Assembly: GCF_002102355.1 (NCBI RefSeq)
Contig: NZ_LQPT01000028.1
Coordinates: 124,001-188,000, forward strand
Reading direction: 5' to 3'
DNA: 64,000 nt
Source: Mycobacterium sherrisii
GTDB lineage: Bacteria > Actinomycetota > Actinomycetes > Mycobacteriales > Mycobacteriaceae
Position numbers and translations under genes: made by a program. Shown piece after piece: positions 1 to 64,000 of this stretch. The notes beneath the pieces are model-generated. The model was not told the DNA's origin. It made no database searches and saw nothing but the letters and a program-made list of their open reading frames with translations. Positions within the stretch are counted from its first letter, which is position 1. Each line of letters opens with the position of its first letter.

Positions 1-1
1 G

Positions 2-172
2 GCCGCGGTCGCCGCCCGCATCCGCGCCGGAACGATCAATGTCAATGGCGGCGTGTGGTATTCGGCCGATGCGCCATTCGGCGGTTACAAGCAGTCCGGA
101 AACGGTCGCGAGATGGGATTGGCAGGTTTCGAGGAATACCTCGAGACCAAAACGATCGCGACCGCGGTTTGA
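2..172 (+). CDS. aldA: Aldehyde dehydrogenase, C-terminal end (partial)
   Basis: This is the last 56 codons of a gene that begins before the window. The frame reads into NVNGGVWYSADAPFGGYKQS and then GREMG, GFEEYLETKTIA and a TGA stop. The string PFGGYKQSGNGRE...G..G..EY...K is the hallmark C-terminus of NAD(P)-dependent aldehyde dehydrogenases, which oxidise aldehydes to acids in the cytosol. The active-site Cys and Glu lie upstream and cannot be checked. It is followed 17 bases later by an SDR gene, and the whole order matches Rv0768 (aldA) to Rv0771 of M. tuberculosis, so these genes probably form one catabolic operon. Confidence 0.85.
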   Translation, partial: AAVAARIRAGTINVNGGVWYSADAPFGGYKQSGNGREMGLAGFEEYLETKTIATAV

Positions 173-189
173 AGCGAGGAGCTTGACGG

Positions 190-939
190 ATGAGGTTCGA
201 AAACAAGGTCGCGATCGTCACCGGATCGGGCGGCGGCATCGGCCAGGCCTACGTCGAGGCGCTGGCGCGCGAAGGCGCCGCGGTCGTCGTTGCCGACATC
301 AACGCCGAGGCCGCCGCGGGGGTGGCCAAGCAGATCAGCGCCGACGGCGGGACGGCCATCAGCATCCCGGTCGACGTGTCGGATCCGGAGTCGGCCAAGG
401 CGATGGCCGATCGCACGCTGGCCGAGTTCGGCGGCATCGACTACCTGGTCAACAACGCGGCGATCTTCGGCGGGATGAAGCTGGACTTCCTGCTCACCAT
501 CGACCCCGAGTACTACAAAAAGTTCATGAGCGTCAATCTCGATGGGGCACTGTGGTGCACGCGCGCGGTCTACAAGAAGATGAGCAAGCGCGGCGGCGGG
601 GCGATCGTCAACCAGTCGTCCAGCGCGGCGTGGCTGTACTCCAACTACTACGGACTCGCCAAGGTCGGCATCAACGGGTTGACCCAACAACTCTCGCGCG
701 AGCTGGGCGGTCGCAACATCCGGATCAACGCGATCGCACCCGGACCGATCGACACCCAGGCCAGCCGGACCACCACGCCCAAAGAGATGGTGGACGACAT
801 CGTCAAAGGACTTCCGCTGTCTCGCATGGGAACTCCCGAGGATCTGCTCGGCATGTGCCTGTTCCTGCTCTCCGATGAGGCCAAGTGGATCACCGGGCAG
901 ATCTTCAACGTCGACGGGGGGCAGGTAATCCGGTCATGA
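190..939 (+). CDS. SDR-family oxidoreductase (Rv0769 type)
   Basis: A 249-residue classical short-chain dehydrogenase/reductase. The N-terminus carries the dinucleotide motif TGSGGGIG near residues 11-18, then NNAA near residue 90, the catalytic Ser in NQSSSAAW and the catalytic YxxxK as YYGLAK, and IAPGPIDT after it. These residues indicate an active NAD(P)(H)-dependent alcohol/ketone oxidoreductase of unknown substrate. The ATG start is preceded by GAGGAG at 175-180. The gene lies between an aldehyde dehydrogenase end and a beta-hydroxyacid dehydrogenase, as in the Rv0768-Rv0771 block, which suggests a shared oxidation pathway for a carbonyl or hydroxy-acid compound. Substrate is inference only. 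Confidence 0.9.
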   Translation: MRFENKVAIVTGSGGGIGQAYVEALAREGAAVVVADINAEAAAGVAKQISADGGTAISIPVDVSDPESAKAMADRTLAEFGGIDYLVNNAAIFGGMKLDFLLTIDPEYYKKFMSVNLDGALWCTRAVYKKMSKRGGGAIVNQSSSAAWLYSNYYGLAKVGINGLTQQLSRELGGRNIRINAIAPGPIDTQASRTTTPKEMVDDIVKGLPLSRMGTPEDLLGMCLFLLSDEAKWITGQIFNVDGGQVIRS

Positions 940-988
940 CTCGCGTCGGCGACGACGGGGAGCTTCGCGGTGAAAAGGAGCGGCGCAG

Positions 989-1846
989 GTGACTGAGCAT
1001 TTCACGCTCGGCTATATCGGCCTAGGCAACATGGGCGCCCCCATGGCGACAAAGATGACCGAATGGCCCGGTGGTGTAACGGTTTACGACATTCGCACCG
1101 AGGCGATGACGCCGCTGGCCGAGAAGGGTGCCAACCTGGCGGACAGTGTGGCGGACGTGGCCGCCGCCGACATCATCCACGTCACCGTGCTGGACGACAC
1201 CCAGGTGCGTGAGGTCGTCGGCGAGCTGGCGGTAACCGCCAAGCCCGGCACCGTCATTGCAATTCACTCGACCATCAGCGACACCACGGCCGTCGAGCTC
1301 GCGGCCGAGCTCAGGCCGCACGGCATTCATGTCGTGGACGCACCGGTCAGCGGCGGCGCCGCCGCGGCGGCCAAGGGCGAGCTCGCCACCATGGTGGGCG
1401 CCGAACGCGAGGTGTACGAACGGATCAAGCCGGCGTTCAAACATTGGGCGGCGGTGGTCGTCCATGCCGGCGAGCCGGGAGCCGGAACGCGAATGAAGCT
1501 GGCCCGCAACATGTTGACCTTCACCTCGTACGTCGCGGCGTGCGAAGCCATGAGACTGGCGGAGGCGGCGGGACTGGATCTGCAGGCGTTGGGCCGGGTG
1601 GTACGGCACACCGACGCACTCACCAGCGGGCCCGGCGCGATCATGGTGCGCGACAGCATGAAGGACCTCGAACCGGACAACTTCCTATACGAGCCGTTCT
1701 TGCACACCCGCGGCCTGGGGGAGAAGGATCTGAGTCTGGCCTTGGCGCTGGGCGAATCGGTGTCGGTCGACCTGCCGCTGGCCCGATTGGCCTATGACGG
1801 GCTGGCTGCCGGTCTCGGCGTGCCGCACACAGAGGGAGAGTCGTAA
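989..1846 (+). CDS. 3-hydroxyisobutyrate dehydrogenase-family NAD-dependent reductase (Rv0770 type)
   Basis: A 285-residue beta-hydroxyacid dehydrogenase. The Rossmann motif GYIGLGNMGAPMA is at the N-terminus, the substrate-binding DAPVSGG motif is near residue 115, and the catalytic Lys lies in TRMKLARNM near residue 170. Family members oxidise 3-hydroxyisobutyrate, tartronate semialdehyde or similar beta-hydroxy acids. The start is a GTG preceded by AAAAGGAG. The stop codon shares its last base with the ATG of the next gene (TAATG), so the two are translationally coupled. The true substrate cannot be read from sequence; the aldehyde dehydrogenase and carboxymuconolactone decarboxylase-like neighbours suggest aromatic or branched-chain acid catabolism. 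Confidence 0.88.
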   Translation: MTEHFTLGYIGLGNMGAPMATKMTEWPGGVTVYDIRTEAMTPLAEKGANLADSVADVAAADIIHVTVLDDTQVREVVGELAVTAKPGTVIAIHSTISDTTAVELAAELRPHGIHVVDAPVSGGAAAAAKGELATMVGAEREVYERIKPAFKHWAAVVVHAGEPGAGTRMKLARNMLTFTSYVAACEAMRLAEAAGLDLQALGRVVRHTDALTSGPGAIMVRDSMKDLEPDNFLYEPFLHTRGLGEKDLSLALALGESVSVDLPLARLAYDGLAAGLGVPHTEGES

Positions 1847-2283
1847 TGGACGAACTACGCCGCAAGGGTCTCGAAAAAATGAACGAGGTCTACGGCTGGG
1901 AAATGCCCAATGTCGAGGGCGACGCCTACTTCGACCTGACCGTCGACCACTTGTTCGGCAGCATCTGGACGCGACCGGGGCTGTCGATGCGCGACAAGCG
2001 CATCATGACGCTGACCGCGGTGACCGCGGCCGGCAAGCGCGACCTGGCCGAGATTCAGATCAACGCCGCGCTGCTCAACGGCGAACTTTCCGAGACCGAA
2101 CTGAAGGAGATGGCCGTCTTCCTGACTCAATACCTCGGATTCCCGCTCGGCTCCGCGCTCAACGGCGCGGTCGAGAGCGTCGTGGCCAAGCGCAAGAAGG
2201 CCGCGGCCACGGGCGCGGGCGAGGACAAGAAGGCCAACGTCGACGCCGCGCTGAAGATGCATTCGGGTAAGACGACCGGCTAG
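1846..2283 (+). CDS. Carboxymuconolactone decarboxylase-family protein (Rv0771 type)
   Basis: A 145-residue small helical protein of the carboxymuconolactone decarboxylase/AhpD-like family. The region MRDKRIMTLTAVTAAGKR followed by LAEIQINAALLNGELSETEL matches the core helices. There is no CxxC pair, so an AhpD-type peroxidase role is unlikely and the decarboxylase-like branch fits better. The start overlaps the previous stop by one base. The C-terminal tail is Lys/Ala-rich (roughly residues 115-145), is likely disordered, and is not part of the family core. It ends the conserved aldA operon, and its stop overlaps the convergent M42 peptidase by 4 bases. Confidence 0.85.
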   Translation: MDELRRKGLEKMNEVYGWEMPNVEGDAYFDLTVDHLFGSIWTRPGLSMRDKRIMTLTAVTAAGKRDLAEIQINAALLNGELSETELKEMAVFLTQYLGFPLGSALNGAVESVVAKRKKAAATGAGEDKKANVDAALKMHSGKTTG

Positions 2284-3389
2284 GCCGCCAGAAAGTGGGC
2301 GACGATCGCGGCCATCGCGTCGATCGCATCGCGGGTGATGACTTCGAACCCGTGCGTGCTCAGGGTGGGTAGACACAGCAGTCCCGCGCGCGGTGTCAGA
2401 CCCCCGGCCTTGGCGCGAGACGCGTCACTTTCGAAGGCGCCCAGCACCGCGGCCTGGGGCCGCAGGCCCCGGTCGGCCGCCGTCCGCATCAGCCGGTCGG
2501 CGATGTCCTTGTCGTAGACGCACAGCGCGTCGCTGTAACCGACGATCGGGCCTCCGGCGACGGTGGTCTCGTACTCCTGTTCGGTGGGTCCCACCTCGAG
2601 CGCGACCGTGAGCGTGCCCGGCAGCGTGGCGCTGGCGTAGCAGCCACCGATCCCGCCGATTTCTTCGTTGGTGGTGAACACCAGGTAGGCATCCTCGGCC
2701 GGTCGTCGCCCCCGGTCGCGCAACAGCCGGGCGGCGCGTAGCAGGGCCGTGACGGCGGCGCGGTCGTCGAGGAAGTAACACCCGATGTAGTCACCGACGT
2801 CGACCAGTGTCCTTTTGCTCCGGTCGACACAGACCCGAGTTCCGGCATGGACTCCCGCGGCCGCCAGCTGCTCCTGGCTGCGACCGGTGAAGACGTAGAC
2901 GTGTTGCCAGTCCAGCGCTCGGTCGCCTTGATCGGGCTTGGTCTCCCAGATCCGCGGGCTTTCCTTCGTGGTGTGTTCGGAGCCGTGCGTGAGAACCGCG
3001 GTGAATGTCTCGTTGTCGCCGAGCACCGCGACCGGGCCAAGACCGAAGTTACCCGGATACATCACCCCGAGCTGTGTGACGTGCAGTGACCCGTCGGGCT
3101 CGATCCGCTTCACCAGCATCGAGAGCTCGTCCAAATGTGCCAGGACGCGGGTTGCGTTGCCCGGGCCCGCCGGCGGTGCCCACCGGTGCCGGTTCTGCTC
3201 GACACTGGTCCCGGAATCGCTTGCTGCGCTGACGAATCCGATCAGATTCCCGGCGTCGTCGGTCCACATGTCGTCGACAACGGGCTCGAGTTCACGCGCG
3301 CACACGGCGCGCACCGCCTCCTCCTGGCCGCACGGCCCGTAGGTCCACAACAGTTCCTGCAGCAGGTCATCGCCTTCGTCGCGCGTCAT
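2280..3389 (-). CDS. M42-family metallopeptidase (glutamyl aminopeptidase-like)
   Basis: A 369-residue protein of the M42 di-zinc aminopeptidase family. Candidate metal ligands are visible in order: AHLDELS (His), FLDDRAA (bridging Asp), TTNEEIG (catalytic Glu and ligand Glu), ALEVGP and STHGFE (final His). M42 enzymes trim N-terminal residues from peptides in the cytosol, often as tetrahedral dodecamers. The start chosen is the ATG at 3389 because GGGAGGA lies 5 bases upstream; an ATG five codons earlier lacks this. The gene marks the left edge of the segment inserted between the Rv0771 and purD equivalents, and it is not obviously linked to the nitrilase operon. Confidence 0.85.
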   Translation of the reverse strand: MTRDEGDDLLQELLWTYGPCGQEEAVRAVCARELEPVVDDMWTDDAGNLIGFVSAASDSGTSVEQNRHRWAPPAGPGNATRVLAHLDELSMLVKRIEPDGSLHVTQLGVMYPGNFGLGPVAVLGDNETFTAVLTHGSEHTTKESPRIWETKPDQGDRALDWQHVYVFTGRSQEQLAAAGVHAGTRVCVDRSKRTLVDVGDYIGCYFLDDRAAVTALLRAARLLRDRGRRPAEDAYLVFTTNEEIGGIGGCYASATLPGTLTVALEVGPTEQEYETTVAGGPIVGYSDALCVYDKDIADRLMRTAADRGLRPQAAVLGAFESDASRAKAGGLTPRAGLLCLPTLSTHGFEVITRDAIDAMAAIVAHFLAA

Positions 3390-3442
3390 CAGTCCTCCCG
3401 CCACCGGCTACCCCACCACGGGTGGCACAAACGGCGCGGTGC

Positions 3443-4528
3443 TCAGTAGGGCCGGCCGCCCGCGGGCATCACGTATTCCGACGGCGGCGCGAAAACACCA
3501 TTGACGGTGGTGCCGCCCTGGATTATGCCGGCCGTCATCTCGAGCATGCTCTGCGGAAAGCCCAACCTCGGCTTGGTCAGCGTGCTGAGCCGAGCCAATT
3601 CCTCGGCGCCGAGATCGACGTCGGCGGCGCGCACGTTGTCGTCGAGCTGGGAGAGCGTGCGTGCACCGATGATGATCGAGGCGACGGCACGCTGGGCCCG
3701 CACCCAGGCCAGCGCGACGCTGGCGACGGTGGTCTGATGCGCGGCGGCGATACTCTCCAGCTCGTCGATCACCGTGTAGGTCTTGTCGTTGAGGAATGAG
3801 TCGACCATCGCTCCGCGACCGGCCTTGTGCTGTCCGGCATTTCGCCGGGTGTACTTGCCGCTGAGCACGCCACCCTTCAAGGGAGACCAGGGCGTGATGC
3901 CAAGGCCGAACTCGTCGGCCATCGGCACCAGCTCCTGTTCGATCGTGCGTTCCAGCAGCGAGTACTCGACCTGCAATCCGATGAACGAGGACCAGCCGCG
4001 GAACCGCGCGATCAGATTGGCTTCGACGATCTTCCACGCCGGAGTGTCCGAGACGCCGATATAGCGAACCTTGCCCGCTGCGACGAGGTCGTCGAGTGCG
4101 CCCATCGTCTCCTCGATGGGGGTGTTCACGTCCCACATGTGCAGCCAGTACAGGTCGATGTAATCGGTCTGTAAGCGGCGCAACGAGTTATCGCAAGCGT
4201 CGATCAACGACTTGCGACCAGCGCCGCCCCCGTTCGGGTCGCCGGGATACAGGTTGCCGCTGAATTTGGTGGCGATGACCAAGCGGTCGCGACGCGCGGG
4301 GTGGCGTCCGATGTGATCACCGATGATCTTTTCCGAGTGGCTCCTGGTGTAAAAGTTGGCGGTGTCGATGAAGTTGCCGCCGAGGTCGGTGTAGCGGTCG
4401 ATGATCTGCTGGGACTCTTCGACACCGGTGCCCCAGCCGAGGTCTTCTCCGAACGTCATCGCGCCCAGGCAGAGCGGGCTGACGCGCAAGCCGGACCGGC
4501 CGAGTGTCACGTATTGATCTAGAGGCAT
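3443..4528 (-). CDS. Aldo/keto reductase
   Basis: A 361-residue (beta/alpha)8 NADPH-dependent aldo/keto reductase. The catalytic tetrad is visible: Asp and Tyr in FIDTANFY, Lys in VIATKFSG and His in YWLHMWD. A typical GSR-type NADPH site occurs near the C-terminus (IIGARTLSQLDDN). The start at 4528 is chosen over an in-frame ATG ten codons upstream because GGAAG precedes it by about seven bases. It is divergent from a MarR regulator across a 56-bp gap containing an inverted repeat, so MarR control of this reductase, possibly in response to an electrophile or aldehyde, is the likely arrangement. Substrate unknown. Confidence 0.88.
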   Translation of the reverse strand: MPLDQYVTLGRSGLRVSPLCLGAMTFGEDLGWGTGVEESQQIIDRYTDLGGNFIDTANFYTRSHSEKIIGDHIGRHPARRDRLVIATKFSGNLYPGDPNGGGAGRKSLIDACDNSLRRLQTDYIDLYWLHMWDVNTPIEETMGALDDLVAAGKVRYIGVSDTPAWKIVEANLIARFRGWSSFIGLQVEYSLLERTIEQELVPMADEFGLGITPWSPLKGGVLSGKYTRRNAGQHKAGRGAMVDSFLNDKTYTVIDELESIAAAHQTTVASVALAWVRAQRAVASIIIGARTLSQLDDNVRAADVDLGAEELARLSTLTKPRLGFPQSMLEMTAGIIQGGTTVNGVFAPPSEYVMPAGGRPY

Positions 4529-4580
4529 GGAACGACTTCCGGTAGATTGTTCAACCATGTTGTTGTTCGTAAATAAACTA

Positions 4581-4594
4581 GTTCATGACTGAAC
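4581..4594. promoter_or_regulatory. Inverted repeat at MarR start, candidate operator
   Basis: The sequence GTTCA-TGAC-TGAAC is a perfect 5-bp-arm inverted repeat that covers the ATG of the MarR gene and faces the aldo/keto reductase promoter. MarR regulators usually bind such palindromes and repress both themselves and a divergent gene. This is inferred from position only. Confidence 0.4.
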
Positions 4595-5016
4595 GATCTG
4601 GCAAGTCGATCACTGCCCTTGACGCCGCCAAGATCTGGTCGCTGAACTACCGGGTGCTGCTGTCGGTGATTGCGGACGCCGAGGCCGATATCGGCGCGCT
4701 GGGGCTGGAGTCGAAGGAGCTGTTTCTGCTCGCCGAGATCGAGGACCATCCCTACCCGGCCGGATTGGCCGCGACGTTGAGCATGCCGAAGGCGACGGTG
4801 ACGTTGTACCTGAAACGGCTCGAGTCCGCAGACTTCGTGCGCCGCGAGATCGACCCGTCCGATCTGCGGCGGCACCGGTTGCTGCTCACCGCCGCGGGAC
4901 GTCAGGCGGTGACCAAGGGCCTGGCCGTGCTGTCCGGCGAATTCGACAAGCGTCTCGGGCGACTGACCGCCGCGCAGCGAAAGGACCTCAAAAGCCTGCT
5001 CGAGCGGATCGTCTGA
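4585..5016 (+). CDS. MarR-family transcriptional regulator
   Basis: A 143-residue winged-helix regulator. The helix-turn-helix segment reads PAGLAATLSMPKATVTLYLK and is followed by the wing RREIDPSDLRRHRLLLT, where the D(x)R of the wing is conserved. MarR dimers typically repress a divergent enzyme or efflux gene and release DNA on binding a phenolic or oxidised ligand. No cysteine is evident that would suggest a redox switch. The gene is divergent from the aldo/keto reductase, and a palindrome overlaps its start codon, which supports autoregulation. It converges with the glycosyltransferase at the end of the nitrilase operon, 7 bases away. Confidence 0.88.
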   Translation: MTERSGKSITALDAAKIWSLNYRVLLSVIADAEADIGALGLESKELFLLAEIEDHPYPAGLAATLSMPKATVTLYLKRLESADFVRREIDPSDLRRHRLLLTAAGRQAVTKGLAVLSGEFDKRLGRLTAAQRKDLKSLLERIV

Positions 5017-5023
5017 CGCGGCC

Positions 5024-6145
5024 TCATCGACGTTGACCGTTTTGCTGCAACGGATTCGGGTGATCGAGGTAGAAGTCGATGTGTGCCTGCGCCGCGACGC
5101 GCCAGGTCATCTTCGCGGCCAGGCGGCGTCCGGGCAGGGGGTCGTAGCACTCTTGGATCGCCGTGATCAAGCTGGCAGCGATCCCGGCGGCGTCGTGGCC
5201 GTACCTGATCGTCGTTCCGAAGACCTCGCGCAGTACCGGTAAGTCGCGGGCAACGACCGGCCGTCCCGCCGCCAGCGCTTCCAAAGCGGCCAGGCCGAAT
5301 CCCTCTTTCGTGGAGGGGAAACAGAATGCGTCGCATCCGGCGACCAGGCTCGGTAATTGCCGGTCGTCGACGGCGCCGAGGATGATCGGTTCGACGTCGA
5401 GTTCGGTGCACCGCAGTTCGAACGCGGAGCGGTACTCGCGGTAGTCGAACAACGTCTCACCCCCCGCGACCACCAGGGCCAGCTCGGGCATCTCCCGGCG
5501 CAGCAGGTGGTAGGCATCGACCAAGTCGATGGTGCCTTTGCGCGGTTCGATACCACCCACCGTGAGCAGGTACCGCCCCAGGCGGTCGCGCCACCGTGCC
5601 CGCGCAGCCGTTGCCGCCGCATCATCGGAGGCGGCATCGATAAACCGCTGCGCCTGAACACCGTTCGGAATAACGGTCGGAGAAAAACCCCACTTCGCCG
5701 CCACCTCGCCAGCGACGGCGGTGGAGACGCAAATGCGGGCATAAGGTTTGGTGATTGCCTGCTCGTGACACGCCGCCAGGACTGCAGTAGTGAACTCGTC
5801 GAGATGATGAATGGTGCGGATGCAATCGCCGACCGCGTTGGCGCTGATGCAGTCCTGGGCGTGCACGATGTCGTAATCACCGGGGTTGAATGCCTTGCCC
5901 AGCAACTCGATCGAGCGGATGACACGATCGGTGACGGTGTCGCCGGGGTAGTCGACGAATTCCACCAGGCGCACGGTCACGGCCGGGTCGACGGGGCGAA
6001 AGAAGCCGCTGTCGTTGGCGCGTGCCAATGACCACACCGTCACGTCGACGCCGAGCCCGGCGAGCGCTTCGGCGAGGCTCAGCGTGTGCACGACACCGCC
6101 GCGCGGCTTGGTCGAATAGGTCAGCAACGCAACACGCTGGGTCAT
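5024..6145 (-). CDS. GT4-like glycosyltransferase of the Nit1C cluster (MSMEG_0565 type)
   Basis: A 373-residue GT-B glycosyltransferase of family 4. The N-terminal acceptor domain starts RVALLTYSTKPRGGVVH, and the C-terminal donor domain has the nucleotide-sugar signature PSTKEGFGLAALEALAAGRP with the EX7E pattern. There is no signal peptide, so it is cytosolic. It ends the eight-gene nitrilase operon and its start overlaps the previous stop by four bases (ATGA). Glycosyltransferases of this type accompany the cluster in mycobacteria, from memory of the MSMEG_0565 family. Its acceptor is unknown; glycosylation of the cluster's unknown product is an inference. Confidence 0.85.
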   Translation of the reverse strand: MTQRVALLTYSTKPRGGVVHTLSLAEALAGLGVDVTVWSLARANDSGFFRPVDPAVTVRLVEFVDYPGDTVTDRVIRSIELLGKAFNPGDYDIVHAQDCISANAVGDCIRTIHHLDEFTTAVLAACHEQAITKPYARICVSTAVAGEVAAKWGFSPTVIPNGVQAQRFIDAASDDAAATAARARWRDRLGRYLLTVGGIEPRKGTIDLVDAYHLLRREMPELALVVAGGETLFDYREYRSAFELRCTELDVEPIILGAVDDRQLPSLVAGCDAFCFPSTKEGFGLAALEALAAGRPVVARDLPVLREVFGTTIRYGHDAAGIAASLITAIQECYDPLPGRRLAAKMTWRVAAQAHIDFYLDHPNPLQQNGQRR

Positions 6146-6987
6146 CTCGGCTTGGTCCTGGTCCGGTAGGCCTGCGGCCGTAGTTCGGCAAGGTGGTTCA
6201 AAACCCTGCGCGCGCGGGTGATTTCGGCATCGATGTCGATGTCCGCCTTGGCAAGTCCGCCGGTGGAGCGGGTCGTCACCAGAATGTCGCCACCCGGTCC
6301 CACCACCTTCGCCTGACCCAAGAATCGAAGATTTCCCATCACGCCGGTCTGATTGGATGACACGACGACCACCTGGTTTTCGGCGGCGCGGGCGCAGTCG
6401 TAGAGGTCGAAGAGCCGCGACTGCCGGTCGGCGGGCAGGCGGGAAGCCCGGTCGGTGATGCTGGCCGGCCAGGCCGACAGCGCCGCGATGATCTGCGCCC
6501 CGTCGGTGGCCAGTGCCCGGGCGGCCTCGGGGAACGTCTTGTCGTAATCGATGAGCATCCCGATCCGCCCGACCGGGGTGTCGAAGGTGCAGAACGTGTC
6601 GCCGGCCAGGTAGGTCAGCGACTCACCAGCCGGCTGATGCACTTTGCGATGGGTGCCCAGAACACCGTCACCACAGACGCACACCGCCGCGTTGTAGCGG
6701 CCGCCTTCGGGCGCCGCTTCTGCATACCCGACGCACACCGTCATGGAGCCGGCCGCGGCGGCGACCGCCGCGATCTCCCGACCGTCGGGGTCCAGGGCCG
6801 GCGGCGGGTCGTCGAGGTCGGGCGTCCGGAAATCGCCGATGTAGCCGCCGAGGCAGGCGTCGGGAAACACCAAGAGGTCGACCCTGTCCTGCGCGGCGGC
6901 CGCGATGATCCCGAGGACCTTGTCCAGGCAGCGCTGCAGGTCTCTCCCGAAATGAGCGGCGACAGCCGCGACGGTCAGCAATGCCAA
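6142..6987 (-). CDS. Nitrilase-superfamily homologue lacking the catalytic Cys (MSMEG_0566 type)
   Basis: A 281-residue carbon-nitrogen hydrolase fold protein, clearly paralogous to the nitrilase at 11081-11977. Of the Glu-Lys-Cys triad only the Lys is present (K115 in HRKVHQP). The Glu position is Asp (D43 in VFPDACLGGY) and the nucleophile Cys is Asp (D147 in GMLIDYDKTFPE), read directly from the codon GAT. Family enzymes form a thioimidate or thioester through that Cys, so ordinary nitrilase or amidase chemistry should be impossible. It may be a non-catalytic partner of NitC or a binding protein. The frame is intact and the start lies 10 bases after the previous stop, so it is under selection rather than decaying. 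Confidence 0.85.
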   Translation of the reverse strand: MALLTVAAVAAHFGRDLQRCLDKVLGIIAAAAQDRVDLLVFPDACLGGYIGDFRTPDLDDPPPALDPDGREIAAVAAAAGSMTVCVGYAEAAPEGGRYNAAVCVCGDGVLGTHRKVHQPAGESLTYLAGDTFCTFDTPVGRIGMLIDYDKTFPEAARALATDGAQIIAALSAWPASITDRASRLPADRQSRLFDLYDCARAAENQVVVVSSNQTGVMGNLRFLGQAKVVGPGGDILVTTRSTGGLAKADIDIDAEITRARRVLNHLAELRPQAYRTRTKPR

Positions 6988-6997
6988 CGCACCCTCC

Positions 6998-8422
6998 TCA
7001 GGCCGGTCCGAGGCCGGTGACGGGGGAGGTCAGCGCCATTGTCACAACGCCGTCCGGCCAGCGCAACCTCACCCCCGGGGTCGCGGTCACTGAACCACAC
7101 TCCGCGCTGACGACGCCGTCGGGCAACTCGAGAACCGGGCCCCCGCCACCCGCGGTAAGCATGGCGAATCCCGGGAAGCACGTGAGCCATTCGCCCATGC
7201 TGGTGCCGGCGGGGCGCGCTACCGCAGCGATGTCGAGTTCGGCGCCGGATCGACTGGCTTCGGCCATCATTCCCAGCGTGCCGACAACGCCGGCCATGCT
7301 GACATCCTTGGCCGCGCGGGGACGCATCGAGGCGACCGCGCGGGTCATCGCGACGAGCTCGCCGCTGCTGCGGTTGCTCGTCGAATCCCATTGTCTTCCT
7401 GTATATCCTGGCCGCCACTGACCGGCGGTGTCGACCGTCAACCGAATCCGGTCCCCGGACGTCGCGCCACCGGCGGGAATGGGAGTCGCGGCCCGCCCCA
7501 GCGCGGTCACCGCCAGAGCCGGCGGAACGCCCAGTTGGGTGTGCCCGCCCAGCACCGGCACCTGCCACGCCGCCGACGCGGCGGACAACCCGGCGATCAC
7601 TCGGTCGAGCAGCCGTGCGGTCGGCGCCCCGACGGCGTCCAGGAGACCGATTGGCGTGGCGCCCATCGCGGTAAGGTCGTTGACGTTGACCAGAACCGAA
7701 CACCACCCCGCCCATTCCGGGTCACGTTCGACCATCGCGGGAATGATGGCGTCACACGCGGCGATCAGATCGCTGCCAGGAATCGGCGTTCCGTCATCAC
7801 CCACGAAGCCTGCCGGCCCCAGCGCCCCGGGCACCGGCCGCAGCGGCTCGAGCGCGGGGCCGAGGAATGACTTGGTGGCCGTTACGATGCGCTGAAATGG
7901 GTTCAACGGCCAGCGAATCCACGCATGAGGTCGCGACGCGACGGTGCACTCACCCAGCATTTGCCAGCCCAGCTTGGTGAACAGGGGCATGTAGCGTTGC
8001 TGCACGGTGGCCTCGAATCGCAGCACGCCGGCCGATTCAACGTAGGCGCATGCGGCGCGAATGAGCGCGGAGCCCAGGCCCACGATCCGGACGGCCGGAT
8101 CCGTCGCCAGTCTCGAGCCGGTCCACCAGCCGAGGTCCACCGCCGTAGCCGGGGCCAGCCGTACTCCGCCGAGGATCTGACCATCGGGCGTCCTCGCCAC
8201 CAGCACGACGGCCCGTGGATCGTCGTCGACCTCATCGCGATCTGTTCCCGCGAAAAGACCCTGATCGCCGACGAATGCATCGTGGCGTATCCGCCGGTAG
8301 GCCTCGAGTTCGCGCCCGGACTCCGCGGGGTGGATCAGAAACGGCGCGGGCGCCGCCGGAGCGCCGGTCAGGATCGACGAATCCACCGACGCGGCTTCGG
8401 TGTTGGTGCTGAAGAAAATCAT
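6998..8422 (-). CDS. nitE/nitF: Fused GNAT acetyltransferase and AIR-synthase-like protein of Nit1C (MSMEG_0567 type)
   Basis: A 474-residue two-domain protein. Residues 1 to about 165 are a GNAT N-acyltransferase (beta strands around AVVLVARTPDGQILGGVRL and the acetyl-CoA loop VGLGSALIRAACAY). Residues about 190-474 resemble PurM/AIR synthase, with VNVNDLTAMGATPIGLLDA and VLGGHTQLG, the ATP-binding elements of that fold. In proteobacterial Nit1C clusters these are two genes, NitE and NitF. The reaction is unknown; a PurM-like domain suggests ATP-dependent activation of an amide or formyl group. The start at 8422 overlaps the nitD stop (ATGA). Downstream genes follow within 10 bases, so it is within the operon. 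Confidence 0.85.
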   Translation of the reverse strand: MIFFSTNTEAASVDSSILTGAPAAPAPFLIHPAESGRELEAYRRIRHDAFVGDQGLFAGTDRDEVDDDPRAVVLVARTPDGQILGGVRLAPATAVDLGWWTGSRLATDPAVRIVGLGSALIRAACAYVESAGVLRFEATVQQRYMPLFTKLGWQMLGECTVASRPHAWIRWPLNPFQRIVTATKSFLGPALEPLRPVPGALGPAGFVGDDGTPIPGSDLIAACDAIIPAMVERDPEWAGWCSVLVNVNDLTAMGATPIGLLDAVGAPTARLLDRVIAGLSAASAAWQVPVLGGHTQLGVPPALAVTALGRAATPIPAGGATSGDRIRLTVDTAGQWRPGYTGRQWDSTSNRSSGELVAMTRAVASMRPRAAKDVSMAGVVGTLGMMAEASRSGAELDIAAVARPAGTSMGEWLTCFPGFAMLTAGGGGPVLELPDGVVSAECGSVTATPGVRLRWPDGVVTMALTSPVTGLGPA

Positions 8423-9477
8423 CAGGCACCGAAATTCTGCAGGATGCTGCAGGCTCCGCAGGTCGCACACCCGGCGCGTTGCGCGGCACCGGACATGCCG
8501 GCCGCGCGCAGCAGGGTGGCGACTGCCCGGGTGACCTTCTCGACGACTGTCGGGTCCGGAGTCGGAGCGGCGTCGACGTCGACGGCCAGTGACCCGGCTT
8601 GCGGGCGGAACGGGACGACGAAGGGGTACACCCCCATGTCGATCAGTTCGGCTGCGCCGGAAACGAGTTCGTCGGGATCTTCGCCCAGTCCGACGAGCAG
8701 GTAGGTGGAGACCTGGTTGCGGCCGAACAGACGGACGGCCGCACGCCAGGCCCCGCGATACACCTCCAGGGGTATGGCCGCTTTGCCGGGCATCCATCGC
8801 CGGCGAACCTCGTCGTCAAGCGATTCGACGTGGATGCCGATGGCGTCGGCGCCGGCGCCTCGCAGGTCGGCGAGCACCGCCAGATCGGCCGGCGGTTCAC
8901 ACTGCACCTGGATCGGCAAATCGGGGACCGCGGCTTTGACCGCGCGCACACAGCGGGCCAGGTGCCGGGCTCCGCGGTCGGCCCCGGCCGTTGTGCCCGT
9001 GGTCATCACCATCTGTGTCACACCGTCGAGTCGCACTGCCGCCTCGGCGATTTCGGCAAGTTCCGCCGGGCGTTTCACAGCCGTCGTGCTGCCGGATCGC
9101 AGCGACTCCTCGATGGTGCAGAACCGGCATCGCTGATCGGGTGCGTAACGGATACAGGTCTGCACGACGGTGGTGGCCAGCACGTTGCGTCCGTGCAGCC
9201 GGGCCAGTTTTTCGTAGGGAACTCCGTCCGCGGTGGTCAGATCGTAGAAACGGGGTCGGTTGATGGCCTGCACGTCCAGGCCGGTGTCCTCGTCGTCGAC
9301 GAGTATTCGGCTCCCGTCGAATACGAAGGGGCTGTTGGGATTCAGCGGAATGGCGGCGTTGAGTCCATCGATGACCACGTGGCCGTCGGCGCTCGGGCCG
9401 GCGCCCGCGGCGCGGCTCAGAGGAACCGCACCGCGGAAGCCACGCAGCGCAAGTTCGACTCTGGTGGATGGGACCAT
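8422..9477 (-). CDS. nitD: Radical SAM protein of Nit1C (MSMEG_0568 type)
   Basis: A 351-residue radical SAM protein. The cluster-binding cysteines are C108, C117 and C120 (CIRYAPDQRCRFC), a CX8CX2C spacing instead of the usual CX3CX2C. A second cysteine motif, CATCGAC (C337, C340, C343), ends the protein and could hold an auxiliary iron-sulfur cluster. The TIM-barrel middle includes TTGTTAG and VQCEPP. The start at 9477 is chosen because upstream codons do not resemble the family. It lies 40 bases after nitH and overlaps the following gene by four bases. Radical chemistry on a nitrogen compound is presumed, but substrate and product are unknown. Confidence 0.88.
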   Translation of the reverse strand: MVPSTRVELALRGFRGAVPLSRAAGAGPSADGHVVIDGLNAAIPLNPNSPFVFDGSRILVDDEDTGLDVQAINRPRFYDLTTADGVPYEKLARLHGRNVLATTVVQTCIRYAPDQRCRFCTIEESLRSGSTTAVKRPAELAEIAEAAVRLDGVTQMVMTTGTTAGADRGARHLARCVRAVKAAVPDLPIQVQCEPPADLAVLADLRGAGADAIGIHVESLDDEVRRRWMPGKAAIPLEVYRGAWRAAVRLFGRNQVSTYLLVGLGEDPDELVSGAAELIDMGVYPFVVPFRPQAGSLAVDVDAAPTPDPTVVEKVTRAVATLLRAAGMSGAAQRAGCATCGACSILQNFGA

Positions 9478-9517
9478 CACTGACGCTCCTAGACGTTGGT
9501 TGACGGAGTCTCGCGCG

Positions 9518-10795
9518 TCAGTGGCCCGCCGCGAGGCGCAGCACGGATTCGTGATAACTGCCGATGATGGTGGCGGCGATATGCCGGGCGTCACGGTCGA
9601 TGCCGAGAAAGCGGCCTGAGCCCCAGGTGTGCATCCAGGGTAGGCCGACGAAACTCAGCCCGGCAACGTTGGTGATCCCGCGCGTTTGCATCGGGTGGCC
9701 GCCGCCATCAAAAGCACTGGCTTCGATCCATCGATAGTCGGGGCGGTAGCCAATGGCCCACACGATGCTGGTCACACCCTCGGCCGCCAGATCCAGCTCG
9801 GTCGGCTCAAACTCGGGTCGCCACACCGGTGTATAGCGCGACGGCGGCGGGGCGTCGATCTTTTCGCGAGTGATATAGCCGTCGATATCCGCGCAGATGG
9901 AGTTGTAGACGGAGTCGGCCTGGTCGAGCGCCGCGTTGAGGGTGGCGCCGAATTTCAGCGTCGAATCCTTTCCGTCGCTGAGCAATCCGTAGAGCTTCAT
10001 GCCCTCGGCGGCGAACTGGCGCAGGTCGATGTCGCGGCCACCGCCGCGCCCGGTGACATAGTGGTTCGTCTTCTCGATCGCGGCCTTGCCGCCCGGATAC
10101 TCCTGCACCGGCTTCTCGTACAAGCCCATGTCGGCCAGCCATGACATGCAGTCGCGTCCGCGGTAGAAACGGGCGACCCTGGGCGCGTCACCCACGGACA
10201 GATGCACTTGGCGCCCCGCCAGGTGCAGGTCCTCTGCTATCTGGGCGCCCGATTGCCCGGTACCGACTACCAACACCGCACCGTCGGGTAGCTGGTCGGG
10301 GTTGCGGTACCGCGCGGAGTGGACTTGCGCTATCGCAGGAGTGAGCGACTGCGCAAACGGCGGCACAACCGGCACCGGGTATCCGCCGGTGGCAACGACG
10401 GCATGTTCGCAAGTCAGAGTTTGGACGCGGTGGGTGGTTTGCACCGCCAGCTCGAACCCGCCCTCGGGTCGGTTGGTCAGCCGCGTCACCGTCGAGTGGG
10501 CGCGCACGGGCGGCGCGAATTTCTCCAACCATCCGGCCAGCCACGCGACGACCTCGTCGCGGGTCATGAATCCGTGCGGGTCCGGTCCTTCATAGGCGTA
10601 CCCGGGCAGTTGACAGTGCCAGTTCGGTGTCACCAGTGTGAAGTTGTCCCAGCGACTGTCGGCCCACGCGTGAACCGGGGTTTGTGCCTCGAGGACTACG
10701 TGCTCGATCTCGGCGCGGCACAGGTACCAGCTGACCGAGAGACCGGCCTGGCCGCCGCCGATGATGGCGACGCGCGTGTGCTCTGGCGTTGTCAT
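9518..10795 (-). CDS. nitH: Flavin-dependent monooxygenase-like protein of Nit1C (MSMEG_0569 type)
   Basis: A 425-residue flavoprotein. It has an N-terminal FAD motif (VAIIGGGQAGLSVSWYL, residues 8-24), a second Rossmann motif for NADPH (VLVVGTGQSGAQIAEDL), and the late ATG-like motif VWAIGYRPDYRW. The layout is that of class B flavin monooxygenases, although the strict FxGxxxHxxxW signature was not identified. In the Nit1C cluster this gene is nitH. Oxygenation of an amine or cyano compound is plausible but unproven. The start overlaps the stop of nitG by four bases (ATGA), and nitD follows 40 bases downstream. Confidence 0.88.
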   Translation of the reverse strand: MTTPEHTRVAIIGGGQAGLSVSWYLCRAEIEHVVLEAQTPVHAWADSRWDNFTLVTPNWHCQLPGYAYEGPDPHGFMTRDEVVAWLAGWLEKFAPPVRAHSTVTRLTNRPEGGFELAVQTTHRVQTLTCEHAVVATGGYPVPVVPPFAQSLTPAIAQVHSARYRNPDQLPDGAVLVVGTGQSGAQIAEDLHLAGRQVHLSVGDAPRVARFYRGRDCMSWLADMGLYEKPVQEYPGGKAAIEKTNHYVTGRGGGRDIDLRQFAAEGMKLYGLLSDGKDSTLKFGATLNAALDQADSVYNSICADIDGYITREKIDAPPPSRYTPVWRPEFEPTELDLAAEGVTSIVWAIGYRPDYRWIEASAFDGGGHPMQTRGITNVAGLSFVGLPWMHTWGSGRFLGIDRDARHIAATIIGSYHESVLRLAAGH

Positions 10796-11088
10796 GACTG
10801 CTCCAATTCGGGATGCATCGCGGTGATCGTGATCACGGCGTCGAGCGGAAATTTCTTGGCGGCGTTGCGGATCCGGTCTTTGGTGTCGGCGGCCGAGGTG
10901 CAGTCGAATCCGTATTTGACGCGCACTCTATTGCTGGCCTCGGTCAGCCCGCGGCTGGACCGGTCCAGGAACTCGGCGACGGTGTAGTTGGCTCCGGTGC
11001 GCAGGTAGTCGTGCATCACCAAGCTGGGGGAGTAGCAGCGTTGCGCGCTGTCATCTGGCCAGCGCACCTCAAAGGTCATCTCAGGCAT
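10792..11088 (-). CDS. nitG: Nitrogen-starvation-response small protein (MSMEG_0570 type)
   Basis: A 98-residue cytosolic protein beginning PEMTFEVRWPDDSAQRCYSP. It matches, from memory, the small MSMEG_0570 family that always accompanies this nitrilase cluster and corresponds to NitG of proteobacterial Nit1C. It has no recognised catalytic motif. The first half (VRWPDDSAQRCYSPSLVMHD) looks like a small beta-rich scaffold and the rest is helical. It overlaps the end of the nitrilase gene by 8 bases and the start of nitH by 4, so its expression is strictly coupled to those enzymes. A role as chaperone or carrier for the pathway is only a guess. Confidence 0.82.
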   Translation of the reverse strand: MPEMTFEVRWPDDSAQRCYSPSLVMHDYLRTGANYTVAEFLDRSSRGLTEASNRVRVKYGFDCTSAADTKDRIRNAAKKFPLDAVITITAMHPELEQS

Positions 11089-11977
11089 GCGACACCTCTT
11101 GCCACTTGGCCGACTGAGTTGTCTCGGTCAGCGGACCGTACACATCGGGCCGACGGTCGCGCAGGTGGAACATTCCGGCCCGCATGGTGCGGAAGGTCGC
11201 GTCGAGGTCCACTTCGGCCACCGCCATACCGCTGTCGAGAAGTGTTGTGGCCAAGATGTTTCCACCCGGATCCACGATCTTTGCGTTGCCGACGTACCGC
11301 AGCGATCCGAAGGTGCCGCTTTGGTTGGAAGCCATCCAGAACACCTGGTTGTCCAGCGCGCGGGCCATGTCGAAAAGGTTGAACCGGTAGGTCCAGCGGT
11401 CCTCCTGAAGATTTTCGGCGGGCGCGGTGCGGGCGGCGGGCCAGGCCGACAGGTTGGCGATGATCTGCGCACCGTCAAGGGCCATGATCCGCGCGGCTTC
11501 GGGAAAGGCTTTGTCGTAGCAGATCTGCAGCCCTACCCGACCGACCGGTGTGTCGTAGACCCCGTATCGGGATCCGGCGGCGTACGACATGCTCTCGCCG
11601 AGCGGCTGATGGACTTTGCGATACACGCCGTACACGGTGCCGCCGTCGAGCACCGCAGCGGTGTTGTAGCGGGTTTCACCGTCGTCGTCCAGTTCGCAAA
11701 AGCCGATCGCCGTGACCAGGTCACCGAGGATCGCCTGCACGCGGGCGATCTCGGGGCCGTCGAGGCGAATGGCCGGAGGTAACGAGCGCTGTGTGGTGGG
11801 CACCACCGTGTCACCGTGGTTGCCCAGGGAAGGCAGATAACCGCCGATGGCGGCCTCCGGCAGGACCATGAAGTCGACATCCTTGTCGCGGGCCCGCTGG
11901 ACAAGTGAGGTGATGAGCGCGTAGTTCTGCTCGAGATCGCGGGTGAAATTGGCCGAGACGGCAGCAAGAGTCTTCAT
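11081..11977 (-). CDS. nitC: Nitrilase of the Nit1C cluster
   Basis: A 298-residue nitrilase-superfamily enzyme with an intact triad: E41 in VLPEAAIGGY, K121 in YRKVHQPLGE and C153 in LQICYDKAFPE. This branch (nitrilase 1) hydrolyses nitriles to acids and ammonia. In Pseudomonas fluorescens the orthologous cluster is needed for growth on cyanide as nitrogen source, as recalled from published work. The ATG at 11977 is chosen because homology begins at KTLAAVSANF; an upstream ATG gives an unrelated leader. It lies 37 bases after nitB. In-window comparison shows it is the active paralogue of the protein at 6142-6987. Confidence 0.92.
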   Translation of the reverse strand: MKTLAAVSANFTRDLEQNYALITSLVQRARDKDVDFMVLPEAAIGGYLPSLGNHGDTVVPTTQRSLPPAIRLDGPEIARVQAILGDLVTAIGFCELDDDGETRYNTAAVLDGGTVYGVYRKVHQPLGESMSYAAGSRYGVYDTPVGRVGLQICYDKAFPEAARIMALDGAQIIANLSAWPAARTAPAENLQEDRWTYRFNLFDMARALDNQVFWMASNQSGTFGSLRYVGNAKIVDPGGNILATTLLDSGMAVAEVDLDATFRTMRAGMFHLRDRRPDVYGPLTETTQSAKWQEVSHA

Positions 11978-12014
11978 ATGAATTTCGTTGTTTGGCGGAA
12001 TCTTTGGCTTTGAC

Positions 12015-12536
12015 TTACACCATGTAGGTGGAGTTGATGATGGCGCCTTTTCGGGAGTAGTAGATGAGTGCGTCTTGCACGTCGAGCGGATGCGCCGGGA
12101 TGACACCTTCGATTAGGTCCTCTTCGCGGCCGCCGTGCATACCGAGGCCGAACCGGCAACAGAACACGGTGCCACCCTCGCCGATGAATGTCGCCAGGGC
12201 CTCGTTGATGTTCTGCTCACCCGGGAACGCGGCGTCGCCGGTCTTCGGAAAGCCACGTGTGGCAAGGCAATTCATAGAGCCGGGGCCGTAAAAATATAGC
12301 GTCGACTCAAAGCCTTGGCGCAGAGCGCGAGTAGCCTGCAGCACCGCGATGAACGAGGCCGACGACTCGTGAGCGATGCCGTGGATCAGGGTGAAGTAGC
12401 TCTCCCCGTTCTCGGCTTGGTAGGAGGGAAAGATCTTCGTGGCGCCGTAGATGCTCGAGCCTTTCGACGTCGACGGGTGCGGGATTTCGGCCAGCGACGC
12501 TTTGATGTTTGCGGCGATGGATTCGTCAAAAGGCAT
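12015..12536 (-). CDS. nitB: NitB, MSMEG_0572/Sll0783-family nitrogen-starvation protein
   Basis: A 173-residue soluble protein, first gene of the nitrilase operon. It resembles the MSMEG_0572/Sll0783 family, whose cyanobacterial member is nitrogen-starvation induced (recalled). The fold appears related to DsrE-like sulfur-relay proteins (ATRALRQGFESTLYFYGPGS, then GEGGTVFCCRFGLGMHG), with a Cys pair at VFCCRFG. The start at 12536 is preferred over an ATG four codons upstream because GGAG lies about seven bases before it. Upstream, on the same transcript side, are a possible -10 (TACGAT) and a GlnR box. Its biochemical role is not known. Confidence 0.85.
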   Translation of the reverse strand: MPFDESIAANIKASLAEIPHPSTSKGSSIYGATKIFPSYQAENGESYFTLIHGIAHESSASFIAVLQATRALRQGFESTLYFYGPGSMNCLATRGFPKTGDAAFPGEQNINEALATFIGEGGTVFCCRFGLGMHGGREEDLIEGVIPAHPLDVQDALIYYSRKGAIINSTYMV

Positions 12537-12679
12537 GGAGTACTCCACATTTCGATGTGATCGGAAGAGTTGGCGACAGTGCCAGGGTGTCGGTGAATGC
12601 CGATCTGCCGATTACAGCCGCATACCATTACCAGATGGTTATGGCTGAATTACGCTGATGTATCGTATGCATCACTTTA

Positions 12680-12701
12680 GTAACATTGTCGAAACATTGT
12701 C
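12680..12701. promoter_or_regulatory. GlnR box upstream of the nitrilase operon
   Basis: The sequence reads GTAAC-ATTGTC-GAAAC-ATTGTC, which fits the actinobacterial GlnR consensus gTnAC-n6-GaAAC-n6 with both half sites perfect and the AC-n9-AC spacing seen in mycobacteria. A minus-strand -10 candidate TACGAT (complement of 12662-12667) lies 26 bp further toward nitB, which would put the box over the -35 region, as expected for an activator. purD starts on the other side at 12792, so it could also be affected. Confidence 0.7.
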
Positions 12702-12777
12702 AGCGTGGCGGCGGGCCGGCCGCGGCCGCGGTGACTGCCGTCACATACCTGCCGTAGGTGCCGGGAAATTGCGCGGC

Positions 12778-12783
12778 TAGTCT
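12778..12783 (+). promoter_or_regulatory. -10 hexamer of a probable leaderless purD transcript
   Basis: TAGTCT fits the mycobacterial TAnnnT -10 pattern and ends 8 bases before the GTG of purD, so the transcript probably starts at the start codon. No ribosome binding site is visible, which agrees with leaderless translation. Confidence 0.5.
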
Positions 12784-12791
12784 GACGTGTC

Positions 12792-14060
12792 GTGCGCGTT
12801 CTGGTGATCGGGTCCGGTGCCCGTGAGCATGCCTTGCTCCTGGCTCTGAGCCGGGATCCACAGGTCACGGGGTTGGTGATCGCCCCGGGCAATGCCGGCA
12901 CCGGCCGGCTCGCCGAGCAGCGCGACGTCGACATCACCTCCGGCGAAGCCGTCGTCGCACTGGCCCGCGACGTGGCCGCCGACTTGGTCGTGATCGGCCC
13001 CGAGGTGCCGTTGGTACTCGGGGTCGCCGACGCGGTGCGCTCGGCCGGCATCGTGTGCTTCGGTCCCAGCAAGGACGCGGCGCGAATCGAGGGTTCGAAG
13101 GCGTTCGCCAAAGAGGTCATGGCGGCCGCGGGGGTTCGGACCGCATCCAGCGAGATCATCGACAACCCGGGACATTTGGACGCAGCGCTAGAGCGTTTCG
13201 GCCCACCGGGCGGCGATCCGGCGTGGGTGGTCAAGGACGACTCGTTGGCCGCCGGCAAAGGCGTGGTGGTGACGCCGGATCGCGACGTCGCGCGGGCGCA
13301 CGCCGCCAGCTTGCTCGAGTCGGGTCATCCCGTCTTGCTGGAGTCGTTCCTCGACGGCCCCGAGGTTTCGCTGTTCTGCGTCGTCGACGGCGCGACGGTG
13401 GTGCCGTTGCTGCCCGCACAGGACTTCAAACGGGTGGGCGACGGCGACACCGGTCCCAACACCGGTGGCATGGGGGCCTACGCGCCACTGCCGTGGCTGC
13501 CCGATCACGTGTATCGGGATGTGGTCACCCGCATCGTGGAACCTGTTGCCGCCGAGATGGTTCGGCGTGGATCTCCATTCTCGGGTTTGCTGTACGCCGG
13601 ACTGGCCATCACCGCCAACGGGCCGGCGGTGGTCGAATTCAACTGTCGCTTCGGCGATCCCGAGACCCAAGCCGTGCTGGCCCTGCTGGACTCGCCGCTG
13701 GGCCAGTTGCTCTACGCGGCCGGTAGCGGCACGCTCGCCGACTTCGGCGAGGTGCGTTGGCGTGACGGCGCCGCCGTGACGGTTGTGCTGGCGGCCGAAA
13801 ACTATCCGGGCCGGCCGCGGGTCGGCGACGTCATCATCGGGTCCGAGGCCGAGGGGGTGCTGCACGCCGGGACGACGGTGCGCGACGACGGAGCCACCGT
13901 CTCGTCCGGGGGCCGGGTGCTCTCGGTGGTCGGCACCGGTGCCGATCTGGCTGCGGCGCGTTCGCACGCCTACCGCATTCTGGAGTCAATCCGCTTGCCG
14001 GGCAGCCATTTCCGAAGCGATATCGGATTGCTGGCCCAAGAGGGCAAGATCGAACTCTAG
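12792..14060 (+). CDS. purD: Phosphoribosylamine--glycine ligase (GAR synthetase)
   Basis: A 422-residue ATP-grasp enzyme for step two of purine synthesis, joining glycine to phosphoribosylamine. It begins [17 protein letters not shown], the PurD N-terminal signature. Further on are [20 protein letters not shown] and ATP-grasp elements [16 protein letters not shown], and the GARS signature [11 protein letters not shown] with its metal-binding residues. The GTG start has no Shine-Dalgarno sequence but a -10 hexamer just upstream. Length equals the family norm. It converges with ggtA with a 4-base overlap at the stops. It starts the run of purine genes spread through this window. Confidence 0.96.
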
Positions 14061-15640
14061 AACGCCACGGCCTGACCGTCGCGACGAGGATCGCTGGCCG
14101 CCACGTATCCGCCATCGAGGCGCCAAATCGCTTGGCAGCTGCCGAAGGCGTTGTAGTCGTCGACGGTGAGCAGGTCGTGCCCGCGTCGGCGCAATTCCTC
14201 CAGCGTCGACGGCGAAAACCCTTGTTCGCAGCTGACCTGCAAACCGTCCATCCAGCGGAACCGCGGGCCGTCGCACGCTGCTTGCGGGTTCTGGCCGTGG
14301 TCGGCGATGCGCACCATCACCTGAACGTGGCCCTGGGGTTGCATTGGGCCGCCCATCACGCCGAAGCTCATCACGGGTGCACCGTCCTTGGTGACAAAAC
14401 CGGGGATGATGGTCTGGAATGGCCGCTTGTTCGGGCCGACCTGATTCGGGTGACCTTGTGCGGCAACGAAACCCGCGCCCCGGTTTTGCAGGGAAATACC
14501 GGTGCCCGGCACCACGACGCCGGATCCGAAGCCCATGTAGTTCGACTGGATCATCGACACCATCTGCCCCGAGGCGTCCGCGGCGGTGAGGTACACCGTG
14601 CCACCACCCGGGGTGCCCGCGGATGCGGTCCTGGCCCGCTCGCGGTCGATCAACCCGGCCCGTTGCTTCAGATACCCCTCCTCCAACAAGTCCTCGGGTC
14701 GGATCGACATGTGGTCGATGTCGGAGACATAGGCGTGTGCGTCGGCAAAGGCCAGCTTGAGCGCCTCGATCTGCAGATGCACACTGTCCGCGGAATCCAC
14801 TGGCAGCGAAGCCATGTCGAAGTGCTGCAAAATGCCGAGCGCGATCAACGCCACGATGCCCTGACCATTGGGCGGGATCTCGTGGACGGTGTATCCGCGG
14901 TATCCGCCGCTGATCGTGCCCACCCAGTCGGCGCGGTGAGCGGCCAGGTCACTGGCGCGCATCGCGCCGCCGGTCGCCGTTGCGTGTGCTTCGAGTTGGT
15001 TTGCCAGCTCGCCACGATAAAACGCGGCTCCGCCGGTGGTGGCGATCTTTTCCAGGGTGGCCGCATGGTCCGGGAACCGGAACCGCTCGCCCGCACGCGG
15101 CGCTCGCCCGTCGGGCAGAAACGCCTCGGCGAAGCCGGGCTGCGATTCGAACACCGGGACCTGAGCGGCCCACTGCTGCGCGATCGTCGGGGAGACCAAG
15201 AAGCCGTCACGGCCGTAGGCGATGGTCGGCTCGAAGAGTTGCTCGAACGGCAGCCTGCCGAATTTCGCGTGCAGCTCCACCCACGCCGACACCGCGCCCG
15301 GAACCGTCACCGAATTCCACCCGACCACCGGAATTGTGTTGCCGCCGAAGTACTCTGGCGTCCACGCCGCCGGGGAGCGGCCGGAGGCGTTCAAGCCATG
15401 CAGATGCTTGCCGTCCCAGACGATGGCGAAAGCGTCCGAGCCGATCCCGTTGGATACCGGCTCCACCAGGGTCAGCGCGATGGCGGTCGCGACCGCCGCG
15501 TCGGCGGCGCTGCCGCCCTGGGCGAGCATCCGAAGTCCGGCCTGGGCGGCAAGTGGCTGCGAGGTGCACACCACGTTGGCGCCCAGCACGGGCTTGCGCG
15601 GCCAGGCGTAGGGGAAGGACCAGTCGAAAGGTGCGTTCAC
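14057..15640 (-). CDS. ggtA: Gamma-glutamyltransferase family protein (Rv0773c type)
   Basis: A 527-residue Ntn-hydrolase precursor of the gamma-glutamyltranspeptidase family. The autoprocessing threonine is the one in [17 protein letters not shown] near residue 350, followed by SNYMGFGSG. The N-terminal half has [20 protein letters not shown], which contributes to substrate binding. No signal peptide is seen, so this form is cytosolic, unlike classical periplasmic GGT; it may act as a cephalosporin-acylase-like or glutamyl hydrolase. The start at 15640 gives residues [16 protein letters not shown], typical for this subgroup. It sits between purD and the exported esterase as in M. tuberculosis. 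Confidence 0.9.
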
Positions 15641-15698
15641 GCACGCGAGCGTAGCGCTACCGCCGATTCCGGCGGGGCCGTCCCGATGCCACCGCGAC

Positions 15699-16604
15699 CT
15701 AGGCGGTCAGCAGCGGCGCCAGCCAGGTCAGCTCGGCCGGTAGCTGGGAACTCCAGAACGCGGGATTGTGGCCGCCGGGTGAGAACCCGCCCGCGGGCGG
15801 GTTGGGCAACTGCGCGATGAACTGCTTGGTCGCGTCGTAGAACGGATCACTGTCACCGCAGTCGATTCGGATCGGAATGGACGCCAAGGCAGGCATTCCG
15901 AACACCGAATTCGCCGCGAAGTCGTCGGGTCCGTCGAAAGCGCCGGGCGCCGCCGCCCCCGACGACAGCCACAGCGCCGGGCTCACCGCACAGATCGCCG
16001 CAGTGCGCGCCGCTCCCAGCTGACCGCCGAGCAACAAGGCGCCATACCCGCCCATTGACCATCCCAGAAACGCCACCCGCGAGGTGTCCAGGCGCTGGGT
16101 GTCGAGCATCGGAAGCAGCTCGCCCAGCACCATCGCCCCGGAGTCCTCTCCGGAAGCCCGCTTGTGCCAATAACTGCCGCCACCGTCGACGGCGACGACC
16201 GCGAACGGCGGCAATCCGGCGTCGACGGCCTGGGCCAGACCCTGTTCGACACCGCCGGCCATCACGGTGGCCGCGTCACTGCCCTTGCCGTGCAGCGCGA
16301 TCACCGGTCGCAGCGGCTTCGTCTGTCCCGGCGGCCGCGCGATAGCCCAGTTGGTCGAGATGCCGCCCCGGGCCGCGGACACGAACGAACCGGTCGTCAT
16401 GGTGGGGGCAGGCTCCGCCGGTGGTGCCGGCGGCTCAAGCGGTGCGGCGGGCGGGGCCATCGGCACCTGCGTGCTGGCCGTCGACACGGGAACGCTGCGA
16501 GATGTTCTGGTGTGTAACAGGTTGTCGATCACGAGCGCACCCGTTGCGCCGATGGCCGCGCTGGCACCAAGACCGAGCACGGCGCGGCGGCTGACATCAG
16601 GCAT
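15699..16604 (-). CDS. Tat-exported alpha/beta hydrolase esterase (Rv0774c type)
   Basis: A 301-residue secreted esterase. The N-terminus PDVSRRAVLGLGASAAIGA carries a twin arginine and hydrophobic core, so Tat export is expected, followed by a Pro/Ala-rich linker at about residues 40-70. The nucleophile elbow is GWSMGGYGA, and an acid candidate lies in DCGDSDPF and the His in SPGGHNPAFW. The fold resembles the esterase D / mycolyltransferase-like group that Rv0774c belongs to. The start at 16604 puts the twin arginine five to six codons in; an ATG four codons earlier is also possible. It is divergent from the TetR gene at 16690, its probable regulator. Confidence 0.85.
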   Translation of the reverse strand: MPDVSRRAVLGLGASAAIGATGALVIDNLLHTRTSRSVPVSTASTQVPMAPPAAPLEPPAPPAEPAPTMTTGSFVSAARGGISTNWAIARPPGQTKPLRPVIALHGKGSDAATVMAGGVEQGLAQAVDAGLPPFAVVAVDGGGSYWHKRASGEDSGAMVLGELLPMLDTQRLDTSRVAFLGWSMGGYGALLLGGQLGAARTAAICAVSPALWLSSGAAAPGAFDGPDDFAANSVFGMPALASIPIRIDCGDSDPFYDATKQFIAQLPNPPAGGFSPGGHNPAFWSSQLPAELTWLAPLLTA

Positions 16605-16689
16605 GCCGGCCATCATGCCATGTGGGTTCGGTCGGACGTTTGGCGGAAATGGCAATGCAGTACCACTTTGGCTGGCACGATGGCTACTC

Positions 16690-17307
16690 GTGACTGCAGC
16701 GGTTACTCCGAAAGGAGAACGTCGACGGTATGCGCTCGTCAGCGCTGCCGCCGAGCTGCTTGCCGAGGGGGGTTTCGAGGCGGTGCGACACCGTGCGGTC
16801 GCGCAGCGCGCCGGCCTGCCGCTGGCGTCCACCACCTATTACTTCTCTTCCCTTGACGACTTGATCGCCCGCGCCGTCGAGCACATCGCGATGATCGAGG
16901 TGGCCCAGCTACGCGCCCGGGTCAACGTGCTGTCTCGCCGGCGCCGCGGGCCCGAGACCACCGCCGAGGTGTTGGTCGACCTGTTGGTGGGAGACCTGTC
17001 CGACCAGACCCTCGTCGAGCAACTGATCTCGCGGTACGAACGCAACATCGCCTGCACCCGCCTGACCGCGCTGCGCGAGACGATGCGCCGCAGTCTGCGT
17101 CAGCGCGCCGACGCCGTGGCCGAGGCGATCGAGCGGTCCGGCCGGGCGGTGCGCATCGAGCTGATCTGCACGCTGATCTGCGCGGTTGACGGTTCGGTCG
17201 TCTCCGCGCTGGTCGAGGGCCGTGACCCGCGTACCGCGGCAATGGGCACCGTGATCGACATCATCGATGTGCTCGCGCCCATCGACGAACGGCCGGTGCG
17301 GATCTGA
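16690..17307 (+). CDS. TetR-family transcriptional regulator (Rv0775 type)
   Basis: A 205-residue TetR regulator. The DNA-binding segment spans AAAELLAEGGFEAVRHRAVA and AGLPLASTTYYFSSLDDL, a complete helix-turn-helix with the expected YYF after the recognition helix. The C-terminal ligand domain is all helical. A GTG at 16690 is used because it gives the length of Rv0775 and begins just before the conserved PKGERRRYALV. It is divergent from the exported esterase with an 85-bp gap, which suggests it controls that gene and itself. It converges with the DUF429 gene with only four bases between. Confidence 0.86.
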   Translation: MTAAVTPKGERRRYALVSAAAELLAEGGFEAVRHRAVAQRAGLPLASTTYYFSSLDDLIARAVEHIAMIEVAQLRARVNVLSRRRRGPETTAEVLVDLLVGDLSDQTLVEQLISRYERNIACTRLTALRETMRRSLRQRADAVAEAIERSGRAVRIELICTLICAVDGSVVSALVEGRDPRTAAMGTVIDIIDVLAPIDERPVRI

Positions 17308-17311
17308 TCGG

Positions 17312-18058
17312 TCACCGTTCGGTCAGCTCCGGCGGCAGCGACGGGGTCACGATGTATCCGGTGTCGGCGTCGCCGTAGATGGTGGTGCGCGCCGGGCAAC
17401 GCACCGAGTACAACGCCACGTAGGCGCAAACCACCGCGTCGACGGGATCCTCGGCGCGGCGCAGTTCGCTTTTGCGCTCTGCGGCCATCACTTGTGCCCG
17501 CAGCGCCACCCAGTCGTGGTGATCTGCGACGCGCAGCCGCACGTCGGTGTCGGCGAGCCGTTCCACACGGTCCATCAGCAGCAACAGCTCGGATCGGAGG
17601 CGATCCACGCTGCGACCGGGCTTGGCTTTGTACTTCAACGTCCGCTCCAGGCGGAACAGCGCGACAGTCGCGGCGTGCGGATAGACCTCGATGGCGCGGC
17701 GCATGCCGGGCGAATCCGGGTCCAGATCCAGGCTCAGCGCGGCGGCCAATCGGCCCCCGCGCGAACCATTCGCGAACTCGGGTCTGCCGGTGTTGGCCGG
17801 ATGGGCGCCGGCCTCGAAGCGGCGAAAGTCGCGATTCAGCGCGGCCTCGGCCGGGCGGGTGCCGGTCGGGTTGGTCACCACCAGCGGCGCGTCAAATCCG
17901 ACCACGCAGGGGCCGTGCAGGTAAGGCCGCAATTCGGCCCGGATTTGGTCGTCGTCGCGGACCGCGCAGGCCCGCACCAGGCAACCGTCGGAGTCGACGA
18001 CCGCGACGCCGGTCGGGTTGCGGACGCCCCAGGCCAGGTCGACGCCGGCGAAGTACAT
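17312..18058 (-). CDS. DUF429-domain protein (Rv0776c type)
   Basis: A 248-residue cytosolic protein starting MYFAGVDLAWGVRNPTGVAV, the hallmark of DUF429, a family with an RNase H-like (ribonuclease H/actin-like) first strand and acidic residues. A second acidic patch appears in VGFDAPLVV and a third in DAVVCAYVALY near the C-terminus, which together could form a metal-dependent nuclease centre, but no activity is known. It is divergent from purB across 82 bp. The order TetR, DUF429, purB is the same as in M. tuberculosis. Confidence 0.82.
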   Translation of the reverse strand: MYFAGVDLAWGVRNPTGVAVVDSDGCLVRACAVRDDDQIRAELRPYLHGPCVVGFDAPLVVTNPTGTRPAEAALNRDFRRFEAGAHPANTGRPEFANGSRGGRLAAALSLDLDPDSPGMRRAIEVYPHAATVALFRLERTLKYKAKPGRSVDRLRSELLLLMDRVERLADTDVRLRVADHHDWVALRAQVMAAERKSELRRAEDPVDAVVCAYVALYSVRCPARTTIYGDADTGYIVTPSLPPELTER

Positions 18059-18128
18059 GCCGCGAAACTGTAACTACCGCCGTCCCTACTCTTGGGAAAT
18101 GCGTTGCCAGTCGCAGTCTCGCGGTCGA

Positions 18129-18134
18129 TAAGCT
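18129..18134 (+). promoter_or_regulatory. -10 hexamer of a probable leaderless purB transcript
   Basis: TAAGCT fits TAnnnT and ends six bases before the GTG of purB. No Shine-Dalgarno sequence is visible in the interval, as for purD. Confidence 0.45.
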
Positions 18135-18140
18135 GACCCG

Positions 18141-19559
18141 GTGAGCATTCCGAATGTGCTGGCTGCCCGGTACGCCAGCGCCGAGATGGTCGCGATCTGG
18201 TCGCCCGAGGCCAAGGTCGTCGCCGAACGCCGATTGTGGCTAGCCGTATTGCGGGCACAAACGGAACTCGGCGTTGCCGTGCCCGCGGACGCGGTCGCCG
18301 ACTACGAGAGAGTGCTGGAGACCGTGGACCTGGCCTCGATCGCGGCGCGGGAACGGGTGCTGCGCCATGACGTCAAGGCGCGCATCGAGGAATTCAACGC
18401 ACTGGCCGGCCACGAGCACGTGCACAAGGGGATGACCAGCCGCGACCTGACCGAAAACGTCGAGCAACTGCAGATCCGGCGGTCGCTGGAATTGGTGTTC
18501 GCGCACGGCGTGGCCGTGGTTGCGCGGCTGGCCGAGCGGGCGGTGGCCTACCGCGATCTGGTGATGGCGGGGCGCAGCCACAACGTCGCCGCGCAGGCGA
18601 CCACCCTGGGCAAGCGGTTCGCCTCCGCGGCCCAGGAAACGCTGATCGCGTTGACGCGGCTGCGCGAATTGATCGACCGCTACCCACTGCGCGGCATCAA
18701 GGGCCCGATGGGAACCTCGCAGGACATGCTGGACCTGTTGGACGGTGACGCGGTCAAGCTGGCCGAGCTGGAACAGCGTGTTGCCGAATTCCTAGGCTTT
18801 ACAACGGTTTTGACCAGCGTCGGGCAGGTGTATCCGCGATCGCTGGACCATGACGTGCTCTCCGCCCTGGTCCAGCTGGGGGCCGGGCCGTCCTCGATGG
18901 CGCACACCATCCGCCTGATGGCCGGCCACGAACTGGTCACCGAGGGGTTCGCGCCCGGCCAGGTCGGCTCGTCGGCGATGCCGCACAAGATGAATACGCG
19001 CAGCTGCGAGCGGGTCAACGGGCTGCAGGTGGTGCTGCGCGGTTACGCGTCCATGACCGCCGAATTGGCCGGCGCCCAGTGGAACGAGGGCGACGTGTTC
19101 TGCTCGGTCGTACGCCGGGTTGCGTTGCCGGACAGCTTTTTTGCAGTCGACGGCCAGATCGAGACGTTCTTGACGGTGCTCGACGAGTTCGGCGCCTACC
19201 CGGCGGTGATCGAGCGCGAACTGGATCGCTATCTACCGTTCCTCGCCACCACCAAGGTGTTGATCGCCGCCGTGCGCGCCGGGATGGGCCGCGAGGCCGC
19301 CCACCACGTGATCCGGGAACACGCGGTGGCAACGGCTCTGGCGATGCGGGAACGTGGCGCCGAACCCGACCTGCTGGACCGGCTCGCCGCCGATGGCCGG
19401 CTGCCGCTGGACCGCGCCGCGCTGGACGCCGCGCTCGCGGACAAGCAGGCGTTCACCGGGGCCGCCGGTGACCAGGTCGACGAGGTCGCAGCGGCGGTGG
19501 AGGCGCTGGTGAGCAATTACCCGGACGCCGCCAAATATGTTCCGGGTGAGATCCTGTGA
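18141..19559 (+). CDS. purB: Adenylosuccinate lyase
   Basis: A 472-residue member of the fumarase/aspartase superfamily. PurB acts twice in purine synthesis, releasing fumarate from SAICAR and from adenylosuccinate. The superfamily signature appears as [18 protein letters not shown] near residue 275, and the HTHxTSRD-like motif as [15 protein letters not shown] near residue 95. Length and N-terminus ([20 protein letters not shown]) are typical of mycobacterial PurB. The GTG start is leaderless by appearance. Its stop overlaps the start of cyp126 by four bases (GTGA), so the P450 is translationally coupled to purB. Confidence 0.96.
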
Positions 19560-20803
19560 CGCTCACCGCGGCGCTTTCGGGCATCGACTTCACCGATCTG
19601 GACAACTTCGCCAACGGTTTCCCGCACGACCTGTTTGCCGTGCATCGTCGAGAAGCGCCGGTCTATTGGCACGAGCCGACGGACAACACCCCCGACGGCG
19701 AGGGCTTTTGGTCCGTCGCTGGCTATGCGGAAACGCTTGCGGTGCTAAAGGATCCACAGACCTACTCGTCGGTGACCGGGGGTGCTCGGCCGTTCGGCGG
19801 GACGTTGCTGCAGGACCTGTCCATCGCGGGCCAGGTGCTCAACATGATGGACGACCCTCGGCATTCGCAGATTCGGCGCCTGGTCAGTTCCGGGCTGACG
19901 CCGCGCATGATCGGGTTGGTCGAAGACGATCTGCGGTCGCGCGCGCGCCGGCTGCTCGACGACGTGGCGCCCGGTGAACCGTTCGACTTCCTGGTCGATA
20001 TCGCCGCCGAGTTGCCGATGCAGATGATTTGCATCTTGCTGGGAGTGCCGGAATCCGAACGGCATTGGCTATTCCAGGCCATCGAGCCACAGTTCGACTT
20101 CGGTGCCGCACGCCGGGCCGCCCTGCCGCAGTTGTCCGCCGAAGAAGCCGGGTCGCGGATGTATGCCTACGGCCAGGAGCTGATCGCGGCCAAGCGCGCG
20201 AACCCCACCGACGACATGTTGTCGGTCGTCGCCAACGCCGTTCTCGGCGACGCCGAGGCCCCGGCGTTGTCGGAGCTCGAGCTATACCTGTTCTTCAGCC
20301 TGCTGTTCAGCGCCGGTGCCGAGACGACGCGTAACGCGGTCGCCGGCGGGCTGCTGGCGCTGGCCCAGCACCCCGAGCAATTGGCCAGGCTGCGAGACGA
20401 TTTCGCGCTGTTGCCGACGGCGATCGAAGAGATCGTGCGCTGGACGTCGCCGTCGCCGTCCAAACGGCGCACCGCCACGCGCGACGTCATCCTCGGCGGC
20501 CGGACGATCAGCGCCGGTGCGAAGGTGCAGATCTGGGAGGGTTCGGCCAACCGCGACGGGGACGTGTTCGACCGGCCGGACGAATTCGACATCGGCCGCA
20601 AACCCAATCCGCACTTGGGTTTCGGCCAAGGTGTGCACTACTGCCTGGGCGCCAATCTGGCCCGCCTGGAATTGCGGGTCCTGTTCGAGGAGCTGCTCTC
20701 GCGTTTCGGCGCGGTTCGGGTGGCCGGACCCGTCGAATGGACACGGAGCAACCGCCACACCGGTATCCGGCACTTGGTCGTGGAACTCCTCGAGGAACAG
20801 TGA
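19556..20803 (+). CDS. cyp126: Cytochrome P450 CYP126
   Basis: A 415-residue soluble P450. The oxygen-activating I-helix motif is [10 protein letters not shown], the K-helix ExxR is EEIVRW, and the haem-ligand loop is [18 protein letters not shown] with the axial Cys. Position between purB and purC and sequence feel identify CYP126, whose M. tuberculosis member binds azoles and small aromatic ligands; the natural substrate is uncertain. The start overlaps the purB stop (GTGA). Downstream, a membrane transporter gene overlaps its own stop in the same way, so all three are made from one transcript. Confidence 0.92.
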
Positions 20804-21786
20804 GGGTCCGGCTCGCCGACATCGAGCCGTCGCCCGATGTGTTCGCCGCGGTGATGGCGACCGGGATCCTGTCTGTCGCGGCGGCCAATCATCACTACGC
20901 AAAGATCAGCCAAACGCTGGGCGCCCTCGCATCGGTGGGTCTGGTGTCGCTGCTGGCGCTGGTCATCATGACGCGACGGCTGGCGCACTGGAACCTGCGC
21001 GATCCCGATGTCACGTTGCGGCTGTTTACCTTTGTCGCGGCCTGCGCGGTGTTGGACAGTCGGCTGGCGGCCCACCCGGTCTTGGTGTGGGTGCTGGGAA
21101 CCTCGGCTTTGGTGTCCTGGCTGGTGCTGGTGGCGCTGAGTGTCCGCAATTTCTCGACACGCCGGTGGCCGGCGCTACGCGACCAGGCGCACGGCGCGTG
21201 GGAACTGGCCAGCGTGGGAACCTCGGGCCTGGCGATTGTCGCGGTCAAAGTCGCGGGGTCGACCTCCCAGCATTGGTGGCTCGGGATAGCGGTGCCGGTC
21301 TGGCTCGCCGGGTTGTGCAGCTACGCCTTGATGACCTGGCTGATCTTGTGGCGCACCGTCACCGAACGTCAGGACCGTGACGGGTTCGAGCCCGACACCT
21401 GGATCTTGATGGGCGGCTTGGCGATTGCCACGCTGGCCGGGGAGAACATCTACCTGCACGCGCCGGGCTGGCTTACCGGGCCGGCCGTCGTCGTCACGGT
21501 GGCGACCTGGGCGGCGGCCACGCTGTGGATACCGCCACTGATCTATTTCGGCTTGCACCGGATCAGCCGTCGCCCCGAGATGCTGCGCTTCGCCGGTGTG
21601 TGGTGGGCCCTGGTGTTCCCGCTCGGCATGTACTCGACGGCGACCTACACGATGGCCGCGGAACTGGACCAGCGATCGCTGGTCACGGTGTCGCTCGTCT
21701 TCTTCTGGGACGCGTTGGCGACGTGGCTGATTGTGGTGGCGGCCGGCCTGCTGCGCGCCCGCCACGCCGTCTTATCCGGCACCTAA
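20800..21786 (+). CDS. TDT/SLAC1-type membrane transporter (TehA/Mae1 family)
   Basis: A 328-residue integral membrane protein with about ten hydrophobic segments. The N-terminus [20 protein letters not shown] matches the first helix of the tellurite-resistance/dicarboxylate transporter (TDT) family, which includes SLAC1 anion channels, TehA and Mae1. The GTG start at 20800 overlaps the cyp126 stop (GTGA), so the pair is coupled. I do not recall a gene here in M. tuberculosis, where cyp126 is followed directly by Rv0779c. It could export an organic acid or an anionic product. It converges with the next gene with a 4-base overlap. Confidence 0.82.
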
Positions 21787-22403
21787 CGCGCGCGCAGCGC
21801 GATGCCCGCCGCGCGCAGTTCCAGCGCCGCCAACGCGTGGATCGTGTAGGGATCCTCGCGACGCCAGCCACCGACCGGATCCGCGCTGACCGCGGCCAGC
21901 TTCGCCGGTGCGCGGTTGGTCAATGCGCGCAGTGCCAGCAGCTGTTCGCCGGCCGGGGTGGCGATCAGCGCGGTGACCGTCAACTTGCGCCGGAAGAAGC
22001 GCAGCCGCAGATAGAGCCACGGCGTGGCCGCCACCAGAATCGGCGCCGCGACGACGGCCAGGGCGAGCAGCACCGCCAGCCAGCTCGCCGTGGTGTCCAG
22101 TTCGTGCAGAGCACCCGCGATGTCGACGGCGGCTTGACTGGCCGCGTTGAGCGGCTTGCCGACCGTGTCCCCGATGAGCGGAACATGTTGTGCGCCATGG
22201 CCTGCCGAGCCCAGGTTGTCGGCGATGCTGTGGGCGCCGTTCTCGACCTGCCGGCCGGCGTCGGCAATCGTCGAGATGGCGTCGTAGACGGCGGTGCCGA
22301 TCAACAGCCAGATCGCCGTCCACCCGACGATGACGGCGTCGCTGACCAACTGGGCCAGCAGCCGGCCCGGCGTGGTGGCGTAGGGCAAAAAGCGCGATCT
22401 CAT
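21783..22403 (-). CDS. Membrane protein of unknown function (Rv0779c type)
   Basis: A 206-residue protein with two clear hydrophobic segments: one near residues 18-38 (SDAVIVGWTAIWLLIGTAVY) and one near residues 108-130 (LAVLLALAVVAAPILVAA). Between them is a polar helical stretch of about 65 residues (ISTIADAGRQVENGAHSIAD) that should lie outside the membrane. The length equals that of Rv0779c, which fixes the ATG at 22403 rather than one 25 codons upstream. No enzyme motif is seen. It is divergent from purC by 62 bases. Confidence 0.8.
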   Translation of the reverse strand: MRSRFLPYATTPGRLLAQLVSDAVIVGWTAIWLLIGTAVYDAISTIADAGRQVENGAHSIADNLGSAGHGAQHVPLIGDTVGKPLNAASQAAVDIAGALHELDTTASWLAVLLALAVVAAPILVAATPWLYLRLRFFRRKLTVTALIATPAGEQLLALRALTNRAPAKLAAVSADPVGGWRREDPYTIHALAALELRAAGIALRAR

Positions 22404-22465
22404 GACCTCGATCCCAGCACAGCTCCCGGCCCGACGGACGTGGCGGCGCCCGATAGGCTGGCCGG

Positions 22466-23371
22466 ATGCGCCCTGCACTGTCCGACTATCAGCACTTGGC
22501 CAGCGGCAAGGTCCGTGAGCTCTATCGCGTCGACGGCGAGCATCTGTTGCTGGTCGCCAGCGACCGGATCTCCGCGTACGACTTCGTTCTGGACAGCACG
22601 ATCCCGGACAAGGGACGCATCCTGACCGCGATGAGCGTCTTCTTCTTCGGCCTCGTTTCGGAACTCACTGGCACTCCCAATCACCTGGCCGGGCCGCCGG
22701 ATGACCCGCGCATCCCAGACGAGGTGCTGGGCCGCGCGTTGGTGGTACGGCAGTTGGAGATGATGCCGGTCGAATGCGTGGCGCGTGGATACCTGACCGG
22801 CTCCGGGTTGCTGGACTACCAGGCGACCGGACAGGTCTGCGGCATCGAACTGCCGCCCGGTCTGGTCGAGGCCAGCAAGTTCGCCGAGCCGCTGTTCACA
22901 CCGGCTACCAAGGCCGCGCTGGGTGACCACGACGAAAACATCGCCTTCGAGCGGGTGGTCGAGCTGGTCGGTGCAGACCGCGCCAACCAGCTGCGCGATC
23001 GCACGCTGCAGATCTATGCAAGCGCCGCCGACCACGCCTTGACGAGGGGAATCATCATCGCCGACACCAAGTTCGAATTCGGCACCGACCCGGACGGAAA
23101 TCTGCTGCTGGCCGACGAGATTTTTACTCCCGACTCGTCGCGGTACTGGCCCGCCGAGGATTACCGAGTCGGGGTGGTGCAGACCAGTTTCGACAAGCAA
23201 TTCGTCCGCAACTGGCTCACCAGCCCCGAGTCCGGCTGGGACCGGCACGGCGCGATACCGCCACCGCCGTTGCCACCGCAGATCATCGACGCCACCCGCG
23301 ATCGTTACATCAATGCCTACGAACGGATCTCCGGTTTGAGTTTCGACGAGTGGATCGGTCCGGCGGCATGA
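22466..23371 (+). CDS. purC: SAICAR synthase
   Basis: A 301-residue PurC that condenses CAIR with aspartate using ATP. Motifs include [20 protein letters not shown] at the N-terminus, the [13 protein letters not shown] signature, and [17 protein letters not shown] near residue 215. The length is that of the single-domain bacterial enzyme. The stop codon overlaps the ATG of the prolyl-oligopeptidase gene (ATGA), so the two are co-translated, as in M. tuberculosis. Confidence 0.96.
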
Positions 23372-25530
23372 CGCAGGCCGATGCCCGCACGCCCGCACCA
23401 CCCGTGGCCAAACGTGTTCCGACGACCCGTGCGCACCACGGTGACGTCTTCGTCGATCCTTACGAGTGGCTGCGCGAGAAATCCAGTCCCGAGGTCATCG
23501 CCTATCTCGAGGCCGAAAACGACCACACCGATCGGTCGCTGGAGCAGCTGGAACCGTTGCGGCAGAAGATTTTCGACGAGATCAAGGCACGTACCAAGGA
23601 GACCGACCTCTCGGTGCCCACCCGCCAGGGTGATTGGTGGTATTACTCGCGCACGTTCGAGGGCCAGCAGTACCGCGTTCAGTGCCGGTGCCCGATCGCC
23701 GACGCCGACGATTGGGATCCGCCGGCGTTGGACGAGAACACCGAGATTGCGGGTGAGCAGATTCTGCTCGATTCGAACGAGGAGGCCGACGGGCACGACT
23801 TCTTCGCCCTGGGCGCCGCGTTGGTGAGCCTGGATTCCCAGCTACTCGCGTATTCCGTCGACACCGTCGGTGACGAGCGGTATACCTTGCGGTTCAAAGA
23901 CTTACGTACGGGCGAAAAATACCCGGACGAGATCGCCGACATTGCGAGTGGGGTGACATGGGCCGCGGACAACCGGACCGTGTACTACTTGACCCTGGAC
24001 GACGCCCACCGCCCGGACAAGGTGTGGCGGTATCGGCTGGGCTCCGGCGAAGCGGCCGAGCTGGTCTATCACGAAGCCGACGAACGATTCTGGCTCGGTG
24101 TGGGGCTGAGCCGCAGTGAAGCCTACGTCTTCATCGCCTCCGGCTCGTCCATCACCTCTGAGGTCCGCTACGCCGACGCGCGGGACCCGCGGGCCGAGTT
24201 CACCGTCGTGCTGCCACGCCGGGAAGGCATCGAGTACTCGGTGGAGCACGCGATAGTCGGCGGGCAGGACCGGTTCTTGATTCTGCACAACGACGGCGCG
24301 GTGAACTTCACCCTCACCGACGCCCCGGTCAGCGATCCCACGCAGCAGCGGACGCTGATCCCACACCGCGACGATGTGCGGATCGAAGCCGCGGACGCCT
24401 TCGCCAGTCATCTGGTGATCAGCTACCGGCGCGCGGCGCTGCCGCGAATTCAGTTGTGGCCCATCTCTTCCGACGGTAGCTACGGTGCGCCGGAGGAAAT
24501 CGGTTTCGAGTCGGAACTGATGTCGTCGGGCCTGGGCGCCAATCCAAATTGGGTTTCGCCAAAGCTTCGGGTCAGGGCGGGGTCTTTGGTCACGCCCCTG
24601 CGGGTCTACGACATCGACCTGAGCACCGGTGAGCGCACGCTGCTGCGGGAGCAACCCGTGCTGGGTGACTATCGACCCGATGACTACATCGAGCGCCGCG
24701 ACTGGGCGCCCGCGTCCGACGGCACCTTGATTCCGGTCTCGATCGTGCACCGGGCCGGCCTCGACCTTCCCGCCCCCACCCTGATCTACGGCTACGGTGC
24801 CTACGAAATCTGCACGGACCCAAGCTTTTCCATAGCACGGTTGTCGCTGTTGGACCGGGGCATGGTGTTCGCCATCGCCCATGTCCGCGGCGGCGGAGAA
24901 ATGGGTCGGCTGTGGTATGAGCACGGCAAGCTGTTAGAGAAGAAGAACACGTTCACCGACTTCGTCGCGGCAGCGCAGCATCTGGTGGACTCCGGCGTGA
25001 CGCGCCCGGAACGGCTCGTGGCGTTGGGCGGCAGTGCCGGGGGGTTGCTGATGGGCGCGGTGGCCAACCTGGCGCCGGATCTGTTCGCCGGAATTCTCGC
25101 CCAGGTTCCGTTCGTCGACCCGCTGACCACCATCCTCGACCCGTCCCTGCCGCTGACCGTCACGGAGTGGGACGAATGGGGAAACCCGTTGAGCGACAGC
25201 GAAGTCTACGCATACATGAAGTCTTATTCACCCTACGAGAATGTCGAGACCAAAAGGTATCCGGCCATCCTGGCAATGACCTCGCTTAACGACACCCGGG
25301 TGTACTACGTCGAGCCGGCCAAATGGGTTGCCGCACTGCGGTACGCCAACCCGCACGGGAACACGGTGTTGCTGAAGACTCAGATGGCGGCGGGCCACGG
25401 TGGCGTCAGCGGCCGTTACCGGGCATGGCAGGAAACCGCGTTTCAATATGCCTGGCTGTTATCCGTTGCCGACGGCGACCGCCAGGGCGGCGGCGAGGAA
25501 GACGATCTCGGTGGCGGTGCGCAGCGGTAG
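23368..25530 (+). CDS. ptrB: Oligopeptidase B (protease II), intact
   Basis: A 720-residue S9 prolyl-oligopeptidase-family enzyme. The N-terminal beta-propeller occupies roughly residues 1-430. The catalytic alpha/beta hydrolase domain has Ser in [14 protein letters not shown], Asp in SLNDTRVYY and His in [12 protein letters not shown]. Oligopeptidase B cleaves short peptides after Arg or Lys in the cytosol. In M. tuberculosis H37Rv this locus is, as I recall, split into ptrBa and ptrBb; here the frame is continuous. The start overlaps the purC stop. The last 24 codons overlap the convergent DoxX gene. Confidence 0.93.
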
Positions 25531-25905
25531 CCGCGTGGTCATCGACTTGGGGGGCTGCGGCATCCGGGATGCGTAGACGTTGGCCGGGAACATGGCCAGC
25601 ATCAGCACCAGGAGGCACCAGGCTGCAATCGCCCGGGTAGCAGGCAGTAGCAAGCCAACCGCCCCCACGAGTTCCAGCACGCCGGTGATGCTGACGAGCA
25701 GGGCGGGCGCGGGTAGCCGGGGCGGGACGATCGCGACGAGGTCGCGGCGCAGCGGAGGCGCGAAATGCGCGGTACCGGTCACGACGAACATGGCGGCCAG
25801 GCCGACGGCGATCGGCGCGGTCGATCCGTCCAGGTAATCGACGGCGAACCGGCCGGCGACGCCGGCGACGACGCTGCCCAACAACAGGGTGATCAGCGGG
25901 GCCAT
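25459..25905 (-). CDS. DoxX-family membrane protein
   Basis: A 148-residue protein with four hydrophobic segments and the DoxX-like motif FVVTGTAHF...LVSITGVLELVGAVGLLLP. Family members are small membrane proteins, some tied to thiol or redox stress complexes; function here is unknown. It is divergent from a TetR regulator, and the 90-bp gap holds two copies of a 19-bp repeat. The C-terminal 24 codons overlap the end of ptrB on the other strand, with no sign of damage to either gene. Confidence 0.82.
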   Translation of the reverse strand: MAPLITLLLGSVVAGVAGRFAVDYLDGSTAPIAVGLAAMFVVTGTAHFAPPLRRDLVAIVPPRLPAPALLVSITGVLELVGAVGLLLPATRAIAAWCLLVLMLAMFPANVYASRMPQPPKSMTTRLPLRTATEIVFLAAALAVAVGNG

Positions 25906-25915
25906 CGCGAATCCA

Positions 25916-25934
25916 ATCTAGGCAGTGACAAGAT
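25916..25934. promoter_or_regulatory. Candidate TetR operator, copy 1
   Basis: A 19-bp element beginning ATCTAG and ending CAAGAT. It matches copy 2 (25958-25976) at 17 of 19 positions and has ATCT/AGAT outer dyad symmetry. It lies 11 bases upstream of the DoxX start, so bound protein would block that gene. Confidence 0.5.
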
Positions 25935-25957
25935 GCAACGCTCACGCTAACTCTCCG

Positions 25958-25976
25958 ATCTAGTCAGTGTCAAGAT
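25958..25976. promoter_or_regulatory. Candidate TetR operator, copy 2
   Basis: The second copy of the 19-bp element, 42 bp (four helical turns) from copy 1. On the minus strand it contains TTGACA, a -35 match facing DoxX; on the plus strand it lies just before the -10 TATGCT (25984-25989) of the TetR gene. It should therefore control both directions. Confidence 0.5.
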
Positions 25977-25995
25977 TTACCGCTATGCTGGGTCG

Positions 25996-26559
25996 GTGGA
26001 CCGTCCCAGCTACCACCACGGCGACCTGCGCGCGGTGATCCTCGGCCACGCCGCGCAACTGGTGGCCGAACGCGGCGCGAACGGCATATCGCTGCGTGAG
26101 CTGGCCCGCGCCGCGGGGGTGTCACACGCCGCGCCGGCTCATCACTTCACCGATCGCCGCGGCCTGTTCACCGCCCTGGCCGCGCAGGGTTTCCGGCTGC
26201 TCGCCGAAGCGCTCAACGACGTCCGCGGCGACTTCGCAGCGGCGGCGGTTGCCTATGTGCGGTTCGCCCTCGACCACCCCGGGCACTATCAAGTGATGTT
26301 CAACCGGCCGCTGCTGGACTCCGCGAACACTGAACTGGCCGAGGCGGAAACGGCCGCGGCCACCGAGTTGGCCCGGGGCGTCGAGACATTGAGTGATACC
26401 CGGGCGCGTGCCGACCCCGGCGCGGCCCAGTTGGCGGCATGGTCACTGGTACACGGCTTTTCGACGCTGTGGCTCAACGACGCGGTCAACGCCGATGTGA
26501 AGGCAACCGACCCGCAGGATACGGTGATGCGGATCGCGACGATGTTGTTCGAGGGGTAA
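25996..26559 (+). CDS. TetR-family transcriptional regulator
   Basis: A 187-residue TetR regulator starting DRPSYHHGDLRAVILGHAAQ. The helix-turn-helix is GISLRELARAAGVSHAAPAH followed by HFTDRRGLFTALA; the YHHGDLR opening is common in a large actinobacterial subgroup. The C-terminal part includes FALDHPGHYQVMF, a WHG/AcrR-type ligand domain feature. The GTG lies seven bases after a -10 (TATGCT), so the mRNA is probably leaderless. Two copies of a 19-bp repeat lie between it and DoxX. It converges with the emrB-like gene 12 bases downstream. Confidence 0.87.
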   Translation: MDRPSYHHGDLRAVILGHAAQLVAERGANGISLRELARAAGVSHAAPAHHFTDRRGLFTALAAQGFRLLAEALNDVRGDFAAAAVAYVRFALDHPGHYQVMFNRPLLDSANTELAEAETAAATELARGVETLSDTRARADPGAAQLAAWSLVHGFSTLWLNDAVNADVKATDPQDTVMRIATMLFEG

Positions 26560-26570
26560 CTAGCGGGTCG

Positions 26571-28211
26571 TCAGGCGGCGGGTTCGGGATCTACCGGCGG
26601 CTCCGGCCGTCTCATCGGCAAAAACGCGGCCGGGATGATCGTCACGACGATCAAGGCGACGGCGACCACGAACACGGTCGTGTAGGCGTGCGAAAAGGCT
26701 TGCGCCACACTGGCCGCGAAGTCGGGGCCCAGACCCCTCCAGGCGCTGTCCGTGGATTCGACGGGAAGACGCTGGCCGCTGCTTTGTTGTTGCGCCGCCA
26801 CCAGCTTGTTGGCCGTGATCAGGCTCTGATTGTGGTTGAACAGCTGAGTCAGGATTACCGTCATCAACGCGGCCCCGATCGATCCGCTCACCTGCTGGTT
26901 GACCGTCACCAGCGTGGTGCCGCGTGCGACTTGATGCGGAGCCAGTGACTGCAGGACGGCCGCCGACAGGGGCGACGTGGTGCAGCCGACGCCGAGACCC
27001 ATCACCGCCAGGCCAATCAGCAGCACCGGCGAAAACGCGGCCTGCGTCGCGACACCGTAGGTGAAGATTCCCAAACCGATCGCCATGGCGGGCAGGCCGA
27101 CCAGCACGACTTTGCCGGGCCCGTGTTTGTCCATGAATGCCCCGGCCAGCGGCATCGTCAATACGGCACCGATGCCGACCGGTACCAAATGCATCCCGGA
27201 CTGCATCGGCGTCTGATGCATGACGAGCTGGAAATAGCTCGGGACCAGCAGACCCACGCCGACAAAGGGGGCTCCGAATACCAGTAGGGCCAAGTTGGCG
27301 TGCGTCACGACGCGATTCTTGAACAGCCGCAGGTCGATGAGCGGGTGCTCGACGCGAAAGGAATGAACGACAAAGGCCGCGACCAACACCAGCCCCGCGA
27401 TCGTCGGTGCCAGCACGTACCGATTGAGGATCGTGCCCTGTGCCGGGACGGACGACACCCCCGCCAGGAACAAGGTGACACCGGGGGGCAGCAGCAGCAC
27501 ACTGACGATGTCGAGCGCTTCCGCCGGAGCCGGCCGATCTTTCGGGAAGGTGAGGACCGCGAGCACCACCGCGAGCAGGCCGATCGGCAGGTTGATCAAA
27601 AATATCCACTGCCAGCCGTAGGCGCCGACCAGCCAGCCGCCCAGGATCGGCCCACCGATCGGCCCGAGCAAAATCGGAATGCCGCCGATCGCCATCAGCC
27701 GACCAACACGCTTCGGGCCGGCCTCGTGGGTCAGGATCACGAAACTCACCGGCATCAACATGCCGCCGCCGATGCCTTGGACCACCCGAAAAACAATCAG
27801 CAGCGCGATGGTTGGTGCTATCGCACAGAGCAGCGAGCCCAGCATGAACAGCAGAACCGAGCCGACAAAAAGTCGTTTGGTGCCGAATCTGTCGGCCGCC
27901 CACCCCGTTATTGGGATAACGGTGGCGAACGCCAACATGTAGGCCGCGACCGTCCACGACACGACCGCCTGATCGGAATTGAACTGGGTGACGAAGGTGC
28001 CCTGCGCGACCGCGACGACGGTGCTGTCCAGCACCGCCATGATGCACGCGAGTCCGCATACGAAGACGATGCGAAGCATCTTGGCGTCGAGCTTGTCCGG
28101 ATAGTCCTGATCGGTCGCAGCCTGGACTGGGCTGGGCGGTTGCGGCGCCGCGACCCTGGGAGCGGCGGAACGCGCTCGTCCCATGGCGTCGCTGAGCATG
28201 CGGCTGAGCAT
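26571..28211 (-). CDS. emrB: EmrB/QacA-type MFS drug exporter, copy 1
   Basis: A 546-residue DHA2-family proton antiporter with about 14 membrane helices. It has the loop motif GWAADRFGTKRLF and the helix-5 antiporter motif C (GPIGGPILGG). An extended cytoplasmic N-terminus (about 50 residues, Pro/Ala-rich) precedes the first helix. Such pumps expel lipophilic drugs across the plasma membrane. Several Met codons are possible; the ATG at 28211 is chosen because its context matches the start of the paralogue at 29978. It corresponds to Rv0783c. It follows the second copy on the same strand with 147 bases between. Confidence 0.87.
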   Translation of the reverse strand: MLSRMLSDAMGRARSAAPRVAAPQPPSPVQAATDQDYPDKLDAKMLRIVFVCGLACIMAVLDSTVVAVAQGTFVTQFNSDQAVVSWTVAAYMLAFATVIPITGWAADRFGTKRLFVGSVLLFMLGSLLCAIAPTIALLIVFRVVQGIGGGMLMPVSFVILTHEAGPKRVGRLMAIGGIPILLGPIGGPILGGWLVGAYGWQWIFLINLPIGLLAVVLAVLTFPKDRPAPAEALDIVSVLLLPPGVTLFLAGVSSVPAQGTILNRYVLAPTIAGLVLVAAFVVHSFRVEHPLIDLRLFKNRVVTHANLALLVFGAPFVGVGLLVPSYFQLVMHQTPMQSGMHLVPVGIGAVLTMPLAGAFMDKHGPGKVVLVGLPAMAIGLGIFTYGVATQAAFSPVLLIGLAVMGLGVGCTTSPLSAAVLQSLAPHQVARGTTLVTVNQQVSGSIGAALMTVILTQLFNHNQSLITANKLVAAQQQSSGQRLPVESTDSAWRGLGPDFAASVAQAFSHAYTTVFVVAVALIVVTIIPAAFLPMRRPEPPVDPEPAA

Positions 28212-28358
28212 ATCGAGGCCGTTCTGTTGTGTTGGAGCTTTGGGTATACCCACGGCCCTCAGCTGCGCATTCATTGCCCGCGTCAGCGGCGAAACTTCCA
28301 GCTCAGGGTCCCGGCGACGCAGATAGCCGGCGACCGGCAGCGACCAAGGGTTCGACGG

Positions 28359-29978
28359 CTATCGGGCGGCGGTCTGGATGGCGGGCTTTCTCGGCAAAAA
28401 TGCTGCCGGGATGATGGTGAATGCCACGACAATGGCCGACACCACAAATACCGCCGTATAGGCGTGTGACAGGTCGTGTAAAAGATTGGCGGAAAAGCCG
28501 GGCGCAAGAGTTTCGGGCGGTATTTGCGACGGATCGACGGGCTCGCCGGAAATTGCGGCCTTTTGCTGCAACGCCGCCAATTTATTCGCCGCGGCGATGT
28601 CGTGGCTGCGGTTGAACTGATTTGTCAAAATCATCGCCATCAGCGCGGTGCCCAGCGACCCACCCACCTGGTGGCTCACGCTCATCAGCGTCGTCCCGCG
28701 AGCGATCTGGTGCGGCGCCAACGCTTGCACGGAAGCCACCGAGAGCGGCATCATCGTGCACCCCATCCCCAGGCCCATGATCGCCAGCGCCACCAGCAGC
28801 ATCGGCTGGTAGGTGACATGCCGGGCCACGCCGAAGGCAAACGCGCCCAGGCCGGCGATGATCATGGCGATACCGGCCAAGACAAACTTTCCGGGCCCCT
28901 GCCGGTCCACGAGCGGGCCGGCCAGGCGCATGGTCAGCATGGCGCCGAGCCCATGCGGGATCAGGTGCACCCCGGCCTGCATCGGGGTCTGGTGCAGCAC
29001 CTGCTGCAGGTAGCTCGGAAGCAGCAGGCCCGCGCCGAAGAACGCTCCGGCGAACAGCAACATCGTCACGTTGGCCTGGGTGATGACCGGGTTCTGGTAC
29101 AGCCGCAGATCGATCAGCGGATGATCCCCGCGACGCAGCGCGTGTACGACGAAGGCGGCGATGAGCAACAGCCCGATGGTGGCGGGCACCACCACGCGAC
29201 GGTCGGCGACCGTCCCACAGCGCGGGATCGACGACACGGCGAACAAGAACGTCGCCAACCCCGGTGAGAGCAGCAGTCCGCCGATGACGTCGAACGTCTC
29301 CGAGCGCGCCGGTTGATCCTTGGGGAACACGACGCCGGCCAGCACGAGCGTCGCCAGTCCCAGGGGCAGGTTGATCAAGAAAATCCACCGCCAGCTGGCG
29401 GTGTCGATCAACCAGCCGCCCAGGATCGGCCCGGCGATCGGCGCCAGCAGCATGGGGATGCTCAGAATTGACATCAGCCGCCCGAGCCGTCCCGGACCTG
29501 CCTCGCGGGTCATGATCATGAATCCCAGCGGCATCAGCATGCCGCCGCTGACGCCTTGCACCACGCGAAAAACGATGAGCTGCAAGATCGTTGACGCCAC
29601 CGCGCAGAGCAGTGAGCCCAGCACAAAGGCCACCACCGAGCCCATGAAGAGCCGTTTGGTGCCGAACCGGTCCGCGGCCCACCCGGCCAACGGGATCACC
29701 GTCGCCAACCCCAGGGTGTAGCCGGTCATCGTCCATGCGACGACGGCCTGGTCGGAGTCGAATTCGGTGATGAAGGTGCGTTGCGCGACGGTGACGACGG
29801 TGACGTCGAGTATCGCCATGATGGCGGCCAGCAGGCACACGCCGGAAATCCGCAGCAGCGGGGCATCCAATTTGTCCGGATAAACCCGTTCGCCGGCGCC
29901 CAGCGACCCGGTGGGGGTGGTCGGCAGTGCGGCGTCGGCCGCCGCGGAACGGGCCTTCTCCATGACGTTGCTTAGCAT
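28359..29978 (-). CDS. EmrB/QacA-type MFS drug exporter, copy 2
   Basis: A 539-residue paralogue of the preceding transporter, with the same GWAADRFGTKRLF loop and GPILGGWLI antiporter motif and about 14 membrane helices. It carries the same YPDKLDA segment just before helix 1 and the same tail (AAFLPRKP versus AAFLPMRR). The many shared strings show a tandem duplication followed by clear divergence in the central loops, so the two pumps may export different compounds. M. tuberculosis has, as recalled, only one emrB at this site. The order on the strand suggests one transcript for both. Confidence 0.87.
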   Translation of the reverse strand: MLSNVMEKARSAAADAALPTTPTGSLGAGERVYPDKLDAPLLRISGVCLLAAIMAILDVTVVTVAQRTFITEFDSDQAVVAWTMTGYTLGLATVIPLAGWAADRFGTKRLFMGSVVAFVLGSLLCAVASTILQLIVFRVVQGVSGGMLMPLGFMIMTREAGPGRLGRLMSILSIPMLLAPIAGPILGGWLIDTASWRWIFLINLPLGLATLVLAGVVFPKDQPARSETFDVIGGLLLSPGLATFLFAVSSIPRCGTVADRRVVVPATIGLLLIAAFVVHALRRGDHPLIDLRLYQNPVITQANVTMLLFAGAFFGAGLLLPSYLQQVLHQTPMQAGVHLIPHGLGAMLTMRLAGPLVDRQGPGKFVLAGIAMIIAGLGAFAFGVARHVTYQPMLLVALAIMGLGMGCTMMPLSVASVQALAPHQIARGTTLMSVSHQVGGSLGTALMAMILTNQFNRSHDIAAANKLAALQQKAAISGEPVDPSQIPPETLAPGFSANLLHDLSHAYTAVFVVSAIVVAFTIIPAAFLPRKPAIQTAAR

Positions 29979-30149
29979 ATCGAATCGATTTCGGGGCCGA
30001 GGCCGGCACGCGTTTGCTCCCGGGTCGGCGTCAGCCCTGTCGAGGGGGCCCCGGCGGGCACCGCATCACGGCGTTCGTTTGCGTTGATATATGCCTCTCG
30101 TCTGCGTGTCCTTCACCGTCCCGACACCTGAGCTCGCCAAACTGCGGTT

Positions 30150-30854
30150 GTGGCTGGAAAATTGATCGTCTCGGTCTCGGGGATAGGCGAGCGCACCCTG
30201 GACGACGTCGAGGCGTTCTGCGCCCAAATGGACGCCCGCAGGGTGCCGGTTTCGTTGCTGGTGGCTCCGCGCCTATCCGGCGACTACCGACTCGATCGCG
30301 ATCCGCGCACCGTCGAATGGTTGGCGGCGCGTCGCGCCGGTGGTGACGCAATCGTGCTGCACGGCTACGACGATGCGGCGGGCAAGAAACGACGCGGCGA
30401 GTTCGCCGTGCTGCGCGCCCATGAGGCCAACCTGCGCCTGATGGCCGCCGACCGCGTCCTCGAGCACATGGGGCTGCGTACCCGGCTGTTCGCGGCGCCC
30501 GGCTGGACGGTGTCACCGGGTGTGGTGAAGGCATTGCCGCGCAACGGCTTTCGATTGCTTGCTGATCTACACGGGGTGACTGACCTGGTCCGTCACACCA
30601 CCGTCCGAGCCAGAGTGCTGGGCATCGGCGAAGGCTTCTTGACCGAGCCGTGGTGGTGCCGGATGGTGGTGCTGTCGGCCGAGCGGATCGCACGGCGCGG
30701 CGGCATCGTGCGGGTTGCGGTCGCGGCGCGGCAATTACGCAAGCCGGGTCCCCTGCAAACAATGCTGGACGCCGTCGACCTGGCCTCGATGCACGGCTGC
30801 GTGCCTACGGTGTATCGGTGGCGGCCCGACAAGGCCATCCTGGACGCCGCCTGA
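30150..30854 (+). CDS. DUF2334 / polysaccharide-deacetylase-like protein (Rv0784 type)
   Basis: A 234-residue protein of the DUF2334 group, related to the NodB deacetylase fold. Segments LIVSVSGIGERTLDDVEAFC, PVSLLVAPRLSGDYRLD, AIVLHGYDD and RLFAAPGWTVSPGVV match the successive strands of that barrel. The His and Asp of LHGYDD would be metal ligands in true deacetylases, but the first Asp-Asp motif is not clear, so catalysis is uncertain. The GTG at 30150 gives about the length of Rv0784. It lies upstream of the flavoprotein gene by 49 bases and may share its transcript. Confidence 0.8.
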   Translation: MAGKLIVSVSGIGERTLDDVEAFCAQMDARRVPVSLLVAPRLSGDYRLDRDPRTVEWLAARRAGGDAIVLHGYDDAAGKKRRGEFAVLRAHEANLRLMAADRVLEHMGLRTRLFAAPGWTVSPGVVKALPRNGFRLLADLHGVTDLVRHTTVRARVLGIGEGFLTEPWWCRMVVLSAERIARRGGIVRVAVAARQLRKPGPLQTMLDAVDLASMHGCVPTVYRWRPDKAILDAA

Positions 30855-30889
30855 CCAAGCCGACTGATCAACCGGTGGGTTGCGGCCAC

Positions 30890-30895
30890 TACGCT
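30890..30895 (+). promoter_or_regulatory. -10 hexamer before the FAD-binding dehydrogenase
   Basis: TACGCT (TAnnnT) ends eight bases before the ATG at 30904, and no Shine-Dalgarno sequence is visible, so a leaderless transcript is likely. Confidence 0.4.
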
Positions 30896-30903
30896 CTTCG
30901 GGC

Positions 30904-32571
30904 ATGAGCGACTCTTCGGCGGCGGGTTTCGCGGCTGACGCGATCATCGTAGGGGCGGGGCTTTCCGGGCTGGTGGCGGCCTGTGAGCTGGTGGACCGCG
31001 GTTTACGGGTGCTCGTCGTCGACCAGGAGAACAGCGCCAACCTGGGCGGGCAGGCGTACTGGTCGTTTGGCGGGCTGTTCTTCGTGGACAGTCCCGAGCA
31101 GCGACGGCTGGGCATCCGAGACAGTCACGAGCTTGCCCTGCAGGATTGGCTGGGCACAGCGGCTTTCGACCGCGAAGAGGACTATTGGCCACGTCAATGG
31201 GCGCACGCCTACGTGGATTTCGCCGCGGGTGAGAAGCGCAGCTGGCTGAGAGAGCGTGGCCTGAAGCTCTTTCCGCTGGTCGGCTGGGCCGAACGCGGCG
31301 GCTACAACGCTCAAGGGCACGGCAATTCCGTCCCCCGCTTTCACATCACCTGGGGCACCGGGCCGGCGCTCGTCGACATCTTCGCTCGCCGACTGCGAGA
31401 CCGGTCCACGGTGCGCTTCGCGCACCGGCATCAAGTAGACGAACTGATCGTCGAGAACAACGCGGTGACCGGCGTCCGGGGCACCGTCTTGGAGCCCTCA
31501 GCCGAGCCGCGCGGCCGGCCCTCTTCTCGAAAAGGGATGGGCCAGTTCGAATTCCGCGCTTCTGCCGTGATCGTGACCAGCGGCGGCATCGGCGGCAACC
31601 ACGATCTGGTGCGCAAGAACTGGCCCGAACGAATGGGACGGGTGCCCGAGCAGATGCTCAGCGGGGTGCCGGCGCACGTCGACGGCCGGATGATCGGCAT
31701 ATCGCAGCGGGCGGGCGCCCGCGTGATCAACCCGGACCGGATGTGGCATTACACCGAGGGCATCACCAACTACGATCCGATCTGGCCGTTGCATGGAATC
31801 CGCATCATCCCCGGACCGTCGTCGCTGTGGCTGGATGCCGCCGGCAACCGGCTACCGATTCCGCTGTATCCCGGCTTCGACACCTTGGGTACGTGCGAAT
31901 ACATCACCAAATCCGGATACGACTACACCTGGTTCATCTTGAACGCCAAGATCATTGAGAAAGAATTCGCACTTTCCGGGCAGGAGCAGAATCCGGATCT
32001 GACCGGTCAGAGTGTGCGGGCGCTGCTGCGCAACAGGGTCAGTTCCGGTCCGCCCGGCCCGGTACAAGCGTTCGTCGACCGGGGGGTCGACTTTGTCAGC
32101 GCAGACTCGTTGCGCGAGTTGGTAACCGGGATGAACAAGCTGCCGAATGTGGTCCCGCTGGATTATGCGACGGTGGCGGCCGAGGTCACCGCCCGGGATC
32201 GGGAGGTGGTCAACAAGTTCAGTAAAGACGGTCAGATCACCGCGATTCGTGCGGCCCGCGGATACCTGGGCGACCGGCTGGGCCGGGTCGTGCCGCCACA
32301 CCGGCTGACCGACCCGAAGGCCGGGCCGCTGATTGCCGTCAAACTGCACATCCTGACACGAAAGACGTTGGGCGGCATCGAGACTGATTTGGATGGGCGT
32401 GTTCTGACAGCCGATGGCAAGCCACTGGCCGGTCTGTATGCGGCCGGCGAGGTGGCCGGGTTCGGCGGTGGCGGGGTGCACGGCTATCGGGCGCTGGAGG
32501 GCACCTTCCTCGGTGGCTGCATCTTCAGCGGCCGGGCCGCCGGGCGCGGTGCCGCCGGCGATATCACCTAG
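30904..32571 (+). CDS. FAD-binding dehydrogenase (Rv0785 type)
   Basis: A 555-residue flavoprotein of the fumarate reductase/3-ketosteroid-delta1-dehydrogenase superfamily. The FAD motif is ADAIIVGAGLSGLVAACELV at residues 11-30, with the matching C-terminal FAD loop GLYAAGEVAGFGGGGVHGYR and GGCIFSGRAAG. Substrate-domain segments include TSGGIGGNHDLVRKNWPERM. Members dehydrogenate carbon chains next to a carbonyl; the exact substrate of Rv0785 is unknown and it lacks an evident steroid-specific signature. The ATG at 30904 starts immediately before the FAD motif and is preceded by a -10 hexamer. Confidence 0.87.
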   Translation: MSDSSAAGFAADAIIVGAGLSGLVAACELVDRGLRVLVVDQENSANLGGQAYWSFGGLFFVDSPEQRRLGIRDSHELALQDWLGTAAFDREEDYWPRQWAHAYVDFAAGEKRSWLRERGLKLFPLVGWAERGGYNAQGHGNSVPRFHITWGTGPALVDIFARRLRDRSTVRFAHRHQVDELIVENNAVTGVRGTVLEPSAEPRGRPSSRKGMGQFEFRASAVIVTSGGIGGNHDLVRKNWPERMGRVPEQMLSGVPAHVDGRMIGISQRAGARVINPDRMWHYTEGITNYDPIWPLHGIRIIPGPSSLWLDAAGNRLPIPLYPGFDTLGTCEYITKSGYDYTWFILNAKIIEKEFALSGQEQNPDLTGQSVRALLRNRVSSGPPGPVQAFVDRGVDFVSADSLRELVTGMNKLPNVVPLDYATVAAEVTARDREVVNKFSKDGQITAIRAARGYLGDRLGRVVPPHRLTDPKAGPLIAVKLHILTRKTLGGIETDLDGRVLTADGKPLAGLYAAGEVAGFGGGGVHGYRALEGTFLGGCIFSGRAAGRGAAGDIT

Positions 32572-32596
32572 TCCGGCCATTCGACGGCGGCGCCAG

Positions 32597-33235
32597 CTAG
32601 AACGTGACTCCGGACTCTTCGGGCAGCACCTGGAAGTCGGTGTCGGTCATCTCGGTGAAACGGCTGTAATAGAGGCCGCGCGCCTCGGGTGCGACGACGC
32701 CCTGGTGAATCGGCACCGCCCGGGCCGGAGCGACCGCGCGCAGGTAGTCGATCGCCTCGGCGATTTTCATCCATGGCGCTGCCGCCGGTGCGGCCAACAC
32801 GTCGACCGGCTCGTCGGGCACGAACAGCGCGTCACCGGGATGCATCAGCCGGGCGCGGTGGTCCCCGTCGCCCACCAAAAACGAAATGTTCTCTATCACA
32901 GGGATTTCCGGATGAATGGTGGCGTGCCGACCCCCGACGGCCCGCACGGTCAATTCCCCGATTTGTAGCTCGTCACCCACGTGTACGACCTGGAACGGCG
33001 CGTCCAGCTGTGCCGCCGTCTGCGAGTCGGTGTACAGCGCGGCACCGGGATTGGCCTCGATCAGCGCCGGCAACCGCGCCGGGTCGACATGATCCGGGTG
33101 CTGGTGGGTGACCAGAATGGCGGACAAACCGGTGATTCCCTCGAAACCGTGCGCGAAGACACCGGGGTCGAAGAGCAAGCTAGTGTGGTCGAACTCGGCA
33201 AGTAGGCAGGAATGCCCGAAATGCGTCAGTTGCAT
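32597..33235 (-). CDS. Metallo-beta-lactamase-fold hydrolase (Rv0786c type)
   Basis: A 212-residue UlaG-like metallo-beta-lactamase-fold protein. The start QLTHFGHSCLLAEFDHTSLL is typical, with the metal motif THQHPDHVD (HxHxDH), a further His in GRHATIH, Asp in HPGDALF and the last His in PIHQG. All ligands for a two-metal site appear present. Such enzymes hydrolyse phosphodiester or lactone-like bonds in the cytosol. The ATG at 33235 is where homology begins. It is divergent from the secreted protein gene at 33268. Confidence 0.87.
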   Translation of the reverse strand: MQLTHFGHSCLLAEFDHTSLLFDPGVFAHGFEGITGLSAILVTHQHPDHVDPARLPALIEANPGAALYTDSQTAAQLDAPFQVVHVGDELQIGELTVRAVGGRHATIHPEIPVIENISFLVGDGDHRARLMHPGDALFVPDEPVDVLAAPAAAPWMKIAEAIDYLRAVAPARAVPIHQGVVAPEARGLYYSRFTEMTDTDFQVLPEESGVTF

Positions 33236-33267
33236 GTTTACGATTGTGCCCTGACGGGGGTGGTCGT

Positions 33268-33945
33268 GTGCGGGTAGTTTTCGCGACGATACTGGTCGCC
33301 GGTGGCCTGGTGGCGGGCATCGTTTTCGTGGTCCCCGCGCCGGCCGAACCCGAGACCTGCCCGCCGGTGTGCGACCAGATCCCCGCGAGTGCGTGGATCC
33401 CGCAGAGTGCGATTCCGCTGAACTCCACCTACAACTGGCCCGCGCTGGCGGGCCGGGCGGTGCGGACGACGGGGCTGCGGCCGGGTCCGCGGTTTCGGTT
33501 CGAGGAGCTGTGCGCAACGCCGCCGCGCCCGCAGGACCCGCGCGAGTCGGCGGTCGCGGCCCGTGCAGCGGTGGCTGCGCCCGACGGGCAGTGGCAGCTG
33601 CAGGCCCAGATCCTGCACTGGCGCGGCGACACGGCCCACGGCGGCGCCATCGCGGGATCGGTGTTCGCCGGCGCCGTCGCGGCGCTGCGCGACTGCCAGC
33701 AAGGGGCACCGCTGCAGTCACCATCGATCACCACCGACGAGACCAACCGGATGGCCGCGGTGATCAGCGGACCGGTGATCATGCACACCTACCTGGTCGC
33801 CCACGTTACGAGCAGCACAATCGCCGAGCTGACGCTGTGGTCGTCGGGACCGCCCCAGGTGCCCTGGCCGTCGATGCTCGATACCAAACCGCTGGATGCG
33901 ATGACGGCGCCACTGTGTGACGCCTACATCGCGTCCTGCCCGTGA
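33268..33945 (+). CDS. Membrane-anchored or secreted protein of unknown function (Rv0787 type)
   Basis: A 225-residue protein with an N-terminal hydrophobic segment (VVFATILVAGGLVAGIVFVV, residues 3-22) acting as signal or anchor, then PAPAEPETCPPVCDQIPASA. The rest is an extracytoplasmic domain with cysteines at CPPVC, ELCAT, RDCQQ, LCDA and SCP, consistent with disulfides. No enzyme motif is seen. The GTG at 33268 is chosen because it places two residues before the hydrophobic core. It sits just upstream of purS, separated by 64 bases. It is shorter than Rv0787 as I recall it (319 residues). Confidence 0.75.
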   Translation: MRVVFATILVAGGLVAGIVFVVPAPAEPETCPPVCDQIPASAWIPQSAIPLNSTYNWPALAGRAVRTTGLRPGPRFRFEELCATPPRPQDPRESAVAARAAVAAPDGQWQLQAQILHWRGDTAHGGAIAGSVFAGAVAALRDCQQGAPLQSPSITTDETNRMAAVISGPVIMHTYLVAHVTSSTIAELTLWSSGPPQVPWPSMLDTKPLDAMTAPLCDAYIASCP

Positions 33946-34009
33946 GCCGCGCGGCCCGGTGGCCGCCGGTAGAGTTGGGGCCGGTAGCAAATCGTCAGGA
34001 GGGACGCCG

Positions 34010-34249
34010 GTGGCACGGGTGGTCGTCAATGTGATGCCCAAAGCGGAGATTCTCGACCCGCAGGGACAGGCAATTGTCGGCGCGCTGGGCCGACTCGGAC
34101 ATCCCGGAATTTCAGAAGTTCGGCAAGGCAAACGGTTCGAGCTGGAGATCGACGACTCCGTCGACGATTCTGCGCTCGCCGAAATCGCGGAATCCCTGCT
34201 GGCCAATACCGTGATCGAGGACTGGTCCATCAGCCGGGAAGCGCTGTGA
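34010..34249 (+). CDS. purS: FGAM synthase subunit PurS
   Basis: A 79-residue PurS, the small dimeric subunit that bridges PurQ and PurL in the three-part FGAM synthase. The sequence [20 protein letters not shown] is the family opening, followed by [11 protein letters not shown] and a short C-terminal helix. A strong AGGAGGG at 33997-34003 precedes the GTG start by seven bases, which is unusual here because several other pur genes look leaderless. Its stop overlaps the purQ start by four bases. Confidence 0.95.
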
Positions 34250-34920
34250 GCCCGCGGATCGGCGTCATCACCTTTCCCGGGACGCTCGACGACGTCGACG
34301 CCGCCCGGGCGGTGCGCCGCGTCGGCGCCGAGGCGATCAGTTTGTGGCATGCCGATGCCGATCTGAAGAAGGTCGACGCGGTGGTGGTGCCGGGCGGGTT
34401 CTCCTACGGCGACTACCTGCGGGCCGGTGCGATCGCCAGGTTCGCCCCCGTGATGTCCGAAGTGATCCACGCCGCGCGCGCCGGCATGCCGGTGTTGGGA
34501 ATTTGCAACGGATTTCAGGTGCTTTGCGAGAGCAGACTGCTGCCCGGGGCGCTGGCTCGCAACGCCGGTCTGCACTTCGTCTGCCGCGACGTGTGGTTGC
34601 GGGTCGTCTCCAACGCGACCGCCTGGACATCGCGCTTCGACGCCGACGCGGACTTGCTGATTCCGCTGAAATCGGGTGAGGGGCGCTATGTGGCGCCGGA
34701 CAACGTGCTCGACGAGCTCGAGGGCGAGGGACGGGTGGTGTTCCGCTACCACGAGAACATCAACGGTTCGATGCGCGGCATCGCCGGGATCAGCTCGGCC
34801 AACGGCCGGGTCGTCGGGCTGATGCCGCATCCCGAGCATGCGATCGAGGCGTTGACGGGGCCATCCGACGACGGGTTGGGGCTGTTCTATTCAGCGCTGG
34901 ACGCCGTGCTTACTGCCTAA
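34246..34920 (+). CDS. purQ: FGAM synthase glutaminase subunit PurQ
   Basis: A 224-residue class I glutamine amidotransferase that supplies ammonia to PurL. It has the [18 protein letters not shown] oxyanion loop, the nucleophile Cys in [10 protein letters not shown], and the His-Glu pair in [11 protein letters not shown]. The GTG start overlaps the purS stop (GTGA), so stoichiometric production with PurS is assured. purL lies 18 kb downstream, separated by accessory genes. The last 30 bases overlap the pseudogene on the other strand. Confidence 0.96.
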
Positions 34921-35275
34921 CGTGACCGAAACGCCTGCGGCATTACGCAATTCGGCGAAAGGTTCGGTCATCGCATCCGTCGTCTCGGGTGGACCGTCGA
35001 GGGTCTGATCGTCGGTGAGCACCGTCATCCCGAGCTGATCGACGTAGCTCCACACCGTGCTGTTGATCGGTGCAAGCACCCCGGTGGGAAGGATCTCGCT
35101 CACCGCGGCGCCCACGAAATGCCCGCGTTCGCGCGGGCCCACCACGCTGGACAGGGCCACACTCATCGCCGCTGATCTCGTTGCCGGTGATGCGGTCGGA
35201 CTTGTCGGTCGCGGTGGGCACCGATGCGCTGAGCGACCGGTCGGCCCGCCCGTCGTAGTTCACAACGGGGTGTGA
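34891..35275 (-). pseudogene. Remnant of a wax ester synthase/diacylglycerol acyltransferase gene
   Basis: Two minus-strand reading frames together resemble the C-terminal half of a WS/DGAT (triacylglycerol synthase) protein. The upstream part reads VNYDGRADRSLSASVPTATD and then RITGNEISG. At 35168-35167 one extra base shifts the frame, and translation continues as MSVALSSVVGPRERGHFVGA followed by VLAPINSTVWSYVDQLGM. In intact family members about 70 residues separate MSVAL from the NVxGPRERGH motif, so an internal deletion is also present. The N-terminal half with the HHxxxDG active site is absent. Nothing functional can be made. Confidence 0.7.
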
Positions 35276-36331
<1,056 letters not shown>

Positions 36332-36356
36332 GCGCCAGGGGACGCGAGGCGGACGC

Positions 36357-36821
36357 TCACCCGGCGTCCCGCAGCAACGACTCCTGCGGGCACTCCGGGA
36401 CACCGCTCAGCGCGGCAAAGAATTCGATGGCCTCCGCGATGCTGTGGTCGACATGGGTCGCGAACTCGTCGAACTCGATGGGTTCGCGGATCCGCCGAGA
36501 GTTGCGCGCCACCACCCCGATCCGCTGCGGGTCGGAGGATCCGTGGACGGTCGCGATAACGTCCCGGTGGTCGTGATTCCACGAATCGGCCAGGGCGGCC
36601 AGCCGTGCGCTGTCGCCCACCGGGAAGAAGCAGCCGGGAGTCACTTGGATCGTGAATTCATCACTGTGCCAACGGGAGATGCCGAGGTGGACATGCAGTC
36701 GCCGCGGACGGGTATTGGCCACGTAGAAGAATTCACCGTCGTGCTGACCGCGGAAATACCGGCTGCCGCGGGTGCACAGGTAACGTTCGATCAGCTCGGC
36801 GGACAGCGCCTCAGTCGTCAT
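36357..36821 (-). CDS. YbjN-domain-like protein
   Basis: A 154-residue cytosolic protein beginning TTEALSAELIERYLCTRGSR and YFRGQHDGEFFYV. It resembles the YbjN sensory/adaptor fold (related to type III secretion chaperones) found in mycobacteria, although I recognise it only by pattern. A conserved-looking stretch is SSDPQRIGVVARNSRRIREP. No catalytic motif is visible. An alternative ATG lies three codons upstream. It converges with the SDR gene and is followed upstream by a 215-bp intergenic stretch without a gene. Confidence 0.6.
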   Translation of the reverse strand: MTTEALSAELIERYLCTRGSRYFRGQHDGEFFYVANTRPRRLHVHLGISRWHSDEFTIQVTPGCFFPVGDSARLAALADSWNHDHRDVIATVHGSSDPQRIGVVARNSRRIREPIEFDEFATHVDHSIAEAIEFFAALSGVPECPQESLLRDAG

Positions 36822-37036
36822 GAAATCCATGCTGGGCCCTGCGCCTTTGCGGATCCTGGGAGCGAAGCAGTGCGAGAGCCAAGAATTGGTTGAAAGTTTG
36901 CTGAGTGTAACGATTCAGTCACGCGCACAACGGAATACGGATACCGAGTCGTGACGCTATCACGTCCCTGGGCTGGTTCGGTGCTGGTTCGGGGACACGC
37001 GTCGTGCTGCGACGCGTTAACGTACGAGGGGTGAGT

Positions 37037-37435
37037 ATGGGATTCACCGTGCAACGGTTCGACCATATCGTGATCAACTGCAACGACGTCGAAGCTACCG
37101 CCGCGTGGTACGAGCGGGTGCTGGGCATGAGACGAGAGACGTTCGGGCCGTCGAACCGGACCGCCTTGGCCTTCGGGAACCAGAAGATCAACCTTCGGCC
37201 GCTGGGCGCGCTGGCCGACGACCCCGACTGGGTCACCGGCGCTGTGGAAGCCTCAGGCTCCGAAGACCTCTGCTTCATCACCGACGCCACCCCGGACGAC
37301 GTGCGCGCACATCTCATCGAGTGTGGGGTCGAGATCACCGCGGGCCCGGTGACCAAGACCGGCGCGTTGGGGCCGATGACCTCTCACTACTGCCGAGACG
37401 TCGACGGCAATCTGGTCGAAATCGCCGTCTACTGA
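37037..37435 (+). CDS. VOC-family protein (glyoxalase/dioxygenase fold)
   Basis: A 132-residue vicinal-oxygen-chelate protein. It opens FTVQRFDHIVINCNDVEATA, where the His is the first metal ligand, and ends with CRDVDGNLVEIAVY, where the Glu is the last ligand. A further ligand could be the Glu in GSEDLCFIT. The fold supports glyoxalase, extradiol dioxygenase or antibiotic-binding roles; the exact one cannot be read. The ATG at 37037 follows GAGGGG. It converges with the cupin gene with a 7-base overlap. Confidence 0.85.
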   Translation: MGFTVQRFDHIVINCNDVEATAAWYERVLGMRRETFGPSNRTALAFGNQKINLRPLGALADDPDWVTGAVEASGSEDLCFITDATPDDVRAHLIECGVEITAGPVTKTGALGPMTSHYCRDVDGNLVEIAVY

Positions 37436-37896
37436 CCGCTTTCCAGCGGATACAGAGCGGGCAGGTTGATAACGATGGCCTCCTGCGTGCTACGGGCGAT
37501 CACGACCTCGGCTTGCTCGTCGGGGTGGGGGTTTTCTTCCCGGTGCGGCAGATAGGGCGGGATGAACACGTAGTCACCGGGAGCGACAGCAATGCGCACC
37601 TCTTCGACTCCGTCGTGAAACACGAACTCCGGGTGCCCGCTTCGCACGTAGATCGCCGTCTCGGAGTCGCCGTGATGGTGGTTGGCGGAGACGGTCTGCG
37701 GCAGCGCATGAGTCTCACCCATCCACAGCTTCTCGGCGCCTACCAACTTGCCGTTGAGGGCCACGAACCGCCGCAGGCCTTCCGACTGCGCGGTGTTGGC
37801 ACTGATGTCGGACGCCTTGATGTGGTGCACCCGGCTGCGCAGGGAACTCTGTTCGGTGACGTCGAAGTCTGGGTGAAAACCGTCGGCGGTTGCCAT
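37429..37896 (-). CDS. Cupin-domain protein
   Basis: A 155-residue single-domain cupin. Motif 1 is seen as SANHHHGDSETAIYVRSGHP, with two or three metal-binding His and a Glu, and motif 2 as VFIPPYLPHREENP with the last His. It should bind one divalent metal and act as a small dioxygenase, isomerase or ligand sensor. It is the last of six closely spaced minus-strand genes starting at 42690, 14 bases downstream of the LpdB-like gene, so it probably belongs to that operon. Confidence 0.84.
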   Translation of the reverse strand: MATADGFHPDFDVTEQSSLRSRVHHIKASDISANTAQSEGLRRFVALNGKLVGAEKLWMGETHALPQTVSANHHHGDSETAIYVRSGHPEFVFHDGVEEVRIAVAPGDYVFIPPYLPHREENPHPDEQAEVVIARSTQEAIVINLPALYPLESGQ

Positions 37897-37910
37897 TTGT
37901 GCTCCTGTCG

Positions 37911-39350
37911 CTAATCTGAATTCCGGTAGGCTTCAAGCAGTTTCAGCCACAGCTCACTGATCGTCGGGAAGCACGGCACCGCATGCCACAGTCGGGCAAT
38001 AGGGACCTGACCGGCGACGGCGATGGTGGCCGAGTGCAACATTTCGGTGGCACCCGGACCGACCATTGTTACCCCAAGTAGATAGCGCTGATCCTCGTCG
38101 ACCACCATACGCGCCCTGCCACTATAGCCGTCGGCATAAAGCTTGGCGCCCATCACAACGTCACCGATTTCGACGTCGACGGTGCGCACCCGGTGCCCGG
38201 CCCGCAAGGCCTGCTCGACGGTCAGTCCGACGGCGGCTGCCTCCGGGTCGGTGAAGAATGCCTGGGGTACCGCATGGTGGTCTGCCGTTGTGGCATGCGC
38301 GCCCCACGCCGCCGTGTCCAACGGTTCCCCGGCAGCACGCGCGGCGATCGCTGCACCGGCGATACGGCCCTGGTACTTGCCCTGATGAGTCAACAACGCT
38401 CGGTGATTGACATCGCCCGCCGCGTAGAGCCAGCCCTCTTTTACGGCTTGGACTCGGCAGGTGTCGTCGATATCAAGCCAGCTGCCTGGGGACAGCCCAA
38501 TCGTTTCCAGGCCAATGTCGTCGGTGAGGGGCGTCCGGCCCGTAGCGAAGAGCACCTCGTCGACCGTTACGGCGGTGCCGTCGTCCAGTTCGATGGTGAC
38601 CGGCCCCGCCGGGTCGGTCCGTCGCAGCCCGCGTGGGGTGACTTCGACCCGCACATCCACACCCGCGTCGGTGAGGCCGCGCCGAATACGTTCGCCGACA
38701 AACGGTTCCATCCTCGGCAACAAAGCTGACCCGCGAACCAGCAGAGTCACCGAGGAGCCCAGTCCCTGCCAGGCGGTTGCCATTTCGACGCCGACACCGC
38801 CGGCGCCAACTATCGCCAGGCGCCTCGGTACCGTGCTGCTATCGGTTGCCTGACGGTTGGTCCACGGTCGGGCCTCGGCAATGCCCGGCAGGTCCGGAAG
38901 CGCGGCCCGGCTGCCGGTGCAGACGACCACGGCATGCTTGGCATCGAGGGAGACCTCTTTGCTGGAGGATGACACGGTGACCCGGCGGGTCCCATTCAGC
39001 CGGCCGTGCCCACGCACCAGTGTCGCGCCGATGCCGCTGACCCAGTCGGCCTGCCCGGTGTCGTCCCAATCGGTCACATAGCGATTGCGGCGGCCGAATA
39101 CCCCGGCCGGGTCGATCGGCCCGGTGACCGCCTCGCGTGCGCCGTCGACCCGCTCGACGTCGGCCAGGGCAAGGACGGGTCGCAGCAGCGCCTTGCTCGG
39201 CACGCACGCCCAGTACGAGCATTCACCGCCGACAAGTTCGCGCTCGACGACCGCGACCCGCAGGCCGCCGGAGCGGGCACGTTCGGCGGCGTTCTGGCCC
39301 ACCGGTCCGGCGCCGAGCACCACCACGTCGAATTCGTTGCTGGGTGTCAT
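37911..39350 (-). CDS. Pyridine nucleotide-disulfide oxidoreductase, LpdB-like (Rv0794c type)
   Basis: A 479-residue class I flavoprotein disulfide reductase. It has an FAD motif [16 protein letters not shown], the redox pair C44-C49 in [18 protein letters not shown], an NAD(P) motif [20 protein letters not shown], and the C-terminal dimer region. Where lipoamide dehydrogenases have HAHPTLSE, this protein reads [10 protein letters not shown], so the catalytic base His is replaced by Phe. It is therefore not a standard lipoamide dehydrogenase; a quinone, mercury or low-molecular-weight substrate is possible. It corresponds in position to Rv0794c (lpdB). Confidence 0.82.
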
Positions 39351-39395
39351 GTTCTCGCTTTCGGTGGGGCCTGTTCGCGTCGCTCGGCGGTCGGT

Positions 39396-40085
39396 TCAGC
39401 GGGTCCCGGCGGCGAGCTGCTCGGCTAGCTGTCGCAGGTCGCTTGCGACCAGGGTCGGTTGGGGCAGGCCGTCGACCGGCAGCGGAGGGTTGCCCGGTCG
39501 CGTGATCAGGGCGGTGTCAAAGCCGACGTTCTGCGCGCCGAGCAGATCCCACACATGGGCGGCCACCATCATGCAATCGGCGGGATCCACGCCGAGGGAC
39601 TGGCTCGCGTAGCGGTAGACCGCGGGAGACGGCTTGAACGCCCGGCAGGCGTCCACGCTGAGCTGTCGCTCGAAAAAGCCGGCGAGTCCCGCGTGCTCAA
39701 GCGGTGTCGTCGCACCGGGGCGGTGTGGTGAATTCGTCAGCGTAACGAGCCGAAAACCGTGGTCGCGCAACGCAACAAGTCCTGCTTCGACGTCCGGGTG
39801 GGCGGGCATCGTCTGCATGTGTGAGTGCAGCCGGTCGACCTGAGCGTCGGTGATGTCGACCCCGTGGGCCTCGGCCAACATGCGCAGGACGCCTTGCCCG
39901 AGCGTGAAGAAGTCGACGTAGCGTTCGGCCAGCGTGATGGTCATCGAGTACATCACGAGTTGGCCAAACCATTCGCGCAGCACCTTCTGGTCGCCGAACA
40001 GTTCGCCGAAAAGCGGCGCTATGGAGTCGATGTCGATGAGCGTCTCGTTGACGTCGAAGACAAGTACCGACGGTGTCGTCCGCAT
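39396..40085 (-). CDS. HAD-superfamily type II haloacid dehalogenase
   Basis: A 229-residue L-2-haloacid dehalogenase-type protein. The nucleophile Asp is in VLVFDVNETLIDI (residue 10), motif II is VTLTNSPHRP, the Lys is in AFKPSPAVYRY, and motif IV is VAAHVWDLLGAQN; the fold and order fit the (S)-2-haloacid dehalogenase branch. These enzymes replace halogen by hydroxyl at the alpha carbon. It starts two bases after the TMEM175-like stop, so it is in the same operon. Actual dehalogenation is a prediction. Confidence 0.85.
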   Translation of the reverse strand: MRTTPSVLVFDVNETLIDIDSIAPLFGELFGDQKVLREWFGQLVMYSMTITLAERYVDFFTLGQGVLRMLAEAHGVDITDAQVDRLHSHMQTMPAHPDVEAGLVALRDHGFRLVTLTNSPHRPGATTPLEHAGLAGFFERQLSVDACRAFKPSPAVYRYASQSLGVDPADCMMVAAHVWDLLGAQNVGFDTALITRPGNPPLPVDGLPQPTLVASDLRQLAEQLAAGTR

Positions 40086-40087
40086 GG

Positions 40088-40681
40088 CTACTGCTGCGCC
40101 TCCTGATTATCCGGAATGTCCGGCCGTATGTATCCGATCAGACACAGACATATCAACGCCATCGCGACGGCTGGCCAGCGGAGTGCGACAACCGCGGCTG
40201 TCGAGAAGACGAAGATCGTGAGGAATGATCTCATCCGCAGCAGCCTGCGCATCCGGTGCGAAACATCCTCGTGGGCGGGACGGTCGATGACCTCGGTGCA
40301 CAGCGCAATGTAGGTGATGTTGACCAGGACGAACACCGAGGCATACAACACGACTGGTGCGTCGGCCAACCGGCTGTCGGCGATCCATTCGGTGGTGAAC
40401 GGGATCAGTGACACCGAGAAGAGGTGCGCGAAATTGGACCACACCAGCCGCGGAGTTGCGGTCTGGGCGTAGCCGAACAGGTGGTGATGGTTGACCCAGA
40501 CGATCGCAATGAACACGTAGCTGACTACGTAGCTCAGCCCCGTCGGCCACAGCGGCAATAACGCGCTGATGCTGGGCGCACCGGGCGGCTTGAGTTCGAG
40601 CACCAGAATGGTGATGAGCACCGCGAAGACGCCGTCGGAGAATGCCTGCACTCGTTCCGCGCTGACTTTGTGTGCAGCCAC
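40088..40681 (-). CDS. TMEM175-like (DUF1211) membrane channel protein
   Basis: A 197-residue membrane protein with about six hydrophobic segments. The helix-1 motif RVQAFSDGVFAVLITILVLE is the FSDGVxA signature of the TMEM175/DUF1211 family, some of which form potassium-selective channels. A second recognisable block is IVWVNHHHLF. The GTG at 40681 is used because GGGAGG lies five bases before it; upstream codons are not homologous. It sits between the DUF427 gene (23 bases away) and the HAD gene (two bases away). Confidence 0.83.
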   Translation of the reverse strand: MAAHKVSAERVQAFSDGVFAVLITILVLELKPPGAPSISALLPLWPTGLSYVVSYVFIAIVWVNHHHLFGYAQTATPRLVWSNFAHLFSVSLIPFTTEWIADSRLADAPVVLYASVFVLVNITYIALCTEVIDRPAHEDVSHRMRRLLRMRSFLTIFVFSTAAVVALRWPAVAMALICLCLIGYIRPDIPDNQEAQQ

Positions 40682-40704
40682 GGTGACCTCCCGTCGCGTC
40701 CGGT

Positions 40705-41592
40705 TCAGTCTGCCCGACGGTCTGCCGTCGGCGGCTCGCCGAGTATCTCGTCGATGTCGAGTCCCCGGTCGACGCCGTGCGGGACGACGGTTTGGCCCGG
40801 TTCGAGGTGCAGCCGTTTGTCGTCGAGGCGCACCTCGATCTTGTCGGGTTCGAAGGACACCAGGTTGCGCACCCGAGAAACCTCGGCCCAGGCATTGACA
40901 TAGGACCAGGCGGCGCGCTTGTGGGCCCCGATATCGTAGTAAGAGGCGATTCCCTTGTAAGGACAGAATGTTTGCCCGCCAACGGGTTCGAGGGCCAAGT
41001 CGTCGATGTCGTCGCGCGGCACGTACCAACGCGGCGCAAAGCCGGACTCGTACAGAGCCAGCGGGCGGTGCGAGTCGGCGACCACCCGATCGGCGTCTCG
41101 AACCACCAGATGCCGTGAGGTGGAGCGAATGTCGATGCGATGATACGAGTCGGCCGCATGCCCAACGATGCGCTCGTCCTCCTCGTAGAAGGCGTCCGCG
41201 GCACGCCACGCGAAGGCCAGACGTCCGCCGAGAACGGCGGCATGGTGGGGCAGGCCGACGTGGTGCCACGCCGCGTGCGTGGCCTCCCGCCCGGGAGCCC
41301 GCATGGTGAACCACTGAGTGTCGCCGAGGTCTTGGTGCTGGGTCACGCGACCCTCGGAGAGCAGGACGCTTCCTGCCACGTCTTCCACCGGGAAATACGC
41401 GACGGGATAGCGTCCGGGCTCGTGCAGCAGGACCACGTCCTGGCTGTCGGCGATCCATCGGTCCGCAAAGCGGACGCGCATGCGGCGACGTAACGGCTCC
41501 GCGTAGAGCAACCGGGGCGGCAGCGGCTGCGGAGTCAGGAAGTGGCCGACCGACCCGGTGGCCAGCGGGCCTTGCTGCCATGCCAACCCCAT
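40705..41592 (-). CDS. DUF427 double-domain protein
   Basis: A 295-residue soluble protein with two DUF427 domains. The second contains the family hallmark QTFCPYKGIASYYDI, and an earlier parallel block is RVRFADRWIADSQDVVLLHE; RHLVVRDADRVVADSHRPLA repeats that pattern in the second unit. DUF427 proteins are small beta-barrels of unknown function, common in actinobacteria. The ATG at 41592 is preferred to a GTG four codons earlier because GAAAGG lies a suitable distance upstream of the ATG only. It follows the MDR gene by 54 bases. Confidence 0.8.
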   Translation of the reverse strand: MGLAWQQGPLATGSVGHFLTPQPLPPRLLYAEPLRRRMRVRFADRWIADSQDVVLLHEPGRYPVAYFPVEDVAGSVLLSEGRVTQHQDLGDTQWFTMRAPGREATHAAWHHVGLPHHAAVLGGRLAFAWRAADAFYEEDERIVGHAADSYHRIDIRSTSRHLVVRDADRVVADSHRPLALYESGFAPRWYVPRDDIDDLALEPVGGQTFCPYKGIASYYDIGAHKRAAWSYVNAWAEVSRVRNLVSFEPDKIEVRLDDKRLHLEPGQTVVPHGVDRGLDIDEILGEPPTADRRAD

Positions 41593-41646
41593 CTTCGCCG
41601 CCACCTTTCGCCGAATACTTTGTCAGAGTCGATATCTCGTGAACCT

Positions 41647-42690
41647 TTAGTCCATGACGACGACCATTTTCCCGCCGGCTTCGCCGGCCTCCATGATGCG
41701 GTGTGCCTCGTGAATCTGGTCGAAAGAAAAGACGTGTGACGGGGTTGCATCGAGCTTGCCTTCGGCCACCTGCCGCGCGATGTCCTGCAGCGGCACATCG
41801 GATAGGGGGAAGCCGGGTGTCCCAAACACGAAGCTGCCGAAGAAGTTCAGGTTCACCCCGCTGGCCATGCGCAGCAGCGGGTTGAAGTCACCGATCGGGT
41901 CGAGCCCGCCCAGCCATCCGGCGAGGCAGGCCGTGCCACCGCGGCGCAGCATGTCCAGAGAGTCGAGAATCGTGCTGTTGCCCACCAGATCCAACACGGC
42001 GTCGATCTGTTTGGATTCGGTGATGTGGGCAGCAAGGTCGCGTCTTTCCTGCACGACACCCGAGGCGCCCAAATCCTCGAGCATCGGAAATCGCTTCGGA
42101 TTGCGCGCCGTGGCAATCACCTTCGCGCCGGCGGCCACTGCCATCTTCAGCGCCGCTTGGCCGAAGGATGAGGTGGCGCCGCGTAGCACCAGCGTCTGTC
42201 CGGCCTTCAAGTCGAGGTTGCGGAACAGGCACGTCCACGCTACGGCGTAGGTTTCGGGCAACGCCGCCAGTTGCGGCCACGGCAGCTCGGATTCGATGAG
42301 CGCAACGTTGGCTGCCCGCACCCGGGTGTATTGCGCGTAACTGCCGTTGATTGTTCGTCCCAGACCGCCCATCAGCGCCGCGACCTTGGCGCCGACCGGA
42401 AATTCCCCGCCGGGGCAGGAATCGACGATCCCGACGCATTCAATGCCACTGACCTCGGCGGCCTCGGCCCACTCGCCACGGCGCATGTGTAACTCGGCAT
42501 GGTTGATCCCGAATCCCTTCACCTCGATCACCACCTCGCCGTCTCTGGGACGCGGCTTGGGGATTTCGGTGTAGACCAGACTGTCGAGCCCGCCGAACCC
42601 GTTCAAGATGATCGCCCGCATGCTGTCCCCACCGGGTTGCTCTCGCACCACAGCTGGGGCGGTGGGCAATGCGCTGCTGGTGCTGGTCAT
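41647..42690 (-). CDS. Zinc-type medium-chain dehydrogenase/quinone reductase family protein
   Basis: A 347-residue MDR-family NAD(P)H-dependent oxidoreductase. It has the opening MRAIILNGFGGLDSLVYTEI after a 24-residue leader, the GroES-like fold, and the Rossmann stretch LVLRGATSSFGQAALKMAVA. The catalytic zinc cysteines of alcohol dehydrogenases are not evident, so it is closer to quinone oxidoreductase/enoyl reductase. The ATG at 42690 is preceded by AAAGAGG; an internal ATG at 42618 would remove the leader. Two TGGG-N8-CCCA palindromes lie 59-96 bases upstream, implicating the double-TetR regulator. It heads a six-gene strand run. Confidence 0.85.
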   Translation of the reverse strand: MTSTSSALPTAPAVVREQPGGDSMRAIILNGFGGLDSLVYTEIPKPRPRDGEVVIEVKGFGINHAELHMRRGEWAEAAEVSGIECVGIVDSCPGGEFPVGAKVAALMGGLGRTINGSYAQYTRVRAANVALIESELPWPQLAALPETYAVAWTCLFRNLDLKAGQTLVLRGATSSFGQAALKMAVAAGAKVIATARNPKRFPMLEDLGASGVVQERRDLAAHITESKQIDAVLDLVGNSTILDSLDMLRRGGTACLAGWLGGLDPIGDFNPLLRMASGVNLNFFGSFVFGTPGFPLSDVPLQDIARQVAEGKLDATPSHVFSFDQIHEAHRIMEAGEAGGKMVVVMD

Positions 42691-42748
42691 GGCGGTGCCT
42701 CTTTCCGAATCTTCAGGCAGGCGTTGCTATCGACGCATGCGGCAATTA

Positions 42749-42764
42749 TGGGCCATATGACCCA
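42749..42764. promoter_or_regulatory. TGGG-N8-CCCA palindrome, site A
   Basis: TGGGCCATATGACCCA is a near-perfect 16-bp inverted repeat upstream of the MDR gene. Site B starts 22 bp (two helical turns) further on. It is probably an operator for the double-TetR protein encoded next door. Confidence 0.6.
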
Positions 42765-42770
42765 ATATTA

Positions 42771-42786
42771 TGGGCTGTAAAACCCA
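42771..42786. promoter_or_regulatory. TGGG-N8-CCCA palindrome, site B
   Basis: TGGGCTGTAAAACCCA has perfect outer arms with a divergent centre. It stands in phase with site A on the same face of the helix, between the end of the double-TetR gene and the MDR start. Confidence 0.55.
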
Positions 42787-42813
42787 AAAATGCCCAGGGG
42801 TGGCGCTGGAGAC

Positions 42814-44172
42814 TCAGGGTTTGCGGCGTCGCCGAGATGGCCGCCGTTCGCCCGTGCCGGCGATGAAGGAACGCACGTAGTCGACGGCCGCGGTGACCGC
42901 CACCCGCAGCGGTTCGGCATCGCCGGTGGCATGGGTGATCATGGCCCCGCCCTGGTGCGCGATGACCAGCGACGCGGCCAGATGCCGCGGATCGGCCTCG
43001 GGTCGGAGTTCCCCTCGCTGACGCATGGTTGTCAGGCCGGTCCGGAACAGCTCGAGCCACCGGTCATAACCGTACGCCAGGTCGTCGCGCACCTCGTGGT
43101 CGGCTTCGATCAATTCACCCGCCAGCGACCCGTACACGCAGCCACCCAACCGGTACACGGTGTCGATGTCGTCGATGCAGGCCTCGGCCCATGTCTGCAG
43201 CGTTTCAATGCTGTCGAGCGTGGCGAGCCGAGGTTGGGTGTGAAACTCGATGACGTCGTCGCGGCGCGCCGCGATGACCTCGCGGGTCAACTCGCGCTTG
43301 TCGCGAAAGTAGTGCGAGATCTGTGACCCACCTACCCCCGCGGCGCGGCGCACCTCTTCGATGCTGGTGTTTGCTACCCCGCGCTCGAACATCAACTCGG
43401 CCGCGGCGGTGATGATGCGGTTCCGCGTCGCCTGTCCCTTGGGGGTGAACCGGGACTTGGAGTCGCCGGCCATGTTGCGGCCGTTGCCCTTACGTGCCGG
43501 GTGCCGAGGACGACGGACGGGGCGTGGCGTGCGCTCGTCGGGGTCGGTGGCGAACATGCGCAAGTAGTTGACCGCGAAGCGGGTCGCATCGGCGTGCGGC
43601 CACTCCGCTCGATAGGTGAAGGCCATGGTGCCGCCCCCCTGGTGTGCGGCGATGATCACGAGGGCCAACCGGCGCGCATCGGCGCCGGCCATCAGCGCAC
43701 CGTTGCCCTTCATCCGCAGAATCGCGGACTCCAGCAACTTCGCCCAGTCCCAATAGCCGGCCGCCAAGGTGGCGCGCATCGTGTCGTCCGATTTGGCCAG
43801 CTGTGCGGCAAGCGCGTGATAAGTGGGCGTGCCGCCCGAGGTTCCGATGCGTCGCAGGTAGCGCATGTTGAGATCGAGCCATCGCTCGAAATCGTCGAAC
43901 GAGTCCAAGTCGCCAAGGCTGGGCTGGCGGTGGAAGTCGAGCACCACGGCGATCTGGCGTTTGATCACCTCGCGGATCAAGGCGCCCTTGTCGGCGAAGT
44001 AGTGGGCGAGCTGTGACCCGCTGACCGACGCAGCCTTGCGGACTTTGTCCATGTTCGCCGCAGACAGGCCCTCGGTGACGATCAGCTGGGCGGCGGTCTG
44101 CACAATCCGGTCGCGGGTGGCGCGGCCCTTGGCGGTCAACCGTCGTTCATCCTGAGCGTCGGGATGGACCAT
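42814..44172 (-). CDS. Double-TetR transcriptional regulator (two TetR units in one chain)
   Basis: A 452-residue protein that is twice the normal TetR length and contains two homologous halves offset by exactly 230 residues. Unit 1 has the HTH MDKVRKAASVSGSQLAHYFA (residues 41-60) and unit 2 IEEVRRAAGVGGSQISHYFR (271-290). Both recognition helices share GSQ(L/I)xHYF. Each unit also has its own ligand domain ending AAHQGGGTMAF or AHQGGAMITHA. A basic Pro/Arg linker joins them near residues 215-235. The frame is open throughout; an internal ATG at 43473 could in theory start unit 2 alone. Mce3R is a known two-unit TetR with a different sequence. Confidence 0.88.
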   Translation of the reverse strand: MVHPDAQDERRLTAKGRATRDRIVQTAAQLIVTEGLSAANMDKVRKAASVSGSQLAHYFADKGALIREVIKRQIAVVLDFHRQPSLGDLDSFDDFERWLDLNMRYLRRIGTSGGTPTYHALAAQLAKSDDTMRATLAAGYWDWAKLLESAILRMKGNGALMAGADARRLALVIIAAHQGGGTMAFTYRAEWPHADATRFAVNYLRMFATDPDERTPRPVRRPRHPARKGNGRNMAGDSKSRFTPKGQATRNRIITAAAELMFERGVANTSIEEVRRAAGVGGSQISHYFRDKRELTREVIAARRDDVIEFHTQPRLATLDSIETLQTWAEACIDDIDTVYRLGGCVYGSLAGELIEADHEVRDDLAYGYDRWLELFRTGLTTMRQRGELRPEADPRHLAASLVIAHQGGAMITHATGDAEPLRVAVTAAVDYVRSFIAGTGERRPSRRRRKP

Positions 44173-44205
44173 CGCGTCAGGCTAACCCGTCAGCGGCGCC
44201 GCTTA

Positions 44206-44221
44206 TGGGATCTGTAGCCCA
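44206..44221. promoter_or_regulatory. TGGG-N8-CCCA palindrome, site C
   Basis: TGGGATCTGTAGCCCA, flanked by A and T so that the arms extend to ATGGG/CCCAT. It lies 34 bases upstream of the double-TetR start, at the end of the hydrolase gene, which fits autoregulation. Confidence 0.6.
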
Positions 44222-44243
44222 TTGCGTGCGCAGCGTGGCGGGT

Positions 44244-45113
44244 TCAGCCGGGCAGGCGTTGTTCGAGGAAAGCGCGGATGAGGGCGGTGGCCTCATCCAG
44301 TGCGGACTCCAGCAGGAAGTGTCCGCCGTCCAGCAGGTGGATCTGCGCGTCGGGGAGGTCGTCGGCGAATGCTTCGGCTCCGGCCGGCCCGAAGATCTTG
44401 TCGCCGCGACCCCACACCGCCAGCAGCGGAACGCCGCTGTCGCGGAAGTACTCGTGCACCCGCGGGTACATCCGCGGGTTGGTCGCGTAATCCCGAAACA
44501 GCTTCAACTGCACCAAATCATTGCCGGGCCGCGACAAGAGCGCGTAGTCGTGATGCCAGCACTCGGGATCGACCACCGTGTCATCGTCCACTCCGGTGAC
44601 GTACTGCCATCGGGTTGCGTCCAGCGTCAGGAACTCCCGCAGCGGAGCCTCCGTCTCGGCGGTCTGTTCCTCCTGGTAGGCCGTTACGGCTTTCCAGAAG
44701 TCCGGCACGAAACCGGCATCGTAAGCATTGCCGTTCTGGGTGATGATGGCCGTGATTGTGGAGGGATCACGCAGTGCCAGCCGCCAACCGATCGGGGCCC
44801 CGTAATCCTGGACGTAGATCGCGTACCGAGCGACGCCAAGGCTGCTTAACAGCCCTGCGGTCAGTTCCGCCAGCGCATCGAACGTGTAGTCGAACTCGGT
44901 CACGGGCGGGGCGTCAGAGAATCCGAAGCCAAGATGATCCGGCGCGATCACGTGGTAGCGGTCAGCGAGAGCGGGAATCAGGTTCCGAAACATGTAGGAG
45001 CTGGTTGGGAATCCATGCAGCAGGACCAGCGCGGGTGCCGCCTTGTCGCCACCTTCCCGGAAGAACAATCGATGGCCGTCGACGGTGCTGTAGCGATGGT
45101 GAACAACCGGCAT
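44244..45113 (-). CDS. Alpha/beta hydrolase with Asp nucleophile (haloalkane dehalogenase/epoxide hydrolase-like)
   Basis: A 289-residue alpha/beta hydrolase. The oxyanion loop is LLHGFPTSSYMFRNLIP, the nucleophile elbow is IYVQDYGAPIGWRLAL with Asp rather than Ser, the acid candidate lies in WGRGDKIFGP, and the catalytic His in DGGHFLLES. An Asp nucleophile is typical of haloalkane dehalogenases and epoxide hydrolases. The ATG at 45113 follows a strong GGAGGA. A TGGG-N8-CCCA site lies 25 bases upstream, linking it to the double-TetR gene downstream of it on the same strand. Confidence 0.87.
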   Translation of the reverse strand: MPVVHHRYSTVDGHRLFFREGGDKAAPALVLLHGFPTSSYMFRNLIPALADRYHVIAPDHLGFGFSDAPPVTEFDYTFDALAELTAGLLSSLGVARYAIYVQDYGAPIGWRLALRDPSTITAIITQNGNAYDAGFVPDFWKAVTAYQEEQTAETEAPLREFLTLDATRWQYVTGVDDDTVVDPECWHHDYALLSRPGNDLVQLKLFRDYATNPRMYPRVHEYFRDSGVPLLAVWGRGDKIFGPAGAEAFADDLPDAQIHLLDGGHFLLESALDEATALIRAFLEQRLPG

Positions 45114-45137
45114 CAGATTCCTCCTGGCGACATATTC

Positions 45138-45153
45138 TGGGATACATATCCCA
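45138..45153. promoter_or_regulatory. TGGG-N8-CCCA palindrome, site D
   Basis: TGGGATACATATCCCA is symmetric except at its centre. It lies 25-40 bases upstream of the alpha/beta hydrolase start, over the likely core promoter, so binding there should repress that gene. Confidence 0.65.
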
Positions 45154-45641
45154 TTGTGTGCACTCGGAGGGTAGGATCGCAATAGTCTGCATCGGTTGGT
45201 GGTGCATTGACCAGACAGGTGTTCTGGACCGGATGTCCCAGTTTGGACCGTGGGTGGAGGCGCGGCGTGGGTAACTCGATGCAACGAGACACTGGCTCTG
45301 ACAACAGAAGTCGCGGATCTGGTCGTCGGGCTGCGATGGCGGCCTGATTCGCGCGGCAGTCACGGCGCTAGGGATTCCGATGATGCGGTCGAGACCAAGA
45401 TGGTTCGTGACAGACATGTGTGGGGTGTTGATTGCCGACCGGCTGCGACAGCGCTAATACGCACACACCGAACACCCGAGACGGTTACCGGCGATCAACT
45501 CCGGCATCGTTGCCACGGGCCCGCGGCCGCCGGGTGCGCCCTGGGCCACCTCGGCCCGCGACCGTGCCATCCTGAGTTTCGCGGCAGCCTGCGATATGCC
45601 GATTCGGCTCTGACTCATCACCCGGGCCCAGATGCTTTGCC
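45154..45641. other. Gene-poor stretch, no supported gene
   Basis: About 490 bases lie between the hydrolase promoter and the SDR stop. Open frames of up to 137 codons exist on both strands, but none resembles a family, none has a clear ribosome binding site, and their composition does not look coding. The degenerate text may be the remains of a lost gene. No repeat or RNA was recognised. Confidence 0.5.
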
Positions 45642-46382
45642 TCAGGCGGCAATTGCGCGCTGACCGCCGGTCGCATTCAGCACCGCACCGTTGACGTAGC
45701 TGGCCTCCGGGGAGGCGAGAAAGACGACGGCGCGGGCGATCTCACCGGGCTCGGCGGGCCGATCCAGGGCGGTGGTCGCCCCGACCGCCTGCAGCAGGCC
45801 GGGATAGACGGCAACACCGGGCGTGTCGGTGGGCCCGACGGCGATCGCGTTCACCCGCACGCCCGCCCGGCCGAATTCGTCGGCCCACACCTTCGTCAGC
45901 AGCTCCACCCCGGCCTTGGTGGCTCCGTAGATGCCGGCGCCACTCGTGGGTATGGACGCCGCCACGGTACTGAGATTGACCACCGCGCCGCGCCCACGTT
46001 CGGCCATGCCGGGGACCAACTGCTGAACCAGGATGTAGGGAGCCCGCAAGTTGACGTTGATGTGCTCGTCGAGCACGGCGTCGCCGGTGCTGGCGGTCGC
46101 ACCGAATTGGTAGATGCCGGCGTTGTTGATCAGCACGTCGACGGGACCCGTCTCGGCGGCGAGTCGCCGTACGTCGTCAGCGTCGTTGAGATCTGCAGCG
46201 ACGAAACGTGCTGTGCCACCGATGTTCTCGATATCTTGCACGACTTTCGCGCCACGTTCGGCGCTACGCCCGTGCACCACGACCTCGGCACCTTGCCGGG
46301 CCAGTTCCAATGCGATCTCGCGGCCGATGCCGGACGTGGCACCCGTTACCAACGCCGTCGACCCGGCGAATGTTCTAGCCAT
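45642..46382 (-). CDS. SDR-family oxidoreductase
   Basis: A 246-residue classical short-chain dehydrogenase. It has ALVTGATSGIGREIALELAR (residues 10-29), NNAG, the catalytic Ser in NLSTVAASIP and YxxxK in YGATKAGVE, plus the C-terminal YVNGAVLNATGG seen in the FabG-like group. Substrate unknown. It starts 61 bases after the encapsulin stop on the same strand, with GGAGG upstream, so it may be cotranscribed with the encapsulin operon; that link is inference. Confidence 0.88.
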   Translation of the reverse strand: MARTFAGSTALVTGATSGIGREIALELARQGAEVVVHGRSAERGAKVVQDIENIGGTARFVAADLNDADDVRRLAAETGPVDVLINNAGIYQFGATASTGDAVLDEHINVNLRAPYILVQQLVPGMAERGRGAVVNLSTVAASIPTSGAGIYGATKAGVELLTKVWADEFGRAGVRVNAIAVGPTDTPGVAVYPGLLQAVGATTALDRPAEPGEIARAVVFLASPEASYVNGAVLNATGGQRAIAA

Positions 46383-46443
46383 CGGACCTTGCCTCCAAGG
46401 GAGAAGTTTGCCAACCCTCCCCCAAGCAGTGCCTCGACGGGTT

Positions 46444-47250
46444 TTATTCCGGGGCGGCCAGCGGGACCGACGCCTCGGCGGTGTAGCACAAGAAGGTCAT
46501 GGTCTCCTGCAGATACAGCTGCACGGAGTCCGCGTCGTGGGCGGTGTAGCCGATCGAGACGTCGGTGCCCAGTTGCAGATCGAAGTCGCCGCCGCGGGTG
46601 GTCAACACAAAGGCGCCGTCGATGGCCGGCGCCCAGATGATGTCGCCGGGGACCAGCCGGTCGATGTGTTCGAGGATCGGATAGCCGTGTTCGGTGGTCT
46701 CGCTGACCTTCGTGTACACGTCCGCGGACAGCAACACCGAGTAGGGGCCATCGACGCCGGCCAGCCGCAGCTCCGAGATCGCCTGGGTGATGACGTCCGG
46801 TATCTCCCGCGGATCCGCCGGCAACGTCAGCGGCTTGTTGGAACTGGCGGAGCGGATGCCCTCGATCTGCGCGGCCGGGTACCCCTCGAAGATCGCGCGG
46901 TCCTCGACGAACGCCAGTTTCTTGGCGGCCGCCTTGACGGGATCCCAGTCCGAATCCTGTGCCCCGCGCTCCACGTTGTCGATCTCCGTGCGGGACAACG
47001 TGAATGGAACACGCAGCCGGACAAGAGGATTGGCGGCACGTAGGTGGGCGACCACGCCGTTGGTCGGCGCCTCGACATCGACCAGCCGGCCGGTGCTGAT
47101 TGCCGCGGTCGTGGGGCCGCCGGGCTCGCTGACGTCGACCACGCGGCGCCCGGCGATGTGGCGTTTGAACGTGCGCGCGGCCTCCAATTCGATTTCGCCC
47201 CAGGCCGCGTCGGTGATCGGCGCCAGTTCGCGGTACAGATTGTTCTTCAT
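46444..47250 (-). CDS. cfp29: Encapsulin shell protein (Cfp29)
   Basis: A 268-residue HK97-fold shell protein, matching the 29-kDa antigen Cfp29 of M. tuberculosis in length and in the opening NNLYRELAPITDAAWGEIEL. Other family blocks are RRVVDVSEPGGP, DWDPVKAAAKKLAFVEDRAI and VDGPYSVLLSADVYTKVSET. Sixty such subunits form a T=1 nanocompartment of about 24 nm that encloses cargo enzymes. The ATG overlaps the DyP-peroxidase stop (TGATG), so shell and cargo are translated together, cargo first. Confidence 0.95.
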   Translation of the reverse strand: MKNNLYRELAPITDAAWGEIELEAARTFKRHIAGRRVVDVSEPGGPTTAAISTGRLVDVEAPTNGVVAHLRAANPLVRLRVPFTLSRTEIDNVERGAQDSDWDPVKAAAKKLAFVEDRAIFEGYPAAQIEGIRSASSNKPLTLPADPREIPDVITQAISELRLAGVDGPYSVLLSADVYTKVSETTEHGYPILEHIDRLVPGDIIWAPAIDGAFVLTTRGGDFDLQLGTDVSIGYTAHDADSVQLYLQETMTFLCYTAEASVPLAAPE

Positions 47251-48272
47251 CAGTTGGGTCCTTTCAGACTGCCGATCGCAAGTGAGCCGTCGGTGGAAGC
47301 GAGGTCAGCGGGCGGTGTAGCCGGGGTTTCGAGCGAGGTGGGAAGGGGTGGCGGATCGTTGAGGAAATCGACGGTGGGGGAGAAGAACAAACCGCCGGTG
47401 ACGGCGGTGGAGAAATCTAGGATGCGGTCGGTGTTGCCGGGTGGGTCACCGAGAAACATGTTGCGCAGCATCTGTTCGGTCACTTCGGGTGTGCGTGAGT
47501 ATCCGATGAAGTAGGTACCGTACTCGCCCTTGCCGACCTCGCCGAACGGCATGTTGTGCCGAATGATCTTCAGCTCGGTGCCGTCGTCGTCCTCGATGAC
47601 GTTCAGCGCTATGTGTGAGTTCGCCGGTTTGACGTCATCGTCGAGCTCGATGTCTTCCAGCTTGGTCCGGCCGATCACCATTTCCTGCTCGTCGACCGAC
47701 AGCGACTCCCACGCTTCCATGTCGTGCACGTACTTCTGGATATGCACATAACACGACCCGGCGAAGTCGGGATCCTCGTCACCGACCGCACTCGCGCTGA
47801 TAGCGATTGCGCCGTCCGGGTTTTCGGTGCCATCGACGAAACCCAAGAGGTCGCGGTTGTCGAAGAACCGGAACCCGTGTACCTCGTCGACCACCGTGAC
47901 GGCCCCGGCCATCGACTTGACGATGCGGCCGGCAAGTTCGAAGCACACGTCCATCGTCCCGGCGCGAATGTGGAACAGCAGGTCGCCGGGGGTCGCCGGC
48001 GCGTAGTGCCGCGGTCCGTTCAGTTCGGGGAACCGATGAAGCTCGGCGGGGCGCGGCCCGGTGAAGAGCCGATCCCAGGCATCCGAACCGATCGAGGCGA
48101 TCACCGACAGCCGCTTGGACGGGTCGCGAAAGCCGATGGCGCGCACCAACCCAGACAGGTCCGGCAGGGCGTCGTGGACCGTCGCCTCGCCGCCGTCGTC
48201 GATGGTGACTACCAAAAAGATCGCGGCGGGCGTCAACGGCGCGAGGATGGGCTGCGGCTGAATCGACGGCAC
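47250..48272 (-). CDS. Encapsulated DyP-type peroxidase
   Basis: A 340-residue dye-decolourising haem peroxidase. The catalytic Asp lies in DLLGFVDGTENPDG, the GxxDG motif of the family, and the proximal haem His is in the later region TKLEDIELDDDVKPANSHIA. The C-terminus ends DGSLAIGSLKGPN, a typical encapsulin loading peptide that docks inside the shell. The start is a GTG at 48272, where homology begins (PSIQPQPILAPL). It corresponds to Rv0799c. The gene is followed at once by its shell gene, and two copies of a 49-bp repeat lie upstream. Confidence 0.94.
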   Translation of the reverse strand: MPSIQPQPILAPLTPAAIFLVVTIDDGGEATVHDALPDLSGLVRAIGFRDPSKRLSVIASIGSDAWDRLFTGPRPAELHRFPELNGPRHYAPATPGDLLFHIRAGTMDVCFELAGRIVKSMAGAVTVVDEVHGFRFFDNRDLLGFVDGTENPDGAIAISASAVGDEDPDFAGSCYVHIQKYVHDMEAWESLSVDEQEMVIGRTKLEDIELDDDVKPANSHIALNVIEDDDGTELKIIRHNMPFGEVGKGEYGTYFIGYSRTPEVTEQMLRNMFLGDPPGNTDRILDFSTAVTGGLFFSPTVDFLNDPPPLPTSLETPATPPADLASTDGSLAIGSLKGPN

Positions 48273-48285
48273 TCTGGTGACCTTA

Positions 48286-48334
48286 GCGTGGCGACGGTGA
48301 GCGCAGGTAGTGCGCGAATGAGGAGCCGCGCGGT
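48286..48334. repeat. 49-bp direct repeat, copy 1
   Basis: This copy is identical over 49 bases to 48343-48391, giving a period of 57 bp. It lies between the DyP peroxidase start (48272) and the divergent aminopeptidase start (48438), so it is in a shared promoter region. Confidence 0.85.
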
Positions 48335-48342
48335 GGGGTGGG

Positions 48343-48391
48343 GCGTGGCGACGGTGAGCGCAGGTAGTGCGCGAATGAGGAGCCGCGCGGT
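48343..48391. repeat. 49-bp direct repeat, copy 2
   Basis: The second identical copy, separated from the first by eight bases of G/T-rich sequence (48335-48342). It ends 47 bases before the aminopeptidase ATG. No dyad symmetry is obvious inside it. Confidence 0.85.
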
Positions 48392-48437
48392 CGGGCCGAC
48401 GTGACGGGCCTCGCTGCAAACCGCGATGATGTTCACC

Positions 48438-49706
48438 ATGTCGGCCAGCGCCGCAGGCCTCTGCGAATTCATCGACGGTTCCCCCTCACCCTTTCATGCC
48501 TGCGAGACGGTCGCGGGCCGTCTCCGCGCCGCCGGTTATGCCGAACTTCACGAGGGCGACAGCTGGCCGGAGCGGCCGGGACGTTTCTTCACGGCGCGCG
48601 CGGGCTCGCTGGTGGCCTGGAACACCACCGGCCCCGACGGCCCGTTCCGGATCGTCGGCGCACACACCGACAGCCCGAACTTGCGCGTCAAGCAGCATCC
48701 GGACCGGCTGGTCGCGGGCTGGCAGGTGCTCGCCCTGGAACCCTATGGCGGGGCTTGGCTGAACTCCTGGCTGGATCGCGACCTCGGCATCTCCGGACGG
48801 CTGTCCGTGCGCGCCGGAACAGGGCTGGACCATCGCCTGATACGGATCGACGAGCCGCTGCTGCGCGTCCCGCAGCTGGCCATCCACCTCGCCGAAGACC
48901 GCAAGTCGTTGACCCTGGACCCGCAGCGACACGTCAACGCGGTCTGGGGGGTGGGAGCCGAGCCGCGGTCGTTCGTCGACTATGTCGCCGAGCGGGCCGG
49001 CGTGGCTCCGGCCGACGTGCTGGCCGCCGACTTGATGACGCACGACCTGACCCCGTCGACGGTGATCGGCGCATCGGACAAGGGGATGGCGAGCTTGCTC
49101 AGCGCGCCGCGGTTGGACAACTTGGCCAGTTGCTATGCGGGAACAGAGGCACTGCTGAACGTCGAGCCGCGCGCGTTCGTCCCGGTGTTGGTGCTGTTCG
49201 ATCACGAGGAAGTCGGCTCGTCGTCGGATCACGGCGCGCAGTCCAACCTGCTGAGCACGGTGCTGGAACGCATCGTGCTGATGGGCGGCGGCACCCGCGA
49301 GGACTTCCTACGCCGGCTGCCGGCGTCGTTGCTCGCCTCGGCGGACATGGCGCATGCCACCCATCCCAACTACCCGGAGCGTCACGAGCCGGGTCACCTG
49401 ATCGCGATCAACGGTGGACCCGTGCTCAAGGTGCACCCAAATTTGCGGTATGCGACCGATAGCCGCACCGCCGCGGCGTTCGCCCTGGCCTGCGATCAGG
49501 CCGGGGTGGCGTTGCAGCGGTACGAACATCGGACCGACCTGCCCTGCGGTTCCACCATCGGGCCGCTGGTGTCGGCTCGCACCGGCATCCCGACCGTCGA
49601 TGTCGGTGCCGCACAGCTGGCTATGCATTCCGCACGCGAACTGATGGGTGCACACGACGTCGCCTCGTATTCCGCTGCGCTGCAAGCATTTTTGTCACCG
49701 CAATAG
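48438..49706 (+). CDS. pepC: M18-family aminopeptidase
   Basis: A 422-residue M18 metalloaminopeptidase (Rv0800 type). Metal ligands appear in [11 protein letters not shown] (His, then Asp), LDNLASC (Asp), [20 protein letters not shown] (catalytic Glu pair) and [15 protein letters not shown] with AMHSARE near the end (His). The enzyme removes acidic or neutral N-terminal residues in the cytosol. The ATG at 48438 is chosen because homology begins [12 protein letters not shown]; ATGs at 48426 and 48429 are in frame too. It is divergent from the DyP-peroxidase/encapsulin operon. Confidence 0.92.
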
Positions 49707-49740
49707 GCGGGTGGGCCACGCCGGCATAGAGTCGACCGGC

Positions 49741-50088
49741 ATGACGCTCAAAGTGGAGATGGTCACGTTCGACTGCGGCGACGCCGCTACGCTGGCCAGT
49801 TGGTGGGCCGCTCAGTTCGGCGGCACCACACACGAACTCATCCCTGGGGAATTCATCGCGGTCGTACGACCGGACGGTCCCCGGCTGGGCTTTCAGCAGG
49901 TGCCCGATCCCACGCCGGGCAAGAATCGCGTCCACCTCGATTTCGGGGCCGAAGACGTCGACGCCGAAGTTTCGCGGCTGACGGCGGCGGGGGCCATCGA
50001 GGTGGGCCGGCACGAGGTCGGCGAGAACTTCCGCTGGATTGTGCTGGCCGATCCCGAAGGCAACGCGTTCTGCGTGGCGGGCCGTTAA
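49741..50088 (+). CDS. VOC-family protein (Rv0801 type)
   Basis: A 115-residue glyoxalase-fold protein starting TLKVEMVTFDCGDAATLASW. It has RVHLDFGAEDVDAEVSRL and ends VLADPEGNAFCVAGR, the usual last strand of the actinobacterial glyoxalase_6-like group. It lies 34 bases after the aminopeptidase gene, as Rv0801 follows Rv0800. The metal ligands of true glyoxalases are only partly present, so it may bind rather than convert its ligand. It ends with a 4-base overlap with the convergent TetR gene. Confidence 0.85.
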   Translation: MTLKVEMVTFDCGDAATLASWWAAQFGGTTHELIPGEFIAVVRPDGPRLGFQQVPDPTPGKNRVHLDFGAEDVDAEVSRLTAAGAIEVGRHEVGENFRWIVLADPEGNAFCVAGR

Positions 50089-50708
50089 CCCGCCATCCCG
50101 TCGCAGAGCGCGTCGACGATCCCGCCCAACCCGACCCGATCGCCGGGTTGGGTGAGTACGGAGAACAACAGCGCGCCCACCAGGGCGTGGGCGACGGCGT
50201 CGATGTCCGCCCCGGCTCGCAGCTCCCCGTCGTCGACGGCCCGGCGCAGCCGCGTCGTCAGCCCCTCGAGCTGGGGTGCACTTAGCTGCCGATAGAGATC
50301 CTCGCCGTCACCCGGGCGTGCCGCCGCCGCGGCAACGAGAGCCCGCACCAGCGCGGCGTTGGACGGGTCGGCCAGAAACTCGGCATGTTCGTCGACCCAC
50401 GCCCGGAGATCGTCGCGGACGGCCCCGGTCTGCGCGACCGGGAACGACCCCGACCTCCCGTAGGCCTCCAGTACCGCCTCGGCGACCAACGGCGCCTTGG
50501 ACGACCACCGCCGGTAAAGCGTCTTCTTTCCCACTCCCGCGTGGGCGGCGACGCTCTCCATGGACAACTCGGCGTAACTGCGCGTCGTCAGAAGCTCACG
50601 GGTGGCGTCCAGAATCGCGTGGTGCAAGCGGGCGTCGCGCGGACGCCCTACCCGTTCGACGGGCACTGGCGCCAGCTCGGCGGCGTCGGCTACCTTCATC
50701 GTGATCAT
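50085..50708 (-). CDS. TetR-family transcriptional regulator
   Basis: A 207-residue TetR regulator. The DNA-binding part reads ELSMESVAAHAGVGKKTLYR followed by RWSSKAPLVAEAV. The C-terminal ligand domain is of the TetR_C_33-like type common in actinobacteria (LRAWVDEHAEFLADPSN). A GRPRDARLHHAILDATRELL arm precedes the HTH. The start at 50708 could also be three codons later. It is divergent from a phosphotransferase across about 40 bases that contain an 18-bp palindrome, so it most likely represses that gene and itself. Confidence 0.87.
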   Translation of the reverse strand: MITMKVADAAELAPVPVERVGRPRDARLHHAILDATRELLTTRSYAELSMESVAAHAGVGKKTLYRRWSSKAPLVAEAVLEAYGRSGSFPVAQTGAVRDDLRAWVDEHAEFLADPSNAALVRALVAAAAARPGDGEDLYRQLSAPQLEGLTTRLRRAVDDGELRAGADIDAVAHALVGALLFSVLTQPGDRVGLGGIVDALCDGMAG

Positions 50709-50714
50709 TGTAGG

Positions 50715-50732
50715 AAACGATACGTGTCGTTT
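50715..50732. promoter_or_regulatory. Palindromic TetR operator AAACGA-N6-TCGTTT
   Basis: The 18-bp element AAACGATACGTGTCGTTT has six-base arms and a near-symmetric centre. It fills the space between the divergent TetR and phosphotransferase starts, so it is the obvious binding site for the TetR protein. Confidence 0.6.
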
Positions 50733-50747
50733 ATGAAGGAGTCGCCG

Positions 50748-51818
50748 GTGAGTGCTGTGTCGTTGTCCGTGCCGAAGAGCTGGGCGGAGATCACGCCGCA
50801 GTGGCTATCGGCGGCCCTGGCCGCGGACTTTCCCGGTGCCGTCGTCGACACCGTCACCGTCGAGCTTCGGGATGACGGCACCAACCGCCGCGCCCGGCTC
50901 GGCGTTACCTACCGGCATGGCGACGGGCCGGCGACGGTGTTCGTCAAGGCCGCCGACCCCGCGCACAAGACGCTGATTCGCCTGACCAGCGGCATGTTCC
51001 ACGAACCGCGGCTCTTCACCTGTGGGGCGGAGTTACCGCTGCAGCATCCCGTCGTCCACGCCGCGCTGATCGACGAGGCCGACTACGACTTCGTGATGGT
51101 CATGGAGGATCTACGGGCGCGCGGAGCCGATCCGCGCGACGGCACCCGACCCATGACGGTCGAGCAGGTCGCCACCGGTGTGCGCGGGCTGGCCCGCATG
51201 CACGGCCGCTACTGGGGCGACCGCGTGCTATGCGAGTCGGCCCTGCGTTGGTTGGAGCCGTTTCTGCCGTGGCGGGGCATGGAGGCTGCGCCACTGCCGG
51301 TCGCCCTTGAGCGTCTTGGCGCCGACGCGCCTCCCGCAGTGACCTCGTTGACGATCGACCGGCTCATCGACTCGATCTGGAAGCCGTACATCGCGACGCT
51401 GACCACCTCGCCGCCCACCCTGCTGCACGGCGACCCGCACATCGGCAACACCTACCTGCTGCCCAGCGGCGAGGTGGGGTTTCTGGACTGGCAGGTCGCT
51501 CGCCGGGGCAACTGGTCGCTGGATTTGGGCTACTTCCTGCAGGGCGCGCTGACCGTGGAGGACCGGCGGCGCAGCGAGCGGGATTTGCTCGCCGAATACC
51601 GCGACACGCTGGGCTTGCCGGCCGACGAGCTGCCCAGCGCCGAGGAGATCTGGTTGCGCTACCGGGCGTCGGTCGCCCACGGGCTGACGCTGTGGCTGGT
51701 CACCGCGAGCGCCGGAGAGTGGCAGCGCACTGACACCTCTGTCGCACTGGCCCAACGGTATTCGTTCGCCTATGCCGACCTCGAAACGGCCTCGGCGCTG
51801 GCCGAGATCGCCGAGTGA
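50748..51818 (+). CDS. Aminoglycoside phosphotransferase-fold kinase
   Basis: A 356-residue protein of the APH/choline kinase-like superfamily. The catalytic loop is TLLHGDPHIGNTYLLPSG (Brenner HGDxHxxN type), followed by the Mg-binding GFLDWQVARRGNW. The N-lobe holds an ATP-binding Lys candidate in TVFVKAADPAHK and MVMEDLRARG in the hinge. It looks like the ecdysteroid-kinase-like/DUF1679 group that phosphorylates small hydroxyl compounds, not a proven resistance enzyme. A GTG at 50748 preceded by AAGGAG is chosen; an ATG at 50733 is possible but overlaps the operator edge. Confidence 0.85.
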   Translation: MSAVSLSVPKSWAEITPQWLSAALAADFPGAVVDTVTVELRDDGTNRRARLGVTYRHGDGPATVFVKAADPAHKTLIRLTSGMFHEPRLFTCGAELPLQHPVVHAALIDEADYDFVMVMEDLRARGADPRDGTRPMTVEQVATGVRGLARMHGRYWGDRVLCESALRWLEPFLPWRGMEAAPLPVALERLGADAPPAVTSLTIDRLIDSIWKPYIATLTTSPPTLLHGDPHIGNTYLLPSGEVGFLDWQVARRGNWSLDLGYFLQGALTVEDRRRSERDLLAEYRDTLGLPADELPSAEEIWLRYRASVAHGLTLWLVTASAGEWQRTDTSVALAQRYSFAYADLETASALAEIAE

Positions 51819-51821
51819 GCC

Positions 51822-52219
51822 TCACCCTCGCTCAAGGAACGGCGGGTCGTAGCGGATCACGTTTTCCACGACCAGGCCGTCGCGAGTCCGCACCCGGTCG
51901 AGTCCGCGAATCTGGAACGGTCCGGCCGGCCCGGTGCCCCGACCGGTGTAGTGCAAGAACACCAGTTCCTCACCGTCGACGGCGCCCGGGACAGTCGCGC
52001 TGTCGACCACTTCGAGTTGCAAATCTGGTGCAGCAGAAAGTATTTCGGTGATCTTTGCGGTGTATGCCTCGATGCCCCGCACCGGCTCGGGGTCACTCGG
52101 CCAGTAGCCGACGATGTCGTCGGCCAAGATGGGCAACCCCCGGGACAGATCGGGGGCGGCCCAGAACGCCGCGAACACCTCGGCGCTGAACCTGGGGGGG
52201 CTGATGTGGTGTCGGTCAT
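51822..52219 (-). pseudogene. SnoaL-like (NTF2-fold) protein with a one-base frameshift near the start
   Basis: From an ATG at 52219 with a strong GGAGGA four to five bases upstream, translation begins MTDTTSAPP, then a run of seven C residues (minus strand, about 52195-52201) puts the rest out of frame. One base more would join it to RFSAEVFAAFWAAPDLSRGL, IVGYWPSDPEPVRGIEAYTA and DRVRTRDGLVVENVIRYDPP, a clean NTF2/SnoaL-like domain of about 132 residues. Such domains act as small cyclases, hydrolases or binding proteins. Either the gene is broken, or the C run is slipped or miscounted. It is divergent from the XRE regulator. Confidence 0.65.
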
Positions 52220-52333
52220 GGTTCCTCCAACGGTCGGGCGCTTCGATCGAGCGCGTTCGCCCCCAGCGTCTTCCGACGCGGTGGGGCGGCACAATTACCT
52301 GCGAGGTCATCGCCGCGGGTACCACAGCTGGCT

Positions 52334-52339
52334 ACCGTT
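52334..52339 (+). promoter_or_regulatory. -10 hexamer before the XRE regulator
   Basis: TACCGT fits TAnnnT and ends five bases before the GTG at 52345. No Shine-Dalgarno sequence is present, so a leaderless transcript is likely. Confidence 0.4.
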
Positions 52340-52344
52340 AGGGC

Positions 52345-53133
52345 GTGAGTCCCGCGCCGGTGGGTGTTCTGTTGCGTGAATGGCGGACCCGCCGACGGGT
52401 CAGCCAGCTCGACCTGTCGCTGAGCGTCGGGGTGTCGGCACGGCATCTGAGCTTCATCGAGACCGGACGCGCGCGGCCCAGCCCGGAGATGGTGCTCACG
52501 CTCGCCGAAGGTCTCGACATCCCGCTGCGGGAGCGCAACGCGCTGTTACTGGCCGCCGGCTTCGCCCCGCGCTATCCGGCGCGCTCACTCGATGACGCCG
52601 CGCTGTCCCCGGCACGCGAGGCGGTGCAGCGCCTCCTTGATGCGCACGATCCGTACCCGGGGGTGGTGATCGACCGGTGTTGGAACATTGTGGGGGCCAA
52701 CGCCGCCGCTGCCGCGCTCACCGCCGGCCTTCCCGAGCAGCTGCTCGGCCCGCCCGTCAACGTCTACCGGTTGTGTCTGCATCCCGATGGACTTGCGGCC
52801 CGGACCCTGAACTTCGCCGACTGGGCGGGCTATTTGCTGCACCAGTTGCGCCGCACGATCGCGCTCACTCGTGATCCCGGGCTGCGGAGGCTCGACGAAG
52901 AGGTGCGGCAGTACCCCGGGGTTGCGGCGGCCGCGCGAGCGCGGACCGTACCCTCAGACGGCGCATCGCTGCTGGTTCCGTTCGTGCTCGACGCCGGCGA
53001 CGGCCGGCGCCTGTCGATGTTCACCACCTTGACCACCTTCGGGACGCCGCTCGACATCACACTGGCCGAGCTGGCCGTCGAGCTGTTCTATCCGGCCGAC
53101 CCCGAAAGCGCCCGCCTGCTGCGCGGCGGTTAG
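52345..53133 (+). CDS. XRE-family regulator with MmyB-like ligand domain
   Basis: A 262-residue regulator. The N-terminal helix-turn-helix (residues 8-60) reads [20 protein letters not shown] and [20 protein letters not shown], then a PAS-like MmyB ligand domain spans about 85-255 with [12 protein letters not shown] and the common [31 protein letters not shown] stretch. Members of this large actinobacterial group often control a nearby or divergent enzyme gene; here the divergent gene is the SnoaL-like one. The GTG lies just after a -10 hexamer. Confidence 0.88.
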
Positions 53134-53138
53134 CTCTC

Positions 53139-53144
53139 TACACT
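53139..53144 (+). promoter_or_regulatory. -10 hexamer of a probable leaderless purL transcript
   Basis: TACACT fits TAnnnT. It ends seven bases before the GTG at 53151, which therefore is the preferred start; the GTG at 53145 directly abuts the hexamer and would lie before the transcript start. Confidence 0.5.
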
Positions 53145-53150
53145 GTGGGC

Positions 53151-55460
53151 GTGACTGTCTCCGGAACGGGCGCCCGTACCCACGTGGCGGACACCGTCGA
53201 ACACGCAGCCGCCACCCCCGACCACCCGCAACCCTTCGGTGAACTGGGCCTCAAGGACGACGAGTACCAGCGGATTCGCGAGATCTTGGGCCGCAGACCC
53301 ACCGACACCGAGCTGGCGATGTACTCGGTGATGTGGAGTGAGCATTGCTCGTACAAATCCTCGAAGGTCCACCTGCGTTACTTCGGTGAGACCACGACCG
53401 ACGAGATGCGCGCGGCGATGCTGGCCGGGATCGGGGAGAACGCGGGCGTCGTCGACATCGGTGACGGCTGGGCCGTCACGTTCAAAGTCGAGTCGCACAA
53501 CCATCCCTCCTACGTCGAGCCCTATCAAGGCGCCGCCACCGGTGTCGGCGGCATCGTGCGCGACATCATGGCGATGGGTGCACGCCCGATCGCGGTGATG
53601 GATCAGCTGCGCTTCGGCGCCGCGGATGCGCCGGACACCCGCCGGGTGCTCGACGGCGTGGTCCGCGGAATCGGCGGCTACGGTAACTCCCTGGGCCTGC
53701 CCAACATCGGCGGCGAAACCGTGTTCGACGCGTCGTACGCCGGTAACCCCTTGGTCAATGCGCTGTGCGTCGGGGTGCTGCGCAAGGAGGACCTACACCT
53801 CGCCTTCGCCTCCGGCACTGGCAACAAGATCATCCTGTTCGGGGCCCGTACCGGCCTCGACGGGATTGGCGGCGTATCGGTTTTGGCATCGGAGACCTTC
53901 GGCGGGGACGAGGGCGGCGGTCCCGGCCGCAAAAAGCTGCCCTCGGTGCAGGTGGGTGACCCGTTCACCGAGAAGGTGCTCATCGAGTGTTGTCTCGAGC
54001 TGTACGCGGCGGGGCTGGTGATCGGTATTCAGGATCTTGGCGGCGCCGGATTATCCTGTGCCACTTCAGAACTCGCATCCGCCGGCGACGGTGGCATGCG
54101 GGTGGAGCTGGAGACCGTTCCGCTGCGGGCGGCGAACATGACCCCGGCCGAGATCCTGTCCAGTGAGTCCCAGGAGCGGATGTGTGCGGTGGTCGCACCC
54201 GAGAACGTCGAGGCCTTCCTGGCGGTGTGCCGCAAGTGGGATGTGCTGGCGACGGTCATCGGCGAGGTCACCGACGGTGACCGGCTCCAAATCACTTGGC
54301 ACGGTGAGACGGTCGTCGACGTACCGCCACGCACCGTAGCCCATCAGGGCCCGGTGTACCAGCGGCCGGTGGCTCGGCCCGACTCGCAGGACGCCTTGAA
54401 TGCGGACACCACGGCCGACCTGCCCCGGCCCACCACCGGCGCCGAGCTCCGCTCGACTTTGCTTGAGCTGCTGGGCAGTCCGCACCTGTGCAGCCGGGCG
54501 TTCATCACCGAACAGTACGACCGCTACGTGCGCGGCAACACCGTGCTGGCCGAGCACGCCGACGGCGGGGTGCTGCGCATCGACGAATCCACCGGCCGCG
54601 GCATCGCGATCTCGACCGACGCGTCGGGCCGCTACACCAAACTCGACCCCTACACCGGAGCCCAGCTGGCCCTGGCCGAGGCCTACCGCAACGTCGCCGT
54701 CACCGGTGCCGTCCCGGTGGCGGTGACCAACTGCCTCAACTTCGGCTCACCGGAAGACCCCGGGGTGATGTGGCAGTTCTCCCAAGCCGTTCGGGGACTC
54801 GCGGATGGCTGTGTGGCTCTGGGCATTCCGGTGACCGGAGGAAATGTCAGCTTTTACAACCAAACCGGTTCGGTCGCGATCCTGCCTACCCCGGTGGTCG
54901 GCGTGCTCGGGGTGATCGACGACGTCGACCGGCGCATTCCCACCGCCCTGGGTACCGAGCCCGGCGAGAGCCTGCTGCTACTCGGCGACACCCGCGACGA
55001 GTTCGACGGATCGATTTGGGCCCAGGTGACCGCCGATCACCTGGGCGGGCTGCCGCCGGCGGTGGATCTGGCCAGGGAGAAGCTGCTGGCCGAGGTGCTG
55101 AACGCGGCATCGCGCGACGGGTTGCTGACTGCCGCGCACGACCTGTCCGAAGGCGGCCTGGCCCAGGCCGTCGTGGAATCGGCGTTGGCCGGCGAAACCG
55201 GTTGTCGCATAGTCCTTCCCGAGGGCACCGATCCGTTTGTCATGCTGTTCTCCGAGTCTGCGGGCCGGGTGATGGTGGCGGTGCCGCGCACCGAGGAGAG
55301 CCGATTCCGGTCGATGTGCGAGGCGCGGGGGCTGCCGGCCGTGCGTATCGGCGTCGTCGACCAGTCCTCCGACGAAGTGGAAGTTCAGGGGTTGTTCAGG
55401 GTGCCGCTGGCCGAACTGCGCGCGACTTCCGAAGCGGTGCTGCCGCGGCTGTTCGGCTAG
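53151..55460 (+). CDS. purL: FGAM synthase large subunit PurL
   Basis: A 769-residue small-type PurL, the ATP-dependent synthase that partners PurS and PurQ. It has [60 protein letters not shown], and a second half-repeat starting [20 protein letters not shown], with the [17 protein letters not shown] motif. The two PurM-like halves are complete. The start is placed at GTG 53151 because a -10 hexamer ends at 53144. It stands alone on its strand, 18 kb from purSQ, and converges with the MCE gene two bases downstream. Confidence 0.95.
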
Positions 55461-55462
55461 GT

Positions 55463-56677
55463 TCACGGGTTGATCGTGTGGTCGCCCACCTGGCGTCCCC
55501 ACACGTATTCCACCGCCACCGGCGAACCGACCTCGAAATGGTTGTACGGGGCGATGCTCGCGCCAGTGTCGGCGACTAGATACGGGGCCGGCCAGAGCGT
55601 GCGGGTGATCGACTGCCAGCACCCCGGCCGCCCGCCGGGCCCACCCCGGGCGTTGATCCGCGGCAGATTCTCCGGATAGATATACGGATTGGGCGCTCCC
55701 GCAACCGATCCCGAGGAGTGAGCGCCCAGCGCGTAACCATTGTCACCGAGCGCATTGTGAATCTTAGGCGCCACTTCGTTGAAATTGCGGATGGTGCAGA
55801 AGATTTCCGGACTGTATTCGTCGAGCAGCAGGCTCGACGAAGTGAGATCGGAAGCCCCGCGGGTCAGGTACGGTCCGCCTCGCGCGACAACGCCGGCGGC
55901 GGTACCGCCCAACCCTGCCGCCGCCAGTAGCGCCACGTCCAGCTCATTTTGCTGCCGGTTGAGCGTGCGCGCGCTCCTCACCGCATGGTCGAGCGCGTCC
56001 CACAGTTCGGGTGCCGCGTCGGCGTAGGTGTCGCCCAGCGCCGCCAGCCGCGCGATGTCCGAACGCAGCTTGGGCAGTTGCGGGTTCAGGTCGTCCAATA
56101 TCGCGTTGCCGTTGATCAGCGAGGCGGCGAATTTCTCGCCCAAGCCCGTCAGCGCCTGCGCTGCCGCGGACAGCGTCAAGTTCACCTTGACGGGATCCAC
56201 CTTTTCCGCGATGGACGTCAGGGTCTCGAACAGGCTGTTGAATTCCGTCGTCACCGACGTCGCATCTATCACAGTTGACGGTGTAATCGATTGCAGCGCA
56301 GGGTGTTTTGGGGAGCTCAAGGCGACGTACTTGTTGCCGAACACGGTGGTCGCCTTGACCTCGGCCACCACGTTGGCCGGAATCGCGGCCACATATCTGG
56401 GCGTCACGTCCAGCACCACCTTGGCGGCGGGCATACCGCCCCGGTCGATCGCGAAAATGCCGGACACTCTGCCGATTTCGACACCGTTATAGGTGACCTT
56501 GGAGCCCGGATCCATCACCAAACCCGCCCGCGGGGCGATCATGGTCAGCTTAGTCTTCGGGGTGAGCTCCCCGCGGAACTGAGCGTACAGGGCCAACCCC
56601 AAAAGCCCCATGACCACGATCGTCACCAGGCCGATGGCCTGGTAGGGGGGAGGCGGCCGCGAGCGACGACGCTCCAT
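55463..56677 (-). CDS. Orphan MCE-family protein
   Basis: A 404-residue MCE (mammalian cell entry) family protein. It has a basic N-terminus (ERRRSRPPPPYQ), one membrane helix at about residues 14-33 (IGLVTIVVMGLLGLALYAQF), the MCE/MlaD domain (LTPKTKLTMIAPRAGLVMDP, VTYNGVEIGRVSGI) and a long helical tail with SLFETLTSIAEKVDPVKVNL. The end has two cysteines (IFCTI, PGCWQ). MCE proteins form lipid-import complexes with YrbE permeases, but no yrbE or other mce gene is nearby. It occupies the place of Rv0804-Rv0806c. Confidence 0.9.
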   Translation of the reverse strand: MERRRSRPPPPYQAIGLVTIVVMGLLGLALYAQFRGELTPKTKLTMIAPRAGLVMDPGSKVTYNGVEIGRVSGIFAIDRGGMPAAKVVLDVTPRYVAAIPANVVAEVKATTVFGNKYVALSSPKHPALQSITPSTVIDATSVTTEFNSLFETLTSIAEKVDPVKVNLTLSAAAQALTGLGEKFAASLINGNAILDDLNPQLPKLRSDIARLAALGDTYADAAPELWDALDHAVRSARTLNRQQNELDVALLAAAGLGGTAAGVVARGGPYLTRGASDLTSSSLLLDEYSPEIFCTIRNFNEVAPKIHNALGDNGYALGAHSSGSVAGAPNPYIYPENLPRINARGGPGGRPGCWQSITRTLWPAPYLVADTGASIAPYNHFEVGSPVAVEYVWGRQVGDHTINP

Positions 56678-56696
56678 GACTCTGAGACCCTAGGGT

Positions 56697-57092
56697 ATGG
56701 CCGCCCGTGATACTGCCGATCCGGCCAAGACGCGCGAGGCGCTGATGGCCGTCGCAGATTGGCTGCGCGACGGATCAGGCCCGGCGCCGGAGCGCACCAC
56801 CCTCGCAGCGGCCGTGCGACTCACGGCACGCAGGCTGGCCGCCCTGGCGCCCGGCGCCAGCGTCGAGGTGCGGATCCCGCCGTTCGTCGCGGTGCAATGT
56901 GTGGCAGGCCCGAAGCACACCCGAGGCACACCGCCCAACGTGGTGGAGACGGACCCGAGGACGTGGCTGCTGCTGGCCGCCGGGATGTTGTCGCTCACCG
57001 ACGCCGAAGCCAGCGGAGCGCTGCGGTCCTCGGGTGCCCGAGCGGGTGAAATTGGCCACTGGCTACCGCTGTTCGATGTGCGCTGTATATAA
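56697..57092 (+). CDS. Sterol-carrier-family-like protein (Rv0807 type)
   Basis: A 131-residue cytosolic protein with RLTARRLAALAPGASVEVRI and PPFVAVQCVAGPKHTRGTPP, then VVETDPRTWLLLAAGMLSLT, a compact alpha/beta fold resembling the actinobacterial sterol-carrier-like (bacterial SCP2-type) family that Rv0807 belongs to. No catalytic residues are visible. It is divergent from the MCE gene by 19 bases and lies 70 bases upstream of purF in the same direction, as in M. tuberculosis, so linkage to purF is old. Confidence 0.82.
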   Translation: MAARDTADPAKTREALMAVADWLRDGSGPAPERTTLAAAVRLTARRLAALAPGASVEVRIPPFVAVQCVAGPKHTRGTPPNVVETDPRTWLLLAAGMLSLTDAEASGALRSSGARAGEIGHWLPLFDVRCI

Positions 57093-57162
57093 CCCTGAAC
57101 TGCAGGTTTAGCCTGACACGCCGAAAACTACAACGCTTGACACGCCGCGCGGATTCGTCGGC

Positions 57163-58758
57163 GTGCCGGTCCTGGCCGTAAACTCCCAGTACGTCACCAC
57201 TCGCTCTAGGGAGCCGCCCACCGTGACCGTCGCCGGATCAGATGCAGCCGAGCAGGACCTGAATTCACCTCGCGAAGAATGTGGCGTATTCGGCGTCTGG
57301 GCGCCCGGTGAGGAAGTCGCCAAACTCACCTATTACGGCCTCTACGCGCTGCAGCATCGCGGTCAGGAAGCCGCCGGCATCGCCGTCGCCGACGGATCTC
57401 AAGTGCTGGTCTTCAAAGACCTGGGCCTGGTCAGTCAGGTCTTCGACGAGCAGACATTGGCGGCCATGCCCGGCCATGTCGCCATCGGACACTGCCGCTA
57501 CTCCACCACCGGCGACACCACCTGGGAAAATGCCCAGCCCGTCTTCCGGAACACCGCGGCCGGGACCGGGGTCGCGTTGGGCCACAACGGGAATCTGGTC
57601 AACACCGCGGAGCTGGCCGCCCGCGCCCGCGACGAGGGCCTGATCGCCAAGCGCGCCCCGGCGCCGGCGACCACCGATTCCGACATCCTGGGCGCGCTGC
57701 TGGCCCACGGCGCGGCCGACGCCACGCTGGAGCAGGCCGCGCTGGAACTATTGCCGACCGTCCGCGGCGCGTTCTGTCTGACGTTCATGGACGAGACCAC
57801 GCTGTATGCCTGCCGCGACCCCTACGGGGTGCGGCCGCTTTCGCTGGGCCGCCTGGACCGCGGCTGGGTGGTGGCCTCCGAGACCGCCGCGCTCGATATC
57901 GTCGGCGCCTCATTCGTTCGCGACATCGAACCCGGCGAACTGCTGGCAATCGACGCCGACGGCGTGCGCTCCACCCGGTTCGCCAACCCCACCCCCAAGG
58001 GCTGCGTCTTCGAGTACGTCTACCTGGCCCGGCCGGACAGCAACATCGGCGGTCGCTCCGTGCACGGCGCAAGGGTGGAAATCGGCCGCCGGTTGGCGCG
58101 CGAAGCTCCGGTGGAAGCCGACCTGGTGATCGGCGTGCCGGAGTCCGGCACCCCGGCGGCCGTCGGGTACGCCCAGGAGTCCGGGATTCCCTACGGCCAA
58201 GGCCTGATGAAGAACGCCTACGTGGGCCGGACCTTCATCCAGCCGTCGCAGACGATCCGCCAGCTGGGCATCCGACTGAAGCTGAACCCGCTCAAAGAGG
58301 TGATCCGCGGCAAGCGGCTCATCGTCGTCGACGACTCGATCGTCCGGGGCAACACCCAGCGCGCGTTGCTGCGGATGCTGCGCGAGGCCGGCGCCGTCGA
58401 GGTGCACGTGCGGATCGCGTCTCCCCCGGTGAAGTGGCCGTGCTTCTACGGCATCGACTTTCCGTCGCCGGCCGAGCTGATCGCCAACGCCGTCGAGGAC
58501 GAAGACGAAATGCTGGAAGCAGTCCGGCATGCCATCGGCGCCGACTCCTTGGGCTACATCTCGCTGCGCGGCATGATCGCCGCGACCGAGCAGCCCGCGT
58601 CGCGGCTGTGTACCGCCTGCTTCGACGGCAAGTATCCGATCGAACTGCCCAGCGAAACGGCGCTGGGCAAGAACGTGATCGAGCACATGCTCGCCAACGC
58701 GGCCCGCGGCGCGGAGCTCGGGGAGCTGGCGGCTGACGAAGTCCCGGTCACGCACTGA
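57163..58758 (+). CDS. purF: Amidophosphoribosyltransferase
   Basis: A 531-residue first enzyme of purine synthesis, making phosphoribosylamine from PRPP and glutamine. A propeptide precedes the nucleophile Cys in SPREECGVFGVWAPGEEVAK. The PRPP-binding loop is LIVVDDSIVRGNTQRALL. A cysteine set (PVKWPCFYGID and SRLCTACFDGKYP) matches the iron-sulfur form found in Bacillus-type enzymes. The GTG at 57163 agrees with the longer M. tuberculosis leader; a GTG at 57223 preceded by AGGGAG is a good alternative. purM follows 70 bases on. Confidence 0.96.
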   Translation: MPVLAVNSQYVTTRSREPPTVTVAGSDAAEQDLNSPREECGVFGVWAPGEEVAKLTYYGLYALQHRGQEAAGIAVADGSQVLVFKDLGLVSQVFDEQTLAAMPGHVAIGHCRYSTTGDTTWENAQPVFRNTAAGTGVALGHNGNLVNTAELAARARDEGLIAKRAPAPATTDSDILGALLAHGAADATLEQAALELLPTVRGAFCLTFMDETTLYACRDPYGVRPLSLGRLDRGWVVASETAALDIVGASFVRDIEPGELLAIDADGVRSTRFANPTPKGCVFEYVYLARPDSNIGGRSVHGARVEIGRRLAREAPVEADLVIGVPESGTPAAVGYAQESGIPYGQGLMKNAYVGRTFIQPSQTIRQLGIRLKLNPLKEVIRGKRLIVVDDSIVRGNTQRALLRMLREAGAVEVHVRIASPPVKWPCFYGIDFPSPAELIANAVEDEDEMLEAVRHAIGADSLGYISLRGMIAATEQPASRLCTACFDGKYPIELPSETALGKNVIEHMLANAARGAELGELAADEVPVTH

Positions 58759-58814
58759 CCGAGTTTCGCGCGGGTGGTCAAACACGTTTGATACCGGCGT
58801 GAAGCGCCTACCGG

Positions 58815-58820
58815 TAGCCT
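58815..58820 (+). promoter_or_regulatory. -10 hexamer before purM
   Basis: TAGCCT fits TAnnnT and ends eight bases before the purM ATG at 58829, another probable leaderless start. Confidence 0.4.
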
Positions 58821-58828
58821 TTATCGCG

Positions 58829-59923
58829 ATGACCGATCCCGGAAAAAGCCCCGGAGCAGAACCGGGCAGCCAGGGCATTACCTACGCGTCGGCCGGGGTG
58901 GATATTGACGCCGGCGACCGCGCAGTCGATCTGTTCAAGCCTTTGGCGGCAAAAGCCACCCGGCCAGAGGTGCGCGGTGGGCTGGGTGGATTCGCCGGGT
59001 TGTTCGCGTTGCGTGGCGACTATCGCGAGCCGGTACTGGCCGCCTCCAGCGACGGCGTCGGCACCAAGCTGGCGGTTGCGCAGGCGATGGACAAGCACGA
59101 CACCGTCGGCCTGGACTTGGTGGCCATGGTCGTCGACGACCTGGTGGTCTGCGGCGCCGAACCGCTGTTCCTGCAGGACTACATCGCCGTCGGCCGCACG
59201 GTGCCCGAACGCGTGGCAGCGATCGTCAGCGGTATCGCCGAGGGGTGCGTGCGGGCGGGATGTGCGTTGCTGGGCGGTGAGACCGCCGAACATCCCGGCC
59301 TGATGGAACCCGATCACTACGACATCTCGGCAACCGGGGTGGGCGTCGTGGAGGCCGACGACGTGCTGGGCCCGGACCGGGTCAAGCCCGGCGACGTCAT
59401 CATCGCGATGGGATCCTCCGGTCTGCATTCCAACGGATATTCCCTGGCGCGCACCGTGCTGCTCGAGATCGACCGCATGAACCTCGCGGGCTACGTCGAG
59501 GAGTTCGGCCGCACGCTGGGCGAGGAGTTGCTCGAACCGACCCGGATCTACGCCAAGGACTGCCTGGCCCTGACGGCCGAAACCCACGTCCGCACGTTCT
59601 GCCACGTGACCGGCGGCGGGTTGGCCGGCAACCTGGGCCGCGTCATTCCGCACGGTCTGGTGGCCGAGCTCGACCGCGGCACCTGGACACCCGCGCCGGT
59701 GTTCGCAATGATCGCCCAGCGCGGCCGGGTCACCCGCGAGGAGATGGAGAAGACGTTCAACATGGGCGTCGGCATGATCGCCGTCGTCGCTCCCGAGGAC
59801 ACCGACCGCGCGCTGGCCATCCTGACCGCACGGCACCTGGACTGCTGGGTGTTGGGCACCGTCTGCAAGGGCGGGAAGGAAGGTCCGCGCGCAAAGCTCG
59901 TGGGGCAACACCCGAGATTTTGA
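58829..59923 (+). CDS. purM: AIR synthase
   Basis: A 364-residue enzyme closing the imidazole ring of AIR with ATP. It has ITYASAGVDIDAGDRAVDLF, SDGVGTKLAVAQAMDKHDTV, VVDDLVVCGAEPLFLQDYIA, the LLGGETAEHPGLM loop and DVIIAMGSSGLHSNGYSLAR. The ATG at 58829 gives exactly the mycobacterial length; a GTG 10 codons upstream is less likely because a -10 hexamer lies between. Together with purF it ends the pur block. Confidence 0.96.
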   Translation: MTDPGKSPGAEPGSQGITYASAGVDIDAGDRAVDLFKPLAAKATRPEVRGGLGGFAGLFALRGDYREPVLAASSDGVGTKLAVAQAMDKHDTVGLDLVAMVVDDLVVCGAEPLFLQDYIAVGRTVPERVAAIVSGIAEGCVRAGCALLGGETAEHPGLMEPDHYDISATGVGVVEADDVLGPDRVKPGDVIIAMGSSGLHSNGYSLARTVLLEIDRMNLAGYVEEFGRTLGEELLEPTRIYAKDCLALTAETHVRTFCHVTGGGLAGNLGRVIPHGLVAELDRGTWTPAPVFAMIAQRGRVTREEMEKTFNMGVGMIAVVAPEDTDRALAILTARHLDCWVLGTVCKGGKEGPRAKLVGQHPRF

Positions 59924-59986
59924 ACACCTGCGCCTAACTGGGACCAACACTGTGCCGATGCTCGCGGCATCGGCACGGAGTAAGTT

Positions 59987-60166
59987 CTAGCGGCGCCAGT
60001 CGTCGTCGTGATCCCAGGAGTCGTCGGCGCCGTCCAGGTCGCCGGGTTCGCCTGCACCGGTCCCCGACAGCTCGCGCTGAAGCCGATCGAAGTCGGTCTG
60101 GGGGGAGCTGTACTTCAGTTCTCGAGCAACCTTGGTCTGCTTTGCCTTCGCCCGGCCGCGGCCCAT
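59987..60166 (-). CDS. DUF3073 small protein (Rv0810c type)
   Basis: A 59-residue highly charged protein, GRGRAKAKQTKVARELKYSS at its start and DGADDSWDHDDDWRR at its end. It matches the DUF3073 family, which is conserved through actinobacteria; function is unknown. The basic head and acidic tail suggest a nucleic acid or ribosome associated protein. The ATG at 60166 begins the conserved MGRGRAKAK. It is too short for most gene finders but clearly real. A hairpin lies 25 bases upstream. Confidence 0.87.
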   Translation of the reverse strand: MGRGRAKAKQTKVARELKYSSPQTDFDRLQRELSGTGAGEPGDLDGADDSWDHDDDWRR

Positions 60167-60190
60167 GGGGGGACCCCCTCGCGCAATAAC

Positions 60191-60217
60191 GGAGCGGCCT
60201 AACAAGTAGGCGGCTCC
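60191..60217 (-). terminator. Hairpin between ygfZ and the DUF3073 gene
   Basis: Arms GGAGCGGCCTA and TAGGCGGCTCC pair over 11 positions with one mismatch around a five-base loop. On the minus strand it follows ygfZ by about 100 bases and is followed by GTTATT, so it may terminate ygfZ or lie in the leader of the DUF3073 mRNA. Confidence 0.4.
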
Positions 60218-60313
60218 GATCTCTTGGTGTCGTTATTGTCCTGCCAACAGTTTACCGTGCCGCGGGGAGGGGCGTCGGTGCCCCCTGCCCGCCGTGTTGG
60301 ACTTCGTCGGAAA

Positions 60314-61408
60314 TTATCCCGCACCGCCCCGCAAGCGTTCAACGGCCAGCCGTCCCGCCCCGATCTGGTCGGCCGGCGGCAGCGAATCCGCGTCGACGAC
60401 CGCCGCCACGGCGGCGTCCGGACCGGTGGCGAGCTCGGTGTCGGCGAGTAGCCCGCGCTTGACGAGTGCCAGCGCAATCGGACCCAGATCCACGTGCTCG
60501 ACGACGGTCCCCAGGCGCCCGACGGCGCGGCCGCCCGCGAGCACCGGCTCGCCCGTGGACGGGCGCTCCACCGAGCCGTCGAGGTGCAGCAGCACCAGCA
60601 TCCGCGGAGGTTTACCCAGGTTGTGCACGCGGGCGACGGTCTCCTGGCCGCGATAGCACCCCTTGTCCAAGTGCACGGCCCCGACGCCAGGACCCCCGAT
60701 CCACCGCACCTCGTGCGGAATCGTGCGTTCGTCGGTGTCGACGCCGAGACGCGGACGCAGCGCTGCCACCCGGTGCGCCTCGTAGGTCCACACCCCGGCC
60801 GGTCGCACGCCCGCCGCGACGAGACGGCTGTGCCAGTCGGTGACCGCGCTTCGCGGCACCACCAGGTCGAGCTCGGGCTGGCCGGTTGGCGACGTAGGCA
60901 TCCGACGGACAAAGCCCCCACCTGCCAGCGGCACCGCGACCATCTCGTCGGGCAAGGCGTCCAGACCGAGCGCGACGAGCACCGCGCGGTCGGCCAGCAG
61001 CGGTCCGATCAGCGACGACACCGCCAGATCCGCGGCGCCCGGCTGGACGTCGGACCAGAACACCATCTTGCTCAAGTAGGCCAGCAACGGCTCGCCACGC
61101 CAGGGTTCGGTGTCGAGGTAGGTGGTCCCGCCGAGTTCCGTCTGAAGCCAGTGGTCTTCGACACGCCCCTGCCCGTCCAGGCTGAGGTTTTGCGTGCTGG
61201 CGCCGTCGGCAAGCGCGCTGACGTGTTGTGTCGAGATGTTGTGCAGCCAGCCCTGCCGGTCCGCCCCGGTCAGGGTAAGAACCGCGCGGTGGGCGCGGCT
61301 CACCAGCACCGCGTCGGTCTCGGCCGCGCGCTGCTCGCCGAGCGGATCGCCGTAGTGCCAGATCGCGCCGGCGTCAGGTCCGGATTCGGGTGCGGGAACG
61401 GGATGCAC
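60314..61408 (-). CDS. ygfZ: YgfZ/GcvT-like folate-binding protein (Rv0811c type)
   Basis: A 364-residue protein with the GcvT fold. The signature KGCYRGQETVARVHNLGKPP near residue 250 contains the KGC(Y/F)xGQE motif with the essential Cys of YgfZ, which helps maintain iron-sulfur enzymes in a folate-dependent way. The opening region DAVLVSRAHRAVLTLTGADR is also typical. It is divergent from pabC across 65 bases. Cytosolic. Confidence 0.9.
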   Translation of the reverse strand: MHPVPAPESGPDAGAIWHYGDPLGEQRAAETDAVLVSRAHRAVLTLTGADRQGWLHNISTQHVSALADGASTQNLSLDGQGRVEDHWLQTELGGTTYLDTEPWRGEPLLAYLSKMVFWSDVQPGAADLAVSSLIGPLLADRAVLVALGLDALPDEMVAVPLAGGGFVRRMPTSPTGQPELDLVVPRSAVTDWHSRLVAAGVRPAGVWTYEAHRVAALRPRLGVDTDERTIPHEVRWIGGPGVGAVHLDKGCYRGQETVARVHNLGKPPRMLVLLHLDGSVERPSTGEPVLAGGRAVGRLGTVVEHVDLGPIALALVKRGLLADTELATGPDAAVAAVVDADSLPPADQIGAGRLAVERLRGGAG

Positions 61409-61473
61409 ACCGTCAACTCTACGGATCCGGTCGCCCGGCCAGGAGCCGCACGTGACCGCTAGGCTCGATCGGC

Positions 61474-62352
61474 ATGGCAGGTCAGACGGGTGTGATCGTC
61501 ACGCTCGACGGCGCGATTCACCCGCCCGGTGCGCCGCTGCTTTACGCCGACGATCTCGCCGCCGTCCGCGGCGATGGTGCCTTCGAAACACTGCTGGTCC
61601 GCGATGGCCGCGCCTGCCTGGTCGAGGCGCATCTGCACCGGCTCGCCCAGTCGGCCGAACTGATGGGCCTGCCGGAGCCGGACCTGCCGCGCTGGCGGCG
61701 GGCCGTCGAGACGGCGGTCCGACAATGGGACGGCGCGGCCCGGGAGGGCGTGCTGCGGCTGATCTACAGCCGGGGCCGCGAGAGCGGTTCGGCACCGACG
61801 GCCTACGTGATGATCACCGACGTTCCCGACCGGGTAGCCACGGTGCGCCGCGACGGGGTCGCGGTTGTCACGCTGGACCGGGGGCTGCCCGCGACCGGCG
61901 TCGACGAGATGCCGTGGCTGCTGGCCGGTGCCAAGACCTTGTCCTATGCGATGAACATGGCCGCGCTGCGGCACGCCGCAGCGCAGGGCGCCGGCGACGT
62001 CATCTTCGTCAGCACCGACGGCTACATCCTCGAGGGGCCGCGCTCCACGGTGGTGATCGCCGCAACGGACGCCGACGGTAACCTCTGTCTGCTGACGCCG
62101 CCGCCCTGGTATCCGATCTTGCGCGGCACCACCCAGCAGGCCCTGTTCGAGGCGGCGCGCAGCAAAGGCTACGACTGTGACTACCGCGCGCTGCGCGTCG
62201 CGGATTTGCATGCTGCCCAAGGGATTTGGCTGGTCTCCAGCATGACTCTGGCCGCCCGCGTGCACACGCTCGACGGTCGCCGACTGCTCCGCTCGCCCAT
62301 GACCGAGGAGTTCGCCGAACTGGTCGACGCCGCGATCGTCATTGATCGCTGA
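61474..62352 (+). CDS. pabC: Aminodeoxychorismate lyase (Rv0812 type)
   Basis: A 292-residue fold-type IV PLP enzyme. The PLP lysine is in WLLAGAKTLSYAMNMAAL, the domain has ADDLAAVRGDGAFETLLV at its start, and the phosphate-binding region is seen in DGYILEGPRSTVVIA. It releases p-aminobenzoate in folate synthesis; a branched-chain or D-amino acid aminotransferase role is a lesser possibility. Divergent from ygfZ, another folate-linked gene. A terminator-like hairpin lies 175 bases downstream. Confidence 0.9.
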   Translation: MAGQTGVIVTLDGAIHPPGAPLLYADDLAAVRGDGAFETLLVRDGRACLVEAHLHRLAQSAELMGLPEPDLPRWRRAVETAVRQWDGAAREGVLRLIYSRGRESGSAPTAYVMITDVPDRVATVRRDGVAVVTLDRGLPATGVDEMPWLLAGAKTLSYAMNMAALRHAAAQGAGDVIFVSTDGYILEGPRSTVVIAATDADGNLCLLTPPPWYPILRGTTQQALFEAARSKGYDCDYRALRVADLHAAQGIWLVSSMTLAARVHTLDGRRLLRSPMTEEFAELVDAAIVIDR

Positions 62353-62387
62353 GCGCCGAATTGTGTTGTCGGTGCGCGAAACGGCGG

Positions 62388-62526
62388 GTACGGTCGGCCG
62401 TACACAGGGAAGGAGGTGGTCCGCGAAATTGATAGCTTCATGGACATGTGAGGTGGCTACGCGCTAGCTGCATGGCTCGGAAGAGCTAGCGAACTTACGC
62501 GCGCTGGCGAATTCCCCGTAGCCACC
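62388..62526 (+). other. Structured intergenic segment, candidate small RNA with leader peptide
   Basis: This stretch holds, in order, a palindrome GTACGG-N4-CCGTAC (62388-62403), a full anti-SD match AAGGAGGTG (62410-62418), and a 12-codon frame from TTG 62429 to TAG 62467 (MIASWTCEVATR). It then has nested stems: GGTGGCTAC (62452-62460) pairs perfectly with GTAGCCACC (62518-62526), and CGCTAGCT (62462-62469) pairs with AGCTAGCG (62484-62491). No plus-strand gene follows, so a free-standing RNA is more likely than an attenuator. Confidence 0.4.
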
Positions 62527-62527
62527 C

Positions 62528-62576
62528 GGCCCCCGAGCATCCCGGTCTGTCCAACCAGGAGCATTGCTCGGGGGCC
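62528..62576. terminator. Strong 12-bp hairpin between convergent genes
   Basis: GGCCCCCGAGCA (62528-62539) and TGCTCGGGGGCC (62565-62576) form a perfect 12-bp stem around a 25-base loop. It stands between convergent pabC and the sensor gene and has no long U run, which is usual for mycobacterial terminators. It could stop transcription from both sides. Confidence 0.6.
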
Positions 62577-62593
62577 GCTCCATGTCCAAGGCG

Positions 62594-63280
62594 CTATTGG
62601 ACGGATTTCGCGGCGATCAGCTCGGCAATCTTGCCCGCCTGCCCGGGTACGGCATTCGGGCCGCACACCAACACGTCGATGACGTCGGCGCTCTGCGCGT
62701 GCAGCACGTGGTGGCAGATCTTGCCGTTGTCGCCCCGCGTGCGCTGCTGTGCGATCCTGGGCACGGTGCCCTCGACCTGCCCGAAATTCCAGTCGAAGCT
62801 GTGGCCGTTGAGTGATTCCGTCACCGTTTTTCCGGCGCAGGCCTTCCAGCTGTCCGCGGACGCCTGCACGAAAGCGCGGGCGCTGTCGGGAGAGGAGAAC
62901 TCCGCGACCGTTTCGACGATCCGGTTCGGCGCGTCCTGACCGGGCGTGTGCAGGATCAGACCGCTCACCGCGTTGAAGCCGCCGGCGCTTTGGTACGCCG
63001 CCGCAGTGGCCGGTTCGTAGGTTCCCGAGCAATCGGGGTCGGACAGCGTCCACTTCGGACTGCGCAGTTGGCCGATTCGTTCGCCGGGCACCACGGTGGG
63101 GTCGCCGACTATGTTGGCGACCTCCGGGGCGCCGATCAGCAGGGCGTCCAGCTTGCTCGCGTTCGGAGACGAATTCTCGGCCGCCGGCGCCGAATTCGCG
63201 TTGCCGGGCCGCGACGCCGACTTGGTCTTGCCGCCCTGCGTGGTGAACACCACCACGACCGCGATGGCGGCGATCACCGC
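62594..63280 (-). CDS. Membrane helix plus PknH-like extracellular sensor domain (C-terminal part of a TIR protein)
   Basis: The frame opens inside a membrane helix (LLIIGAAALAVIAAIAVVVV; the codons before 63277 are the same frame without an ATG), continues with the low-complexity linker KTKSASRPGNANSAPAAE, and ends in a PknH-like sensor domain of about 185 residues (LLIGAPEVANIVGDPTVVPG; SWKACAGKTVTESLNGHSFD). Four cysteines (DPDCSG, WKACAG, GKICHH, VLVCGP) match the two disulfides of that family. The part upstream is in other frames because of apparent one-base losses, so this is most likely the end of the TIR protein at 63280-64000. GTG 63277 is a nominal start only. Confidence 0.72.
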   Translation of the reverse strand, partial: AVIAAIAVVVVFTTQGGKTKSASRPGNANSAPAAENSSPNASKLDALLIGAPEVANIVGDPTVVPGERIGQLRSPKWTLSDPDCSGTYEPATAAAYQSAGGFNAVSGLILHTPGQDAPNRIVETVAEFSSPDSARAFVQASADSWKACAGKTVTESLNGHSFDWNFGQVEGTVPRIAQQRTRGDNGKICHHVLHAQSADVIDVLVCGPNAVPGQAGKIAELIAAKSVQ

Positions 63281-64000
63281 TAAGGCGGCGGCGCCGATGA
63301 TGAGCAGTCGTTTGTTGGACCCGCCGGCCGCGCCGCGCCACTGGCCGCCGCCGGGGCGGCCGGCGCGGGCGGTTGGTCGCCGGGTGCGGTGGGCGGCGCC
63401 GGTGTTTTCGGACCCGCGGGCGACCCGTCTTTTGCCTCGATTTCGGCTAGCACGTTGTCGATTTCGCTGCGGGTGCGGTATGTGACGTCATGCCGCAGAC
63501 GAAGCATGCGCAACAGCTGGGCGATGTCGCTGCGCGCGCTGGGATCGTCACCGTCCTCGTCGAGACCCGACCGCAGCTCGACCAACAGCGCGAGCTGCTG
63601 CTGCGGGCTGAGTTCCTTTCGGCGAGAGTGTTTCCCAGGCGCGTGATGTAACCGAACGGCACCGGTGGTTCCTCGGGCAGCGGGTCGGGCAGTGGCACCG
63701 GCTTGCTGCGCAGCCCGTGCACCGCGGTGACCAACTGGATGCCGGCGTCGACCGTGGGCTCGCGGTAGTCGATAATCTGTAATGCCGCAAGGGGATTCAC
63801 GCGCATGCTGTCGACGTCGCCGACCCGAACCGGCAGGATCGGACGGTTCAGCGCCTGGGCGTAACGCAACTCGGCCTGACTCGGCTTGGATTGCAGCCAA
63901 TTGCTCGACAGCGCGACGATGAAGACCTCGCAGTCGCGGATTTGCTCGAGGATCTTGGCCCACCAGGACTCGCCGCCGCCGAGCTCTTGGTCGAACCACA
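63280..64000 (-). pseudogene. TIR-domain protein, N-terminal part, frameshifted and cut by the window edge
   Basis: At the right edge the minus strand reads WFDQELGGGESWWAKILEQI, then CEVFIVALSSNWLQSKPSQA and ELRYAQALNRPILPVRVGD, a bacterial TIR domain. The Glu of AEL fits the catalytic glutamate of TIR NADases. The text then runs through AVHGLRSKPVPLPDPLPEEP to NTLAER. Near 63612-63622 one base is missing, after which frame two continues as ELSPQQQLALLVELRSGLDE and a Pro-rich linker. Near 63345-63375 a second one-base loss leads to the membrane helix and sensor. The start lies outside the window. It is either a decayed gene or two sequencing errors. Confidence 0.65.

What the first reader, a model, noticed from the sequence alone, without database searches (positions are those of the whole stretch)
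42749..45153. Four copies of a TGGG-N8-CCCA palindrome define a local regulon
Sites at 42749-42764, 42771-42786, 44206-44221 and 45138-45153 share identical TGGG/CCCA arms and eight-base spacing. They sit upstream of the MDR dehydrogenase (two sites, 22 bp apart and in helical phase), the double-TetR gene and the Asp-nucleophile hydrolase. Paired sites two helical turns apart suit a four-headed regulator. The MDR gene heads a six-gene run (DUF427, TMEM175-like, HAD dehalogenase, LpdB-like, cupin), so a whole detoxification or halogen-compound pathway may be under this control.
Basis: seen in the sequence. Interest (0 to 1): 0.72.

Follow-up and report, generated by a model that had tools for sequence, protein, structure and literature searches.

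The report
Conserved operators of a double TetR repressor
Four matching DNA palindromes in this mycobacterial genome are very probably real docking sites for a neighbouring repressor built from two fused TetR units, because dozens of related species keep such sites, at the same spacing, over the same promoters.

Summary
The bare 16-mer is not enriched genome-wide (103 copies, reversed control 123), but the 22-bp tandem pair is specific: 51 of 248 genomes of the genus have it, reversed control 0 of 248; all 51 carry this regulator, which 86 of 248 have. The pair stays before the operon when the first gene changes. Flanks outside the search pattern look like a promoter: -35 TGGACA, site 1 in the -35/-10 spacer, -10 CATAAT between the sites, site 2 over the start. 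Sites also precede the hydrolase (52 of 52 loci) and the regulator gene (64 of 85). The regulator is one chain in 30 loci and two adjacent genes in 55, with at least four switches. Its predicted fold matches Mce3R over both halves, but its sites are palindromic. Best reading: an autoregulated repressor, one chain per palindrome, two chains on the pair. A cysteine aligned with NemR Cys106 sits only in the C-half. Binding, direction of control and signal are not shown.

The parts
42771..42786 (.). Operator 1 of the pair, TGGG-N8-CCCA, in the -35/-10 spacer of the MDR operon promoter (operon is on the - strand)
   Evidence: exact match; pair conserved with 22-23 bp spacing and the same promoter context
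42749..42764 (.). Operator 2 of the pair, over the predicted start of transcription of the MDR operon
42791..42796 (-). Predicted -35 element (TGGGCA here; TGGAC(A/T) in about 21-22 of 29 relatives' pairs)
   Evidence: position read; oriented set of 29 pairs
42767..42772 (-). Predicted -10 element CATAAT across the edge of site 1 and the 6-bp spacer, 18 bp from the -35
   Evidence: AAT of the spacer invariant in 29 of 29 pairs although the spacer was not part of the search pattern; CATAAT in 22-23 of 29
44206..44221 (.). Operator of the regulator's own promoter, 33 bp before its start codon
   Evidence: an exact site within 150 bp upstream, mostly at this place, in 64 of 85 loci
45138..45153 (.). 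Operator before the alpha/beta hydrolase gene, 24 bp before its start codon
   Evidence: at least one exact site within 220 bp upstream in 52 of 52 loci where that DNA was held
42814..44172 (-). Double TetR regulator, 452 aa (N-half about residues 1-225, C-half about 226-452)
   Evidence: TetR_N twice, TetR_C_13 twice; model pLDDT 89.8, pTM 0.89
43138..43140 (-). Codon of Cys345 in the C-half, aligned with E. coli NemR Cys106
41647..42690 (-). MDR (zinc-binding-dehydrogenase family; best NCBIfam score to PIG3-type quinone oxidoreductases, below cut-off), first gene of the operon
40705..41604 (-). DUF427 protein (two stretches)
40088..40738 (-). TMEM175-like potassium-channel protein; exact start codon not determined
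   Evidence: PF06736, E 4.5e-27
39396..40085 (-). Haloacid dehalogenase type II (HAD)
   Evidence: TIGR01428, 190.9 bits, cut-off 125.4
37911..39350 (-). Flavin/NAD(P) disulphide reductase (Lpd/MerA-like, below the NCBIfam cut-offs; only 24% identical to E. coli RclA)
37429..37896 (-). Cupin, last gene of the operon
44244..45113 (-). Alpha/beta hydrolase (haloalkane-dehalogenase-like, below the NCBIfam cut-offs; the Asp nucleophile V-Q-D-Y-G is read from the sequence)

Best explanation
The four palindromes are operators of the double TetR protein encoded between them. One fused chain folds like a TetR dimer and places its two near-identical recognition helices (VSGSQLAHYF and VGGSQISHYF) on the two TGGG half-sites of one palindrome. 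Two chains occupy the 22-bp-spaced pair of the MDR operon, one between the -35 and -10 and one over the start of transcription, and shut out RNA polymerase. Single sites do the same at the regulator's own promoter (negative feedback) and at the hydrolase promoter. An inducer bound, or reacting, in the C-half lifts repression and switches on the reductases, the potassium channel, the HAD enzyme, the cupin and the hydrolase together. Shown by computation: sites, conservation, co-occurrence with the regulator, overlap with a predicted promoter, predicted fold. Inferred: binding, repression rather than activation, the signal.
Against: No binding or expression data. The bare 16-mer is not enriched genome-wide. 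Loci share ancestry, so counts and P values do not stand for independent events. The invariance of the arms follows from how those loci were chosen. 35 of the 86 regulator-bearing genomes lack the exact 22-bp pair; 16 of 85 loci lack a recognisable pair within 260 bp of the regulator, of which three hold an exact pair elsewhere in the locus, and 20 of 85 have no site with at most 1 mismatch before the regulator gene. The promoter elements are inferred from sequence. The fold match has a large rmsd (6.8), and the model is of one chain. GSQ recognition helices and sites go together (12 of 17 against 0 of 63), but the helix type changed only twice on the tree, so ancestry explains it as well.
Confidence: 0.85

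Rival explanations
1. The two halves do not pair within one chain: the N-halves of two chains form one DNA-binding unit and the C-halves another, giving a true four-headed dimer that bridges the two palindromes of the pair.
For: The pairs are on the same face of the helix, 22-23 bp apart in 67 of 85 loci, and 40 of 52 hydrolase promoters have two or three sites.
Against: The AlphaFold model with high confidence is a single-chain arrangement matching Mce3R over both halves. The regulator promoter and 12 of 52 hydrolase promoters, the window's among them, keep a single palindrome. In the split genomes the halves are separate proteins. The model was made for one chain only, so inter-chain pairing was not tested.
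Confidence: 0.1
2. Another regulator (for example a single TetR with the same recognition helix) uses these sites, and the double TetR is only a neighbour.
For: TetRs of the same clade have the same kind of site upstream (12 of 17 GSQ-helix loci), and this genome has a paralogous TetR pair with similar sites, so cross-talk is possible.
Against: All 51 pair-bearing genomes have this regulator and its own promoter bears an exact site in 64 of 85 loci. The paralogue's seven sites all have a fifth G or C on at least one arm, three of them on both.
Confidence: 0.05
3. The double TetR is an activator, or acts both ways, rather than a simple repressor.
For: Some TetR-family proteins activate (general knowledge); site 1 lies beside the -35.
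Against: Site 2 lies over the predicted start and the -10 lies between the sites, the usual place for repressors; the self-site suits negative feedback.
Confidence: 0.07
4. The palindromes are chance or a by-product of GC-rich composition.
For: 103 copies of the 16-mer genome-wide against 123 of the reversed control; one copy in the window at 7536.
Against: Position, spacing, conservation and promoter overlap.
Confidence: 0.01

Closest known systems
Mce3R (Rv1963c) of Mycobacterium tuberculosis, double TetR repressor (PMC11667970, abstract and passages read)
   Different: Sequence match weak and confined to one HTH; 12% identity in the structural alignment. Mce3R halves are described there as homologous to distinct TetR subgroups and its two 25-bp sites as asymmetric and 53 bp apart; here the halves are 37-38% identical, the sites palindromic, and the pair 22 bp apart start to start.
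E. coli NemR (TetR repressor answering thiol-reactive signals; PMC7464077 and PMC3739934, passages read)
   Different: About 20% identity; Lys175, the partner of Cys106, is a histidine in the window's C-half; NemR has one TetR unit; different recognition helix (VPKGSFYHYF).
SAV576/SAV577 of Streptomyces avermitilis (PMC4051647, passages read)
   Same: Two adjacent, similar TetR genes acting on shared sites.
   Different: They were reported not to form a heterodimer and to compete; here the two genes are one in 30 of 85 loci.
QacR (28-bp site bound by a tetramer, from a passage of PMC4482099)
   Same: Two TetR dimers' worth of subunits on one long operator.
   Different: One 28-bp palindrome there; here two separate 16-bp palindromes span 38 bp.

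Membership tests
TetR family (TFR) | TetR_N DNA-binding domain | tested here: met
   two stretches of PF00440
TetR family (TFR) | palindromic operator in or near target promoters | tested here: met
   palindromes at predicted promoters, conserved; binding itself not testable here
Double TFR of the Mce3R kind | two TetR units in one chain | tested here: met
   but split into two genes in 55 of 85 loci
Double TFR of the Mce3R kind | single-chain pseudo-dimer fold | tested here: met
Double TFR of the Mce3R kind | non-palindromic operator | tested here: not met
   TGGG-N8-CCCA palindromes
Double TFR of the Mce3R kind | close sequence kinship with Mce3R | tested here: not met
   only one HTH aligned, E 3e-4 and 6.6e-7 with a profile
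NemR-type thiol sensor | cysteine at the Cys106 position | tested here: met
   Cys345; motif found in 84 of 85 orthologues, the miss being L052, whose C-half was wrongly extracted
NemR-type thiol sensor | Lys175 partner of Cys106 | tested here: not met
   His in the window's C-half in the alignment
NemR-type thiol sensor | release from DNA by oxidants or electrophiles | not testable with these tools
   needs a bench assay
ScbR family (autoregulator-binding) | NCBIfam score above the curated cut-off | tested here: not met
   98.4 bits, cut-off 150
AcuR acrylate regulator | NCBIfam score above the curated cut-off | tested here: not met
   71.1 bits, cut-off 247

The most novel reading that the evidence does not exclude
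An obligate TetR heterodimer whose two genes have been fused and split several times while its palindromic operators stayed the same, with a division of labour: both halves read the same half-site, but only the C-half keeps a NemR-like sensing cysteine, so the complex is a one-sensor repressor of an oxidant or electrophile defence operon that includes a potassium channel.
Probability: 0.4. Interest if true: 0.68.

Novelty: new variant of a known kind. Interest (0 to 1): 0.57.

Why it matters
The Mce3R paper (passages) calls its structure the first of a double TetR, and that protein reads an asymmetric site. Here is another lineage with a similar predicted fold, clear palindromic operators, a readable promoter architecture and natural split and fused versions, so how two TetR units share DNA binding and sensing can be tested directly with natural variants. 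It also gives a defined regulon for genes of unknown role (DUF427, bacterial TMEM175).

Tried and rejected
Genome-wide count of the bare 16-mer as proof: rejected, it is not enriched. A recognition code linking the GSQ helix to the TGGG site: strong as a raw count (12 of 17 against 0 of 63; two of the 63 loci, L193 and L224, repeat L010 and L014, and L173 among the 17 is the own-genome paralogue) but only 1-2 independent contrasts on the tree, so not claimed; an earlier table of helices read one strand only and was replaced. In-frame stops between the halves as read-through: not needed, since a start codon lies after the stop in the in-frame junctions printed. RclA identity of the disulphide reductase: rejected, 24% identity. 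ScbR or AcuR membership: below cut-offs. Site matches inside the disulphide-reductase gene of four relatives (L045-L048): taken as codons (my reading), not operators. Alignment A1, in which split C-halves aligned onto the N-half, was dropped; A2 (30 fused rows) was used.

Print: a search for five spellings of the motif found one paper, on Xanthomonas Fur (listing only). Searches for fused, paired or heterodimeric TetRs (only the top 10-15 rows seen) and for DUF427 with TetR in mycobacteria (3 papers) showed Mce3R and SAV576/577 as nearest and no report of this system in the rows seen; the library lacks most subscription journals.

Full report
Observation. TGGG-N8-CCCA is present at 42749, 42771, 44206 and 45138, as stated, plus one copy at 7536. 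The four lie in 722 bp of intergenic DNA; at the genome-wide rate 0.013 would be expected. The window is C28:124001-188000 of a 5.56-Mb, 128-contig genome. The bare 16-mer is not enriched genome-wide: 103 copies, 123 of the reversed control (the listing was cut at about half). Of 19 other places examined, 12 lay inside ORFs and 7 were intergenic; the 7 are at the paralogous TetR pair on C19 (4, L032) and 29 kb from it (3, L031). Two more lay inside ORFs. Four of these 14 lie within about 110 bp of the listed ORF start, so the true gene might begin after the site. A refined pattern (WTGGGNYN4RNCCCAW) has 8 matches against 4 of its control; 3 of the 8 are here and 1 is beside the paralogous TetR. 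With up to 2 mismatches the 22-bp pair has 2 places in this genome against 1 of the control; only ours is exact.

Conservation. The regulator was first sought in 41 genomes. Of the 30 loci returned, 8 hold it (the window's and 7 relatives') and each has 4-5 exact sites; of the other 22, two have 2 sites each (L009, L011, single TetRs) and 20 have none. The 38-base pair pattern was then sought in 248 genomes of the genus: 51 have it, 5 of these twice, and the reversed control is 0 in all 248. The regulator at E<=1e-55 is in 86 of the same 248; all 51 pair-bearing genomes are among them, none of the 162 others has the pair, and 35 of the 86 lack the exact pair (Fisher P 4.5e-30, which ignores shared ancestry). 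Among named genomes, 20 of 26 loci are from Mycobacterium or Mycolicibacterium; all 20 have at least one site and 16 a pair at 22 or 23 bp; of the other 6, weak matches in proteobacteria, one has a single site and none a pair. Some of these are the same genomes under another name (contig lengths agree).

Loci chosen by protein alone give the fair test. Of 86 such loci one lacks the C-half; of the 85 others a pair with at most 2 mismatches stands within 260 bp after the regulator at 22 bp in 56 and at 23 bp in 11; 2 more at 28 bp look spurious to me, and 16 have none; the pair is exact in 59. Three of the 16 (G250, G132, G242) do hold an exact pair elsewhere in the locus. An exact site stands within 150 bp before the regulator start in 64 of 85, in most at the same place, starting 47-49 bp before the start codon; 20 have none with at most 1 mismatch. 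No exact site lies within the regulator genes, save that the pair of L120 begins 19 bp before the end (the C-half of L052 was not fully covered). The hydrolase has at least one exact site within 220 bp upstream in 52 of the 52 loci where that DNA was held: one site in 12, two in 37, three in 3.

Regulon logic. Of 30 pair loci examined, the pair lies between the regulator and an operon whose first gene is MDR (19), DUF427 (8) or the disulphide reductase (2); the 30th, L067, is the second pair of G009, between TMEM175 and the hydrolase. So the pair stays when the first gene changes. In G009 the TMEM175 gene lies on the hydrolase side and shares its sites. In G082 a second pair lies before an AAA/LuxR-type regulator gene beside the disulphide reductase (70% identical) and a DUF417 gene 34% identical to E. 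coli RclC; none of the reference genes but the reductase, and so neither TetR half, was found in those 10 kb.

Promoter. In 29 pairs turned to the direction of the operon, DNA that was not part of the search pattern is conserved: TGGAC(A/T) just before site 1 in 21-22 of 29, and an AT-rich spacer in which AAT is invariant, giving CATAAT in 22-23 of 29 (the two calls oriented the loci differently). I read this as -35 TGGACA, a 17-18 bp spacer holding site 1, -10 CATAAT, and site 2 over the start. In the window the -35 is TGGGCA at 42791-42796 and the -10 is at 42767-42772, 18 bp apart. The arms are invariant there because the loci were chosen by them. Before the hydrolase several sites follow GTGCATA, again -10-like (my reading).

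Fused and split. In 30 of 85 loci the regulator is one frame, in 55 two adjacent genes; in 24 of the 55 the first gene ends in ATGA or GTGA, the 4-nt overlap of coupled genes, the rest having other small overlaps or gaps. On a tree of 85 rows (quick method) the state changes 6 times, at least 4 by well-supported branches, against 24.8 for shuffled labels; the window's fused form sits in a supported set of 13 with 12 split relatives. The root is not inferred, so fusion and fission cannot be told apart in general. Fused and split loci both carry the sites. This suggests that the two products work as one complex; it is not proof.

Sensing. The C-half motif GGCVYGSL aligns its cysteine (Cys345) with Cys106 of E. 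coli NemR (BLASTP E 1e-6, 20% identity; alignment). It was found in 84 of 85 orthologues; the miss is L052, whose C-half was wrongly extracted. The N-half has T-Y/F-H in that region in 85 of 85, and no cysteine at all in 64 of 85. The window's paralogous pair shows the same asymmetry, and the three single TetRs of the clade that were aligned have the cysteine. NemR uses Cys106 for reactive chlorine and other cysteines for electrophiles (PMC7464077 and PMC3739934, passages); its Lys175 partner is not kept in the window's protein, and GC at this place also occurs in other TetRs (3qbm, 3dpj, 2hyj), so the cysteine may be structural. The operon (MDR reductase, flavin disulphide reductase, HAD, cupin, K+ channel) suits defence against thiol-reactive chemicals; E. 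coli also answers methylglyoxal with K+ efflux (PMC3739934, abstract in a passage). This step is inference.

Clade-wide operator. Among 80 further TetR loci, an exact site within 260 bp upstream goes with a GSQ helix in 12 of 17 and with other helices in 0 of 63 (two of the 63 are repeats, one of the 17 is the own-genome paralogue, and one further locus had no HTH hit). The helix type changed only twice on the tree, so this is a property of a clade, not a proven code.

Verdict. It is a new variant of a known kind: a double TetR of Mce3R-like predicted fold with palindromic operators. Binding, direction of control and signal remain to be shown at the bench.

Noticed in passing
window 46444-48419: Family 1 encapsulin shell gene (NCBIfam equivalog) next to a DyP-type peroxidase gene (name recalled from the translation, not searched) whose C-terminus looks like a cargo tag (recalled); both are also near the regulon in 5 of 7 relatives (L042, L045-L048), with no exact operator directly before them in the window.
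   Followed up: partly
L032:7770-10416 (G000:C19) and L031:3298-3523: Paralogous split TetR pair in the same genome with seven intergenic sites, each with a fifth G or C on at least one arm (three on both), three of them 29 kb away between a NAD(P)-binding protein gene and an acetyltransferase/MFS transporter.
   Followed up: partly
L138:4181, 4888, 4953 (G206): Three sites with six-base arms, TGGGTC-N4-GACCCA, at the paralogous TetR pair of a relative.
   Followed up: no
L233:4878-4915 (G082): A second 22-bp operator pair with no TetR half found in the 10 kb held, before an AAA/LuxR-type regulator gene, beside a disulphide reductase and an RclC-like DUF417 gene.
   Followed up: partly
L009, L011, L165-L170 upstream of single TetR genes: Single TetRs of the same clade, most of them in other families of the order, carry two TGGG-N8-CCCA sites upstream, 33-43 bp apart in 7 of 8 and 158 bp in L169.
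   Followed up: partly
L045:11929, L046:6430, L047:4859, L048:14130: The motif recurs inside the disulphide-reductase gene, where the codons for W-A-C-V-P spell it; probably a coding coincidence (codon reading mine).
   Followed up: no
window 37004-37435: Glyoxalase/VOC-like ORF (my reading of the translation) convergent with the end of the operon.
   Followed up: no
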